A DNA stretch of 64,000 bases, from the NCBI RefSeq assembly GCF_000787815.1, contig NZ_BBPO01000024.1:1-64000 (forward strand), in the 5' to 3' direction. Of this stretch, positions 1 through 64,000 are shown one piece after another. Each line of letters begins with the position of its first letter. Positions within the stretch are counted from its first letter, which is position 1. The notes below the pieces were generated by a model. That model was not told where the DNA came from, did not search any database, and saw only the letters and a list, made by a program, of their open reading frames with translations. Both the position numbers and the translations under genes were made by a program. This DNA comes from Streptacidiphilus neutrinimicus. GTDB lineage: Bacteria; Actinomycetota; Actinomycetes; Streptomycetales; Streptomycetaceae.

Positions 1-304
1 GTCCCGGCTCGTGTCCCGGAGCGGTGTCGTCCGGGTGCCGTCCTTCGCTGTCGCCGCGCGCGCCGAACAGCTGCGCGAAGACGAGGTCGAAGGGCTCGAT
101 CTGCTCGCGGCCGGTGACGAACGCGAGCCGCGCGGCCCAGTACAGCGCCGTGCGGTCCACCGGCCGGAGCAGGCGCGAGGCGTCCTGGAACCGGGCGCAG
201 CGCTCGGGGTCGGCCGACAGGCCCGCCCGGCGCAGCTCGGCTCCGAGCCGGGCGGCGAACTCCGCCCGGTCGAAGGTCGGCGGCGCGACGCCGGACTCAG
301 TCAT
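1..304 (-). CDS. coxE: CoxE-like von Willebrand A domain protein, N-terminal part (runs off left edge)
   Basis: Only the first 101 codons are in the window. The ATG at 304-302 overlaps the stop of the preceding MoxR gene by 8 nt, which implies translational coupling. The visible part begins MTESGVAPPTFDRAEFAARL and continues through a helical region containing RPVDRTALYWAARLAFV. This matches the N-terminus of actinobacterial vWA/CoxE-like proteins; the MIDAS metal site that would confirm the vWA fold lies outside the window. CoxE-type proteins work with the CoxD AAA+ ATPase in maturation of the copper-molybdenum site of CO dehydrogenase. Function is inferred from position as the last visible gene of the cox operon and from the N-terminal pattern only. 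Confidence 0.75.
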   Translation of the reverse strand, partial: MTESGVAPPTFDRAEFAARLGAELRRAGLSADPERCARFQDASRLLRPVDRTALYWAARLAFVTGREQIEPFDLVFAQLFGARGDSEGRHPDDTAPGHEPG

Positions 305-1232
305 CGCCCTCGCCCACCAGCCAGTCCAGGCCGCGGGCGCGCACGAGGTCCTGGTCCTCGCGGTACTTGACGAGGAGCCCGAGCGTGCGGTCCGCGGCGG
401 CCGCGTCGACCCGCTCCACCCCCAGTAGGCTCAGGGCGCGGATCCAGTCGATGCCCTCGGCGATGCCGGGAGCCTTCTGCAGCTCCGGCAGCCGCAGCCG
501 GCGCACCGCCGCCGCGACGCCGGAGGCGAGGACGCGCGGGCTGTCCGGGACACGGCGCCGCAGGATCTCGGCCACGCGCTCCACGTCGGGGTAGTCGATC
601 CAGTGGTAGACGCAGCGGCGCTTGAGGGCGTCGTGCAGGTCCCGGGTGCGGTTCGAGGTCAGCACGATGACCGGGGCGACGGTCGCCCGGACGGTTCCGC
701 GCTCGGGGATCGTGACGGCGGCCTCGGCGAGCACCTCCAGCAGAAAGGCCTCGAAGTCGTCGTCCGCCCGGTCGATCTCGTCGATCAGCAGCACGGCCGG
801 AGCCGGCCCCGGATGGGTGAGCGCCGCGAGGATCGGACGGCGCAGCAGGAAGGCGTCGGAGAAGAGGTCGGCCTCGGCCAGGGGCGTCCCCTGACTCTCG
901 GCCAGGCGGATGGCGAGCAGTTGCCTGGGGTAGTTCCACTCGTACAGCGCCTCGGCGACGTCCAGGCCGTCGTAGCACTGAAGCCGGATCAGCGGGGTGT
1001 CGAGCACGGCGGCGAGGGCCTTGGCCGCCTCCGTCTTGCCGACGCCCGGTTCGCCCTCCAGCAGCAGCGGCTGGGGCAGCCGCAGCGCCAGGAAGAGCGC
1101 CGTGCACAGCCCGGTGTCGGTGAGGTAGCCCACGGCGTCGAGCGAGGCCCGCAGCGTCTCCACGTCCGGCGCGGCGCGGGCGACGGCTCCCCGGGCGTCG
1201 ACGCCCGGGGCCGACCGGACGTCCTCGGTCAT
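297..1232 (-). CDS. coxD: MoxR-family AAA+ ATPase, CoxD-type maturation factor
   Basis: This 311-aa protein has a Walker A motif GEPGVGKT at residues 60-67 and a Walker B motif LLIDEID at about 148-154. It has the short single-AAA architecture of MoxR ATPases. In CO dehydrogenase loci the MoxR member (CoxD) uses ATP, together with the vWA partner CoxE, to help insert sulfur and copper into the bimetallic site of the large subunit. The ATG at 1232-1230 overlaps the upstream XdhC-like stop by 4 nt (ATGA), and the stop overlaps the next gene by 8 nt, so XdhC, CoxD and CoxE are translationally coupled. The family is certain; the cox-specific role rests on context. Confidence 0.9.
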   Translation of the reverse strand: MTEDVRSAPGVDARGAVARAAPDVETLRASLDAVGYLTDTGLCTALFLALRLPQPLLLEGEPGVGKTEAAKALAAVLDTPLIRLQCYDGLDVAEALYEWNYPRQLLAIRLAESQGTPLAEADLFSDAFLLRRPILAALTHPGPAPAVLLIDEIDRADDDFEAFLLEVLAEAAVTIPERGTVRATVAPVIVLTSNRTRDLHDALKRRCVYHWIDYPDVERVAEILRRRVPDSPRVLASGVAAAVRRLRLPELQKAPGIAEGIDWIRALSLLGVERVDAAAADRTLGLLVKYREDQDLVRARGLDWLVGEGDD

Positions 1233-2254
1233 GACGGGTCCGGGTACCCGGCGGGGTCGGCGGCGAAGCGGTCACGGCACCCGGTCGAGCAGAACCAGCG
1301 GGTCGTGCCCGCCGCCTCGAAGGCGGGCGTGTCCGCGAGGACGGCCACGGTCATGCCGCAGACCGGGTCGAGGGCTGTCGGCGGTCCGGCCTGCCGCGTG
1401 TCGTCCGTCGCGCCACGGCCTGCGGCGGCGTGTTCGTCGCCGCCGCTCTCATCGGTCCTGAAGGGCACCGCGTGCCGGGAGGCGACGAGCTCGGCGAGGA
1501 TCGAGACGGCGATCTCGCCCGGCGTGCGCGCCCCGATCCACAGACCGGCCGGGGTGTGGATCCGGGACCGCTGCGGTTCGGTCAGGTCGAGGCCGGCCAG
1601 CACCGCGGCGCCGCGCCTGCGGCTGGCGACCAGGGCGACGTAGGGCACCTCGGCGCGGGCGGCGAGGGTCAGCAGCTGCTCCTCGTCACGCCCGTGGGAG
1701 GCCACCACGACGGCTTCGACGTCCTCGAGCCGGTCGGGCGCCACCTCCTCGGGTGTCACGCCGCGCAGGTCGTAGTCCAGGCCCGGGCCGAGCGCCAGCA
1801 GCGCCTGCGCGATGGGCGTCCGGCCGAGGACGAGGACGGTGGGGGCGGGGCGCAGCGGCTCCAGGAAGATCTCCAACTCGCCGCCGGACAGGCAGGGGTT
1901 GGTCACCACGAGAGCGCCGTCGTCGGGCGCGCGGAGTTCCGCGGAGTCCGCGCCCACGGGCGTCGGCGGTTCCTTCGTCGGCGGTTCCTCGAGGACCTCC
2001 GGGGCGACCGGGGAGATCCGCAGCAGCAGGGATTCGCCGCTGGTCAGCAGCCGCAGCGCCTGCAGGCGCACCGTCGCCTCGGTGCAGACGCCGCCGACGA
2101 AGCCCTCGATCCGGCCGTCGCCCAGCACCAGCGCGGTGTCCCCCGGACGCGCGCTGGCGGGCCGCCGCGTGCGCACCACGGTCGCCTTCACGAACGGCAC
2201 GTGATGGGCGATCAGGTCGGCCATCCGCGCGTCCAGCGCCGCTCCTGGCCTCAC
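1229..2254 (-). CDS. XdhC/CoxF-like cofactor insertion protein with a C-terminal YHS metal-binding domain
   Basis: The 341-aa protein begins at a GTG (2254-2252) that overlaps the coxL stop by 4 nt (GTGA); a purine-rich GGGAG sits upstream inside coxL. The N-terminal half has the XdhC/CoxI pattern (GDTALVLGDGRIEGFVGGVC, then EATVRLQALRLL). The middle carries a Rossmann-like TVLVLGRTPIAQALLALG typical of the XdhC C-terminal domain. The last ~50 residues are a YHS domain: DPVCGMTV followed by a TRWFCSTGCRDRF stretch. XdhC proteins bind and sulfurate the molybdopterin cytosine dinucleotide cofactor before insertion. YHS domains are found on copper and other heavy-metal handling proteins, so the fusion fits assembly of a Mo-Cu site. 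The copper link is inference. Confidence 0.85.
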   Translation of the reverse strand: MRPGAALDARMADLIAHHVPFVKATVVRTRRPASARPGDTALVLGDGRIEGFVGGVCTEATVRLQALRLLTSGESLLLRISPVAPEVLEEPPTKEPPTPVGADSAELRAPDDGALVVTNPCLSGGELEIFLEPLRPAPTVLVLGRTPIAQALLALGPGLDYDLRGVTPEEVAPDRLEDVEAVVVASHGRDEEQLLTLAARAEVPYVALVASRRRGAAVLAGLDLTEPQRSRIHTPAGLWIGARTPGEIAVSILAELVASRHAVPFRTDESGGDEHAAAGRGATDDTRQAGPPTALDPVCGMTVAVLADTPAFEAAGTTRWFCSTGCRDRFAADPAGYPDPS

Positions 2255-4641
2255 TGCGGCGCTCCCACCCCGCCGTGCATGGCCTGCCAGACGCGTCCCG
2301 GGGTGAGCGGCATGTCGGCGTGGCGGACGCCGATGGCGTCCATGACCGCGTTGACGACCGCCGCGGGCGAGCCGACGGTGGCGGACTCGCCGATGCCCTT
2401 GGCCCCGATGGGGTGGTGCGGGGAGGGGGTGACGGTGTGGTCCAGCTCCCAGGCGGGCACCTCCAGCGCGGTCGGCAGCAGGTAGTCCATGAACGACCCG
2501 GACAGGCAGTTGCCGTCCTCGTCGAAGGCGATGATCTCCATCAGGGCCATGCCGACGCCGTCGGCGAGACCGCCGTGCACCTGGCCCTCGATGATGGTCG
2601 GGTTGATCCGGGTGCCGCAGTCGTCGACCGCGACGAACCGGCGGACCTTCACCGCGCCCGTGCCGGGGTCCACGTCGACGACGCAGATGTAGGCGCCGTA
2701 GGGGTAGGTGAGGTTGGGCGGGTTGTAGACCGTGGTGGCCTCCAGATGACCCTCCACCCCCTCGGGAAGTTCCAGCACGCCGTGCGCGGCGAGCGCGATC
2801 TCCTGGATCGTCCTGGCGTTGCCCGGGTCGCCCTTGACGAGCCATCGGCCCTTCTCCCACTCCAGGTCGTCGGGGGCGATCTCCAGCATCGCGCCCGCGA
2901 TGATCCGGGACTTGTCGCGGACCTTGCGCGCCACGACCGCCGCCGCGGCCCCGGACACCGGGGTCGAGCGGCTGCCGTAGGTGCCGAGCCCGAACGGGGT
3001 CTGGTCGGTGTCGCCGTGCACGACCTCGATGTCCTCCGGGGGGATGCCCAGCTCCTCGGCGACGATCTGCGCGAACGTCGTCTCGTGGCCCTGGCCCTGG
3101 CTCTGCACGCTGATCCGCAGCACCGCCTTGCCGGTCGGGTGGATCCGCAGCTCGCAGCCGTCGGCCATGCCGAGCCCGAGGATGTCCATATGGGCGCGCG
3201 GACCCGCGCCCACGGTCTCGGTGAAGAACGAGACGCCGACGCCCATCAGCTCGCCGCGCTCCCGGCGCTCGGCCTGCTCGCGGCGCAGCTCCTGGTACCC
3301 GGCGACGTCCAGCGCCTTGCGCAGGGTGGTCGGGTAGTCGCCCGAGTCGTACTCCCAGCCCGTCTTGTTGTGGTACGGGAACTGCTCGGGGCGCAGCAGG
3401 TTCTTCATCCGCAGCTCGGCCGGGTCCTCGCCGAGCTCGTCCGCCAGGCAGTCCACCATGCGCTCGATCAGGTACACCGCCTCGGTGACCCGGAACGAGC
3501 AGGCGTACGCGACGCCGCCGGGCGCCTTGTTGGTGTAGACGCCGGTGACCTTGCAGTGCGCGGCCTCGATGTCGTAGGAGCCGGTGAAGATGTGGAAGAA
3601 GCCGGCCGGGTACTTGGTGGGCTGCGCGGTGCCGTTGAAGGCGCCGTGGTCCGCCAGGACGTCCACACGCACGGCGAGGATGCGGCCGTCGCGGGTGGCC
3701 GCGATCTCGCCGTGCATGTGGTAATCGCGGGCGAAGGAGGTGCTCATGAGGTTCTCGGAGCGGTCCTCGACCCACTTCACCGGCTTGCCCGTCAGGATCG
3801 AGCCGACGACGGCGCAGACGTAGCCCGGGTAGATGCCGACCTTGTTGCCGAAGCCCCCGCCGATGTCGGGCGAGACCACCCGGATCTTGTGCTCCGGCAG
3901 GCCCGCGACCATCGCGTACAGGGTGCGGTGGGCGTGCGGCGCCTGCGTGGTCTCCCACAGCGTCAGCTTGCCCTCGACGGGGTCCATGTCGGCGACGCAG
4001 CCGCAGGTCTCCAGCGGCGCCGGGTGCACCCGGGGGTAGAGCATGTCCTGGGTGACGACCACGTCGGCGCGGGCGAAGACCGCGTCGGTGGCGGCCTTGT
4101 CCCCGGCCTCCCAGTCGAAGATGTGGTTGTCGGTCCTGCCCTCCTGGTCGTCGCGGATCACCGGCGCGCCCGGGTCCAGGGCGTGCCGGGCGTCGATCAC
4201 CGGGTCCAGCGGCTCGTACTCGACGTCGATCAGCTCGACGGCGTCGCGCGCCGCGTAGTGGTCCTCGGCGACGACGAAGGCGACCTCCTGGCCCTGGAAG
4301 CGCACCTTGTCGGTGGCCAGCACGGCCTGGGTGTCCATCGACAGCGTCGGCATCCAGGCCAGGCCCAGACCCTCCAGCGTCGCGCCGGTGATGACGGCCT
4401 TGACCTTGGGGTGCGACTCGGCCGCCGAGGTGTCGATCGACACGATCCGGGCGTGCGCCAGCGGGCTGCGCAGCACGGCCCCGTGCAGCATGCCGGGCAG
4501 CTGGATGTCGTCGACGTAGTGACCCTTGCCCCGGACGAAGCGCGGGTCCTCCTTGCGCCGGAGCCTGCCGTAGCCGATCGGGCGCTCCTCGGGCGCGGCT
4601 GCCGGCTCGGGTGCGGGCGCGCTCTCCTCGACGGTGGTCAT
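2251..4641 (-). CDS. coxL: Aerobic carbon monoxide dehydrogenase large (molybdenum) subunit, form I
   Basis: The 796-aa protein belongs to the xanthine-oxidase-family molybdenum subunits. The active-site loop reads AYACSFR at residues 378-384, the AYXCSFR signature of form I CoxL, with the copper-binding cysteine at 381. The catalytic glutamate of GIGESATVG is at about residue 752. Other Moco-contact blocks are VVSPDIGGGFGNK and GQGHETTFAQIVAEELG. It oxidises CO with water to CO2, passing electrons via the iron-sulfur and FAD subunits to the respiratory chain. The start chosen is the ATG at 4641-4639, which overlaps the coxS stop by 4 nt and gives MTTVEESAPAPEP; longer in-frame extensions run inside coxS. 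Length is normal for the family. Order coxM-coxS-coxL is canonical. Confidence 0.97.
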   Translation of the reverse strand: MTTVEESAPAPEPAAAPEERPIGYGRLRRKEDPRFVRGKGHYVDDIQLPGMLHGAVLRSPLAHARIVSIDTSAAESHPKVKAVITGATLEGLGLAWMPTLSMDTQAVLATDKVRFQGQEVAFVVAEDHYAARDAVELIDVEYEPLDPVIDARHALDPGAPVIRDDQEGRTDNHIFDWEAGDKAATDAVFARADVVVTQDMLYPRVHPAPLETCGCVADMDPVEGKLTLWETTQAPHAHRTLYAMVAGLPEHKIRVVSPDIGGGFGNKVGIYPGYVCAVVGSILTGKPVKWVEDRSENLMSTSFARDYHMHGEIAATRDGRILAVRVDVLADHGAFNGTAQPTKYPAGFFHIFTGSYDIEAAHCKVTGVYTNKAPGGVAYACSFRVTEAVYLIERMVDCLADELGEDPAELRMKNLLRPEQFPYHNKTGWEYDSGDYPTTLRKALDVAGYQELRREQAERRERGELMGVGVSFFTETVGAGPRAHMDILGLGMADGCELRIHPTGKAVLRISVQSQGQGHETTFAQIVAEELGIPPEDIEVVHGDTDQTPFGLGTYGSRSTPVSGAAAAVVARKVRDKSRIIAGAMLEIAPDDLEWEKGRWLVKGDPGNARTIQEIALAAHGVLELPEGVEGHLEATTVYNPPNLTYPYGAYICVVDVDPGTGAVKVRRFVAVDDCGTRINPTIIEGQVHGGLADGVGMALMEIIAFDEDGNCLSGSFMDYLLPTALEVPAWELDHTVTPSPHHPIGAKGIGESATVGSPAAVVNAVMDAIGVRHADMPLTPGRVWQAMHGGVGAPQ

Positions 4642-5141
4642 GCCGCGCTCCCCGCGGTCTGGGCAGGCGCCTGCTCGGCCTCTGCCGGATGCTGCGCGGC
4701 CCACTGGACCGCGCGGACGATGTTCAGGTAGCCGGTGCACCGGCACAGCTGCCCGGAGATGGCCTCGCGGATCTCGTCCTCGGACGGGTCGGGGTTGCGG
4801 TCCAGCAACGCCCGCGCGGTCATCATCATGCCGGGGGTGCAGAATCCGCACTGCAGTCCGTGCTTCTCGATGAAGCCCTGCTGGACGGGGTCGAGACCGT
4901 CCGGTCCCTCCAGGCCCTCGACCGTCCGCACCTCGTGCCCCGCCGCCATGGCGGCCAGGACGGTGCAGCTCTTGACGGGTTCCCCGTCCATGAGCACCAC
5001 GCAGGTGCCGCAGTTGCTGGTGTCGCAGCCCCAGTGGGTGCCGGTCAGGCCGAGGTCGTCGCGCAGGAAGCGCACCAGCAGGTGCCGGGCCTCCACGTCG
5101 GCGCTGCGGTCCTCGCCGTTGACGTTGATGGTGACCTGCAT
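4638..5141 (-). CDS. coxS: Carbon monoxide dehydrogenase small subunit, two [2Fe-2S] clusters
   Basis: The protein is 167 aa. Cysteines at 39, 44, 47 and 59 (CDTSNCGTC, then KSC) form the plant-ferredoxin-type cluster. Cysteines at 98, 101, 133 and 135 (CGFC, then CRC) form the second cluster in the C-terminal four-helix part. This is the standard small subunit of molybdenum hydroxylases and relays electrons from the Mo site to FAD in CoxM. The ATG at 5141-5139 lies 2 nt after the coxM stop, and the stop overlaps the coxL start by 4 nt. The C-terminal tail is Ala/Glu-rich and slightly longer than usual. Confidence 0.97.
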   Translation of the reverse strand: MQVTINVNGEDRSADVEARHLLVRFLRDDLGLTGTHWGCDTSNCGTCVVLMDGEPVKSCTVLAAMAAGHEVRTVEGLEGPDGLDPVQQGFIEKHGLQCGFCTPGMMMTARALLDRNPDPSEDEIREAISGQLCRCTGYLNIVRAVQWAAQHPAEAEQAPAQTAGSAA

Positions 5142-5143
5142 GG

Positions 5144-6046
5144 TCAGCCGTCCTCTCCGGCCGCACCCGCCGCGAGCGCGGCCACTGCGGCGCGATCCGC
5201 GGCGCGGCGCAGCGCGCGCCGGGTGAGCTCGTCGGCCAGGTGCCGTTTGTACTCCGCGCTGCCCCGCCCGTCGGTGACGGGGTCGCAGTCCTCGGCGGCG
5301 GACCGCCCGGCCGCGGCGAACGCCTCCTCGGTGGGTTCCCGTCCGAGCAGCGCCTGCTCCGCGCGGACGGAGTTGACCGTCGCCGCCCCGAGCGCCGCCA
5401 GCGCGATGCCGGCCTGCGTGATCCGGCCGCCCTCCAGCGCCACGGCCGCGCCCGACGCGGCCACCGCCCAGTCCCCGGCCTTGCGTTCGACCTTCTCGTA
5501 GGCGCTGCCCGCGTTCGCCACCAGGGGCAGGCGGATCTCCACGAGCATCTCGGCGGGGCCGACCTCGGTCTCGTAGGGTCCGCGGTAGAACTCCGCCATG
5601 GGGATCACGCGCGTCCCGTTCCGGCCGCGGACCACCAGGGCGGCGCGCAGGGCGGCGCACACCGCCGAGAGGTCCTCGGACGGGTCGGCCTGGCACAGCG
5701 AGCCGCCGATGGTGCCGCGGTTGCGGACCGGCGGGTCGGCGATGACCCGTTCGGCGTCGTGGAAGATCGGGAAGTGGCGGAAGACCAGCTCCGACTCCAG
5801 CAGGCTGCGGTGGCGCGTCAGGGCGCCCACGCGCAGCTCGCCGCCCTCGACGCGGAGGTAGTCGAGATCGCTCAGGTCGTTGATGTCGATCAGGTACTCC
5901 GGCCGGGCCAGCCTGAGCTTCATCATCGGCAGCAGGCTGTGGCCGCCCGCGACGACCCGAGCCTCCTCGCCGAGGCTCTCCAACAGGGCGAGCGCGTCCT
6001 CGACGCTCGACGCGCGCCGGTACTCGAATGCCGCCGGAACCTGCAC
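5144..6046 (-). CDS. coxM: Carbon monoxide dehydrogenase medium (FAD) subunit
   Basis: The 300-aa protein has the FAD-contact motifs AGGHS at residues 33-37 and TIGGS at 112-116, the latter within RNRGTIGGSLCQADPSED. This is the usual pattern for the flavoprotein subunit of CO dehydrogenase and xanthine dehydrogenase. It takes electrons from CoxS and delivers them to quinone. The start is a GTG at 6046-6044, chosen because a perfect AAGGAGG sits 5 nt upstream. It is the first gene of the minus-strand cox operon and faces the divergent LysR gene across 176 bp. Confidence 0.96.
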   Translation of the reverse strand: MQVPAAFEYRRASSVEDALALLESLGEEARVVAGGHSLLPMMKLRLARPEYLIDINDLSDLDYLRVEGGELRVGALTRHRSLLESELVFRHFPIFHDAERVIADPPVRNRGTIGGSLCQADPSEDLSAVCAALRAALVVRGRNGTRVIPMAEFYRGPYETEVGPAEMLVEIRLPLVANAGSAYEKVERKAGDWAVAASGAAVALEGGRITQAGIALAALGAATVNSVRAEQALLGREPTEEAFAAAGRSAAEDCDPVTDGRGSAEYKRHLADELTRRALRRAADRAAVAALAAGAAGEDG

Positions 6047-6123
6047 GTCGGCCTCCTTGCTCCGCGGCCCCGGGTGTGGGCCGGCCTGGTGCCCCGCGTG
6101 GTCACGCGTTGCCGCTTGGTCGC

Positions 6124-6152
6124 ACTGTGACCCCGGTGAACCGGCCGGTCAA
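6124..6152 (-). promoter_or_regulatory. Candidate cox operon promoter with overlapping palindrome
   Basis: Reading the minus strand, TTGACC (6152-6147) is separated by 17 nt from CACAGT (6129-6124), a plausible vegetative-type promoter aimed at coxM. A perfect 10-bp palindrome, accggccggt at 6140-6149, overlaps the -35 hexamer. That would be a natural place for the divergently encoded LysR protein to act. The -10 element is a weak match to TANNNT, so this remains a proposal. Confidence 0.35.
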
Positions 6153-6222
6153 CGGTGACTGAAGTGAATGCTTAAGAGGCTCGGCGCAGACTGGAGGCAG
6201 TGGCGATGATGCGGGAGGCGGT

Positions 6223-7230
6223 GTGACCCTCACCCAACTGCGCGCGTTCGTCACGGTGGCCCGGCTGGGCTCGGTCAAGGCCGCCGCGCTGTCCCTGCGC
6301 GTCAGCGAGCCGGCCGTCTCCGGCGCGGTCGCCGCCCTGCGCCGCGAGCTCGGCGACCCGCTCTTCGTCCGGGCGGCCGGCGGGATCGCGCTGACGCCGG
6401 GAGGCCGGCGGCTGGCCGCCGGGGCGGCGGAGATCGTGGGCCTGGCCGAGGACACCCGCAGGCGCGTCCGCGAGGCCCGGACCGGCAGCTCCTACCTGCG
6501 CGTGGCGACCACCGAGTCCAGCGCGGAGCAGATCGTCCCGCCGCTGCTGGAGGCATTCGTCCGGCGGCAGCCCGACGTGGAGACGACCACCATCGCCATG
6601 CCCGCGGCCCTGCTCGACCAGGTCCTGCGCGACCGCGGCGCGGACGTCGTCATCGGGGCCGCCAGCGAGACCCTGCCGGCCGACGAGGCCGTCGAACGCG
6701 TCCCCTTCCTCCGCTTCCAGCTCGTCGTCATCGCCTCCCCGGTCCGCCGGGGCGAGCGTCCGCCGGGGCCGGGCCTGCCCCGTCCGGGCGCCGGGCGGCC
6801 GCGCCTGCTCGACAGCGGGCTGCCCAGGGAGCACTGGCTGCTCGGGCCGGGCGGCCTGGACCCTGGCACACCGGCCGGGGCGTTCCTGGCCCGGCACGGC
6901 GTCGGCGAGGCCTGCGCGTCGATCTTCCCCAGCGCCACCGCGGCCTGGAACGCCGTCGCGGCCGGGGACGGCGTCTCGATCGCCCCCGTCCACCTGGTCC
7001 GCGACCAGCTGCGGCGCGGCGCCCTCACCGTCGTCGACGTCCCCGGAACGCCGGTGGGCGGCGTGCACTACGCCGGCGTGCTGGGGGGCGACCGCCGCTC
7101 CCAGGCCGCGTCCGCGCTGTGCCGCTTCGTCACCACGCCGGTGGCTCTGGAGAGCCTGCTGGCCCGGGCCACCGGCGTGCCGGTGGGCCATTACCGGCCG
7201 ACGGTCCACGTGACGCTGTGGTCCACGTGA
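6223..7230 (+). CDS. LysR-family transcriptional regulator, likely of the cox genes
   Basis: The 335-aa protein starts at a GTG with GGGAGG just upstream. The N-terminal winged helix-turn-helix is clear: LTQLRAFVTVARLGSVKAAA, then SLRVSEPAVSGAVAALRREL and GDPLFVRAAGG. A periplasmic-binding-like effector domain follows. It is divergent from coxMSL and immediately upstream of coxG on the same strand, the classic position for a LysR regulator of its neighbours. The effector ligand cannot be read from sequence. Its 3' end lies within the tandem repeats at 7204-7254, so those bases are both coding and possibly regulatory. Confidence 0.9.
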   Translation: MTLTQLRAFVTVARLGSVKAAALSLRVSEPAVSGAVAALRRELGDPLFVRAAGGIALTPGGRRLAAGAAEIVGLAEDTRRRVREARTGSSYLRVATTESSAEQIVPPLLEAFVRRQPDVETTTIAMPAALLDQVLRDRGADVVIGAASETLPADEAVERVPFLRFQLVVIASPVRRGERPPGPGLPRPGAGRPRLLDSGLPREHWLLGPGGLDPGTPAGAFLARHGVGEACASIFPSATAAWNAVAAGDGVSIAPVHLVRDQLRRGALTVVDVPGTPVGGVHYAGVLGGDRRSQAASALCRFVTTPVALESLLARATGVPVGHYRPTVHVTLWST

Positions 7231-7254
7231 CGCCGTGGTCCACCTGACGCTGTG
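7204..7254. repeat. Three tandem 17-bp direct repeats upstream of coxG
   Basis: Unit gtccacgtgacgctgtg occurs at 7204-7220, again with one change at 7221-7237, and with one different change at 7238-7254. Two of the units contain the palindrome cacgtg. The array spans the last codons and stop of the LysR gene and the start of the 89-bp gap before coxG. A 17-bp period is not a whole number of helical turns. It may be an operator array for coxG or simple slippage. Confidence 0.85.
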
Positions 7255-7319
7255 GAGCTGAGCCGCGGGGCACAACCGAATCCCGAAGCGAAGACAGAAG
7301 ACAGGAGGCGTTTCCCGCC

Positions 7320-8006
7320 ATGGAGTTCAGCAACGAGTTCCGCGTGAGCCTGCCCGTCGAACCGGCCTGGGACCTGTTCACCGACGTCGAACGGCTCGTC
7401 CCGTGCATGCCCGGCGCGCAGCTGACGCAGACCGAGGGCGAGGTCTTCCACGGCACGGTCAAGGTGAAGGTGGGGCCGGTGACGGTGCAGTACAAGGGCG
7501 TCGCCTCGTTCGAGGAGCGGGACGCCGCGAGCCGCACGGTGCGGATCAAGGCGTCCGGACGCGACACCCACGGCCAGGGGAACGCCGAGGCCCACGTCAC
7601 CGTGCGGCTCCGCCCCGAGGGCGAGGGCACGGGCGTCACGGTGGACACCCGGCTCAGCGTCACCGGGAAGGCGGCGCAGTTCGGCAAGTCCGTGATGGAG
7701 GACATCAGCAAGAAGCTGATCGCGCAGTTCGTGGACTGCCTGGAGAGCAGGCTGGCGCAGCCGTCGTCGCCTCCTCCGGAGAAGGAGGAAGAGGCGAAGG
7801 AGCCGGTCGAGCCCGAGACCGCGGAGCGGGCGGCGGCGCCCGTGCCCACGGCAGCCGCGACGGCGGCGGACGACGGCGCCGAGGCGATCGACCTGCTCGG
7901 TCTCGCCCGTGGGCCCGTGCTGAAGCGGTTCGCCCCGGTGGCCCTCGGCGCGCTCTGCCTGCTCGGTCTGGCGCTGTGGTTCGGACGACGCCGTCGCTGC
8001 CACTGA
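7320..8006 (+). CDS. coxG: CoxG: SRPBCC-fold protein with C-terminal membrane anchor
   Basis: The 228-aa protein begins MEFSNEFRVSLPVEPAWDLF, the typical start of CoxG/SRPBCC proteins, and the lipid-binding-type fold covers about residues 1-145. A Pro/Glu/Ala-rich linker follows (about 148-190). The C-terminus is one hydrophobic segment, VALGALCLLGLALWF, capped by an RRRR positive cluster, which gives an inside-anchored tail. CoxG is required for CO dehydrogenase function in other bacteria. It has been proposed to recruit the enzyme to the membrane and to carry quinone to it. The ATG at 7320 has AGGAGG about 11 nt upstream. It is separated from coxMSL by the LysR gene and read the opposite way, so it is probably controlled separately. 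Confidence 0.92.
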   Translation: MEFSNEFRVSLPVEPAWDLFTDVERLVPCMPGAQLTQTEGEVFHGTVKVKVGPVTVQYKGVASFEERDAASRTVRIKASGRDTHGQGNAEAHVTVRLRPEGEGTGVTVDTRLSVTGKAAQFGKSVMEDISKKLIAQFVDCLESRLAQPSSPPPEKEEEAKEPVEPETAERAAAPVPTAAATAADDGAEAIDLLGLARGPVLKRFAPVALGALCLLGLALWFGRRRRCH

Positions 8007-8231
8007 AACAGGCTCTGACCAGGCCTTTCGTCTCACTCGGCGCGGCCGCGGCCATGGCTTCGGGGCTTACTGTGTGCGATCGACTATGTGCCGTCCGAGG
8101 CCGCCGGTCTTGCCATGTGGGACAAACGGGATCGACGTGGCGTAGGCCACATAAGCCCCATACCTTATTCGAACGGGCACGACCGACCCCGGAAGTCGGC
8201 CGATTGAGGGTCCAAGCGCGCGCATGGCGCG

Positions 8232-8251
8232 GCACCGCATTCAGGCGGTGC
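8232..8251 (+). other. Stem-loop in the 291-bp gene-free gap before the secreted-protein gene
   Basis: The gap 8007-8297 holds no recognisable gene. Within it gcaccgc (8232-8238) pairs perfectly with gcggtgc (8245-8251) around a 6-nt loop, about 46 nt ahead of the downstream ATG. Placement suggests a 5'-untranslated-region hairpin. There is no U-tract, so it is not a standard terminator for coxG. Confidence 0.4.
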
Positions 8252-8297
8252 GCCACACGAAAAGCCCGCCGTACGCGCACTCAGAGGAGTACGGACC

Positions 8298-8750
8298 ATG
8301 CTCTCCCCCAAGATCGTCGGACTGGCGCTGTTCAGCGCCGCAGCAGCTGTCACCGCCGTCGCGGCCCCCGCGCTCGCGGCCCAGCCGCACCAGGCGCCGT
8401 CCACCACCGCGGTCGTCCTCGACTGCGCGGGCCAGGCGCAGAACCAGCCCGGCACGTTCCTGGTCGCCTGCGGCGACGGCAACAACTACCTCTCCGGTCT
8501 GCACTGGGCCGACTGGGGAACCGCCACCGCCACCGCGACGGGCACCGACAACGCCAACGACTGCACGCCGAACTGCGCGGCCGGAGCCTTCCACCAATTC
8601 CCGGCGACCGTCACACTCACCAAGCCCGAGCCGTGGGCCGGACATCCCGGAAGCACCCGCTACACCGAGCTGGACCTGCACTACACCGGCGCACGTCCGA
8701 CCGGCCTCCCGGCGGACCTCGTCGTCCACCTGGTCGCCCCGCCGGCCTGA
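8298..8750 (+). CDS. Secreted cysteine-containing protein of unknown function
   Basis: The 150-aa protein has a Sec signal peptide: MLSPKIVGLALFSAAAAVTA followed by VAAPALAAQP, with cleavage expected after ALA near residue 27. The mature part has four cysteines (C43, C58, C88, C92 by count) that could form two disulfides. It has aromatic/Gly motifs such as GDGNNYLSGLHWADWG and NDCTPNCAAG. Similar small secreted proteins are common in streptomycetes, but I know no function. The start is supported by GAGGAG 6 nt upstream. It converges with the SDR gene; only 4 bp separate the two stops. Confidence 0.85.
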   Translation: MLSPKIVGLALFSAAAAVTAVAAPALAAQPHQAPSTTAVVLDCAGQAQNQPGTFLVACGDGNNYLSGLHWADWGTATATATGTDNANDCTPNCAAGAFHQFPATVTLTKPEPWAGHPGSTRYTELDLHYTGARPTGLPADLVVHLVAPPA

Positions 8751-8754
8751 GCCG

Positions 8755-9480
8755 TCACAGCTCGGCGCCTGTCTCCTCGGCCAGCGCCATGACGAGGCGG
8801 TCCTGGAACGCCTCGTCATGGACGGCGCGGTGCGGCTCCTGCCGCTCCTGGTGGTACCAGTACCCGCCGGTGGTCAGGGCCGGGGGCTCGTCGCTGACGG
8901 CGAGCCACTCCTGCGTCACATGACCGAGTTCGAGGTCGTCCGGGGCGTTCGGCCCGCCCATCCTGGTCGGCACCCAGCCGGGATCCACGGCGTTGCTCAG
9001 CACCTCCGGACGCAGGCGCGCCACCGCCGCCGCCAGGGCCGTCACGAACAGCTTGCTGTCCGCGTACGAGCCCGCACGCCGTCCGTGCCAGTCGACCCCG
9101 GCGAGCGAGGGCTGCCCGCCGAAGTGGGAGCCGCTGCTCAGGTAGACCAGCCGGCGCGGGCCCGGCAGTAGCGCGGTGAGCAGGTAGGGCGCGACGACGT
9201 TGACGGGCATGACCGCCCGTCCGCTCCACACGCCCGCGTTGTGGATCACCGCGTCGAGCGGCGGCCCGCCGCCGAGCTCGGCGGCGCAGCGGCGCACGTC
9301 CTCACGGTCGCCGAAGTCGCCCACGACGATGCCCGCCCCGCGTGCGACCAGCGTCTCCAGGCTCGCCGCGCGCTCGGGGTTGCGGGCGTGCACGACCACG
9401 TCGTGCCCGGCCGCCAGTAGGGCCTCCGCCGCGGCCCGCCCGAGGCCCTGCGCGGAACCGGTCACCAGCACCCGACTCAT
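8755..9480 (-). CDS. Short-chain dehydrogenase/reductase (SDR)
   Basis: This 241-aa Rossmann protein has the NAD(P)-binding TGSAQGLG at residues 7-14, the NAG motif at 81-83, a serine pair near 115-116 (YLSSGSHFG) and the catalytic Tyr139-x3-Lys143 (YADSK). The sequence N-terminal to the chosen ATG (9480-9478) is arginine-rich and unlike the family, so it is not coding. The substrate is unknown. Nothing around it suggests a pathway. Confidence 0.92.
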   Translation of the reverse strand: MSRVLVTGSAQGLGRAAAEALLAAGHDVVVHARNPERAASLETLVARGAGIVVGDFGDREDVRRCAAELGGGPPLDAVIHNAGVWSGRAVMPVNVVAPYLLTALLPGPRRLVYLSSGSHFGGQPSLAGVDWHGRRAGSYADSKLFVTALAAAVARLRPEVLSNAVDPGWVPTRMGGPNAPDDLELGHVTQEWLAVSDEPPALTTGGYWYHQERQEPHRAVHDEAFQDRLVMALAEETGAEL

Positions 9481-9885
9481 GATCGCCCAACCTCTCGTCC
9501 CTGCCTGGCCGAGCCAGGAGTGCCGCTCAGTTGAAGCGTAGGCCCCACGCCGGACGCGCACCCGCACCTTGACCCCGTCACCCGCGCCGGGGCGGCCGGG
9601 GCAGCTGGGGCAGATGGGCAAGCGATGCGCCAACGATGCCGAGGGAGCCCTCGAACGGGGCCCGTCAGGCTGGCAGCATCGAGGAAGCACACCGGGAGCA
9701 CGCCGGGAGGAAGCCATGACCGGTCACGTCGTCCCCGCACGCCGGGTCCAGCAGCCGGTCCCGGCCACAGGTCCGGCCACTGGGCCGTCTGGAGGGACTG
9801 GCCCCTCCGGAGGGACTGGCCCGTCCGGAGGGGATGCCCGAGCGCGGGTCCTCCACCTGCGTCGGGATCCCCGTCCACCACCCGG
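9481..9885. other. 405-bp intergenic region with repeats and a possible small ORF
   Basis: This region separates the minus-strand SDR start from the minus-strand zinc-finger stop. It contains three 18-bp tandem repeats (9781-9834). A plus-strand reading frame of 67 codons (9716-9919) begins 4 nt after GGGAGGAAG and would encode a PSGGTG-repeat peptide. No family is recognised, so it is treated as a possibility, not a gene. Confidence 0.5.
9781..9834. repeat. Three tandem 18-bp repeats
   Basis: Units run 9781-9798, 9799-9816 and 9817-9834, with consensus tggcccgtccggagggac and a few substitutions. Units two and three contain the self-complementary core tccgga. The third unit ends gga in place of gac. 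They lie in the gap before the zinc-finger gene's 3' end. Confidence 0.85.
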
Positions 9886-10206
9886 TCAGCCCTGTTCCAG
9901 GAACACCGCGTCGGCGTAGCACCACCCCCAGGCCTCACCGGCCTTCAACGTGCGGGCCAGGGGATGTCCCGTGACCGCGAAGTGCTCGTAGGCGTGCCGT
10001 CCCGGTGAGCTGTCGCAGCAGCCCACGGCGCCGCACTCCAGGCACGCCAGCAGGTTCACCCAGGAGCCGCCCGGCGCGAGGCACCGGGAGCACCCCTCCG
10101 CGACGGCCGTGACCGGCCGGGCGCGCTCCAGGTGACGGCACGTTCGTTTCCGGGCCGCACCGGGAGGCTGCGTCACCCGCCAGGTCGCGGACTCCTCGCT
10201 CATCAC
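9886..10206 (-). CDS. Small UBP-type zinc-finger domain protein
   Basis: The 106-aa protein is almost entirely a ZnF-UBP domain. It shows TCRHLERA, then GCSRCLAPGGSWVNLLACLE, CGAVGCCDSSPGRHAYEH, TGHPLARTL and EAWGWCYAD, with Cys and His residues placed to bind zinc. In eukaryotes this fold binds ubiquitin C-termini. Actinobacteria carry many free-standing copies whose role is unknown. Translation may start at the GTG at 10206 or the ATG at 10203; the difference is one residue. Confidence 0.9.
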   Translation of the reverse strand: MMSEESATWRVTQPPGAARKRTCRHLERARPVTAVAEGCSRCLAPGGSWVNLLACLECGAVGCCDSSPGRHAYEHFAVTGHPLARTLKAGEAWGWCYADAVFLEQG

Positions 10207-10243
10207 CCGTCAATCATGGCGCGCTCGCCGCCCGGAGGACGAG

Positions 10244-10753
10244 ATGCAGCAGACGAAAAGCCGGCTCGGGTCGGGACGTCCCCTCGCGCCGCCCCGATCA
10301 CGGCCCCTCTCACGGCCCCTCTCACGGCCCGTTTCGAGGCCCCGACCGCGACCTCAGGGCGTGCTCGTGCTCCTGTGGCGCGTCGCCGCGGTCGTCTTCC
10401 TCGTGGTCGCCTCTGTCTCCGCCGCCCTGCAGGCGGCGCGGTGGGCCGAGGGCGGCCCGATCGGCCCGGCGGCCGCCCTCGGCGCGGATGCCGTCGTGCT
10501 TGCCGCGGCCGCGGTCGTCGTCGCGGTGACCGCCCGGCGTGAGGCGCGACTGGGGGTCGCGCTGGTGACGGCGGTCCAACTCGCCGCCCTCGCCGCAGCG
10601 CGGGAGACCGGAGGCCTCTCGGCCGTGAGGCCCGCCGGTGACGGCGGACAGGTGACCAGGCTCCTGTGCGGCGGAGCGGCCGCGGTGGTGAGTCTGGCGC
10701 TGCTCGCCTGGCTCGACGACCGCGACGGGGACGCGTCCGGCCCAGGCGTCTGA
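10244..10753 (+). CDS. Small integral membrane protein, unknown function
   Basis: The 169-aa protein starts at an ATG with GGAGG 5 nt upstream. It has a basic, repetitive N-terminus (RPLSRPLSRPVSRPRPRP) encoded by tandem 12-bp units near 10310-10335. About four hydrophobic segments follow (roughly residues 39-65, 74-98, 103-117 and 137-156). The tail is acidic (WLDDRDGDASG). I recognise no family. The positive N-terminus suggests a cytoplasmic N-terminus. Confidence 0.75.
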   Translation: MQQTKSRLGSGRPLAPPRSRPLSRPLSRPVSRPRPRPQGVLVLLWRVAAVVFLVVASVSAALQAARWAEGGPIGPAAALGADAVVLAAAAVVVAVTARREARLGVALVTAVQLAALAAARETGGLSAVRPAGDGGQVTRLLCGGAAAVVSLALLAWLDDRDGDASGPGV

Positions 10754-10790
10754 AACCGCTTCGTGGGGGCGCGGCCTGACCGCCGCCGCG

Positions 10791-11041
10791 TCAGGGATCG
10801 GGTTCGCGCGGGCTGCCCTCCGCCCAGACCTGTTCCAGCGCCTCCATGTGCTGCCAGCACTCGCCGCAGCGGCTCGGCGGCGAGATCGTGTGCGCGTCGG
10901 TGATCGGCCTGGTGGCGGTGGTCAGCGGGAAGCGCGACCGCACAGGGCGGAGGCCGAGCCCTGCCGGACGACGTGCCAGCTGAGGGCCTCCGGTCCGGCC
11001 GGGTCGGCGGGCTGCCGGGCCCGCAGTTCGTAGCCGCTCAT
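10791..11041 (-). pseudogene. Small conserved hypothetical gene broken by a frameshift
   Basis: From the ATG at 11041-11039 the frame reads MSGYELRARQPADPAGPEAL and then SWHVVRQGSASALCGR, the start of a common small Streptomyces protein, but it stops at 10924-10922 after 39 codons. The expected C-terminal half, with RCGECWQHMEALEQVW, continues in another frame (phase -1) down to the stop at 10791. A missing base near 10926-10939 explains both halves. The intact protein would be about 83 aa. Either the gene is dead or this is a sequencing error. Confidence 0.65.
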
Positions 11042-11107
11042 ACCGTCCCATCCTCCCGGCTGGTCGCCCGGCGGCCGCCTGCGCGGATGGGCCGCCGCGC
11101 GTGCGGA

Positions 11108-11344
11108 TCAGTGCCACACCTCGGGGCCGCCGCCCTGCCACTCCACCAGCCGGGGGTCGTCGAGATCGCCGTCATCGAGTCCCGCGCGGCGCATCAGGTC
11201 CAGGACGTCCTCCAGGTCGTGGGCGACCCCGACGTGGGCGGTGACGATGTCCACGCGCCGGAAGGGGTCCTCGTCCGCGTCGGTCACCGGGTGGACGACG
11301 ACGTGCGCGGCGTGGCCGCGCGTCTCGGGCCGTGGCTCGCTCAT
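11108..11344 (-). CDS. Conserved hypothetical protein, 78 aa
   Basis: The protein begins MSEPRPETRGHAAHVVVHPV and ends DDPRLVEWQGGGPEVWH. The middle, AHDLEDVLDLMRRAGL, is helical, and the pattern (hydrophobic strand, helix, then an E-W-x-G-G-G-P-x-V-W end) resembles small actinobacterial proteins of unknown function. GGAGGT lies directly against the ATG, an unusually short spacing, so initiation efficiency is uncertain. It sits between the frameshifted gene and a membrane-protein gene, all on the minus strand. Confidence 0.65.
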   Translation of the reverse strand: MSEPRPETRGHAAHVVVHPVTDADEDPFRRVDIVTAHVGVAHDLEDVLDLMRRAGLDDGDLDDPRLVEWQGGGPEVWH

Positions 11345-11433
11345 ACCTCCAGCCTGCGGCCACCGGCACGGGCGTGCATCCGCGACGTGCGCGCCGCGTG
11401 CGCGTCGCCGTGCCGGGTCCGGGCGTCCACGGC

Positions 11434-12000
11434 TCAGCGGGCCTGTCCGGCGGAGAGGCGCTGCTGGGCATGGCCGGCGGTCACCTTGGCGAGCTCGTGC
11501 CAGAAGGGTGCCGCCGTCAGGTAGGCGCCGAGGCCGGAAAGGATGCCCAGCGAGAGGTCCACGCTGACGCGGCCCTCCTTGGCCCAGTAGACGTCCTGGA
11601 GGTCCAGCAGCAGCGCGAACTCGTCGGCGATCAGCGCCGCGCCCGCGCCGTAGGCCGCGCCGACCCCCGGGTGGCCGGTGAACTTCGCGTCCCCGCGGAC
11701 GGCGACCAGCCCGACGCCCGCGAGCGTCGCGATGCCGATGTTGTAGTGGTGCAGGTGTTTGCCCCCGGCCGAGATGTTGCCCCAGGGCAGCCAGCCGCCG
11801 CGGATCCCGTGCGTGATGAGGCGGACGGTGCCGAACGTCGCTCCGAACGAGAGCCATGTCGCCAGCAACGACCGCTGCACGGGGGAGGTGTGCCGGTCCA
11901 GCGTCGCCCGCCAGCGTGCCGGCAGGCTCGAGCCGGGAGGGCACTCCTCGTCCCCGGGAGCGGCCGATCGCCGCCGTTCGTCCTCGGCCCCTTCCGCCAT
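11434..12000 (-). CDS. Putative integral membrane protein
   Basis: From the ATG at 12000-11998 the protein is 188 aa. An alternative ATG at 12027-12025 would add nine residues. Both have purine-rich sites (AGGGAGG and GGAAGGAG) close upstream, and I preferred the first for spacing. After a polar N-terminus come hydrophobic stretches near LLATWLSFGATFGTVRLI, YNIGIATLAGVGLVAV and LGILSGLGAYLTAAP. Between them lies a His-rich GGKHLHHYNIG motif. Acidic residues within a hydrophobic stretch (ALIADEFALLLDLQDVYW) could bind metal. Similar proteins occur in streptomycetes without assigned function. Confidence 0.8.
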   Translation of the reverse strand: MAEGAEDERRRSAAPGDEECPPGSSLPARWRATLDRHTSPVQRSLLATWLSFGATFGTVRLITHGIRGGWLPWGNISAGGKHLHHYNIGIATLAGVGLVAVRGDAKFTGHPGVGAAYGAGAALIADEFALLLDLQDVYWAKEGRVSVDLSLGILSGLGAYLTAAPFWHELAKVTAGHAQQRLSAGQAR

Positions 12001-12027
12001 GACGCCTCCCTGAACCTGTGCGGACAT

Positions 12028-12670
12028 CCACTCCTTCCGATCGTCCACCCGCCCGCCCGGATCCGCCCACGCACCGGGGCCTCGCGCTGGGTAATACGTT
12101 TCGAGTCAAATGTTAATTTTGTAGCTATGCCGCAGGGCTCCTGCTCGGGTAGCGCTGCTCGTGCTCGACGCCGGTCCGCGCCGGAAGCCGTGGCACGCTG
12201 GTGATCGTGGAGCTGGCTGAAGACTGAAGGCACTGTCTCGAAATCCCGCGCGAGCACGCTGGCAGCAGGAGGCCCCGCGCCGGGGAACCGGGCGGGGCCG
12301 ACGAAGCAGACAACCGCACCAGCAGCGCCGACAACGGTCTTGGCGGCTGATGTGTGCGGAGCCTGGAGTTCCGGCGGGGGCCCGGGCCTGTTTGACCCGG
12401 TCGACGACCTGGCGAGCAGTCGGGCACCCACCTGGGGCGACTGCGAGGCCCCGACCGTCGCGGCGGTGTCGAGCCTTGACCCCGGAGAGACTGGGCCGGA
12501 CACGAGGGCGCCGGGGGTCGTGCTTGTGGCCAACCCGCCCCGATGGCAACTCGACTGAGACGCTTTCTGATCAACATCTCAGGCGAGTTGCAGCACGCAC
12601 GTCAGACCTTCGTCTGAACGCGAGCCGTCCGGGACAAGACAGGGCGCCGCCGCTCGGGGCGGCCCAGGGG
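12028..12670. other. Gene-poor 643-bp stretch between the membrane protein and the reductase operon
   Basis: I see no convincing gene on either strand. Open frames exist but lack codon bias, family motifs and ribosome-binding sites. Around 12090-12125 is an AT-rich pocket (gtttcgagtcaaatgttaat), the least GC-rich part nearby, which could hold the promoter of the membrane-protein gene. The rest may be relic sequence marking the edge of the reductase operon. Confidence 0.5.
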
Positions 12671-13942
12671 TCAGGACATGCGCTCGTCGAGGAGGCGGAC
12701 GAGCTTGCCGGTGCGCGGGTTGACCGTCAGGTCTGCGGCGGTGACCCACTCCAGGGCGAGGGGGTGGATCAGGCCGCGGCGGACGTGGTCGTCGAACATC
12801 GGGCGGGTCTCGCCCAGGCGGCGGGCGATGTCGTGGGCCAGAGCCTGGCGGTCGCCTTCGCCCGGTGTGGTGTCGGCGAGACGCAGGACGAGTTCGTCGA
12901 GCTCGTCGCGGTGCCGCAGGACGATCTGCAGGTCGGCGATCCGGCAGCGCTCGTCCGCCGCGGCGACGACGCCGCGCAGATCCTCCAGGTAGACGGTGAC
13001 CGGGCCGACGCGGGCGCCCTCCTCGGAGCGGCCGAGGAGCCGGAACCGGCGCTGCGGGAAGTCCGTCCACTCCGCCAGGTCGCCGACCGGGTAGCGGATG
13101 ACCGGCATCAGCCTGCGGGCGAGGTCGGTGGCCACCACGCGGCCGGGACGGCCGGGTTCCTCGATCGGCTCGCCGGTGACCGGGTCCAGCAGCTCGACGA
13201 CCTTGTCCGCGGTGAAGACCTGGTGGATGCGCTGGTCGGACTCGCCCGCCACCGGCCCGGCCAGGACGCCCGCGTCGACGCTGGCGTAGCCGATGGAGCG
13301 GACCTCGGCCGCGGGGAAGGCCCGCGCCAGCAGGGCGAGCTGGTCGCCGTAGAAGGCCTCGCCGCTGAACAGGACCAGCCGCACGTCCTGCAGCGTGCCC
13401 GGCCCGGCGACGACCGCGCGGGCCAGCCGGCACAGCGAGGTGGGCGGCGCGGCGAGCACCGTCGCCGAGAAGTCGCGCAGCGTGGCGATGGTGGTGTCCA
13501 GCGGGGCGGCGCCGCCGATCGGCAGCTGGACGGTGGGGATCGGCGCTTCCTGGAGCAGGTTGAGTGTGAAGACGAAGCTCGAGTACAGCTCGCCGGCGTA
13601 GAAGAGGTTGGCCACCCGGTCGCCCGGGAGAAGCCCGGCGGCGGGCAGGCCCTCCCCGAAGCGGTGGCACATCGCGCGCCACTCCTCGCGGGTGTAGCGC
13701 GAGACGCGGGGCGCGCCGGTGGTGCCGCCGGTCTTGAAGACGATCCCGTCGTCGTGCGGGCCGGTCAGGACGCTGCTGGTGGTGGCGCCGTGGGCCTGCC
13801 AGAAGGCGGTGTGGTCGACCAGGGGCAGCGCGGTCAGGTCGCCGGTCGCGGCGGGCAGGTCGGCGTAGAGGTCACGGTAGAACGGCGAGTGCTGCCGCAC
13901 GAAGGCGATCAGGTCCGCCGTGGTGGTCTGGTGAGGGGTCAT
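12671..13942 (-). CDS. PaaK-like adenylate-forming ligase
   Basis: The 423-aa protein has the phenylacetate-CoA-ligase/F390-synthetase layout. A P-loop-like FKTGGTTGAPRVSRYTREEW activates ATP. LFSGEAFYGDQ and SIGYASVDAGVLAG form the adenylate pocket, and the C-terminal domain contains NPRTGKLVRLLDE with the expected lysine. It should activate a carboxylic acid as an acyl-adenylate and pass it to a thiol. It is the last gene of the GNAT/LuxE/LuxC-PaaK operon, 107 bp after the fusion gene. The start at 13942 has only a weak ribosome-binding site. The substrate is unknown. Confidence 0.85.
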   Translation of the reverse strand: MTPHQTTTADLIAFVRQHSPFYRDLYADLPAATGDLTALPLVDHTAFWQAHGATTSSVLTGPHDDGIVFKTGGTTGAPRVSRYTREEWRAMCHRFGEGLPAAGLLPGDRVANLFYAGELYSSFVFTLNLLQEAPIPTVQLPIGGAAPLDTTIATLRDFSATVLAAPPTSLCRLARAVVAGPGTLQDVRLVLFSGEAFYGDQLALLARAFPAAEVRSIGYASVDAGVLAGPVAGESDQRIHQVFTADKVVELLDPVTGEPIEEPGRPGRVVATDLARRLMPVIRYPVGDLAEWTDFPQRRFRLLGRSEEGARVGPVTVYLEDLRGVVAAADERCRIADLQIVLRHRDELDELVLRLADTTPGEGDRQALAHDIARRLGETRPMFDDHVRRGLIHPLALEWVTAADLTVNPRTGKLVRLLDERMS

Positions 13943-13990
13943 CGGTCCGGGTCTCGTCCGTGTCGTCTCTGGGGAGGGGCGGCACCGGGC

Positions 13991-14012
13991 CGGACGGCGA
14001 GGGGGCCGTCCG
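13991..14012 (-). terminator. Intercistronic hairpin between the two ligase genes
   Basis: cggacggc (13991-13998) pairs perfectly with gccgtccg (14005-14012) around a 6-nt loop. It lies in the only real gap (107 bp) of the operon. No U-tract follows, so it could attenuate, terminate partially, or act as an mRNA processing/stability element that sets a different dose for the downstream ligase. Confidence 0.35.
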
Positions 14013-14049
14013 ACCCGGGGTGCAGCGGGCTGCGAGGTGCGGGGCTGCG

Positions 14050-16575
14050 TCAGCGGTTGCGGACCCGGCGGTCGACCACGGCCGGGAGCTTGCCGCTGGC
14101 GGCGGTGCGCTCGAAGGCGTCCGACGGCAGGTGCTCCACGCGGAGGTCGACCAGCCGGTCGCGGACGACCGCCGCCGCGAGCTCGGGGTAGCCGTCCAGG
14201 AAGGCCTGCGCGGTCGCCTCGGCGGTCGAAGCCTCGGCTCCCGCCTCCGCCTCGAGCCGCACCGTCAGCGACTCGCTGGTGGCGTCCTCGTCCAGCACGA
14301 TCTGCAGAGCGCCCCGGTGGCCCAGGTTCTCCTCGGCCACGGCGACGAAGCGGCGGACGTTGAGGAAGTGGCTGCCGCTGCGGAAGATGTCTCCGAACCG
14401 GCCCAGCAGCTCGAAGCGGGGCGTGCGCCGGCCGCACGGGCAGTCGCCGGGCGTCCAGCGCCCGAGGTCGCCGATCTCGTAGCGGTCCAGGCGCTGCCCG
14501 CGCCGCGTGTGCGCGGTGAACACCAGGCGGCCGGTCTCGCCGACGGCGGCGGGACGGTCCTCGTCCATCGCGAGGATCTCCAGCGTGTGCAGACCGCTGA
14601 ACAGGTGGTGCACCCGGTCCGGCGCGTCGGGGCACTGGTAGCCCAGCGGACCCGCGTCGACGCTGCCGTAGGCGGCCGAGCGGATCACCTCGACCCCGAA
14701 CTCGGTGCGCAGCCACTCCCGCTGGGCCTGCGGGAAGTGCTCGCCGCCGAAGAAGATCTTGCGCACGCCGCGGTAGGCGCGCAGCTCGGCCTCGCCGGCC
14801 GCGAACACGCGCAGCAGGTAGTTCGGCATGCCGAACAGCGTGTCGACCCCGTGCTCGACGATCGAGCGGGCGACCAGCGCGTGGTCGTCCTGCGCGGCCA
14901 TCGGGTACTGCACGGCCTGCAGGGTCTCCAGCACCGAGAAGAAGCTGGAGAAGCCGCCGTAGAGCAGACCGCCGAAGAAGAGGTTCATCGCGCGGTCGGT
15001 GCGCACGTCGAAGCCCGCCGCCAGCAGGCCCTCGGCGCCGGAGCGCATGTGCTCGTGGTAGTCGTCCCAGGTGAACGCGGACAGCTTCGGCGCGCCGGAG
15101 CTGCCGCCGCTGCGGAAGAAGACCTCCGCGCGGCTCAGGTCGTCCTGGAGCAGCTCGAAGTCGCTCTTGGACACCACCTCGGCCTTCGGCGGCGCCAGCT
15201 CCCGAGCCGCGACCAGGTCGTCCAGGCACGCGTCGCCGCTGAAGCGCTCGTCCAACTGGACGTCCACGCGGCGGCTGTAGCGCTGGAGCGCGTAGACGCC
15301 GTCGTGCGGCTCGCCGTCGTAGCTGTCCAGCATGCGGCCCGGCACGGTGACGCGCTGCGCGCCCGCGGCGAGCACCGCCTGCGCCAGCGGCGCGGTGTCG
15401 GCGCGCGAGGCGCCGAGGCCGACCGTCTGGAGGTAGCGGCGCATCGGGCGCAGCACCTCCACGATCCGGGTGCGCGGCAGCGGCTTGACCCATACCGTGC
15501 GGTACAGCGGGGAGGCCCGCAGCGCGCTGCGCGTGTCGGCCAGCACCCGCCAGGTGCCGTCCGCGGCCTCGTGCACCCGGGTCAGGCCCAGGTGCTCCTC
15601 CAGCCTGGCGACCAGCACGGTGTTGCTGATCTCGGCACGCTCCAGCAGCTCCGGCGGGGCCGGGGAAAGCGCGGCCACGGCCTGGTCGAGGACGCCGGCG
15701 AACCGCTCGGCGAACGCGAAGACCTGTTCGTCGTCATCGGTGTCGAGGTAGACGACCTGCGGGCTGGAGCAGGCCTGCTGGTCCAGTCGGCAGATGTCCT
15801 CCGCGATGCCGCGCAGCGTCTCGGGCGAGGACCAGGTGTCCTCGGTCAGGTAGCCGAAGGACAGCTTGGGGCCCCAGTCGATGAGACGGCAGCCCGGCGG
15901 CACCAGGGCGGCGACCCCGGCGATGGCCTCCTCGCCGCCCCAGGCGGCGACCGCGTCCGCTTGCTCGCACAGGCGCCGTAGCCACTCGGTGCGGCTGGAG
16001 GGGAAGTTCAGCACGATCGTGCGCGCGGCCAGCAGGCCGCTGGGGTCCAGGTCCGCGAGCTCCGCCAGCAGCATCTGGGTGAACCGCGAACCGCCGCTGG
16101 TCTTCACCGCGTTGACGTTGCCCGCCAGCAGCCCCTCGACCACGCTGAGCGCGCCCGCGGCCGGGGCGTTGCCCGGGGCGACGTGGACCAGCAGCCCGAC
16201 CGGCAGCCAGCCCTCGAAGATCTCGCGCCGGAAGTCGAAGCGGGCCAGCCGGCCCGGGTCGATCCCGCCGAGCTCACGCATGAGCTTGGTCTCCAGCGGC
16301 TCCCGGCCGAGCGCCTCGGCGACGTCGCGCAGGGTACGGGCGGCCTCGTGGGCCGGAACGCCCGAGGCCTCCAACTCGGCTGCCAGGCGCAGCGACTGGG
16401 GGCTGTGCGCGTCGGCAAGGGCGTGGGACAGCAGGTCACAGGCGGCCAGCACGACCAGCGGGCTGAGCTGGTGCCCGAGCGCCGTGCGCACGTCCTCTCC
16501 GAGCGTGTCCAGACGCTTCTCGGCCTCGGCGTCGTCGACCCAGGCGCCCTGCCAGTAGTGCTGATCGATCGTCAT
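14050..16575 (-). CDS. LuxC-type acyl reductase fused to a PaaK-like ligase
   Basis: The 841-aa protein has two halves. Residues ~1-400 are a LuxC-like, aldehyde-dehydrogenase-fold acyl reductase, with DFRREIFEGWLPVG, the HVAPGNAPAAG nucleotide loop and QQACSSPQVV, whose Cys269 is the likely acyl-thioester nucleophile. Residues ~430-841 are a complete adenylate-forming domain: FFRSGGSSGAPKLSAFTWDD, IFFGGEHFPQAQ, SAAYGSVDAGPLGYQC and a CPCGRRTPRFELLGRFGD block with a CxC pair. The protein could activate an acid and reduce it to an aldehyde with NADPH in one polypeptide. Its ATG overlaps the LuxE stop by 4 nt. Classical lux systems keep these activities on separate proteins, so the fusion is notable. 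Confidence 0.88.
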   Translation of the reverse strand: MTIDQHYWQGAWVDDAEAEKRLDTLGEDVRTALGHQLSPLVVLAACDLLSHALADAHSPQSLRLAAELEASGVPAHEAARTLRDVAEALGREPLETKLMRELGGIDPGRLARFDFRREIFEGWLPVGLLVHVAPGNAPAAGALSVVEGLLAGNVNAVKTSGGSRFTQMLLAELADLDPSGLLAARTIVLNFPSSRTEWLRRLCEQADAVAAWGGEEAIAGVAALVPPGCRLIDWGPKLSFGYLTEDTWSSPETLRGIAEDICRLDQQACSSPQVVYLDTDDDEQVFAFAERFAGVLDQAVAALSPAPPELLERAEISNTVLVARLEEHLGLTRVHEAADGTWRVLADTRSALRASPLYRTVWVKPLPRTRIVEVLRPMRRYLQTVGLGASRADTAPLAQAVLAAGAQRVTVPGRMLDSYDGEPHDGVYALQRYSRRVDVQLDERFSGDACLDDLVAARELAPPKAEVVSKSDFELLQDDLSRAEVFFRSGGSSGAPKLSAFTWDDYHEHMRSGAEGLLAAGFDVRTDRAMNLFFGGLLYGGFSSFFSVLETLQAVQYPMAAQDDHALVARSIVEHGVDTLFGMPNYLLRVFAAGEAELRAYRGVRKIFFGGEHFPQAQREWLRTEFGVEVIRSAAYGSVDAGPLGYQCPDAPDRVHHLFSGLHTLEILAMDEDRPAAVGETGRLVFTAHTRRGQRLDRYEIGDLGRWTPGDCPCGRRTPRFELLGRFGDIFRSGSHFLNVRRFVAVAEENLGHRGALQIVLDEDATSESLTVRLEAEAGAEASTAEATAQAFLDGYPELAAAVVRDRLVDLRVEHLPSDAFERTAASGKLPAVVDRRVRNR

Positions 16576-17744
16576 GACGTTCCCTTGAGCAGTTCGGCGG
16601 CGGCGACGGCACAGCTGCGGTTACGGCTGACCCCGGCCCGCCCGTGCACGGCGAACCAGGGGGTGGGCAGCCCGCAGCCGCACTCCTCGGGGGAGTGCTG
16701 CGAGACCAGGTCGCCCATGAGCACCGACTGCGCCGGCACCGAGGTGATGTAGGGGGAGACGAACTGGGCGTAGCCGCGCTCCCCGTAGGGCAGCGGCTCC
16801 AGCGTGCCCACGTCGCGCACCAGCATCCGCGACCAGGTCGGCACGTGCAGCCGGTGGTTGGCGCACTCCATGTACAGCACCGAGTGCTCGACCGCGCCGT
16901 AGCCGTCGCGGATCCGCTCGTCGGGGATGCCCAGCTGGTCGTGGATGCGGCGGTAGAGCTCCGGCTTGGCGACCTGCTTGTCGGCGTGGCCCTTCCAGCC
17001 GCCGCCGAAGACGACCAGCGAACGCGGGTCCAACCGCACCGGGGGCAGGCCGAGATCGCGCATCCGGTCCAGGGTGAAGGACAGGAACGCGGGGAAGCCC
17101 AGGATCCGCACCGGGGCGCCCTCCTCCGCGTAGCGCAGCAGGGCCCGCGCGCAGCCGAAGGGGTCGAACTCGTGCCCCGCGCCGGTGTGCTTGAGCGCGT
17201 ACTCGACGGACCGCACCGGCGCGAAGTGGCACAGGTACTCGTCCGTGAAGGAGGTGCCGAGGTTCAGGCCGGGCCGCGGCTGGTAGTTGGAGAGCAGGTA
17301 GTTGACCGGCTCCTCCTCGCCCAGCCAGCCGTAGGAGTCGAAGACCCGGGCGACCATCCGCTGCCCGTTGCGCAGCGTCCAGTGGTCGAAGAACATCTGC
17401 GACTTCTGCCCGGTCGTTCCGGAGGAGGTGACGTGCAGCGCGACGTCCTGCTCAGGGATGGAGACGATCTCGTGGGCCTTGAAGAAGTTGGCGTGCACGT
17501 AGGGGAGTCGGTGCAGCTCGTCGATGCCGCCCAGCGGCGCACCGCCGGTGGGGCCGGACTCGAAGAGCCGCGCGAAGAACGGCGACCTGGCCGCGTGCCA
17601 CGCGTTGGACTCGTTCATCGCCCGGACGAACAGCTCGTCCAGCTCTGCGCCGACGGCGTACGGCTCGGCGATGTCGCACAGCTGCTGGACGTGCGCGAGC
17701 GCGGCCGGGTCCGGGACCGCGACCGGGTCAAGATACTGGCTCAT
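16572..17744 (-). CDS. LuxE-like acyl-protein synthetase
   Basis: The 390-aa protein has the LuxE/PaaK adenylation loop TSSGTTGQKSQMFF (residues 106-119), the FGGGWKGHADKQVAK motif and DGYGAVEHSVLYMEC, a pattern close to luciferase-associated acyl-protein synthetases. Near the C-terminus, ECGCGLPTPWF provides cysteines that could accept the acyl group. In lux systems LuxE activates a fatty acid and transfers it to LuxC. Here it lies directly between a GNAT protein and the LuxC-PaaK fusion, with ATGA overlaps at both ends, so a LuxE-to-LuxC acyl handover is likely. No luxAB genes are present. Confidence 0.9.
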   Translation of the reverse strand: MSQYLDPVAVPDPAALAHVQQLCDIAEPYAVGAELDELFVRAMNESNAWHAARSPFFARLFESGPTGGAPLGGIDELHRLPYVHANFFKAHEIVSIPEQDVALHVTSSGTTGQKSQMFFDHWTLRNGQRMVARVFDSYGWLGEEEPVNYLLSNYQPRPGLNLGTSFTDEYLCHFAPVRSVEYALKHTGAGHEFDPFGCARALLRYAEEGAPVRILGFPAFLSFTLDRMRDLGLPPVRLDPRSLVVFGGGWKGHADKQVAKPELYRRIHDQLGIPDERIRDGYGAVEHSVLYMECANHRLHVPTWSRMLVRDVGTLEPLPYGERGYAQFVSPYITSVPAQSVLMGDLVSQHSPEECGCGLPTPWFAVHGRAGVSRNRSCAVAAAELLKGTS

Positions 17745-18892
17745 TGAAAGATCCCGTGGGTGTTGAGGTACCGCTGCTTCCACAGCTCGATGTACTGCTC
17801 GGTGAAGGGGCGGAAGGCGGCGTCGATGGCCAGGCCGCGGAAGTCGAGGGGCTTCATGGTGCGCGCCATCACCACGTAGTCGCGGTAGCCGTCGCCCTCG
17901 CGGCGCATCGCCGGATAGGCGGCGGCCGGCAGAAACCCGTTGCCGAGCAGCAGGTTCAGGTCCGCGTAGCGGTCCAGCGGCAGCAGCATCTCGATGTGCA
18001 GCGCGCCGTGGTCGGACAGGGTGCTGATCACCGCGTCGAGGTCGCCGCCGCGCTCCGACAGACCCGGAGCCGTGGCGACGAGCGCGCAGTAGCCGTCGCC
18101 CCGGTTCAGTTGGGCGTAGACCTCGAAGCCGCCGTCCTCGGCGGTGAGCAGCACGTTCGGCGTGTGGAAGGGGTAGAACCGGTCCCCGGGCTCGGGGACC
18201 GCCTCGGCGAACCGGCGCCGGACGAACGCGGGCGCGTCCACGAGCTCGAAGGAGGACGCGGCGCGCGGTCCGACGTGGTCGGGGGTCTGCGTGGTCCGCT
18301 CGTCCACCGTGGGCCGGGGCGCGTCGGGCAGGCCGACGGTCTCGTGGACCGCGTCGACCAGGCCGCCGAGCCCGGCCGGCACCCGCGGCACCGCGAGGCG
18401 CTGTTCCAGGACTCCGGGCCGGTGACGGGCCAGGAGCACCATGGTCTCGTGGCGTTCGGACTTGCGCAGGTTCGGGAACACGCCGAGGGCCTTGAACCCG
18501 CTCTGCAGACAGATGCGTTGCGGCGCAGTGGAGTTGGTGCGCGCCGTCGCGTAGACGGAGTCCACCGGCTGCTCGCCCAGGATCTGGTCGCTGAGCTCCT
18601 GTACGGCCTGTCGTGCGATCCCGCCGCCGCGGGCGTCGGGGTGGACGGCCAGTCCCTGCAGTTTGCCCAGTCGCTCCTGGGGCGAGACGGTGCCGAGAAT
18701 CGAGGCGACCAGCCGCCCCTGCGGGCCGGTGCGGGCCACCAGCCAGGTGGTCGTGGGGGAGTCGATCTCCCGCGCCATCACCTCCCGGTCGGTGCCGAGA
18801 GGCAGGGTGTACGAGCTGCCGTACACGGCCCGATAGAGCGTCAGCAGCTCGTCGATGTCGTCCGTGCGGGCAGCACGGAATTGCGCAGCCAA
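17741..18892 (-). CDS. GNAT-family acyltransferase with an extra C-terminal domain
   Basis: The start is a TTG at 18892-18890, chosen because GGGGAGG lies 5 nt upstream; it gives 383 aa beginning (M)AAQFRAARTDDIDELLTLYR. The N-terminal ~165 residues are an N-acetyltransferase domain with the acetyl-CoA loop LQGLAVHPDARGGGIARQAV. The C-terminal half (from about FELVDAPAFVRRRF) resembles a second, degenerate GNAT-like domain ending in YIELWKQRYLNTHG. It is the first gene of the reductase operon and overlaps LuxE by ATGA. A 270-bp gap (18893-19162) upstream should hold the promoter, though I see no strong hexamers. It might acylate an amine substrate or product of the pathway. Confidence 0.85.
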   Translation of the reverse strand: MAAQFRAARTDDIDELLTLYRAVYGSSYTLPLGTDREVMAREIDSPTTTWLVARTGPQGRLVASILGTVSPQERLGKLQGLAVHPDARGGGIARQAVQELSDQILGEQPVDSVYATARTNSTAPQRICLQSGFKALGVFPNLRKSERHETMVLLARHRPGVLEQRLAVPRVPAGLGGLVDAVHETVGLPDAPRPTVDERTTQTPDHVGPRAASSFELVDAPAFVRRRFAEAVPEPGDRFYPFHTPNVLLTAEDGGFEVYAQLNRGDGYCALVATAPGLSERGGDLDAVISTLSDHGALHIEMLLPLDRYADLNLLLGNGFLPAAAYPAMRREGDGYRDYVVMARTMKPLDFRGLAIDAAFRPFTEQYIELWKQRYLNTHGIFQ

Positions 18893-19162
18893 TGTACCTC
18901 CCCAAAGTCCCCCCGGGCGCCCGGGGTTCACCCGGGGCCGGATTTCACCCTCGCAGTCGGAACGGTCCTGGATGAGGTGTCCGCGTGTGGTGGATCCTGC
19001 ACGAAGCAGGCCGTGCCGCAACCCGCCTGGTGTCTTGACCTGCGGGGCGGCGAACCGAAAGGAGGAGCCGGGTCCGCGCTGCGGAGCGGACCGACAAGAT
19101 CACTGTAACCCGTCGGAAGGGGCCGTAACGACACGTCAAGTGTCTTTTCCTGTAAGGACGCC

Positions 19163-19459
19163 ATGAATGGGACGAGGATCACATCGACGGCGAACCGTTG
19201 GGAATGGGCAGGCGACGGGCGGCCGAATCCGCGATGTACACCGCACACGATGGAGATGGTCGAAGCGCGCCGGGAGCGGCTCGCCGGGCGGTCGGCCGCA
19301 GGAGTGCGCCCCCCGCACGGACCGCAGGCCGTGCCGGACGCCTTCCGGCGCGGCTGGACGGCGGTGATCGCGGCCGTGCTGCTCGCCGCGGCGGCGTCCC
19401 TGGCTCTCGCCGCCGCCCGCCGTTGCGGAGCGGCGACCGACACCCAGCAGCGGGACTAG
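19163..19459 (+). CDS. Possible small C-terminally membrane-anchored protein
   Basis: A 98-codon frame starts at an ATG with AAGGA 4-5 nt upstream. The first ~30 codons lack the strong third-position GC bias, while the rest show it, so an internal ATG at 19250 may be the real start. The C-terminal region is one hydrophobic helix (WTAVIAAVLLAAAASLALAA) followed by RRCGAATDTQQRD. No family is recognised. It is divergent from the reductase operon and convergent with the FAD-protein gene. Confidence 0.45.
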   Translation: MNGTRITSTANRWEWAGDGRPNPRCTPHTMEMVEARRERLAGRSAAGVRPPHGPQAVPDAFRRGWTAVIAAVLLAAAASLALAAARRCGAATDTQQRD

Positions 19460-19504
19460 CGGCTCCCCCGCCGGGTTCGCCGGCCGCCAGGGCGGCTGCC
19501 TCGG

Positions 19505-21034
19505 TCAGTGGCCCATCCGGCCCGGCGCGGCGGGGTCGAGCTGACGCCGTGCGAAGTCGGCCCTTTCCCGGGCGAGGAGGGCGCGTGCGAGGGCCTCGGC
19601 CTGTTGGCGGATCTCGGGGATCGCCGTGGATTCGAGAAGGTCGCCGCGTCGCAGGCTGCCCAGGGTCCACAGCGGGGCCGGGGTCGTGCCCGGGGCGGGG
19701 AGGAGCCGGCCGGTCGGGTCGGTCCGGAAGCCGCCGGGGGGCGCTGCGGCCTGGGCGAGGCCGGAGCCGAGCAGGGCGGAGACGAGCGGGTCGTCGACGC
19801 GGGTGAGGTCGGTACGGGAGCCGGTGCAGTTCACCACCGCGCCCACGGTGAGGGCGCGGCCGTCGTCGAGGACGACGCGGATGCCGTCGGGGGTGACCGT
19901 GGCCGAGGCGACCGTGCCCCGGCCGACGGCGACCCGGCCGGCGTCGATCGCGCCCTGGAGGGCTGCCGCGCTGCTCGGCGGGATCCGGTGGCGGTGGGTC
20001 TCCCAGTGGCGGAGGTCCTCGCGTAGGAAGCGGGCCCGCTCGTCGGGGGTGATTCGCTGCCACAGCGCGGTGGTGAGCGGGCGGAGGCTGTCGAAGCCCG
20101 GCCGCCAGTCGCCGTGCGTCCGGCGGCACCGCGACAGGTGGCGGAGCACCGCCCGGCGCAGGTCGCCGAGGCCGGTGCACCCCTCCAGTTCGGGGGCGTC
20201 CGCCGGGGCGGCGGGGGTGTCGCCGTGGCGCTGGGGGAGCAGCCCGTGGCGTGAGACCGCGTGGACGACGCGGCCGGGCCGCTGGAGGGTGTGGGCGATG
20301 TCGACCATGGTCAGTCCGGTGCCGACGAGCAGCACGTCGCCGCTGTCGCCGACGGCGGCGTCCAGCCCCGCGACCCACGGGTCGGGGAAGAAGCCGGCCG
20401 CGTCGCGCAGCGCGGGGGGCGCCCAGCTGTCGTCGGGTGCGAAGTTGCCCAGCGCGAGGACGGCGGCGTGGACCTGGAGGACCTGTCCGGTGGCGAAGCC
20501 GAGCTCTACGAGCGCAGACCCGTCGCCGTCAGGAGCGTCCGAGGCGTGGCCGACCGAGACGACCCGCTCGTGCAGGCGGAGCAGCTCCGGCGCGCCGCGC
20601 AGCCGGGCCGCGTCCTCCAGACTCTCGGCGAGGTAGCGCCCGTAGACGCGGCGCGGGACGAAGCCGGCGCTGTGCCCGTGCGCGGCGAGCCACCGCACGA
20701 AGTGGTCGGGCTCGTCGACGTGGGCGCTCATGTTGGTGGCCGGGACGTTGAGCAGATGGTGCGGCTCGGTGGTGGAGAAGGCCAGGCCGCCTCCGGTGGG
20801 AGCCGGGTCGACGAGCCAGACGCGGCAGGCGGGCTCACGCTGCCCCGCATGCTCGGCGGCGTTGCGGAGCAGTCGCATCGCCGTCAGGGTGCCCGCCGCC
20901 CCCGCGCCGACGACGGCGATGTCGCGCACGGTCCCGGAGCGAGCGGCAGAGGCGGGACCGGCGGACGGGGTGGGGTGCGCGGTGCGTGCGGTCGAAAAGC
21001 GTCGGGCGTCTGCGACGGTGAGGGTCTCGGCCAT
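19505..21034 (-). CDS. FAD/NAD(P)-binding protein paired with the cysteine-dioxygenase-like gene
   Basis: The 509-aa protein has an N-terminal FAD-binding VVGAGAAGTLTAMRLL after a ~35-residue Ala/Thr-rich leader, and a second nucleotide-binding motif VLLVGTGLTMVDIAHTLQRP in the middle. It also has HLLNVPATNMSAHVDEPDHF, the hallmark of the NAD_binding_9-type flavoprotein family. It ends near LWTLGSLRRGDLLESTAIPE. It lies 101 bp downstream of the cupin gene on the same strand, and such pairs recur in actinobacteria. It may oxidise or reduce a sulfur compound made by its partner; the reaction is not known. Confidence 0.88.
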   Translation of the reverse strand: MAETLTVADARRFSTARTAHPTPSAGPASAARSGTVRDIAVVGAGAAGTLTAMRLLRNAAEHAGQREPACRVWLVDPAPTGGGLAFSTTEPHHLLNVPATNMSAHVDEPDHFVRWLAAHGHSAGFVPRRVYGRYLAESLEDAARLRGAPELLRLHERVVSVGHASDAPDGDGSALVELGFATGQVLQVHAAVLALGNFAPDDSWAPPALRDAAGFFPDPWVAGLDAAVGDSGDVLLVGTGLTMVDIAHTLQRPGRVVHAVSRHGLLPQRHGDTPAAPADAPELEGCTGLGDLRRAVLRHLSRCRRTHGDWRPGFDSLRPLTTALWQRITPDERARFLREDLRHWETHRHRIPPSSAAALQGAIDAGRVAVGRGTVASATVTPDGIRVVLDDGRALTVGAVVNCTGSRTDLTRVDDPLVSALLGSGLAQAAAPPGGFRTDPTGRLLPAPGTTPAPLWTLGSLRRGDLLESTAIPEIRQQAEALARALLARERADFARRQLDPAAPGRMGH

Positions 21035-21057
21035 GCCGTTCGTCTTTCTTCTGGTGC

Positions 21058-21107
21058 GGGGGCGCGGGTGCCCGGGGCGCGGGGGCGCGGGGTGCGCGGG
21101 GCGCGGG
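21058..21107. other. G-rich low-complexity tract with quadruplex-forming potential
   Basis: The plus strand has seven runs of three to five G's separated by 1-6 nt (cgggggcgcggg, ccggggcgcgggggcg and so on). It lies between the cupin and FAD genes, both read from the minus strand, so the G-rich strand is the template strand. Such a tract could slow transcription and reduce expression of the downstream flavoprotein gene. Confidence 0.6.
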
Positions 21108-21135
21108 AAGTCGGAGGCGGGGTGGTGGTCCGCCG

Positions 21136-21729
21136 TCAGGACTCTTCGTGCGGCGCCCGGTAGGTCCTGCGGACGCTCGAACCCAGCCGGGATATGTCCG
21201 CGCCGTAGATGTGCAGGGAGATCGCCTTGGTGGCGCCGGTGTTGCGCACGCGGTGGATGTCGCCGGGCGGCGCGATCGCCGAGAGCGCGCCGGGCGGGTT
21301 CACCAGGACGGCGTCGCGGACCAGCTCCGCGGTCTCGCCCGCGCCGGTGAGCCGGTAGCGGTGCTCGGTCTCCTGGCCCTCGTGGACCCCGGCGACGCAC
21401 CAGCAGACGTGGTCGTGGATCGGGGTCTGCTGGCCGGGCAGCCAGACCAGGGCCACCACGGAGAAGCTCCCGTCGGGCTCCCCGTGCAGCAGGTGCTGCC
21501 GGTAGGCGCGCGGATCGCCTTCCCGCTGGGCGTCGGTCAGCAGACCGGGCCTGCCGAGCGAGGGTCTGAGCACCTCGGCGACCTGGTCCGCCGTCAGCTG
21601 CGGCGACAGGTCGCGGCGGAGTACCTCACGGATCCCGGCGGCGAGATCGCGGATCCAGGGCGTCGTGGTGACGCCGGGCGCTTGCGCTTCGTGTGCGGTG
21701 GATGAGGGCACGGGCTCCACTGTGCGCAC
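21136..21729 (-). CDS. Cysteine-dioxygenase-family cupin protein
   Basis: The 197-aa protein has the cupin thiol-dioxygenase metal motif PIHDHVCWC with H105 and H107, and the third ligand H159 in APPGDIHRVRNTG. Y175 is in SLHIYGADISRLG, the position of the catalytic tyrosine. This family oxidises thiols such as cysteine to sulfinates with O2 and Fe(II). C109 and C111 follow the HxH, where many bacterial members have Thr or Gly, so a Cys-Tyr crosslink cannot be ruled out. It is the first gene of the pair with the flavoprotein and has two operator-like sites directly upstream. Confidence 0.88.
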   Translation of the reverse strand: MRTVEPVPSSTAHEAQAPGVTTTPWIRDLAAGIREVLRRDLSPQLTADQVAEVLRPSLGRPGLLTDAQREGDPRAYRQHLLHGEPDGSFSVVALVWLPGQQTPIHDHVCWCVAGVHEGQETEHRYRLTGAGETAELVRDAVLVNPPGALSAIAPPGDIHRVRNTGATKAISLHIYGADISRLGSSVRRTYRAPHEES

Positions 21730-21748
21730 CGCGTCGCATCGCGTCCAA

Positions 21749-21782
21749 CAAGCGTTGCTTGGGTACGGTCAAGCGCTGCTTA
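21749..21782 (-). promoter_or_regulatory. Two matched inverted-repeat sites, probable LysR operators
   Basis: CAAGC-GTT-GCTTG (21749-21761) is a perfect inverted repeat, and CAAGC-GCT-GCTTA (21770-21782) is a near copy. Their centres are 21 bp apart, two helical turns, on the same DNA face. They fill the 60-bp gap between the LysR stop and the cupin start. Paired sites of this kind are expected for tetrameric LysR regulators. Confidence 0.6.
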
Positions 21783-21789
21783 TGCGGAG

Positions 21790-22698
21790 TCAGGTGCCCG
21801 GGTGGGCGCGGGCGACGTCGCGGAGCACGTCCAGGACCAGGGCGATCGAGGGCAGGTGGGTGTGCTCGCGCAACGCGTAGGCGGCGATCTTCCGGTGGGT
21901 GAGCGGTTCCACGGGGCGTGCGGTGACCTTGTCGTGGCGCAGGAAGCCGAGCACCAGGGCGGGCATCAGGGCGACTCCGGCGCCCACCGAGACCAGGTTC
22001 TGCACCGCCAGGTTGTCGTCGGTGGCGAAGACGACGTCCGGCGCGAAGCCCTGCTCCGCGCAGGCGTACAGCAGGTTCGCCTGACATCGCGGACAGCCCG
22101 CGATCCAGCGTTCGGAGGCGAGGTCGGCGAGGCGGACCGCGCTGTGCCGGGCGGCCGGGTGGCCCACCGGCAGCAGCGCCGTCACCGGGTCCTCCATCAG
22201 CGGGTACTCGACCAGCTCGGCGGCGTCCCCGACCTGGAAGCCGGGATAGCTGAAGGCCAGGGCGATGTCGCAGTCCCCGCGCGGGACGCGGCGCAGCGAG
22301 CCGGGCGGTTCGTCCTCCTGTAACTCGATCCGGATCCCGGGGTGTTCCGCCAGCAGCCGGGCGATCACCGCGGGCACCAGCGTCGCGTTGGCGCTGGGGA
22401 ACGCGCAGATCCGCACGCGTCCCAGGTGCAGCCGCGCCAGCGCGCCCAACTGCTGCTCCGCCGCCGACAGCTGGCCCAGGATCAAGCCGGTGTGCCGGGC
22501 CAGGGCCTCGCCCGCCTCCGTCAGTCTCAGCCTGCGTCCCGCACGGACGAACAGCGGCATGCCGACGCTGCGCTCCAGTGCGCGCATCTGCTGCGTGATG
22601 GCGGGCTGGGTGCAGCCCAGGGCACGTGCGGCGGCGGAGAAGGTGCCGGCGCTCACCACTTCGTGAAATGTGGCGAGATGGCGTGAGTCAAGCACCAT
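21790..22698 (-). CDS. LysR-family transcriptional regulator
   Basis: The 302-aa protein has a textbook LysR helix-turn-helix: LATFHEVVSAGTFSAAARAL, then GCTQPAITQQMRALERSVGM. The effector domain contains an unusual cluster of cysteines (AGCPRCQANLLYACAEQGF), which could make it thiol- or redox-sensitive. It lies 60 bp upstream of the cysteine-dioxygenase-like gene on the same strand, with two matched inverted repeats between them. The likely role is control of the cupin/flavoprotein pair in response to a sulfur compound; that is inference. Confidence 0.92.
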   Translation of the reverse strand: MVLDSRHLATFHEVVSAGTFSAAARALGCTQPAITQQMRALERSVGMPLFVRAGRRLRLTEAGEALARHTGLILGQLSAAEQQLGALARLHLGRVRICAFPSANATLVPAVIARLLAEHPGIRIELQEDEPPGSLRRVPRGDCDIALAFSYPGFQVGDAAELVEYPLMEDPVTALLPVGHPAARHSAVRLADLASERWIAGCPRCQANLLYACAEQGFAPDVVFATDDNLAVQNLVSVGAGVALMPALVLGFLRHDKVTARPVEPLTHRKIAAYALREHTHLPSIALVLDVLRDVARAHPGT

Positions 22699-22744
22699 CG
22701 GATCATAAGCGGAAGTTGGGGGCCGGAAGCCGGCGAAGGACGGC

Positions 22745-23779
22745 TCAGATCCAGTCCCTGCGTTTGAAGACGGCGTAGAGCAGGACCGAGACGATCACGA
22801 TGGCCGCGGTGGAGGTCCAGAACCCGGCGACGCTGCCGAAGCCCGGGTACGGCACGTTCTGGCCGTAGAAGCCGGTGATCGCGGTGGGCACGGCGATCAC
22901 CGCGGCCCAGCTCGTGACCTTCTTCATGATCAGGTTCATGCGGTTGCCCTGGACCGTGAGGTTGGTCTCCATGATCGAGTTCACCAGGTCGCGCAGGGAC
23001 TCGGTCCACTCCGAGGCGCGCAGCACGTGGTCCTGGACGTCCCGGTAGTAGGGAAGCATCGGCTCGCCCACCACGCGCAGGTCGGGCCGGAGCAGGCCGC
23101 TGACCACCTCGCGCATCGGCAGCACCACCCGGCGCAGCCGGGTGAGCTCCTTGCGCAGCGCGTAGGAGGAGCGCTGGACCGTCTCGATCTGCGCCCGGCC
23201 GTCGTCGAAGAGCAGGTCCTCCAGCTCCTCGATCCGGTCGTCGAGGTCCTGGACCGCCCTGAAGTGGCCGTCGACGACGTGGTCGAGCAGGCCGTGCAGC
23301 AGGAACGCGACTCCCTCGCCCGCGAGGTCGGCGTTCTCGTCCCAGCGCCTCAGAACCGCCGTGATGTCGAACCGGTCGTCGGTCCTGACCGTGATCAGCG
23401 CGTTCCGGGTGACGAAGACGGACATCTCCACCGTCTCCAGCGGTCCGGAACCGCCTTCCGGCGAGACGGCGTAGACGCTCAGGAACACATGGCCCGCGTA
23501 GCGGTCGAGCTTGGGCCGCTGGTGCTCGTGCCGCGCGTCCTCCACGGCCAGCGGGTGCAGACCGAGGTCCTCCTCGAGCATCGCGAAGTCCCGCGCCGTC
23601 GGCCCGCACAGGTCGAGCCAGACCGTGGCGTCCGGGTCGCGCAGAAGCGCGGGGAGTTCCCGGGAGGGGAAGCCCTCCTGTGCCAGGCGACCGTCACGGT
23701 ACAGGCGGGTGTGAGCCGTGGGGGCGGTGGCGGCCTCCTCGCGGGCCGTCGACTCCGGTTCGGAGGATGTACGCAGCAT
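22745..23779 (-). CDS. CorA-family divalent cation transporter
   Basis: The 344-aa protein has the CorA layout: a large cytoplasmic N-terminal domain, a long helix (VQRSSYALRKELTRLRRVVL) and two C-terminal membrane helices. The pore loop after the first helix reads YGQNVPYPGFG, where canonical CorA has GMN. The second helix is TSTAAIVIVSVLLYAVF, ending in a basic KRRDWI tail. The family moves Mg2+ or other divalent ions, and GQN variants may have altered selectivity. The start chosen is the ATG at 23779-23777; sequence further upstream is not family-like. Confidence 0.92.
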   Translation of the reverse strand: MLRTSSEPESTAREEAATAPTAHTRLYRDGRLAQEGFPSRELPALLRDPDATVWLDLCGPTARDFAMLEEDLGLHPLAVEDARHEHQRPKLDRYAGHVFLSVYAVSPEGGSGPLETVEMSVFVTRNALITVRTDDRFDITAVLRRWDENADLAGEGVAFLLHGLLDHVVDGHFRAVQDLDDRIEELEDLLFDDGRAQIETVQRSSYALRKELTRLRRVVLPMREVVSGLLRPDLRVVGEPMLPYYRDVQDHVLRASEWTESLRDLVNSIMETNLTVQGNRMNLIMKKVTSWAAVIAVPTAITGFYGQNVPYPGFGSVAGFWTSTAAIVIVSVLLYAVFKRRDWI

Positions 23780-24365
23780 GTCCGCGCTTCTGCCCCGAAG
23801 GCGCGCCGGCACACGGGCATCGGCGCGATCCGGGCCCGGCGCCCCCACTGCCCGGGCTCCGGCGTGCGCCCGGCGCGCACCGGAGCGGAAAAGGCGCAGG
23901 GCGAGCACCCACCAAGCCCCGCACGGTGGTTGTTCACCAAGTGATTCGACTGCGGTGCGTTTGCCGCTGAGGCGCCGGGGCAGACGTGGTGCGGGGACGA
24001 TCCGTCGGGATCGTCGCGTGGTCGCGAGAGCGGGTCCGAAGTGCGCTCCGACCTCGTGGGGTTGCGAACAAGTGACTCGCCGTGAAGACTGTGCGACGGT
24101 CGATCTGGGTCGATTCCGGGACGAAAGGGTCATGGGAGTGTCGTATTCTTGTCAGGTACGTGTCACTCCTTGTGAGTCCACGGCGGCGGCCGGACCGACG
24201 ACACCGTACGGGCCGGCGCCCCGCCCGGCGCGGTGACCGACGCGCCACGAGCGCTGTGCGGCACAGGACGCCGCCCGAGCTACCCGGGAACCCCCGCATG
24301 CGCGGCACCGTCGCGCCTGCGCAGCGAGCCACAAGCGAGCGAGAAGCGAGCCACAGGAGGGGAAC
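23780..24365. other. 586-bp gap ahead of the NRPS cluster, probable promoter region
   Basis: No gene is supported here. The GC content drops between about 23930 and 24170, where tcgtattcttgtcagg and similar AT-containing stretches could form the promoter for the P450/NRPS operon, but I cannot assign hexamers with confidence. An 11-bp direct repeat, agcgagccaca, occurs at 24323-24333 and 24345-24355, just before the P450 ribosome-binding site. Confidence 0.5.
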
Positions 24366-25577
24366 GTGGTGGGAAGAGAACTGACGTCGACGCCCTCGTT
24401 ACTGGAGACCTTGCCCGACCGGTGGCGGTCGTTACACGGGGCCGGGCCCGCCCAGTGGGACGAGGCGCAGGGGGCGTGGCGTGTGGCCGCCCACCGGGAC
24501 GTCGCCGCCGTCCTCGCGGATCCGGCCACGTACTCCTCCGACCTCTCGCCGATCGACGCGCCCAGCCAGCCGGACTTCGACGCGCTGCGGCAGGGCAACT
24601 TCGTCGGCATGGACCCGCCGCGGCACCGAACGTTCCGGGCGCTGGTGAGCCAGGCCTTCACCCCGCGGGTGGTCTTCGGACTGGAACCCCGCATCGAGGC
24701 CGTCTGCGCCCGACTGCTCGACGCGGTCGCGGACCGCGACGCGTTCGACCTGGTCGACGCCCTCGCGTACCCGCTGCCCATCATCGTGATCGCCGAGCTG
24801 CTCGGCGTGCCCGCCGAGGACTACCGGCTCTTCCAGGAGTGGGCGGCCGTCCTGTTCGGCGGCGACCAGCTCGGCGAGGCGCCCGACATGGACGACCTCG
24901 GACGGGCCCTTGAGGCCATCGCCCCGACGGTGCGCGCGATGAACGGCTACGTGCTGGACCACATCCGAAGCCGCCGCGCGCACCCCGGTGACGATCTGAC
25001 CAGCCGGCTGATCGCGGCCGAACTGGACGGCGTCCGGCTCACGGACCAGGAGATGGTGGGCTTCGTGGCCCTGCTGCTGGTCGCCGGGCACATCACCACC
25101 ACCGCGCTGCTGGGGAACGCCGTGGTGGCCTTCGACCGGCACCTCGGCACGCTCGCGGAACTGCGCGCCGAGCCCGGCCTGCTGCCCGTCGCGGTCGAGG
25201 AGGTGCTGCGCTGGCTGCCGCCCTTTCCGGAGCTGGGCCGGCGAACCACCCGGCCGGTCGTGCTCGGCGGCCGCGAACTCCCGGAGAACGCCCTGCTGAT
25301 GGCCCATCTGGGCGCGGCCAACCGCGACCCCGCGCGCTTCGCCGAGCCGGACGTCTTCGACATCCGCCGCAGCCCCAACCCGCACCTGACCTTCGGGCAC
25401 GGCATCCACTTCTGCTTCGGCGCGCCGCTGGCCCGGCTGGAGGCGCGCATCGCGCTCGGCATGCTGCTCGACCGCTACCGCGATCTCGTCGTCCCCTCCC
25501 ACGACGACGTCACGTACCAGAACCCGGCCGTCATCGTCGGCGTCCGCCACCTGCCGGTCGCCGTCACCCGTTCCTGA
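24366..25577 (+). CDS. Cytochrome P450, likely NRPS tailoring enzyme
   Basis: The 403-aa protein starts at a GTG preceded by AGGAGG and 5 nt. The heme loop [17 protein letters not shown] has the thiolate ligand Cys350, and EEVLRWLPP holds the K-helix ExxR. The I-helix reads A240-G-H-I-T-T245, so the usual acidic residue before Thr is Ile, as in some CYP107-like enzymes. It has no membrane anchor, so it is soluble and needs ferredoxin partners encoded elsewhere. It is the first gene of the cluster, 141 bp before the hydrolase, and probably hydroxylates a residue of the peptide. Two TTA codons lie among its first 23. Confidence 0.93.
24399..24434 (+). promoter_or_regulatory. Two TTA (bldA-type) leucine codons at the start of the P450 gene
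   Basis: In-frame TTA codons occur at 24399-24401 (codon 12) and 24432-24434 (codon 23). In streptomycetes TTA is read only by the bldA tRNA, which appears late in growth. TTA codons this early in the first gene of the cluster can delay its translation and may affect downstream genes through polarity. Confidence 0.85.
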
Positions 25578-25718
25578 GTGCCGCACCGTCCTCCGGCGTC
25601 CACGCCCCCTGCTCTCCGCGCTGTCCCAGCCGGACGCCGGCGGGCGGCGGACGGCGCACCGGGCGGACCACGCCGACGTGCCAGGCACCTCAGCCCTCAC
25701 CACGGGAGACCCCTTCTC

Positions 25719-27071
25719 ATGCCGTACACCACCAGCGGGCCGGTCGTCGCCCGCCGTCCCATCGCGCTGCCCGACGACCTCCAGGACCGGCTCGACCTCC
25801 TCGCCCGCCGCCACCACGTCCCCGGCGCCCAGCTGGTCGTGGACACCGGCACGCGCCTCGTCAGTCGGCACACCGGGACGGCGGACGTCGCCACGGGCAC
25901 GGCCCTCACCGCGGACACCGCCGTCCCGCTCGGCTCGCTCACCAAGCCCTACACGGCCGCCACCGTGATGCTCCTGGCCGACGACGGCGACCTGGACCTG
26001 ACCGACCCCGTCGCCGCTCTCGTCCCCGAGCTGCGCGCGTTGCCGCAGGTGACGGTCGGACAGGTGCTCAGCCACACCGGAGGCCTGCCGAGCGGACCGG
26101 ACTCGGACACCGTCGCCGAGGCGAGCACCGCCGGCTACCTGGCGCGGTTCTGCACCGCGGAGGACCTGCTGTTCACGCCCGGGACGGGCTTCTCCTACTC
26201 CAACGCCGGCTACGTCGTGCTGGGCCGGGTGGTGGAGTCGGTCACCGGCATGTCCTGGCACGAGGCCGTCCAGGCGCTGCTGCTCGAACCGCTGGGCACC
26301 GTCCCGGCCTTCCTCGACGACGTCCGCCCCGAGCGGCCGACCGCCGGGGGCCACGCGCTCAACACCGCGTCCGGCAGGCCGCGTCCGGCCCGGCAGAACC
26401 TGGCCCCCGTCGAGGCGCCCGCCGGGGCCCTGGCGGCGAGCGCCCTGGACCTCGCCGCCCTCGGCCGGGCCCTGATCGGGCGCTCCGCCGTGCTGCCGCC
26501 CGGCGTCGCCGAACGGATGCGCCGGCCACAGCCCGGGAGCGAGGCCGGTGCCCTGGCCGACGCCTGGGGCCTCGGGGCCGCCCTCTACCGGCAGGGCGAC
26601 AGCTGGTGGTGCGGGCACGACGGCAACGCCCAGGGCACCTCCTGCCACCTGCGGGCCGAGCCCGACAGCGGTGTGGTGGTCGCCTTCACCGGCAACGCCG
26701 GCGGGGCCACCGCGCTGTGGCGCGACCTCGCCGACGACCTGGCCCTGCTCACCGGAGCGCCCGTGCCGACCGCGGTGACGCCCCCGGCCCGCGGACTGCC
26801 CGTCGCCGCCGTGCCCGACTGCGACGGCACCTATCTCAACGGGACGACCGAGTACCGGGTCCGGGTCGACGCGGACGGCACGCCCACCCTGTCCGTGGAC
26901 GGCGACCTACCCCTCGGCCTGGCGTGCTATCAGGACCTCTGTTTCGACCTGGTCGACCCGGCCACCGGCCGGCGCGAGCCCGGCGGGCGCTTCCACCGCG
27001 ACCCGGCCACCGGCGTCGTGGACCGGGTGCAGATCTCCGGGCGCACGGCTCGACGCGCCGACGCCGCCTGA
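25719..27071 (+). CDS. Penicillin-binding-protein-type thioesterase candidate (serine hydrolase plus lipocalin-like domain)
   Basis: The 450-aa protein has the class C beta-lactamase/PBP catalytic set: Ser73-x-x-Lys76 (GSLTK), Tyr160-Ser-Asn162 (FSYSNAGY) and His300 (GHDGN). It lacks a signal peptide, so it acts in the cytoplasm, unlike D-Ala carboxypeptidases. After residue ~350 comes a small beta-rich domain (DCDGTYLNGTTEYRVRVDAD onward) resembling the lipocalin-like domain of SurE-type PBP thioesterases, whose length (about 450 aa) also matches. These standalone enzymes release and cyclise NRPS peptides head to tail. Position directly upstream of the NRPS genes supports this. The alternative is a D-amino-acid peptidase or esterase. 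The start at 25719 has only a weak GGGAGA. Confidence 0.82.
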   Translation: MPYTTSGPVVARRPIALPDDLQDRLDLLARRHHVPGAQLVVDTGTRLVSRHTGTADVATGTALTADTAVPLGSLTKPYTAATVMLLADDGDLDLTDPVAALVPELRALPQVTVGQVLSHTGGLPSGPDSDTVAEASTAGYLARFCTAEDLLFTPGTGFSYSNAGYVVLGRVVESVTGMSWHEAVQALLLEPLGTVPAFLDDVRPERPTAGGHALNTASGRPRPARQNLAPVEAPAGALAASALDLAALGRALIGRSAVLPPGVAERMRRPQPGSEAGALADAWGLGAALYRQGDSWWCGHDGNAQGTSCHLRAEPDSGVVVAFTGNAGGATALWRDLADDLALLTGAPVPTAVTPPARGLPVAAVPDCDGTYLNGTTEYRVRVDADGTPTLSVDGDLPLGLACYQDLCFDLVDPATGRREPGGRFHRDPATGVVDRVQISGRTARRADAA

Positions 27072-27203
27072 GCCCGCGCCGCCCGGCCGCGACCCGCTGC
27101 ACGAAGGACACCCACCGCGCCCCGGTGGGCCCCTGGGCTGCCCCCAGGACCTCGCCTGCCCGCGCACCCGTACCGTCCCCGCCTGCATCGAAGGACTTCA
27201 CCC

Positions 27204-46034
<18,831 letters not shown>

Positions 46035-46047
46035 GGGACCGACGACC

Positions 46048-49000
46048 ATGACGTCTTCGAAGCGAAACGCCGACGCCCTGCCCGCCGACCTCCAGGAGGC
46101 GCTGCGGCGCCGACTCGCCGGGCGGGCCGCCGACACGTCCGGCGCGTCCGGCGGCCCAGGAGCCGGGGGCATCCCGGCGGCGGACCGGACGCGCCCGCTG
46201 CCGCTGTCCTTCGCCCAGCAGCGCCTGTGGTTCCTGGACCGGCTGCGCCCCGGTGACGCGCGCTACAACAGCGCCGTCGCCCTGCGGGTGACCGGCGACC
46301 TGGACCGCTCCGCGCTCTCCCGCGCGCTCGACCTGGTCGTGGCCCGCCACGAGGCGCTGCGCACCACGATCGAGGAGCGGGACGGGCGGCCGGTGCAGAC
46401 CGTGCACCCCGCCGGCCCGGTCCCGCTGCCGGTCCGCGACCTGGACGCGGCGGGCGGTGGCGCGTCCGGGGAGCTGCCGCAGCAGCGGCTGTTGGAGCAC
46501 AGGCTGCTGGAGGAGTACGCCCGGCCCTTCGACCTGGCGGCAGGACCGCTGCTGCGCGCCCTGTTGCTGCGCGAGTCGGACACCTCGCACGTGCTGCTGC
46601 TGACGGCCCACCACATCGTCACCGACGGCTGGTCGATGGGCGTCATGGTGGAGGAGCTGTGGACCGCCCACGACGCCCTCGCCCGAGGTACGCAGCCGCA
46701 GCTGCCGCCGGTGGCGGCGCAGTACCCGGACTACGCCGCCTGGCAGCGCGAGCAGCTGTCCGGCGTCCGGTTGGAGCGCCAGCTGGCCTTCTGGAAAGGC
46801 GCGTTGACCGGAGCGACAGCGCCCGAACCGCCGCTGGACCGGCCCCGTCGGGGCGAGGAGCCCGGCGCGGGCGCCGTGCACGCCTTCGCCGTCCCGGCGG
46901 ACACCGCGGCTCGCCTGCGGCGGCTCGCCGCAGGCGAGCACACGACCGTGTTCACCGCCCTGGTCGCCGCCTGCCAGGCCCTGCTGGCCCGCTGGACCGG
47001 GCAGCGGGACATCACCGTCGGCTCGCTCACGCCCGGCCGCTCCCGCACCGATCTGGAACGGGCCGTCGGCTTCTACGTCAACACCGTGGCGCTGCGCACC
47101 GAGGTGGACACCGCCGCGAGCTTCCGCCGCCTGCTGGCCGCGGTGGCCGACACCGTCAACGACGCGTTCGCGCACGGCGACACGCCGTTCGAGCGCGTGG
47201 TGGAGGCCGCCGGCGCTCCCCGGGAGGCGGGCCGCAACCCGCTGTTCGACGTGATGGTCCTGCTCCACCCCGCGCCCGTCGCCCCCGCGCCGGGCGGTCT
47301 GGCGGTCTCCCACGTCCCGATACCCCGGCGGTCGGCCACCTTCGACCTCAGCGTCGAGTTCGTCCCCGACGGCGACGGCCTGACCGGCCTGCTCGAGTAC
47401 CGCACCGACCTGTTCGACGCGGCCACCGTGGAGCGGATGGCGGACCAACTGCTGTGCCTGCTGACCGCCGTCGCCCAGGAGCCCGACCGGCCGCTGGGCG
47501 GCCTGCCGCTGCTCTCGGCGGCGGAGGCGCGTCGCATCACCGACGAGTGGAGCACCGGCGGGGAGGGGGACGCCGCGGCTCGGCCCGTCACCGAGAGCAC
47601 CGTTCCCGCCCGCTTCGCGCAGCAGGCCGCCCGCACCCCGCTCGCCACCGCGCTGGTCGCCGGGGGAGAGCGGCTGGACTACGCGACCCTGGACGCCCGG
47701 GCCGACCGGCTCGCCCGCCGTCTCGTCGCGCTCGGCGCGGGCCCCGAGCGGCTGGTCGCCCTGCGGCTGCCGCGCACCGCCGACCTGGTGACCGCCGTGC
47801 TGGCCGTCTGGAAGGCGGGCGCCGGCTACTTGCCGCTGGACCCCGCGCTGCCCGAGGAACGCGTCCGCCTGCTGCTCGACGACGCCCGGCCCGCACTCGT
47901 CCTGGACGAGGCCGCGCTGCGATCGGCGACCGAGGCGCACGTCGAGGCCTCTCCCGGCGACGACGATCCGCTCGCCCCGCCCGACCCGGCGCACACCGCG
48001 TACGTCATCCACACCTCCGGCTCCACCGGCCGTCCCAAGGGCGTCCGCGTCACGCACCGGTCGCTGGCCGCGCTGCTCGCCGCGCACCGGCAGGGGTTCG
48101 TCACCGAGGCGGGCGGCGGGCCGTTGCGCGTGGCGCTGACGGCCTCGTTCTCCTTCGACACCTCGCTGGAGGGCCTGCTGCTGCTGGCCGACGGCCACCC
48201 GCTGCACCTGGTCGACGAGACCACCCGCCTCGACGCCGCCGCCCTGGTCGCCTACGTGGTCGACCACCGCATCGACTTCCTCGACCTGACGCCCACCTAC
48301 CTGCGGCAACTGCTGCCCGCCGGACTGCTCACCGACTCGCGCCACCGTCCCCGGGTGCTGATGCTCGGCGGCGAGCCGGTCGGCCGGGGCCTGTGGCGCG
48401 AGCTGGCCGGGCACGAGGGCGTCGCCGCCTACAACTTCTACGGCCCCACCGAGTGCACCGTCGACGCGTTGGCCTGCCGTATCGAGGGCGACGGCCGCCC
48501 GCTGGTGGGCCGACCGCTGCCGGGCGTGCGCGCCTACGTCCTGGACGACCGGCTGCGACCCCTCCCGCCGGGCGTCGGCGGCGAGCTGTACCTGGCGGGG
48601 GAGCAGCTGGCCCGCGGCTACCTGAACCGGCCCGGCCTGACCGCCGCGCGGTTCGTCGCGGATCCCTTCGGGGAGCCCGGCTCGCGGATGTACCGCACCG
48701 GCGACCTGGCCCGCTGGACCCCCGACGGGCGGCTGGACTACCTGGGCCGGGTCGACGACCAGGTCAAGGTGCGCGGCCACCGCATCGAGCCCGGCGAGGT
48801 CGAGGCGGCGCTGCTGGACCTGCCCGGCGTCGCCGCGGCGGCGGTCGCCGCCGTCCCCGACGCGCACGGTCATCTGCGGCTCGCCGCCTACCTGGTGGGC
48901 GCGGCCGGCGCTTCCGTGCCGGTCGGCTCCGAGCTGCGGGCGGCCTGCCGGCGCGTCCTGCCCGACCACCTGGTGCCCTCGTCCTTCACCGTGCTCGACG

Positions 49001-52000
49001 CGCTGCCGCTGACCACCAGCGGCAAGCTGGACCGGCGCGCGCTGGCCGCGCTCGGCCCCGGAACGGCTCCGCGCGAACGCGAGTACGTCGCCGCCCGCAC
49101 CCCACAGGAGGAGGCCCTCGCGACGATCTGGTCCGAGGTGCTGGGCGTCGCCCAGGTCGGTGTGACCGACAACTTCTTCGAGCTCGGCGGCGACTCGATC
49201 CTCTCCATCCAGGCGGTCTCCCGGGCCCGCGCCGCCGGGCTGCACCTCACCTCCCAGGACGTCTTCCGCCACCAGACCGTCGCCGACCTGGCGGCCGCCG
49301 CCGCGGGCCGCCGCGCGACCGAGCACCCCGAGGCCGCCCAGGCGTACGACGACGGCCCCGCGCCGCTGACGCCCGTGCAGGAGTGGTTCTTCGCGACCCA
49401 CGGTCCGCTGCGCCACTACAGCATGTCGATGCTGCTGGACCTGCCCCGCGACCTCGACGAGCAGGCCCTCGTCCGGGCTGTCGAGGCGGTGGCCGCCCGG
49501 CACCCGGCGCTGCGCACCCGGTTCACGCGCGACGGGTCCGGCTGGCGGCAGGAGCCCGGCGTCGGTCCCGTCGACGGGCTGATGACCCGGCACGAGCGCA
49601 CCGCGGAGGACCCGGACGCCGCCCGCGCCGAGGCCGCCGAGGCCGCCCGCGCGGCCCTCGACCCCGCGATCGGCTCCCTGCTGCGCGCCGCTCTGCTGCT
49701 GCCCGCACCGGGTGAGCAGGACGTGCGCCCGCAGCTGTTCCTGACGGCGCACCACCTCGCGGTCGACGGCGTCTCCTGGCGGATCCTTCTCGCCGACCTG
49801 GAGGACGCCTACCGGCAGGCGTGCCGGGGCGAGACGATCCGGCTGGAACCGGCCGGCACGCCCTTCGCCCACTGGGCCGCCCACCTCTCGCGGCGGGTGC
49901 GCGCGGGCGAACTGGACGACGACCTGCCCTACTGGACGGCCCAGGCAGCCGAACCGACCACCCCCCTGCCCGTCGACCGCTCCGGCGAGGCGCTCGCCGG
50001 CACGGTCCGGACCGTGCGCACCCGCCTGGACCGGGCCGCCACCGACGCGCTGCTGCGCCAGGTGCCCGGCGTCTACCGCACCCAGGTCAACGACGCGCTG
50101 CTCAGTGCCCTGGGCCGGGCGCTCGCCGACTGGGCGGACACCGAGCGCGTAACCGTCGCCCTGGAGGGCCACGGCCGCGAGGAGTTGGGCGACCCGGCCG
50201 CCGACCGGGGCGTCGACGTGTCGCGCACGGTCGGCTGGTTCACCACCCAGTACCCCGTCACGCTGGCCCCGGCCGGACCCGCCGCCGACCCGGACTGGGC
50301 CGCCACCTTGAAGGGCGTGAAGGAACAGCTGCGGGCCGTGCCGCGGCGCGGCCTCGGCTACGAGGCGCTGGCCCGCCTGGGCTCGCCCGACCCCGCCGCC
50401 TGTGCCCTCGGCGCGCGGCCGCTGCCGCAGGTGTGCTTCACCTACCACGGGCAGTGGGAGCTGCCCGACGGGCGGGACTTCGCCCCGGCCGCCGACGACG
50501 TGCCCGGCCGGGAGGTCGCGGCCGACGAACCGCTGGACCACCTGCTGGACGTCTCGGCCCTGGTGCTCGACGGCGCGCTGGAGATCACCTGGCACTACAG
50601 CGACCAGGTCCACCACACCGCCACCGTGCAGGGGTTGGCGGACGCCATGGTCCGGGCTCTGACCTCGATCATCGAGCACTGCGCCCAGCCCGGTGCGGGC
50701 GGCCGCACGCCGTCCGACTTCCCGCTGGCGCGGCTCGACCAGGCCGGGGTGGACCGCCTCGTCGGCGACGGCCGCGACGTGGTGGACGTCCTGCCGCTGA
50801 CGCCGCTTCAGGAGGGCATGCTCTTCCACCGCCTGGTGGGCGGCCCCGACGACGTCTACGTGGACCAGGCCGCCCTGCTCCTCGACGGCGTCGCGGACCC
50901 GCACGCCCTCGAACGGGCCTGGCAGCGTGTGGCCGACCGGACGCCCGCGCTGGCCACCTCCGTGGTCTGGGAGGACGTGCCCGTGCCGGTGCAGGTCGTG
51001 CACCGGGGGGTGCGCCTGCCGGTGACCCACCTCGACTGGCGGGACCTCACCGAGGCCGAGCGCGCCGAACGCCTGGCCGAGCTGCGCGCCGACGACCTCG
51101 CCCGCGGCCTGGACCTGAACACCGCCCCGCTGATGCGGCTCACCCTGGTCCGGCTCCCCGACGCACGGCTGCACCTGCTGTGGACCTCGCACCACCTGAT
51201 CCTGGACGGCTGGAGCCTCGCCCAGGTGCTGACCGAGGTGTTCGAGGAGTACGCGGCCCTCACCGCGGGCGGTGAGGGCCGCCCGCCGCTGCGCCGTCCG
51301 TTCGGCGACTACGTGCGCTGGCTGGCCGACCAGGACGCCGAGGCCGTGCGCGCCCACTGGAGCGGCGTCCTCGACGGCTTCGCCACGCCCACCCCGCTGC
51401 CCGCCGACCGCACCCCGCGCGCGGTGCACGACGCCCGCTCCGCTGACCTCCACCAGGCGTACCTGTCGCAGGAGGTGTCGGAGCGCCTTACGCGCACCGC
51501 CCGGCAGGCCGGGCTCACGGCCGGCACCGTGGTGCAGGGCGCGTGGGCGCTGCTGCTCTCCCGCTACAGCGGCGAGCAGGACGTGGTGTTCGGCACCACC
51601 GTCTCGGGACGGCCCGACGACCTGCCCGGCGTCGAGTCGATGGTCGGCATGTTCATCAACACCCTGCCCACCCGGGTCCGCGTGCCGGGCCACCGCGCCG
51701 CCGACGAGTGGCTGCGCGAACTCCAGGACGCCCAGGCCGAGTCGCGGCGCTTCGCCGCGGTCTCGCTGGCCGAGCTGGCCTCGCTGAGCGAGGTGCCCTC
51801 CGGCAGCCCGCTCTTCCACAGCGTCGTCGCCTTCGAGAACTACCCCTTCGACGAGGCCCGCGCGGCCACGTCCGGGGTGCGGCTGGTCGAGGTCGCCTCG
51901 CGGGACGCCACCAACTACCCGCTCGTGCTCCGGGCCTACCAGGGTGAGCGCCTGGGCCTGGACCTGGCCTACGACCCGCGGCTGTTCGACGCCTCGACCG

Positions 52001-55000
52001 TCCGGGCGCTCGCGGGGCGGCTGTGCCGGCTGCTCACCGAGCTCGCCGACGACCTCGGCCGCCCGCTGCGCGCCCTGGCCTGGACGACCCCCGAGGAACG
52101 GCGGCAGCTGGTCACCGAGTGGAACGGCGCCGAGCAGGGCCGGCCCGACCGGACCCTGGTGGAGCTGTTCGAGGCCCAGGCCGCCCGCCGCCCCGACGCC
52201 GTCGCCGTCAGCTGCGGCCCCGACCGCCTCGACTACGCCGCCCTGGACGCCCGGGCAACCCGGCTCGCCCACCGGCTGGCCGAGTTGGGCGCGCGACCGG
52301 AGCGCTACGTGGCGCTCGCCCTGCCGCGCTGCACCGACCAGGTCGTCGCGATCCTCGCCACGCTGAAGACGGGTGCGGCCTACCTGCCGATCGACCCCGC
52401 CTCGCCCGAGGAGCGGATCGCCGGGCTGCTGGCGGACGCCGCCCCGGTGGCCCTGGTGACCACCACCGCGACCGTCGGGCGGCTGCGCGGCGGCGCGGTG
52501 CCGATGCTGCCGCTGGACGACCCGGCCGTGCGGGCCGACCTGGCCTCCGGCCCCGTGAAGGCGCTCGACCCCGCCCTGCGGCCCCGGCCGGAGAACCCCG
52601 CCTACACCATCTACACCTCCGGCTCGACGGGACGCCCCAAGGGCGTCGTGGTGCCGCACGCCAACGTGGTGCGCCTGTTCACCCGGACCAGCCGCTGGTT
52701 CGGCTTCGACGAGCACGACGTGTGGACCCTGTTCCACTCCTACGCCTTCGACTTCTCCGTGTGGGAACTGTGGGGCGCGCTGCTGCACGGGGGCCGGCTC
52801 GTGGTCGTGCCCGAGGACGTGGCGCGCTCCCCGGAGGACTTCCTGCGCCTGCTCGCCGACGAGCAGGTGACCGTGCTCAACCAGACCCCGTCCGCTTTCT
52901 ATCCGCTGGTGCGCGCGGACGCCGAGCACCCGGAGATCCGCTCCCGGCTGGTCCTGCGCACAGTGGTCTTCGGCGGGGAGGCCCTCGACGTCGAGCGGCT
53001 CGCCGACTGGTACCGCCGTCACCCCGACAGCGCCCCGCGCCTGGTCAACATGTACGGCATCACCGAGACCACGGTGCACGTCACCTACGCCCCGCTCGGC
53101 CACGCGGTGGCCGCCGAAGGCGGCGCGAGCCCGATCGGCACGGGCATCCCGGACCTGCGCACCTATGTCCTCGACGGCGACCTCGTCCCGACGCCGCCCG
53201 GGGCCGTCGGCGAGCTCTACGTGGCGGGCGAAGGCCTCGCGCGCGGATACCTCGGCCGGCCCGGACTGACCGCCGCCCGCTTCGTCGCCGATCCCTTCGG
53301 ACGGAGCGGCGCCCGCATGTACCGCACCGGCGACCGGGCAAGGTGGCGCGCTGACGGCACCCTGGAGTACCTGGGCCGGGCCGACCAGCAGGTGAAGATC
53401 CGCGGCTACCGGATCGAGCCCGGCGAGATCGAGGCCGCGCTGCACACCCACCCGGGTGTCGCCGCCGCCTCGGTGAACGTCCATCAGGACGCCGCCGGGA
53501 CGCGGCGGCTGGTCGCGCACGTCGTCCCCATGACAGGTGAGGAGCCGTCCGCCGCGGAGCTGCGCGCCCATCTGGAGCGGCTGCTGCCCGCGCACATGGT
53601 GCCCGCCGCCTACGTCCCGATGCCCGCGCTGCCGCTCACCCCCAACGGCAAGCTCGACCGGCGCGCCCTGCCCGCCCCCGGACCGGACGGCTTCGTCACC
53701 GTCGCGGACCGCACCGCGCCGCGCACCGCCGCCGAACGCCTGGTCGCGCGGGCCTGGGCGGACGTCCTCGCCGTGGACGAGGTCGGCGTGGGCGACGACT
53801 TCTTCGCCCTGGGTGGCGACTCCATCCTGGCCGTCCGGGTGACCTCCCGGCTGCGCGCCGCCTTCGGCGCGGACGTCTCCCCGCGGCTGCTGTTCACCCA
53901 CCCCACCGTTGCCGCACTGGCCGTCGCCCTCGGCGAGCCGCCCGAGCCCGAGCCGCAGCGGCCGACGGGCCCGGTCCCGGCCACCGACCCGAGCACGCCC
54001 GCGCCGCCGGTCCCGGCCACCGACCCGAGCACGCCCGCGCCGCTGTCCTACGCCCAGCAGCGCCTGTGGTTCCTCGACCGCTTCCAGCCCGGCAGCACCG
54101 AGTACACCACCTTGTCCGCGCTCAGGCTGCGCGGAGAGCTCGACGAGGCCGCCCTGCGCACAGCCGTCGACGGCCTGGTCGCGCGCCACGAGGCGCTGCG
54201 CACCACCTTCGCCGACCACGACGGCGCGCCGCGCCAGACCGTGCACCCGCCGTACCCGGTGGCGCTGCCCGTCCACGACCTGGGCGCGGCCGACGACCCG
54301 TCGGCGGCGCTGGAGGCGTTCCTCGCGGACGAGGCCGCCACCCCGTTCGACCTCGCGACCGGCCCGCTGCTGCGTGCCCGGCTCGCCCGACTGGGCCCGG
54401 ACGAGCACGTCCTGACGCTGGCCCTGCACCACATCGTCACCGACGGCTGGTCGCTCGGCGTGCTCGGACGGGACCTGAGCGAGCTGTACGCGGCGGCGCT
54501 CGCGGGCCGCGCCCCCGACCTGCCCGAACTCCCGTTGCGCTACAGCGACTTCGCCGTCCGGCAGCGCAGCCGCGCCGACCGGGCCGAGGCGGACCTGGCC
54601 TACTGGCGCGGGGCCCTGGAGGGCCTCGCCCCGCTGGAGCCGCCCACCGACCGGCCCCGGCCCGCCGTCCGCACCGGCGAGGGCGCCCTGGTCACCTTCA
54701 CCCTGCCCGCCGCGCTGACCGAGCGGCTGCGCGAGACCGGCCGCGCCGCCGACACCACCCTCTACACCACGCTGGTGACAGCCTGCCAGGTGCTCCTCTC
54801 GCGCTGGACCGGTCAGCGGGACGTCGCCCTCGGCACGGTGACCGCGGGCCGGGACGACCCCGACCTGCACGAGGTCGTCGGCATGTTCGTCAACACCCTG
54901 GTGCTGCGCGGGCGGATCCGCCCGGAGCGGTCCTTCCGGGAGCACCTGGCGGAGGGGCGCGCCGCCGTCCTGGACGCGTTCGCCCACCAGGAGGCGCCCT

Positions 55001-58000
55001 TCGAGCGGCTCGTGGACGCCCTCCAGCCCGAGCGGGACACCAGCCGCACCCCGCTGTTCCAGGTCATGGTGGCGCTGCACAACCTCGGCGTCGAGGCGCC
55101 GCGGCTGCCCGGCCTCGACGTCGAACCGGTGACGCCGCCGGTCCGCCACTCCTCCTACGACCTGGCCTTCGACTTCGTCGCGGGCGAGGACGGCCTCACC
55201 GGCCATCTGGAGTACGACACCGCCCTGTTCGACGCGGCCACCGCCGCGAGCCTGGCCGCGCGGCTGCGCCTGCTGCTGGAGGCCGCCGCCGACGACCCGG
55301 ACCGGCCGGTCGGCGCGCTGCCGCTGATGACGGACGACGAGCGCCGCCGCGTCCTCACGCGGTGGCAGGGCGAGCGCACGCCCCCCGCCGAGGCCACCCT
55401 GACCGAGCTGTGGGAGGCACAGGCCGCGCGCGACCCGCACGCCGCCGCGCTGACGGCCCGCGACGCCGTCCTCGACGCCGGCGCCCTCAACGCGCGCGCC
55501 AACCGGCTGGCCCACCACCTGATCGCCCTCGGGGTGGGCCCCGAACGCGTCGTCGCCGTCCGGCTGCCGCGCACCACCGACCTGATGGTGGCCGTGTTGG
55601 CCGTGCTCAAGACGGGCGGCGCGCTGCTGCTGCTCGACCCCGACCTGCCCGAGGAGCGCGTCGCGTTCCTCCTCGACGACGCCGCGCCGCACACCGTCGT
55701 CACGGCGGAGACGCTGCACGCGGCCCCGTGGTCCGCCCTGGCCAGCCACGACCCGACCGACGCCGACCGGATCGCCCCGCTGCATCCGGAGAACACCGCG
55801 TACCTCGTCTACACCTCCGGCTCGACCGGCCGTCCCAAGGGCGTCGCGGTGGAACACCGCCAGCTCGCCAACCTCTGCCACGACCACCGCGACGGCCTGC
55901 TCGCCCCGCACACCGCCGACGGCGGCCGGCTGCGCGCGGCGCTCAGCGCCTCGTGCTCCTTCGACACCTTCTGGGAGGGCCCGCTGCTGCTGGCGCTGGG
56001 CCACGAGGTGCACCTCGTCGACGAGGACGTGCGCCGGGACCCCGAGGCCTTCCACGCCCTGGTCGCCGACCGGCGGCTGGACCTGGTCAACGTCACCCCC
56101 ACCTTCCTGCGGGAACTGATCGCCGCCGGACTCCTCGCCGCCGACGGCCACCGGCCCCGGGTGCTGCTGGTGGGCGGGGAGGCCGTCGGCCCCGCGCTCT
56201 GGCAGCGGCTGGCCGTGGCCGAGCAGGAGCTCGGCGTCACCGCGTACAACGTGTACGGGCCCACCGAGTGCACCGTCGACGCCGTCTACGGCCCGTGCGC
56301 CGACCGGCCCGACCGGCCGGTCATCGGCCGTCCCGGGCGGAACCTGTGCGCCTACGTGCTCGACGACGCGCTGCGCCCGGTCCCGCCCGGCACGCCGGGA
56401 GAGCTGTACCTGGCGGGGGCGCAGGTGGCGCGCGGCTATCTGAACCGGCCGGGCCTGACCGCGAGCCGTTACCTCGCCGACCCGTTCGGCGCGCCGGGGG
56501 AGCGGATGTACCGCACCGGCGACCGGGCGCGCTGGGACGCGCAGGGCCGGCTGGAGTTCCTCGGCCGGGTCGACGAGCAGGTGAAGATCCGCGGCTTCCG
56601 CATCGAACCGGGCGAGGTGGAGGCGGCCCTGCTGGGGCACCGCGATGTCGCCGACTCCGTGGTGACCGTCCGTGAGCTCGCCGGGCGTCCCGTGCTGGTC
56701 GGCTACCTGGTGCCCGCCGGGGACCGCACCCCGTCGCCCGACGAGCTGCGGCTGTGGCTGCGCCGGACGCTGCCGGACCACATGGTGCCCGCCGCCTTCG
56801 TCGCGCTGGCCCGCATCCCGCGCACCACCAGCGGCAAGACCGACCGGCGCGCCCTGCCCGCCCCCTCGCAGCGCCCCGGGACCGGCACCCGGTACGTGGC
56901 CCCGCGTCCGGGCACGGAGGCACGGCTGGCCGCCCTGTGGGCGGAGGTCCTCGGCGTCGAACGGGTGGGGGCGCAGGACAACTTCTTCACCCTCGGCGGG
57001 GACTCGATCCTCAGCATCCAGATCGTCTCCCGCGCCCGCCAGGCCGGGCTGAACCTGACCACCAAGGACGTCTTCCGCCACCAGACCGTCGCCGAACTGG
57101 CCCTGCGCGTCACCGAGACCGAGCGGCGGCCCGCCGCCGCGGCCGCCGACGCCCCGGCCGAGGCGCCGCTCAGCCCGATCCAGCGCTGGTACCTGGACGC
57201 CCGCCGCCCGGGCGACCCGCTGCGCTTCACCATGTCCCAGCGGCTCGAACTCGCTCCCGGCACCGACCCGGAGGCGTTGCGCGCGGCCGTCGACGCGCTC
57301 GTGCGGCGGCACGCCGCCCTGCGGACCCGGTTCCGTCGCACCGGCGCCGGCTGGCGCCAGGAGGTGCTGCCCGAGGCCCCGGCGGGCGTGTTCCGGCGCC
57401 ACGACCTGGCGGGCCTGTTCGGGGCCGCGCTGGAAGGGCGCGTCCGGCAGGCCGCCGAGGAGGCCCGGTCCGTGCTCGACCCCGCCGAGGGCCGGGTGGT
57501 GCGGGTGCTGCTGTTCGACCGCGGACCGCGACGCCCCGCCCAACTGCTCGTCGTCGCACACCATCTGGTGGTGGACGGGGTCTCCTGGCGCATCCTGCTG
57601 CCCGACCTGGAGACCGCCTACCGGGCGGCAGAGGCCGGGGCCCCCGTCGAGCTGCCCGAGCCGGGCGCCACCCACGGCCAGTGGGCCGCCCGCCTGGAGC
57701 AGCACACGCGTTCCGGCGCGTTCGACGCTGACCTCACCCACTGGAGGCGCACCGCCGCCGCCCCGGTCGCGCTGCGCGCCCCCGGACAAGGCGCCAACAC
57801 CCACGGCGCCGCGGCCACCGTCACGGTGACCCTGGAGCCGAAGCTGACCGACGCCCTGCTGCGCCACGTCCCCGACGCCTACCGCACCCAGGTCAACGAC
57901 GTGCTGCTGAGCGCCCTCGGCCGCACCCTGACCCGCTGGTGCGCGAGCGACACCGTCCTGGTCGGCGTCGAGGGCCACGGGCGCGAGGACCTCTTCGACG

Positions 58001-61000
58001 ACATGGACCTGTCGCGCACGGTCGGCTGGTTCACCGCCGAGTTCCCGCTCGCCCTGACGGTCCGTCCGGACGCAGGCTGGCACGACACCCTGCGGTCGGT
58101 GAAGGAGCAGCTGCGCGCCGTCCCGCTGCACGGCCTGAGCCACGGCGCGCTGCGCCACCTGCTGCCCGAGAGCCCCCTCGCGGGCGCACCCGCGCCGCAG
58201 GTCGGGTTCAACTACCACGGCCGGTGGGACGCGGGCCACGGCGAGGCCGACGGGCTCTACCGCGCCGCGCTTCCGCCCGTCGGGCGCGACACCGACCCGG
58301 ACGAGCCCCGGCCCTACCTGCTCGACGTCACCGGCGTCGTCCAGGACGGACGGCTCGAGCTCGGCTGGACCTACCCGACCGCCCTCTACGACGAGGCCGA
58401 GGTGCGCCGCCTGGCCGAGGACATGGCCGGGGCGCTGCGCGAGATCGCGGAGCACTGCGCCCGCCCCGACGCAGGGGGACGCACCCCCTCGGACTTCCCG
58501 CTCGCCGGGCTCGACCAGGACCGGCTGGACGCGCTGGTCGGCGACGGCCGGCAGGTCGACGACGTCCTGCCACTGACGCCGCTGCAGGCCGGGATGCTCT
58601 TCCACGGGCTGGTCGACGCCGACACCGACGTCCACACCGACACCGGGAGCGCCTACGTCGACCGGACGGCCGTCCGGCTCTCGGGCGTCGCCGACCCGCA
58701 GGCGTTCGCCACCGCGTGGCAGCAGGTCGCCGACCGCACCCCGGTGCTGCGCACCAGCGTCCACTGGCAGGGCCTGCCCCACCCGGTGCAGCTCGTCCAC
58801 CGGCGCGCCGAGCTGCCCGTCACCCACCTCGACTGGCGCGACCTTGCCCCCGCCCAGCGGCAGCAGGCCCTCGACGACCTGCTGGAGCGCGACCGCGCGG
58901 CGGGCATGGAGCCGACCACCGCGCCGCTCACCCGTCTGACCCTCGCCCAGCTGCCCGGCGACGAGGTCTGGTTGCTGTGGACGACGCACCACCTGATCCT
59001 CGACGGCTGGAGCACCGCCCAACTGCTCACCGAGGTGTGCGAGCGCTACGCCGCGCTCACCGGCGGCCCCGACGCCGCCCCGCCCGTCCGGCGTCCGTTC
59101 GCCGACTTCCTGCGCTGGCTGTCGGAACAGGACGAGACGGTCGCCGAACGGTACTGGGCCGACGCCCTCCACGGGTTCACGGCGCGCACCCCGCTGCCCT
59201 ACGACCGGACCCCCGCGGAGGCGCACCGCGCCCGCTCCGCCGCGGCTGTCTCCCACGAGCTGTCCGCGCCCGCCTCGGCGCGCCTGCGGGAGAGCGCCGC
59301 CCGCGCGGGACTCACCGTCAGCACCGTGCTCCAAGGCGCCTGGGCGCTGCTGCTGGCCCGCTCCGGCGGCACCGCCGACGTGGTGTTCGGCACCACCGTC
59401 TCCGGCCGCCCGGCCGAACTGCCGGGCGTGGACACCATGACCGGCATGTTCATCAACACCGTGCCGACCCGCGTCCGCGTCCCCGAGACCGGGGTCCTGT
59501 CGTGGCTGCGGAGCCTCCAGGAGCAGCAGAGCGACGCCCGCCCGCACGACTGGCTCGCGCTGCCCCGCATCCAGTCCGTCAGCGGCGTGCCCGCGGGCGA
59601 GACCCTGTTCGACAGCATGGTGGTGTTCGAGAACTACCCGGTCGACGAGTCGGCCGCGGACCGCACCGGCGTGCGCGTCGAGGGCGTCCGCGCCGAGGAC
59701 GCCACGACGTTCCCGCTGTGCCTTCGCGCCCACCTGGCCGACCGGCTCGGCTTCGACCTGGCCTACGACCCCGCCCTGTTCGACCGGGCCACCGTCGAAC
59801 GTGCAGGGGACCGGCTCGCGGCCCTGCTCACGGCCATCGCCGAGAGCCTGGACGACCACGGCGAGGTGCGCGACCTGACGGCGCTCACCCCCGACGACAG
59901 CGCGCTGCTCGCGCGGTGGAACGCCACCGCCCGCCGCGCCGCGCCCGCGAGCCCGGTGGCGGTCTTCGCCGAGCAGGCCCGTCGCACACCGGACGCGGTG
60001 GCGGTGCAGGACGGCCCGCGCCGGCTGACCTACCGCCGCCTGGACGCGTGGTCGGACCGCCTGGCCGCCCGCCTGCGCGCCGACGGGCTCGCGCCCGAGG
60101 GCCGGGTGGCGCTGCTGCTGGAGCGATCCGCCGAACTCGTCGTCGCCCAGCTCGCCGTGCTGAAGGCCGGCGGCGCCTACCTGCCCGTGGACACCCGCGC
60201 CCCGGAGGAGCGCCGTCTCGCCCTGCTCGCCGAGGCGGGCGTCGCCGCCCGGCTCACCGCCGCGCAGGTCGCGGCCGCCGAAGCCGACCCGGCCGCGACT
60301 CGCGCCGCGGTCGCGGACCCGGACCGGCTGGCCTACGTGATGTTCACCTCCGGATCCACCGGCACCCCCAAGGCGGTCGCGGTCCGCCACCGCGACATCG
60401 CCTCGCTCGCCACCGACAGCCGCTTCGCCGACGGCGTCTGCGACCGCGTGCTGCTGCACTCGCCCGTCGCCTTCGACGCCGCCACCTTCGAGGTGTGGGC
60501 GCCGCTGCTCACCGGCGGCCGTGTCGTCGTCGCGCCCGAAGGCCCGGTCGACGCGGCGGTGCTGCGGCGGCTCCGCGCCGACGGCGGGCTGACGGCCGCC
60601 TGGCTGACCGCGGGCCTGTTCCGGCTGCTCGCGCAGGACGCCCCCGAGTGCCTCGCGGGCCTGCGCCAGGTGTGGACCGGCGGCGACACCGTGCCCGCCG
60701 CGGCCGTGCGCCGGGTGCTCGCCGCCTGCCCCGGCCTGACGGTCGTGGACGGCTACGGGCCGACCGAGGCCACCACCTTCACCACCTCCTGCGCGTTCGC
60801 CGACGCGGCCGCCGTGCCCGACACGCTGCCCATCGGCCGCCCGCTGGACGACATGCGGGTGCACGTCCTCGACGCCCGGCTGCGGCCCGTCCCGCCGGGC
60901 AGCCCGGGGGAGCTGTACGCGGCCGGGGAGGGCGTGGCCCGCGGCTACCTCGGCCGCCCCGGCGAGACCGCCGCCCGCTTCGTGGCCGACCCGTCCGGGC

Positions 61001-64000
61001 CGCCCGGCGCCCGCATGTACCGCACCGGCGACCTGGCCCGGCGGCGCACGGACGGCACGGTCGAGTTCCTGGGCCGGGCCGACGACCAGGTCAAGATCCG
61101 CGGGTTCCGGGTCGAGCCCGGCGAGGCCGAGGCCGCCCTCGCCGCCCACCCCGGTGTCACCGACGTGGCCGTGATCGCCCGCGAGGACCGGCCCGGCGCG
61201 CGCCGGCTGGTCGCCTACGTGGTCGGCCCCGACGCCCACGACGACGACGGACTGCGGGAGTTCGCGCGCCGTTCGCTGCCCGACTACCTCGTCCCCTCGG
61301 CGTTCGTGCCGCTGGTCTCACTGCCGCTGAGCGGCAACGGCAAGGTCGACCGCGCGGCGCTGCCCGCCCCGCAGGCCGACCCCGACGGGGGCCGGCCGCG
61401 CACCGAGCCCCGCACCGACGGCGAACGCCGCACGGCGGACGTCTTCGCCGAGGTGCTCGGCGTCGAACGGCCGGGAGTCGAGGACGACTTCTTCCGGCTG
61501 GGCGGTGACTCCCTGCTCAGCATCCGCCTCGCCTCCCGCCTCGCCGAGGAGTTCGGCGCCCCGCTGTCCCCGCGCGCCGTGTTCACGCACCCCACTCCGG
61601 CGGCGCTCGCCGAGTTGGTCGCCGGGCTGCTCGCCGCGCCGGGCGCCGGGCGCGCCGACGACACCGCGCGGCGCGCGGTCCGACCCGTGGCCAGGGATGC
61701 CGCGGACGGCGTCGCGCCGATGTCCTACGCCCAGCAACGCTTGTGGTTCCTGGAGGAGTTCGCGCCCGGCGGCGCGGAGTACGTCACCGCGCTGGCGCTG
61801 CGCCTGCGCGGCGGCCTCGACCGCCGCGCCCTCTCGGCGGCCCTGGACGCCCTGGTCGCGCGGCACGAGTCGCTGCGCACCACCTTCGACTCGGTGGACG
61901 GTCACGGCGTCCAGCACATCCACCCGCCCACGGTCGTGCCGCTGCCGCTGCACGACCTGTCCGGGCGGCCCGAGCGGGAACAGGCCGCCCGGCTCGACCG
62001 GCTGCTGGCGGGCGAGCGCAACAAGCCCTTCGACCTGCGCACGGGCCCGCTGCTGCGCGCCGGGCTGGTCCGCCTGGCCGACGACCACCACGTGCTCTCG
62101 CTGTGCCTGCACCACATCGTCACCGACGGCTGGTCCACGGCGGTGCTCACCGGCGACCTGGCCCACCTCTACCGCCTCGAACTCGGCGCCACCGCGCAGC
62201 CGCTGCCGCCGCTCCCGGTGCAGTACGCAGACTACGCCCACTGGCAGCGCACCGACGGCGCCAAGGAGAGCGCCGCGCAGCTGGCCTACTGGAAGCAGCA
62301 CCTCGCCGACGTCCCGCCGCTGGACCTGCCCACCGACCGGCCGCGCCCGGCGGTGCGCACCCGGGCGGCCGCGACCACGCGCCTCGCACTGACCGAGCGC
62401 ACCGCCCAGGGCCTGGCCCGGCTGAGCCGCGCCCACGGCACCACGGTGTTCACCACCCTCGTCGCCGCCGCGCAGACCTTCCTCGCGCGGCTCTCCGGCG
62501 GCCGGGACATCGCCGTCGGGACCGTCACCTCCGGCCGCGACCGGGCCGAGACGCAGGCCCTGGTCGGGTTCTTCGTCAACACCCTGGTGCTGCGCTCGCA
62601 GGTCGAACCGGCCCGGCCGTTCACCGAGTTCCTCGACGCGGTGCGCGGGACGGTCCGGGACGCACTCGAAAACCAGGAGGCCCCCTTCGAGCAGGTCGTG
62701 GACGCGGTGCAGCCGGAGCGCGACACCAGCCGCACGCCGCTCTTCCAGGTCATGGTGGTGCTCCAGAACACCCCGAGGGCCGACCTCGCGCTGCCCGGCC
62801 TGGAGGTCGACGACATCGCGACCGAGATCGACCACGCGCCGTTCGACCTCACCCTGGAGTTCGCCGAGACCGACTCCGGCGCCCTGCACGGCCTGCTCAC
62901 CTACGCGACCGACCTGTTCGACGCCGCCACCGCCGAACGGATGGCCGACCAGCTCGGCACCCTGCTGGCCGCCGTCGCCGACGATCCGCGCCGCCCGCTG
63001 GGCAGCCTTCCGCTGGCCTCGGAGGAACAGTTGGCCGCCGTCCTCGCGCAGGGCCGCGGAACGGCCCGGCCGGTCCCGGCGGCCACCCTGCCGGAGCTGT
63101 TCGAACGGCAGGTCGCCCGCACGCCCGACGCGACGGCGCTGGCGGACGGCGGCTGGCGGCTGACCTACGCCCAGGTGGACCGCGCCGCGAACCGGCTGGC
63201 GCACCGGCTGATCGCGCGCGGCGTCGGTCCCGAGCAGGTGGTGGCGCTCGCCCTGCCGCGCGGCGCGGCCATGGTCGTGGCGCAGCTCGCGGTGGTCAAG
63301 GCGGGCGGCGCCTACCTGCCGGTGGACCCCGACTACCCGCAGCAGCGACGGGACTTCATGCTGCGCGACGCGGGCGCCCGGATGGTCCTGGACGACCCCA
63401 CCGAGATCCTGCTCGACGTCCCGGCTGATGTTCCGGCCGACGGCTCGGCCGACGAGCCGGAGGCCGCCCCCGTCGACGCCGACCGCACCGCCGCGCTGAC
63501 CCCCGACCACCCGGCGTACGTGATCTACACCTCCGGGTCGACGGGCACCCCCAAGGGCGTCGTCGTCACGCACCGGGGGCTGGCGGGCTTCGCCGCCGCG
63601 GCGGCCGAGCGCTACGCGGTCGGCCCCGGCGACCGGGTGCTGCAGTTCGCGTCCCCCAGCTTCGACGCCTCCGTGCTGGAGCTGTGCGTGTCGCTGCTCG
63701 CCGGGGCCACCCTGGTGACCGGCGAGGAGGGCCCGCTCGTCGGCGAACGGCTGGCCGAGGTGCTCGCCGAGCGGAGCATCAGCCACGCCCTGATCCCCCC
63801 GGCGGCCCTGGCCACCCTGGCCCCGGGCGCCCCCGCGGCCCTGCCGGGTCTGCGCACCCTGATCGTGGGCGCCGAGGCCTGCCCCGCCGACCTCGTCGAA
63901 CGCTGGGCCCCCGGACGCCGGGTGGTCAACTCGTACGGGCCGACCGAGGCCACCGTGGTCGCCACCTGGACCGGACCGCTGGCTCCGACCGCCGCCGTAC
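46048..64000 (+). CDS. Nonribosomal peptide synthetase 2, at least five modules, truncated by the window edge
   Basis: The frame is open from the ATG at 46048 to 64000, at least 5984 residues. Visible domains are C6-A6-T6-E6, C7-A7-T7, C8-A8-T8-E8, C9-A9-T9 and C10-A10 (incomplete). Carrier serines are at residues 1050, 2592, 3653 and 5155. Condensation types agree with the chain: C6, C8 and C10 follow L-carriers and have [10 protein letters not shown]7 and C9 follow epimerases and have TPLQ(E/A)GMLFH with HHLILDGWS. The N-terminus ([16 protein letters not shown]) is a basic helix suited to docking on the acidic tail of NRPS 1, whose stop is 13 bp upstream. The end, any further modules and any thioesterase lie outside the window. 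Confidence 0.96.
46198..50700 (+). other. NRPS module 6: C-A-T-E, predicted D-basic residue
   Basis: LCL condensation domain ([15 protein letters not shown]), adenylation domain, carrier Ser1050 ([10 protein letters not shown]) and epimerase ([10 protein letters not shown]). Pocket residues D-T-E-D-M-G-F-V-D contain three acidic side chains beyond Asp235 (E239, D278, D331), the usual sign of a cationic substrate such as Arg, Lys or Orn. The residue is unassigned within that group. Confidence 0.85.
50785..53940 (+). other. NRPS module 7: C-A-T, predicted L-Thr
   Basis: DCL condensation domain ([13 protein letters not shown]), adenylation domain and carrier Ser2592 ([10 protein letters not shown]). 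Pocket residues D-F-W-N-V-G-M-V-H match the well-established threonine code (DFWNVGMVHK). This is the most secure substrate call in the cluster. Confidence 0.9.
53971..54042 (+). repeat. Perfect 36-bp tandem duplication in the module 7/8 linker
   Basis: 53971-54006 and 54007-54042 are identical. Each encodes [12 protein letters not shown] in phase with the codons, so the linker between T7 and C8 carries this 12-residue Pro-rich unit twice. Perfect identity points to recent slippage. It sits between modules, where extra length should be tolerated. Confidence 0.95.
54043..58500 (+). other. NRPS module 8: C-A-T-E, predicted D-basic residue
   Basis: LCL condensation domain ([14 protein letters not shown]), adenylation domain, carrier Ser3653 ([10 protein letters not shown]) and epimerase ([10 protein letters not shown]). 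Pocket residues D-T-E-N-L-G-V-V-D keep E239 and D331 of module 6 but have N278. A basic or urea-bearing residue (Orn, Arg, citrulline) is likely. Confidence 0.83.
58570..61640 (+). other. NRPS module 9: C-A-T, predicted L-Val
   Basis: DCL condensation domain ([13 protein letters not shown]), adenylation domain and carrier Ser5155 ([13 protein letters not shown]). Pocket residues D-A-F-W-W-G-G-T-F differ from module 3 only at position 239 (F for Y) and fit valine. There is no epimerase. Confidence 0.85.
61710..64000 (+). other. NRPS module 10: C-A, incomplete
   Basis: LCL condensation domain ([23 protein letters not shown]) followed by the first two thirds of an adenylation domain, cut at the window edge just after the A5 region ([11 protein letters not shown]). 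Pocket residues D-A-L-L-I-G-S-V-V are identical to module 1, so the first and tenth residues are probably the same amino acid. Whether an epimerase or more modules follow cannot be seen. Confidence 0.85.

Follow-up and report, generated by a model that had tools for sequence, protein, structure and literature searches.

Four clustered genes in Streptacidiphilus neutrinimicus most probably (we estimate a probability of about 0.87) encode a leup-type pathway which, going by sequence comparison, would be an NRPS-independent route to an N-acyl tripeptide aldehyde. Leupeptin (Ac-Leu-Leu-argininal) is a small protease inhibitor of the peptide-aldehyde class, and leupABCD, the pathway for it, was reportedly described in 2020 by Li et al. 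in Xenorhabdus, Photorhabdus and Klebsiella. The kind of pathway is already known and involves no new biochemical principle; the interest lies in candidate genes from an actinomycete and in widespread, regulated variants of the set.

The window, that is, the whole stretch of DNA analysed, comprises 64,000 nucleotides of contig NZ_BBPO01000024.1. The four genes are clustered at 12671–18892, all on the minus strand, and occur once in the genome. They specify a GNAT acyltransferase (17741..18892; 383 aa; Pfam Acetyltransf_1, 1.2e-7) with a TTG start closely preceded by a GGGGAGG ribosome site; a LuxE-type acyl-protein synthetase (16572..17744; 390 aa; Pfam LuxE, 3e-24); a fusion of a LuxC reductase with a C-terminal PaaK-type ligase (14050..16575; 841 aa); and a stand-alone PaaK-type ligase (12671..13942; 423 aa). 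The last three are the counterparts of LeupA, LeupB and LeupC, respectively, and the GNAT is the probable counterpart of LeupD. In the sequence, two ATGA overlaps on the minus strand (17741..17744 and 16572..16575) join the first three genes, while 107 bp separate the fusion gene from the start of the PaaK gene. Coordinates, protein families (Pfam and NCBIfam) and overlaps all agree with a preliminary description of this DNA, which also regarded the four genes as one transcription unit. A consensus scan found neither promoter nor terminator inside the set. In eight relatives belonging to Streptacidiphilus, Kitasatospora, Streptantibioticus and Streptomyces the stand-alone PaaK gene is convergent, on the opposite strand, so it need not share the transcript of the other three.

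Within the fusion protein the LuxC domain occupies residues 61–435 (Pfam, 4e-86) and the PaaK-type region approximately residues 465–841. The fused and lone PaaK units match the Pfam AMP-binding model at 4e-7 and 2.5e-4, both below the Pfam cut-off, and NCBIfam PaaK-type ligase models at 3e-21 and 2e-20. The structural model of the fusion resembles both 7xc6_A and PaaK structures, and the window LuxE can be aligned to the solved LuxE (7xc6, chain E). Fifteen-member alignments covering Actinomycetota, Bdellovibrionota, other Deltaproteobacteria and archaea revealed that the LuxC catalytic cysteine C269 (15769..15771, minus strand), aligned with the DQQAC motif of the 7xc6 LuxC, and the acyl-accepting LuxE cysteine C378 (16611..16613, minus strand), aligned with the C-terminal cysteine of the 7xc6 LuxE, are each invariant in 15/15 sequences. 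The catalytic lysine K829 of the fused PaaK domain (14089..14091, minus strand) lies in an SxK motif that is likewise invariant among fifteen members, and K413 of the stand-alone PaaK (12704..12706, minus strand) in a GK motif invariant in 12 sequences. Judged by these alignments the catalytic residues of the window proteins are intact. The AlphaFold model of the GNAT (pLDDT 88) displays the GNAT strand-helix order twice, at residues 4–157 and 215–345; as modelled, the protein is a tandem of two GNAT lobes.

Photorhabdus genomes carrying LuxE, LuxC-PaaK, PaaK and GNAT genes pointed to the leupeptin pathway. This route has been described as non-NRPS, with separate AMP-dependent ligases forming the amide bonds and a reductase producing the aldehyde (PMC11212599). 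The leup locus of Klebsiella oxytoca/michiganensis has been defined through primers and coordinates, with a span of 5,831 bp and a leupA_f/leupB_r amplicon of 1,235 bp (PMC8283571). Using the published core_f primer we found the genus Klebsiella, in which 2/20 genomes possess the cassette. At the Klebsiella locus (L174), in one of these genomes, leupA_f and leupB_r match with 0 mismatches and enclose the published 1,235 bp; the two published core primers that flank the locus likewise match exactly. Its gene order is LuxE, LuxC-PaaK, PaaK, GNAT, its length is 5,837 bp against the published 5,831 bp, and an MFS-like gene adjoins it; a neighbouring transporter has been reported for Klebsiella as an accessory feature. 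Since leupA_f falls inside the LuxE gene, though not at its start, and leupB_r inside the LuxC-PaaK gene, leupA is of the LuxE type and leupB is the LuxC-PaaK fusion; we assign leupC to PaaK and leupD to GNAT from gene order and span. The preliminary description had recognized no described pathway with this set. As leupABCD, a characterized pathway, matches it, the claim of novelty falls.

The window LuxE shares 51% identity with Klebsiella LeupA over 374 aa, the LuxC-PaaK fusion 40–41% with LeupB (the same fusion) over approximately 750 aa, and the stand-alone PaaK 37–39% with LeupC over 420–430 aa. The GNAT gave no BLAST match to LeupD at 1e-4; only its N-terminal lobe is related at the profile level (E = 7.7e-15), making it a distant, larger relative of LeupD with an extra lobe. 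A tree of LuxC proteins places the window and enteric leup sequences together in one clade (support 99/100), apart from the LuxC of bioluminescence; this clade also includes a LuxC belonging to a cluster of another, RiPP-like type. We considered a RiPP reading on the model of a Streptomyces europaeiscabiei plasmid which carries YcaO, an MbnB-type enzyme, LuxE and LuxC, and discarded it, no RiPP enzyme having been recognized near the window set.

At identities of 37–51% the substrates may differ. Within the leup-type reading, the product could be an N-acyl di- or tripeptide aldehyde other than leupeptin, built by the same chemistry from other residues or with another acyl cap, and to this we give somewhat less than an even chance. 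Besides the modest identities, the two-lobed GNAT, the deep branching of clades in the LuxC tree and the lysine analogue that K. oxytoca yields alongside leupeptin (PMC11480411) argue in its favour. Catalytic and many surrounding positions, however, are conserved throughout the family, and actinomycetes are the classical leupeptin producers: to judge from titles cited in PMC8546846, leupeptins were first isolated from them, and the leupeptin trait of Streptomyces roseus was reported to be transferable by conjugation. We located the cassette on Streptomyces plasmids. With leup genes described in enterobacteria and leupeptin from actinomycetes, the window set offers tangible candidate genes for the actinomycete counterpart.

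LuxC and LuxE domains bearing the lux catalytic cysteines might also signify a lux-like fatty-acid reductase, accompanied by unrelated ligases and making long-chain aldehydes. We regard this as very improbable. The NCBIfam lux equivalog models score far below their cut-offs (61/550 bits for LuxE, 92/750 bits for LuxC), which argues that the set is not a luminescence reductase; no luxA, luxB or luxD was found beside it, as the phrase "without luciferase" in the preliminary description had it; and the same set, complete with both PaaK units and the GNAT, is leupABCD in Klebsiella. Equally improbable is the GriC/GriD type of aryl carboxylic acid reductase, known from grixazone biosynthesis, which would form an aromatic aldehyde. 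The closest relatives of the PaaK units include ligases for aryl acids (the BagE/FevW model, NatL2, AjiA1 and ClxA), but the model scores lie far under the cut-offs, no aryl acid biosynthesis genes were recognized nearby, and the GNAT and second ligase would be left unexplained. The main literature match for LuxC/LuxE in biosynthetic clusters, the Aeromonas flagellin glycosylation genes, is a different set, with LuxE/LuxC next to ACP and sugar genes.

A large presumed NRPS locus begins 8 kb away in the window (27204 onwards), and this proximity might suggest that the four genes are its tailoring unit. The idea is highly doubtful: in S. melanogenes, the closest relative compared, synteny holds on the cassette side with no NRPS called in the compared stretch, and in the remaining relatives the genes around the cassette are unrelated.

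In the leup-type route as we envisage it, the GNAT would first cap an amino acid, such as leucine, with acetyl (or propionyl) from CoA. The lone PaaK and the LuxC-borne PaaK would then each adenylate a carboxylate and couple it to the next amino acid, creating two peptide bonds; were the product leupeptin, the resulting peptide acid would be Ac-Leu-Leu-Arg. LuxE would adenylate this acid and accept the acyl group on Cys378, from which it would pass to Cys269 of LuxC; NAD(P)H-dependent reduction would then give the C-terminal aldehyde, a product expected to inhibit serine/cysteine proteases. The sequences establish the homology to leupABCD, the intact catalytic residues and the conservation of the gene set; we infer which ligase forms which bond, which residues are incorporated and what this strain produces. 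The preliminary description had three adenylating units feeding one LuxC and saw more activation capacity than a fatty-acid reductase needs. The apparent excess is accounted for by two ligases for two peptide bonds plus a LuxE that loads the completed peptide acid onto LuxC; going by the leup pathway, probably only LuxE feeds the reductase. Its further suggestion that more than one acid is activated is supported, and a small molecule carrying an aldehyde and amide linkages is the most reasonable reading. Around 1980, biochemical studies of Streptomyces roseus reportedly characterized three activities that would fit the present genes: an acetyl-CoA:leucine acyltransferase, an ATP-dependent leupeptin acid synthetase and a leupeptin acid reductase dependent on ATP and NADPH.

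The preliminary description also raised the question of whether the four genes travel as a unit. They do, amid scattered neighbours: among 77 loci with the LuxC-PaaK fusion, a few of which share a genome or come from close relatives, LuxE adjoins in 76/77, GNAT in 71/77, PaaK in 58/77 and all four occur together in 53/77, some absences being due to contig ends or to PaaK-like proteins scored as another type. The recurrence of the LuxE/LuxC-PaaK core is far above chance, and the flanking genes vary between loci while the cassette persists. Pairwise protein distances correlate at 0.94 for LuxE with LuxC-PaaK and at 0.78–0.92 for the other pairs, uncorrected for shared phylogeny. Beyond this strain, the cassette occurs in 5/13 Streptacidiphilus genomes. 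A scan of species genomes gave matches in Streptacidiphilus, Kitasatospora, Streptantibioticus, Kutzneria, Corynebacterium oculi, Bdellovibrio relatives, a Desulfobulbus and Methanomethylophilaceae. In groups picked because a member was already known to carry the set, and with some divergent, partial or contig-cut versions included, the genomes that matched within the E-value limit used numbered 55/241 (about a quarter) for Bdellovibrionota, 3/396 for Actinomycetota, 4/295 for the order of the Bacteroidales locus, 5/200 for the class of the archaeal locus and 15/392 for the family of Photorhabdus. Two IncF plasmids of Salmonella carry the cassette as well, and E. coli genomes gave no match in a blastn search. 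Its spread into archaea and predatory bacteria goes far beyond expectation.

Many of the 77 loci include an exporter gene (MFS in 23, MATE in 6), some a SpoIIE/STAS/HATPase module, and the archaeal loci lack a stand-alone PaaK and may make shorter aldehydes. Tentatively, and with the odds leaning slightly to the other side, the leup-type cassette could be a general, horizontally moving route to small N-acyl peptide aldehydes in bacteria and archaea. The number of PaaK units would set the chain length, relatives from Methanomethylophilaceae/Methanomassiliicoccaceae without the lone PaaK yielding dipeptide aldehydes, and in several lineages the cassette would be coupled to a partner-switch of the SpoIIE/STAS/HATPase type whose HATPase domain is joined both to the GNAT and to the MATE exporter. 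This wide sampling suggests peptide aldehydes made without ribosome or NRPS in Bdellovibrionota, gut-associated archaea and Bacteroidales, groups from which protease inhibitors of this sort have not, to our knowledge, been reported.

Of the known systems, the LuxC-LuxE fatty-acid reductase that serves luciferase (Photobacterium, 7xc6) shares with the window set adenylation, transfer of the acyl group to a LuxE cysteine and then to a LuxC cysteine, and reduction, and the cysteines align; it differs in that the window LuxC bears a PaaK domain, the lux equivalog cut-offs are not reached and luxABD are missing. The PaaK-family ligases (PaaK1/2, AjiA1, NatL2, ClxA, BagE/FevW) resemble the fused PaaK in fold and motifs and both PaaK units in sequence, but act on aryl acids, whereas peptide intermediates are the expected substrates here. 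The NRPS-made peptide aldehydes antipain and MAPI belong to the same product class, yet the four window proteins lack condensation, carrier and NRPS reductase domains (Pfam). Compared with leupABCD, the GNAT gene comes first in the window and last in the enteric operon, the window GNAT is two-lobed and distant from LeupD, and no exporter or MFS gene was found adjoining the window set. The two are alike in forming a compact cluster of a LuxE-like protein, a LuxC-PaaK fusion, a lone PaaK and a GNAT, with the same catalytic residues.

Upstream of the cassette composed of GNAT, LuxE, LuxC-PaaK and PaaK genes lie those for a LysR regulator, a cysteine-dioxygenase-like cupin and an FAD-NAD(P)-binding protein (window 19505-22698), a group which, among the loci compared, is common to S. 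melanogenes only. Two very large ORFs (window 27204-64000; 6276 and >5984 amino acids), preceded by genes for a P450 and a beta-lactamase-fold protein, are probably NRPS, judged from their size and start. Comparison of gene order revealed that at eight loci of relatives (L036, L038-L042, L046 and L048) the stand-alone PaaK gene is inverted, and convergent to GNAT, LuxE and LuxC-PaaK.

The archaeal loci L059 (1483-10318), L061 (6015-14542) and L125-L127 contain a row of genes for a SpoIIE phosphatase, STAS, a HATPase-GNAT fusion, LuxE, LuxC-PaaK and a MATE-HATPase fusion. This is a predicted peptide-aldehyde cassette with an inbuilt partner-switch module. Loci L124 (Bacteroidales), L109 (Bdellovibrionota) and L054 (Desulfobulbus) contain modules resembling the SpoIIE/STAS/HATPase one. 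Bdellovibrionota loci L105-L117 carry a divergent second type of LuxC-PaaK with different partners, some including an extra 450-amino acid PaaK-like protein; one genome (G1033) possesses both types.

Plasmids also carry related genes. Streptomyces europaeiscabiei plasmid NZ_CP109155.1 (L079, 886-9344) specifies a YcaO-nitroreductase, an MBL fold protein, an MbnB/TglH-type enzyme, LuxE and LuxC, without PaaK. The cluster looks like a RiPP type, and its product may be a peptide aldehyde. In the LuxC tree its LuxC is nested within the actinobacterial clade of the leup type, that is, like leupABCD of the enterobacterial leupeptin pathway. Two conjugative IncF plasmids of Salmonella enterica, CP054717.1 (L077, 8389-14552) and CP053580.1 (L078), carry a leup-type cassette with recombinase genes nearby and a transporter-like gene, apparently truncated.
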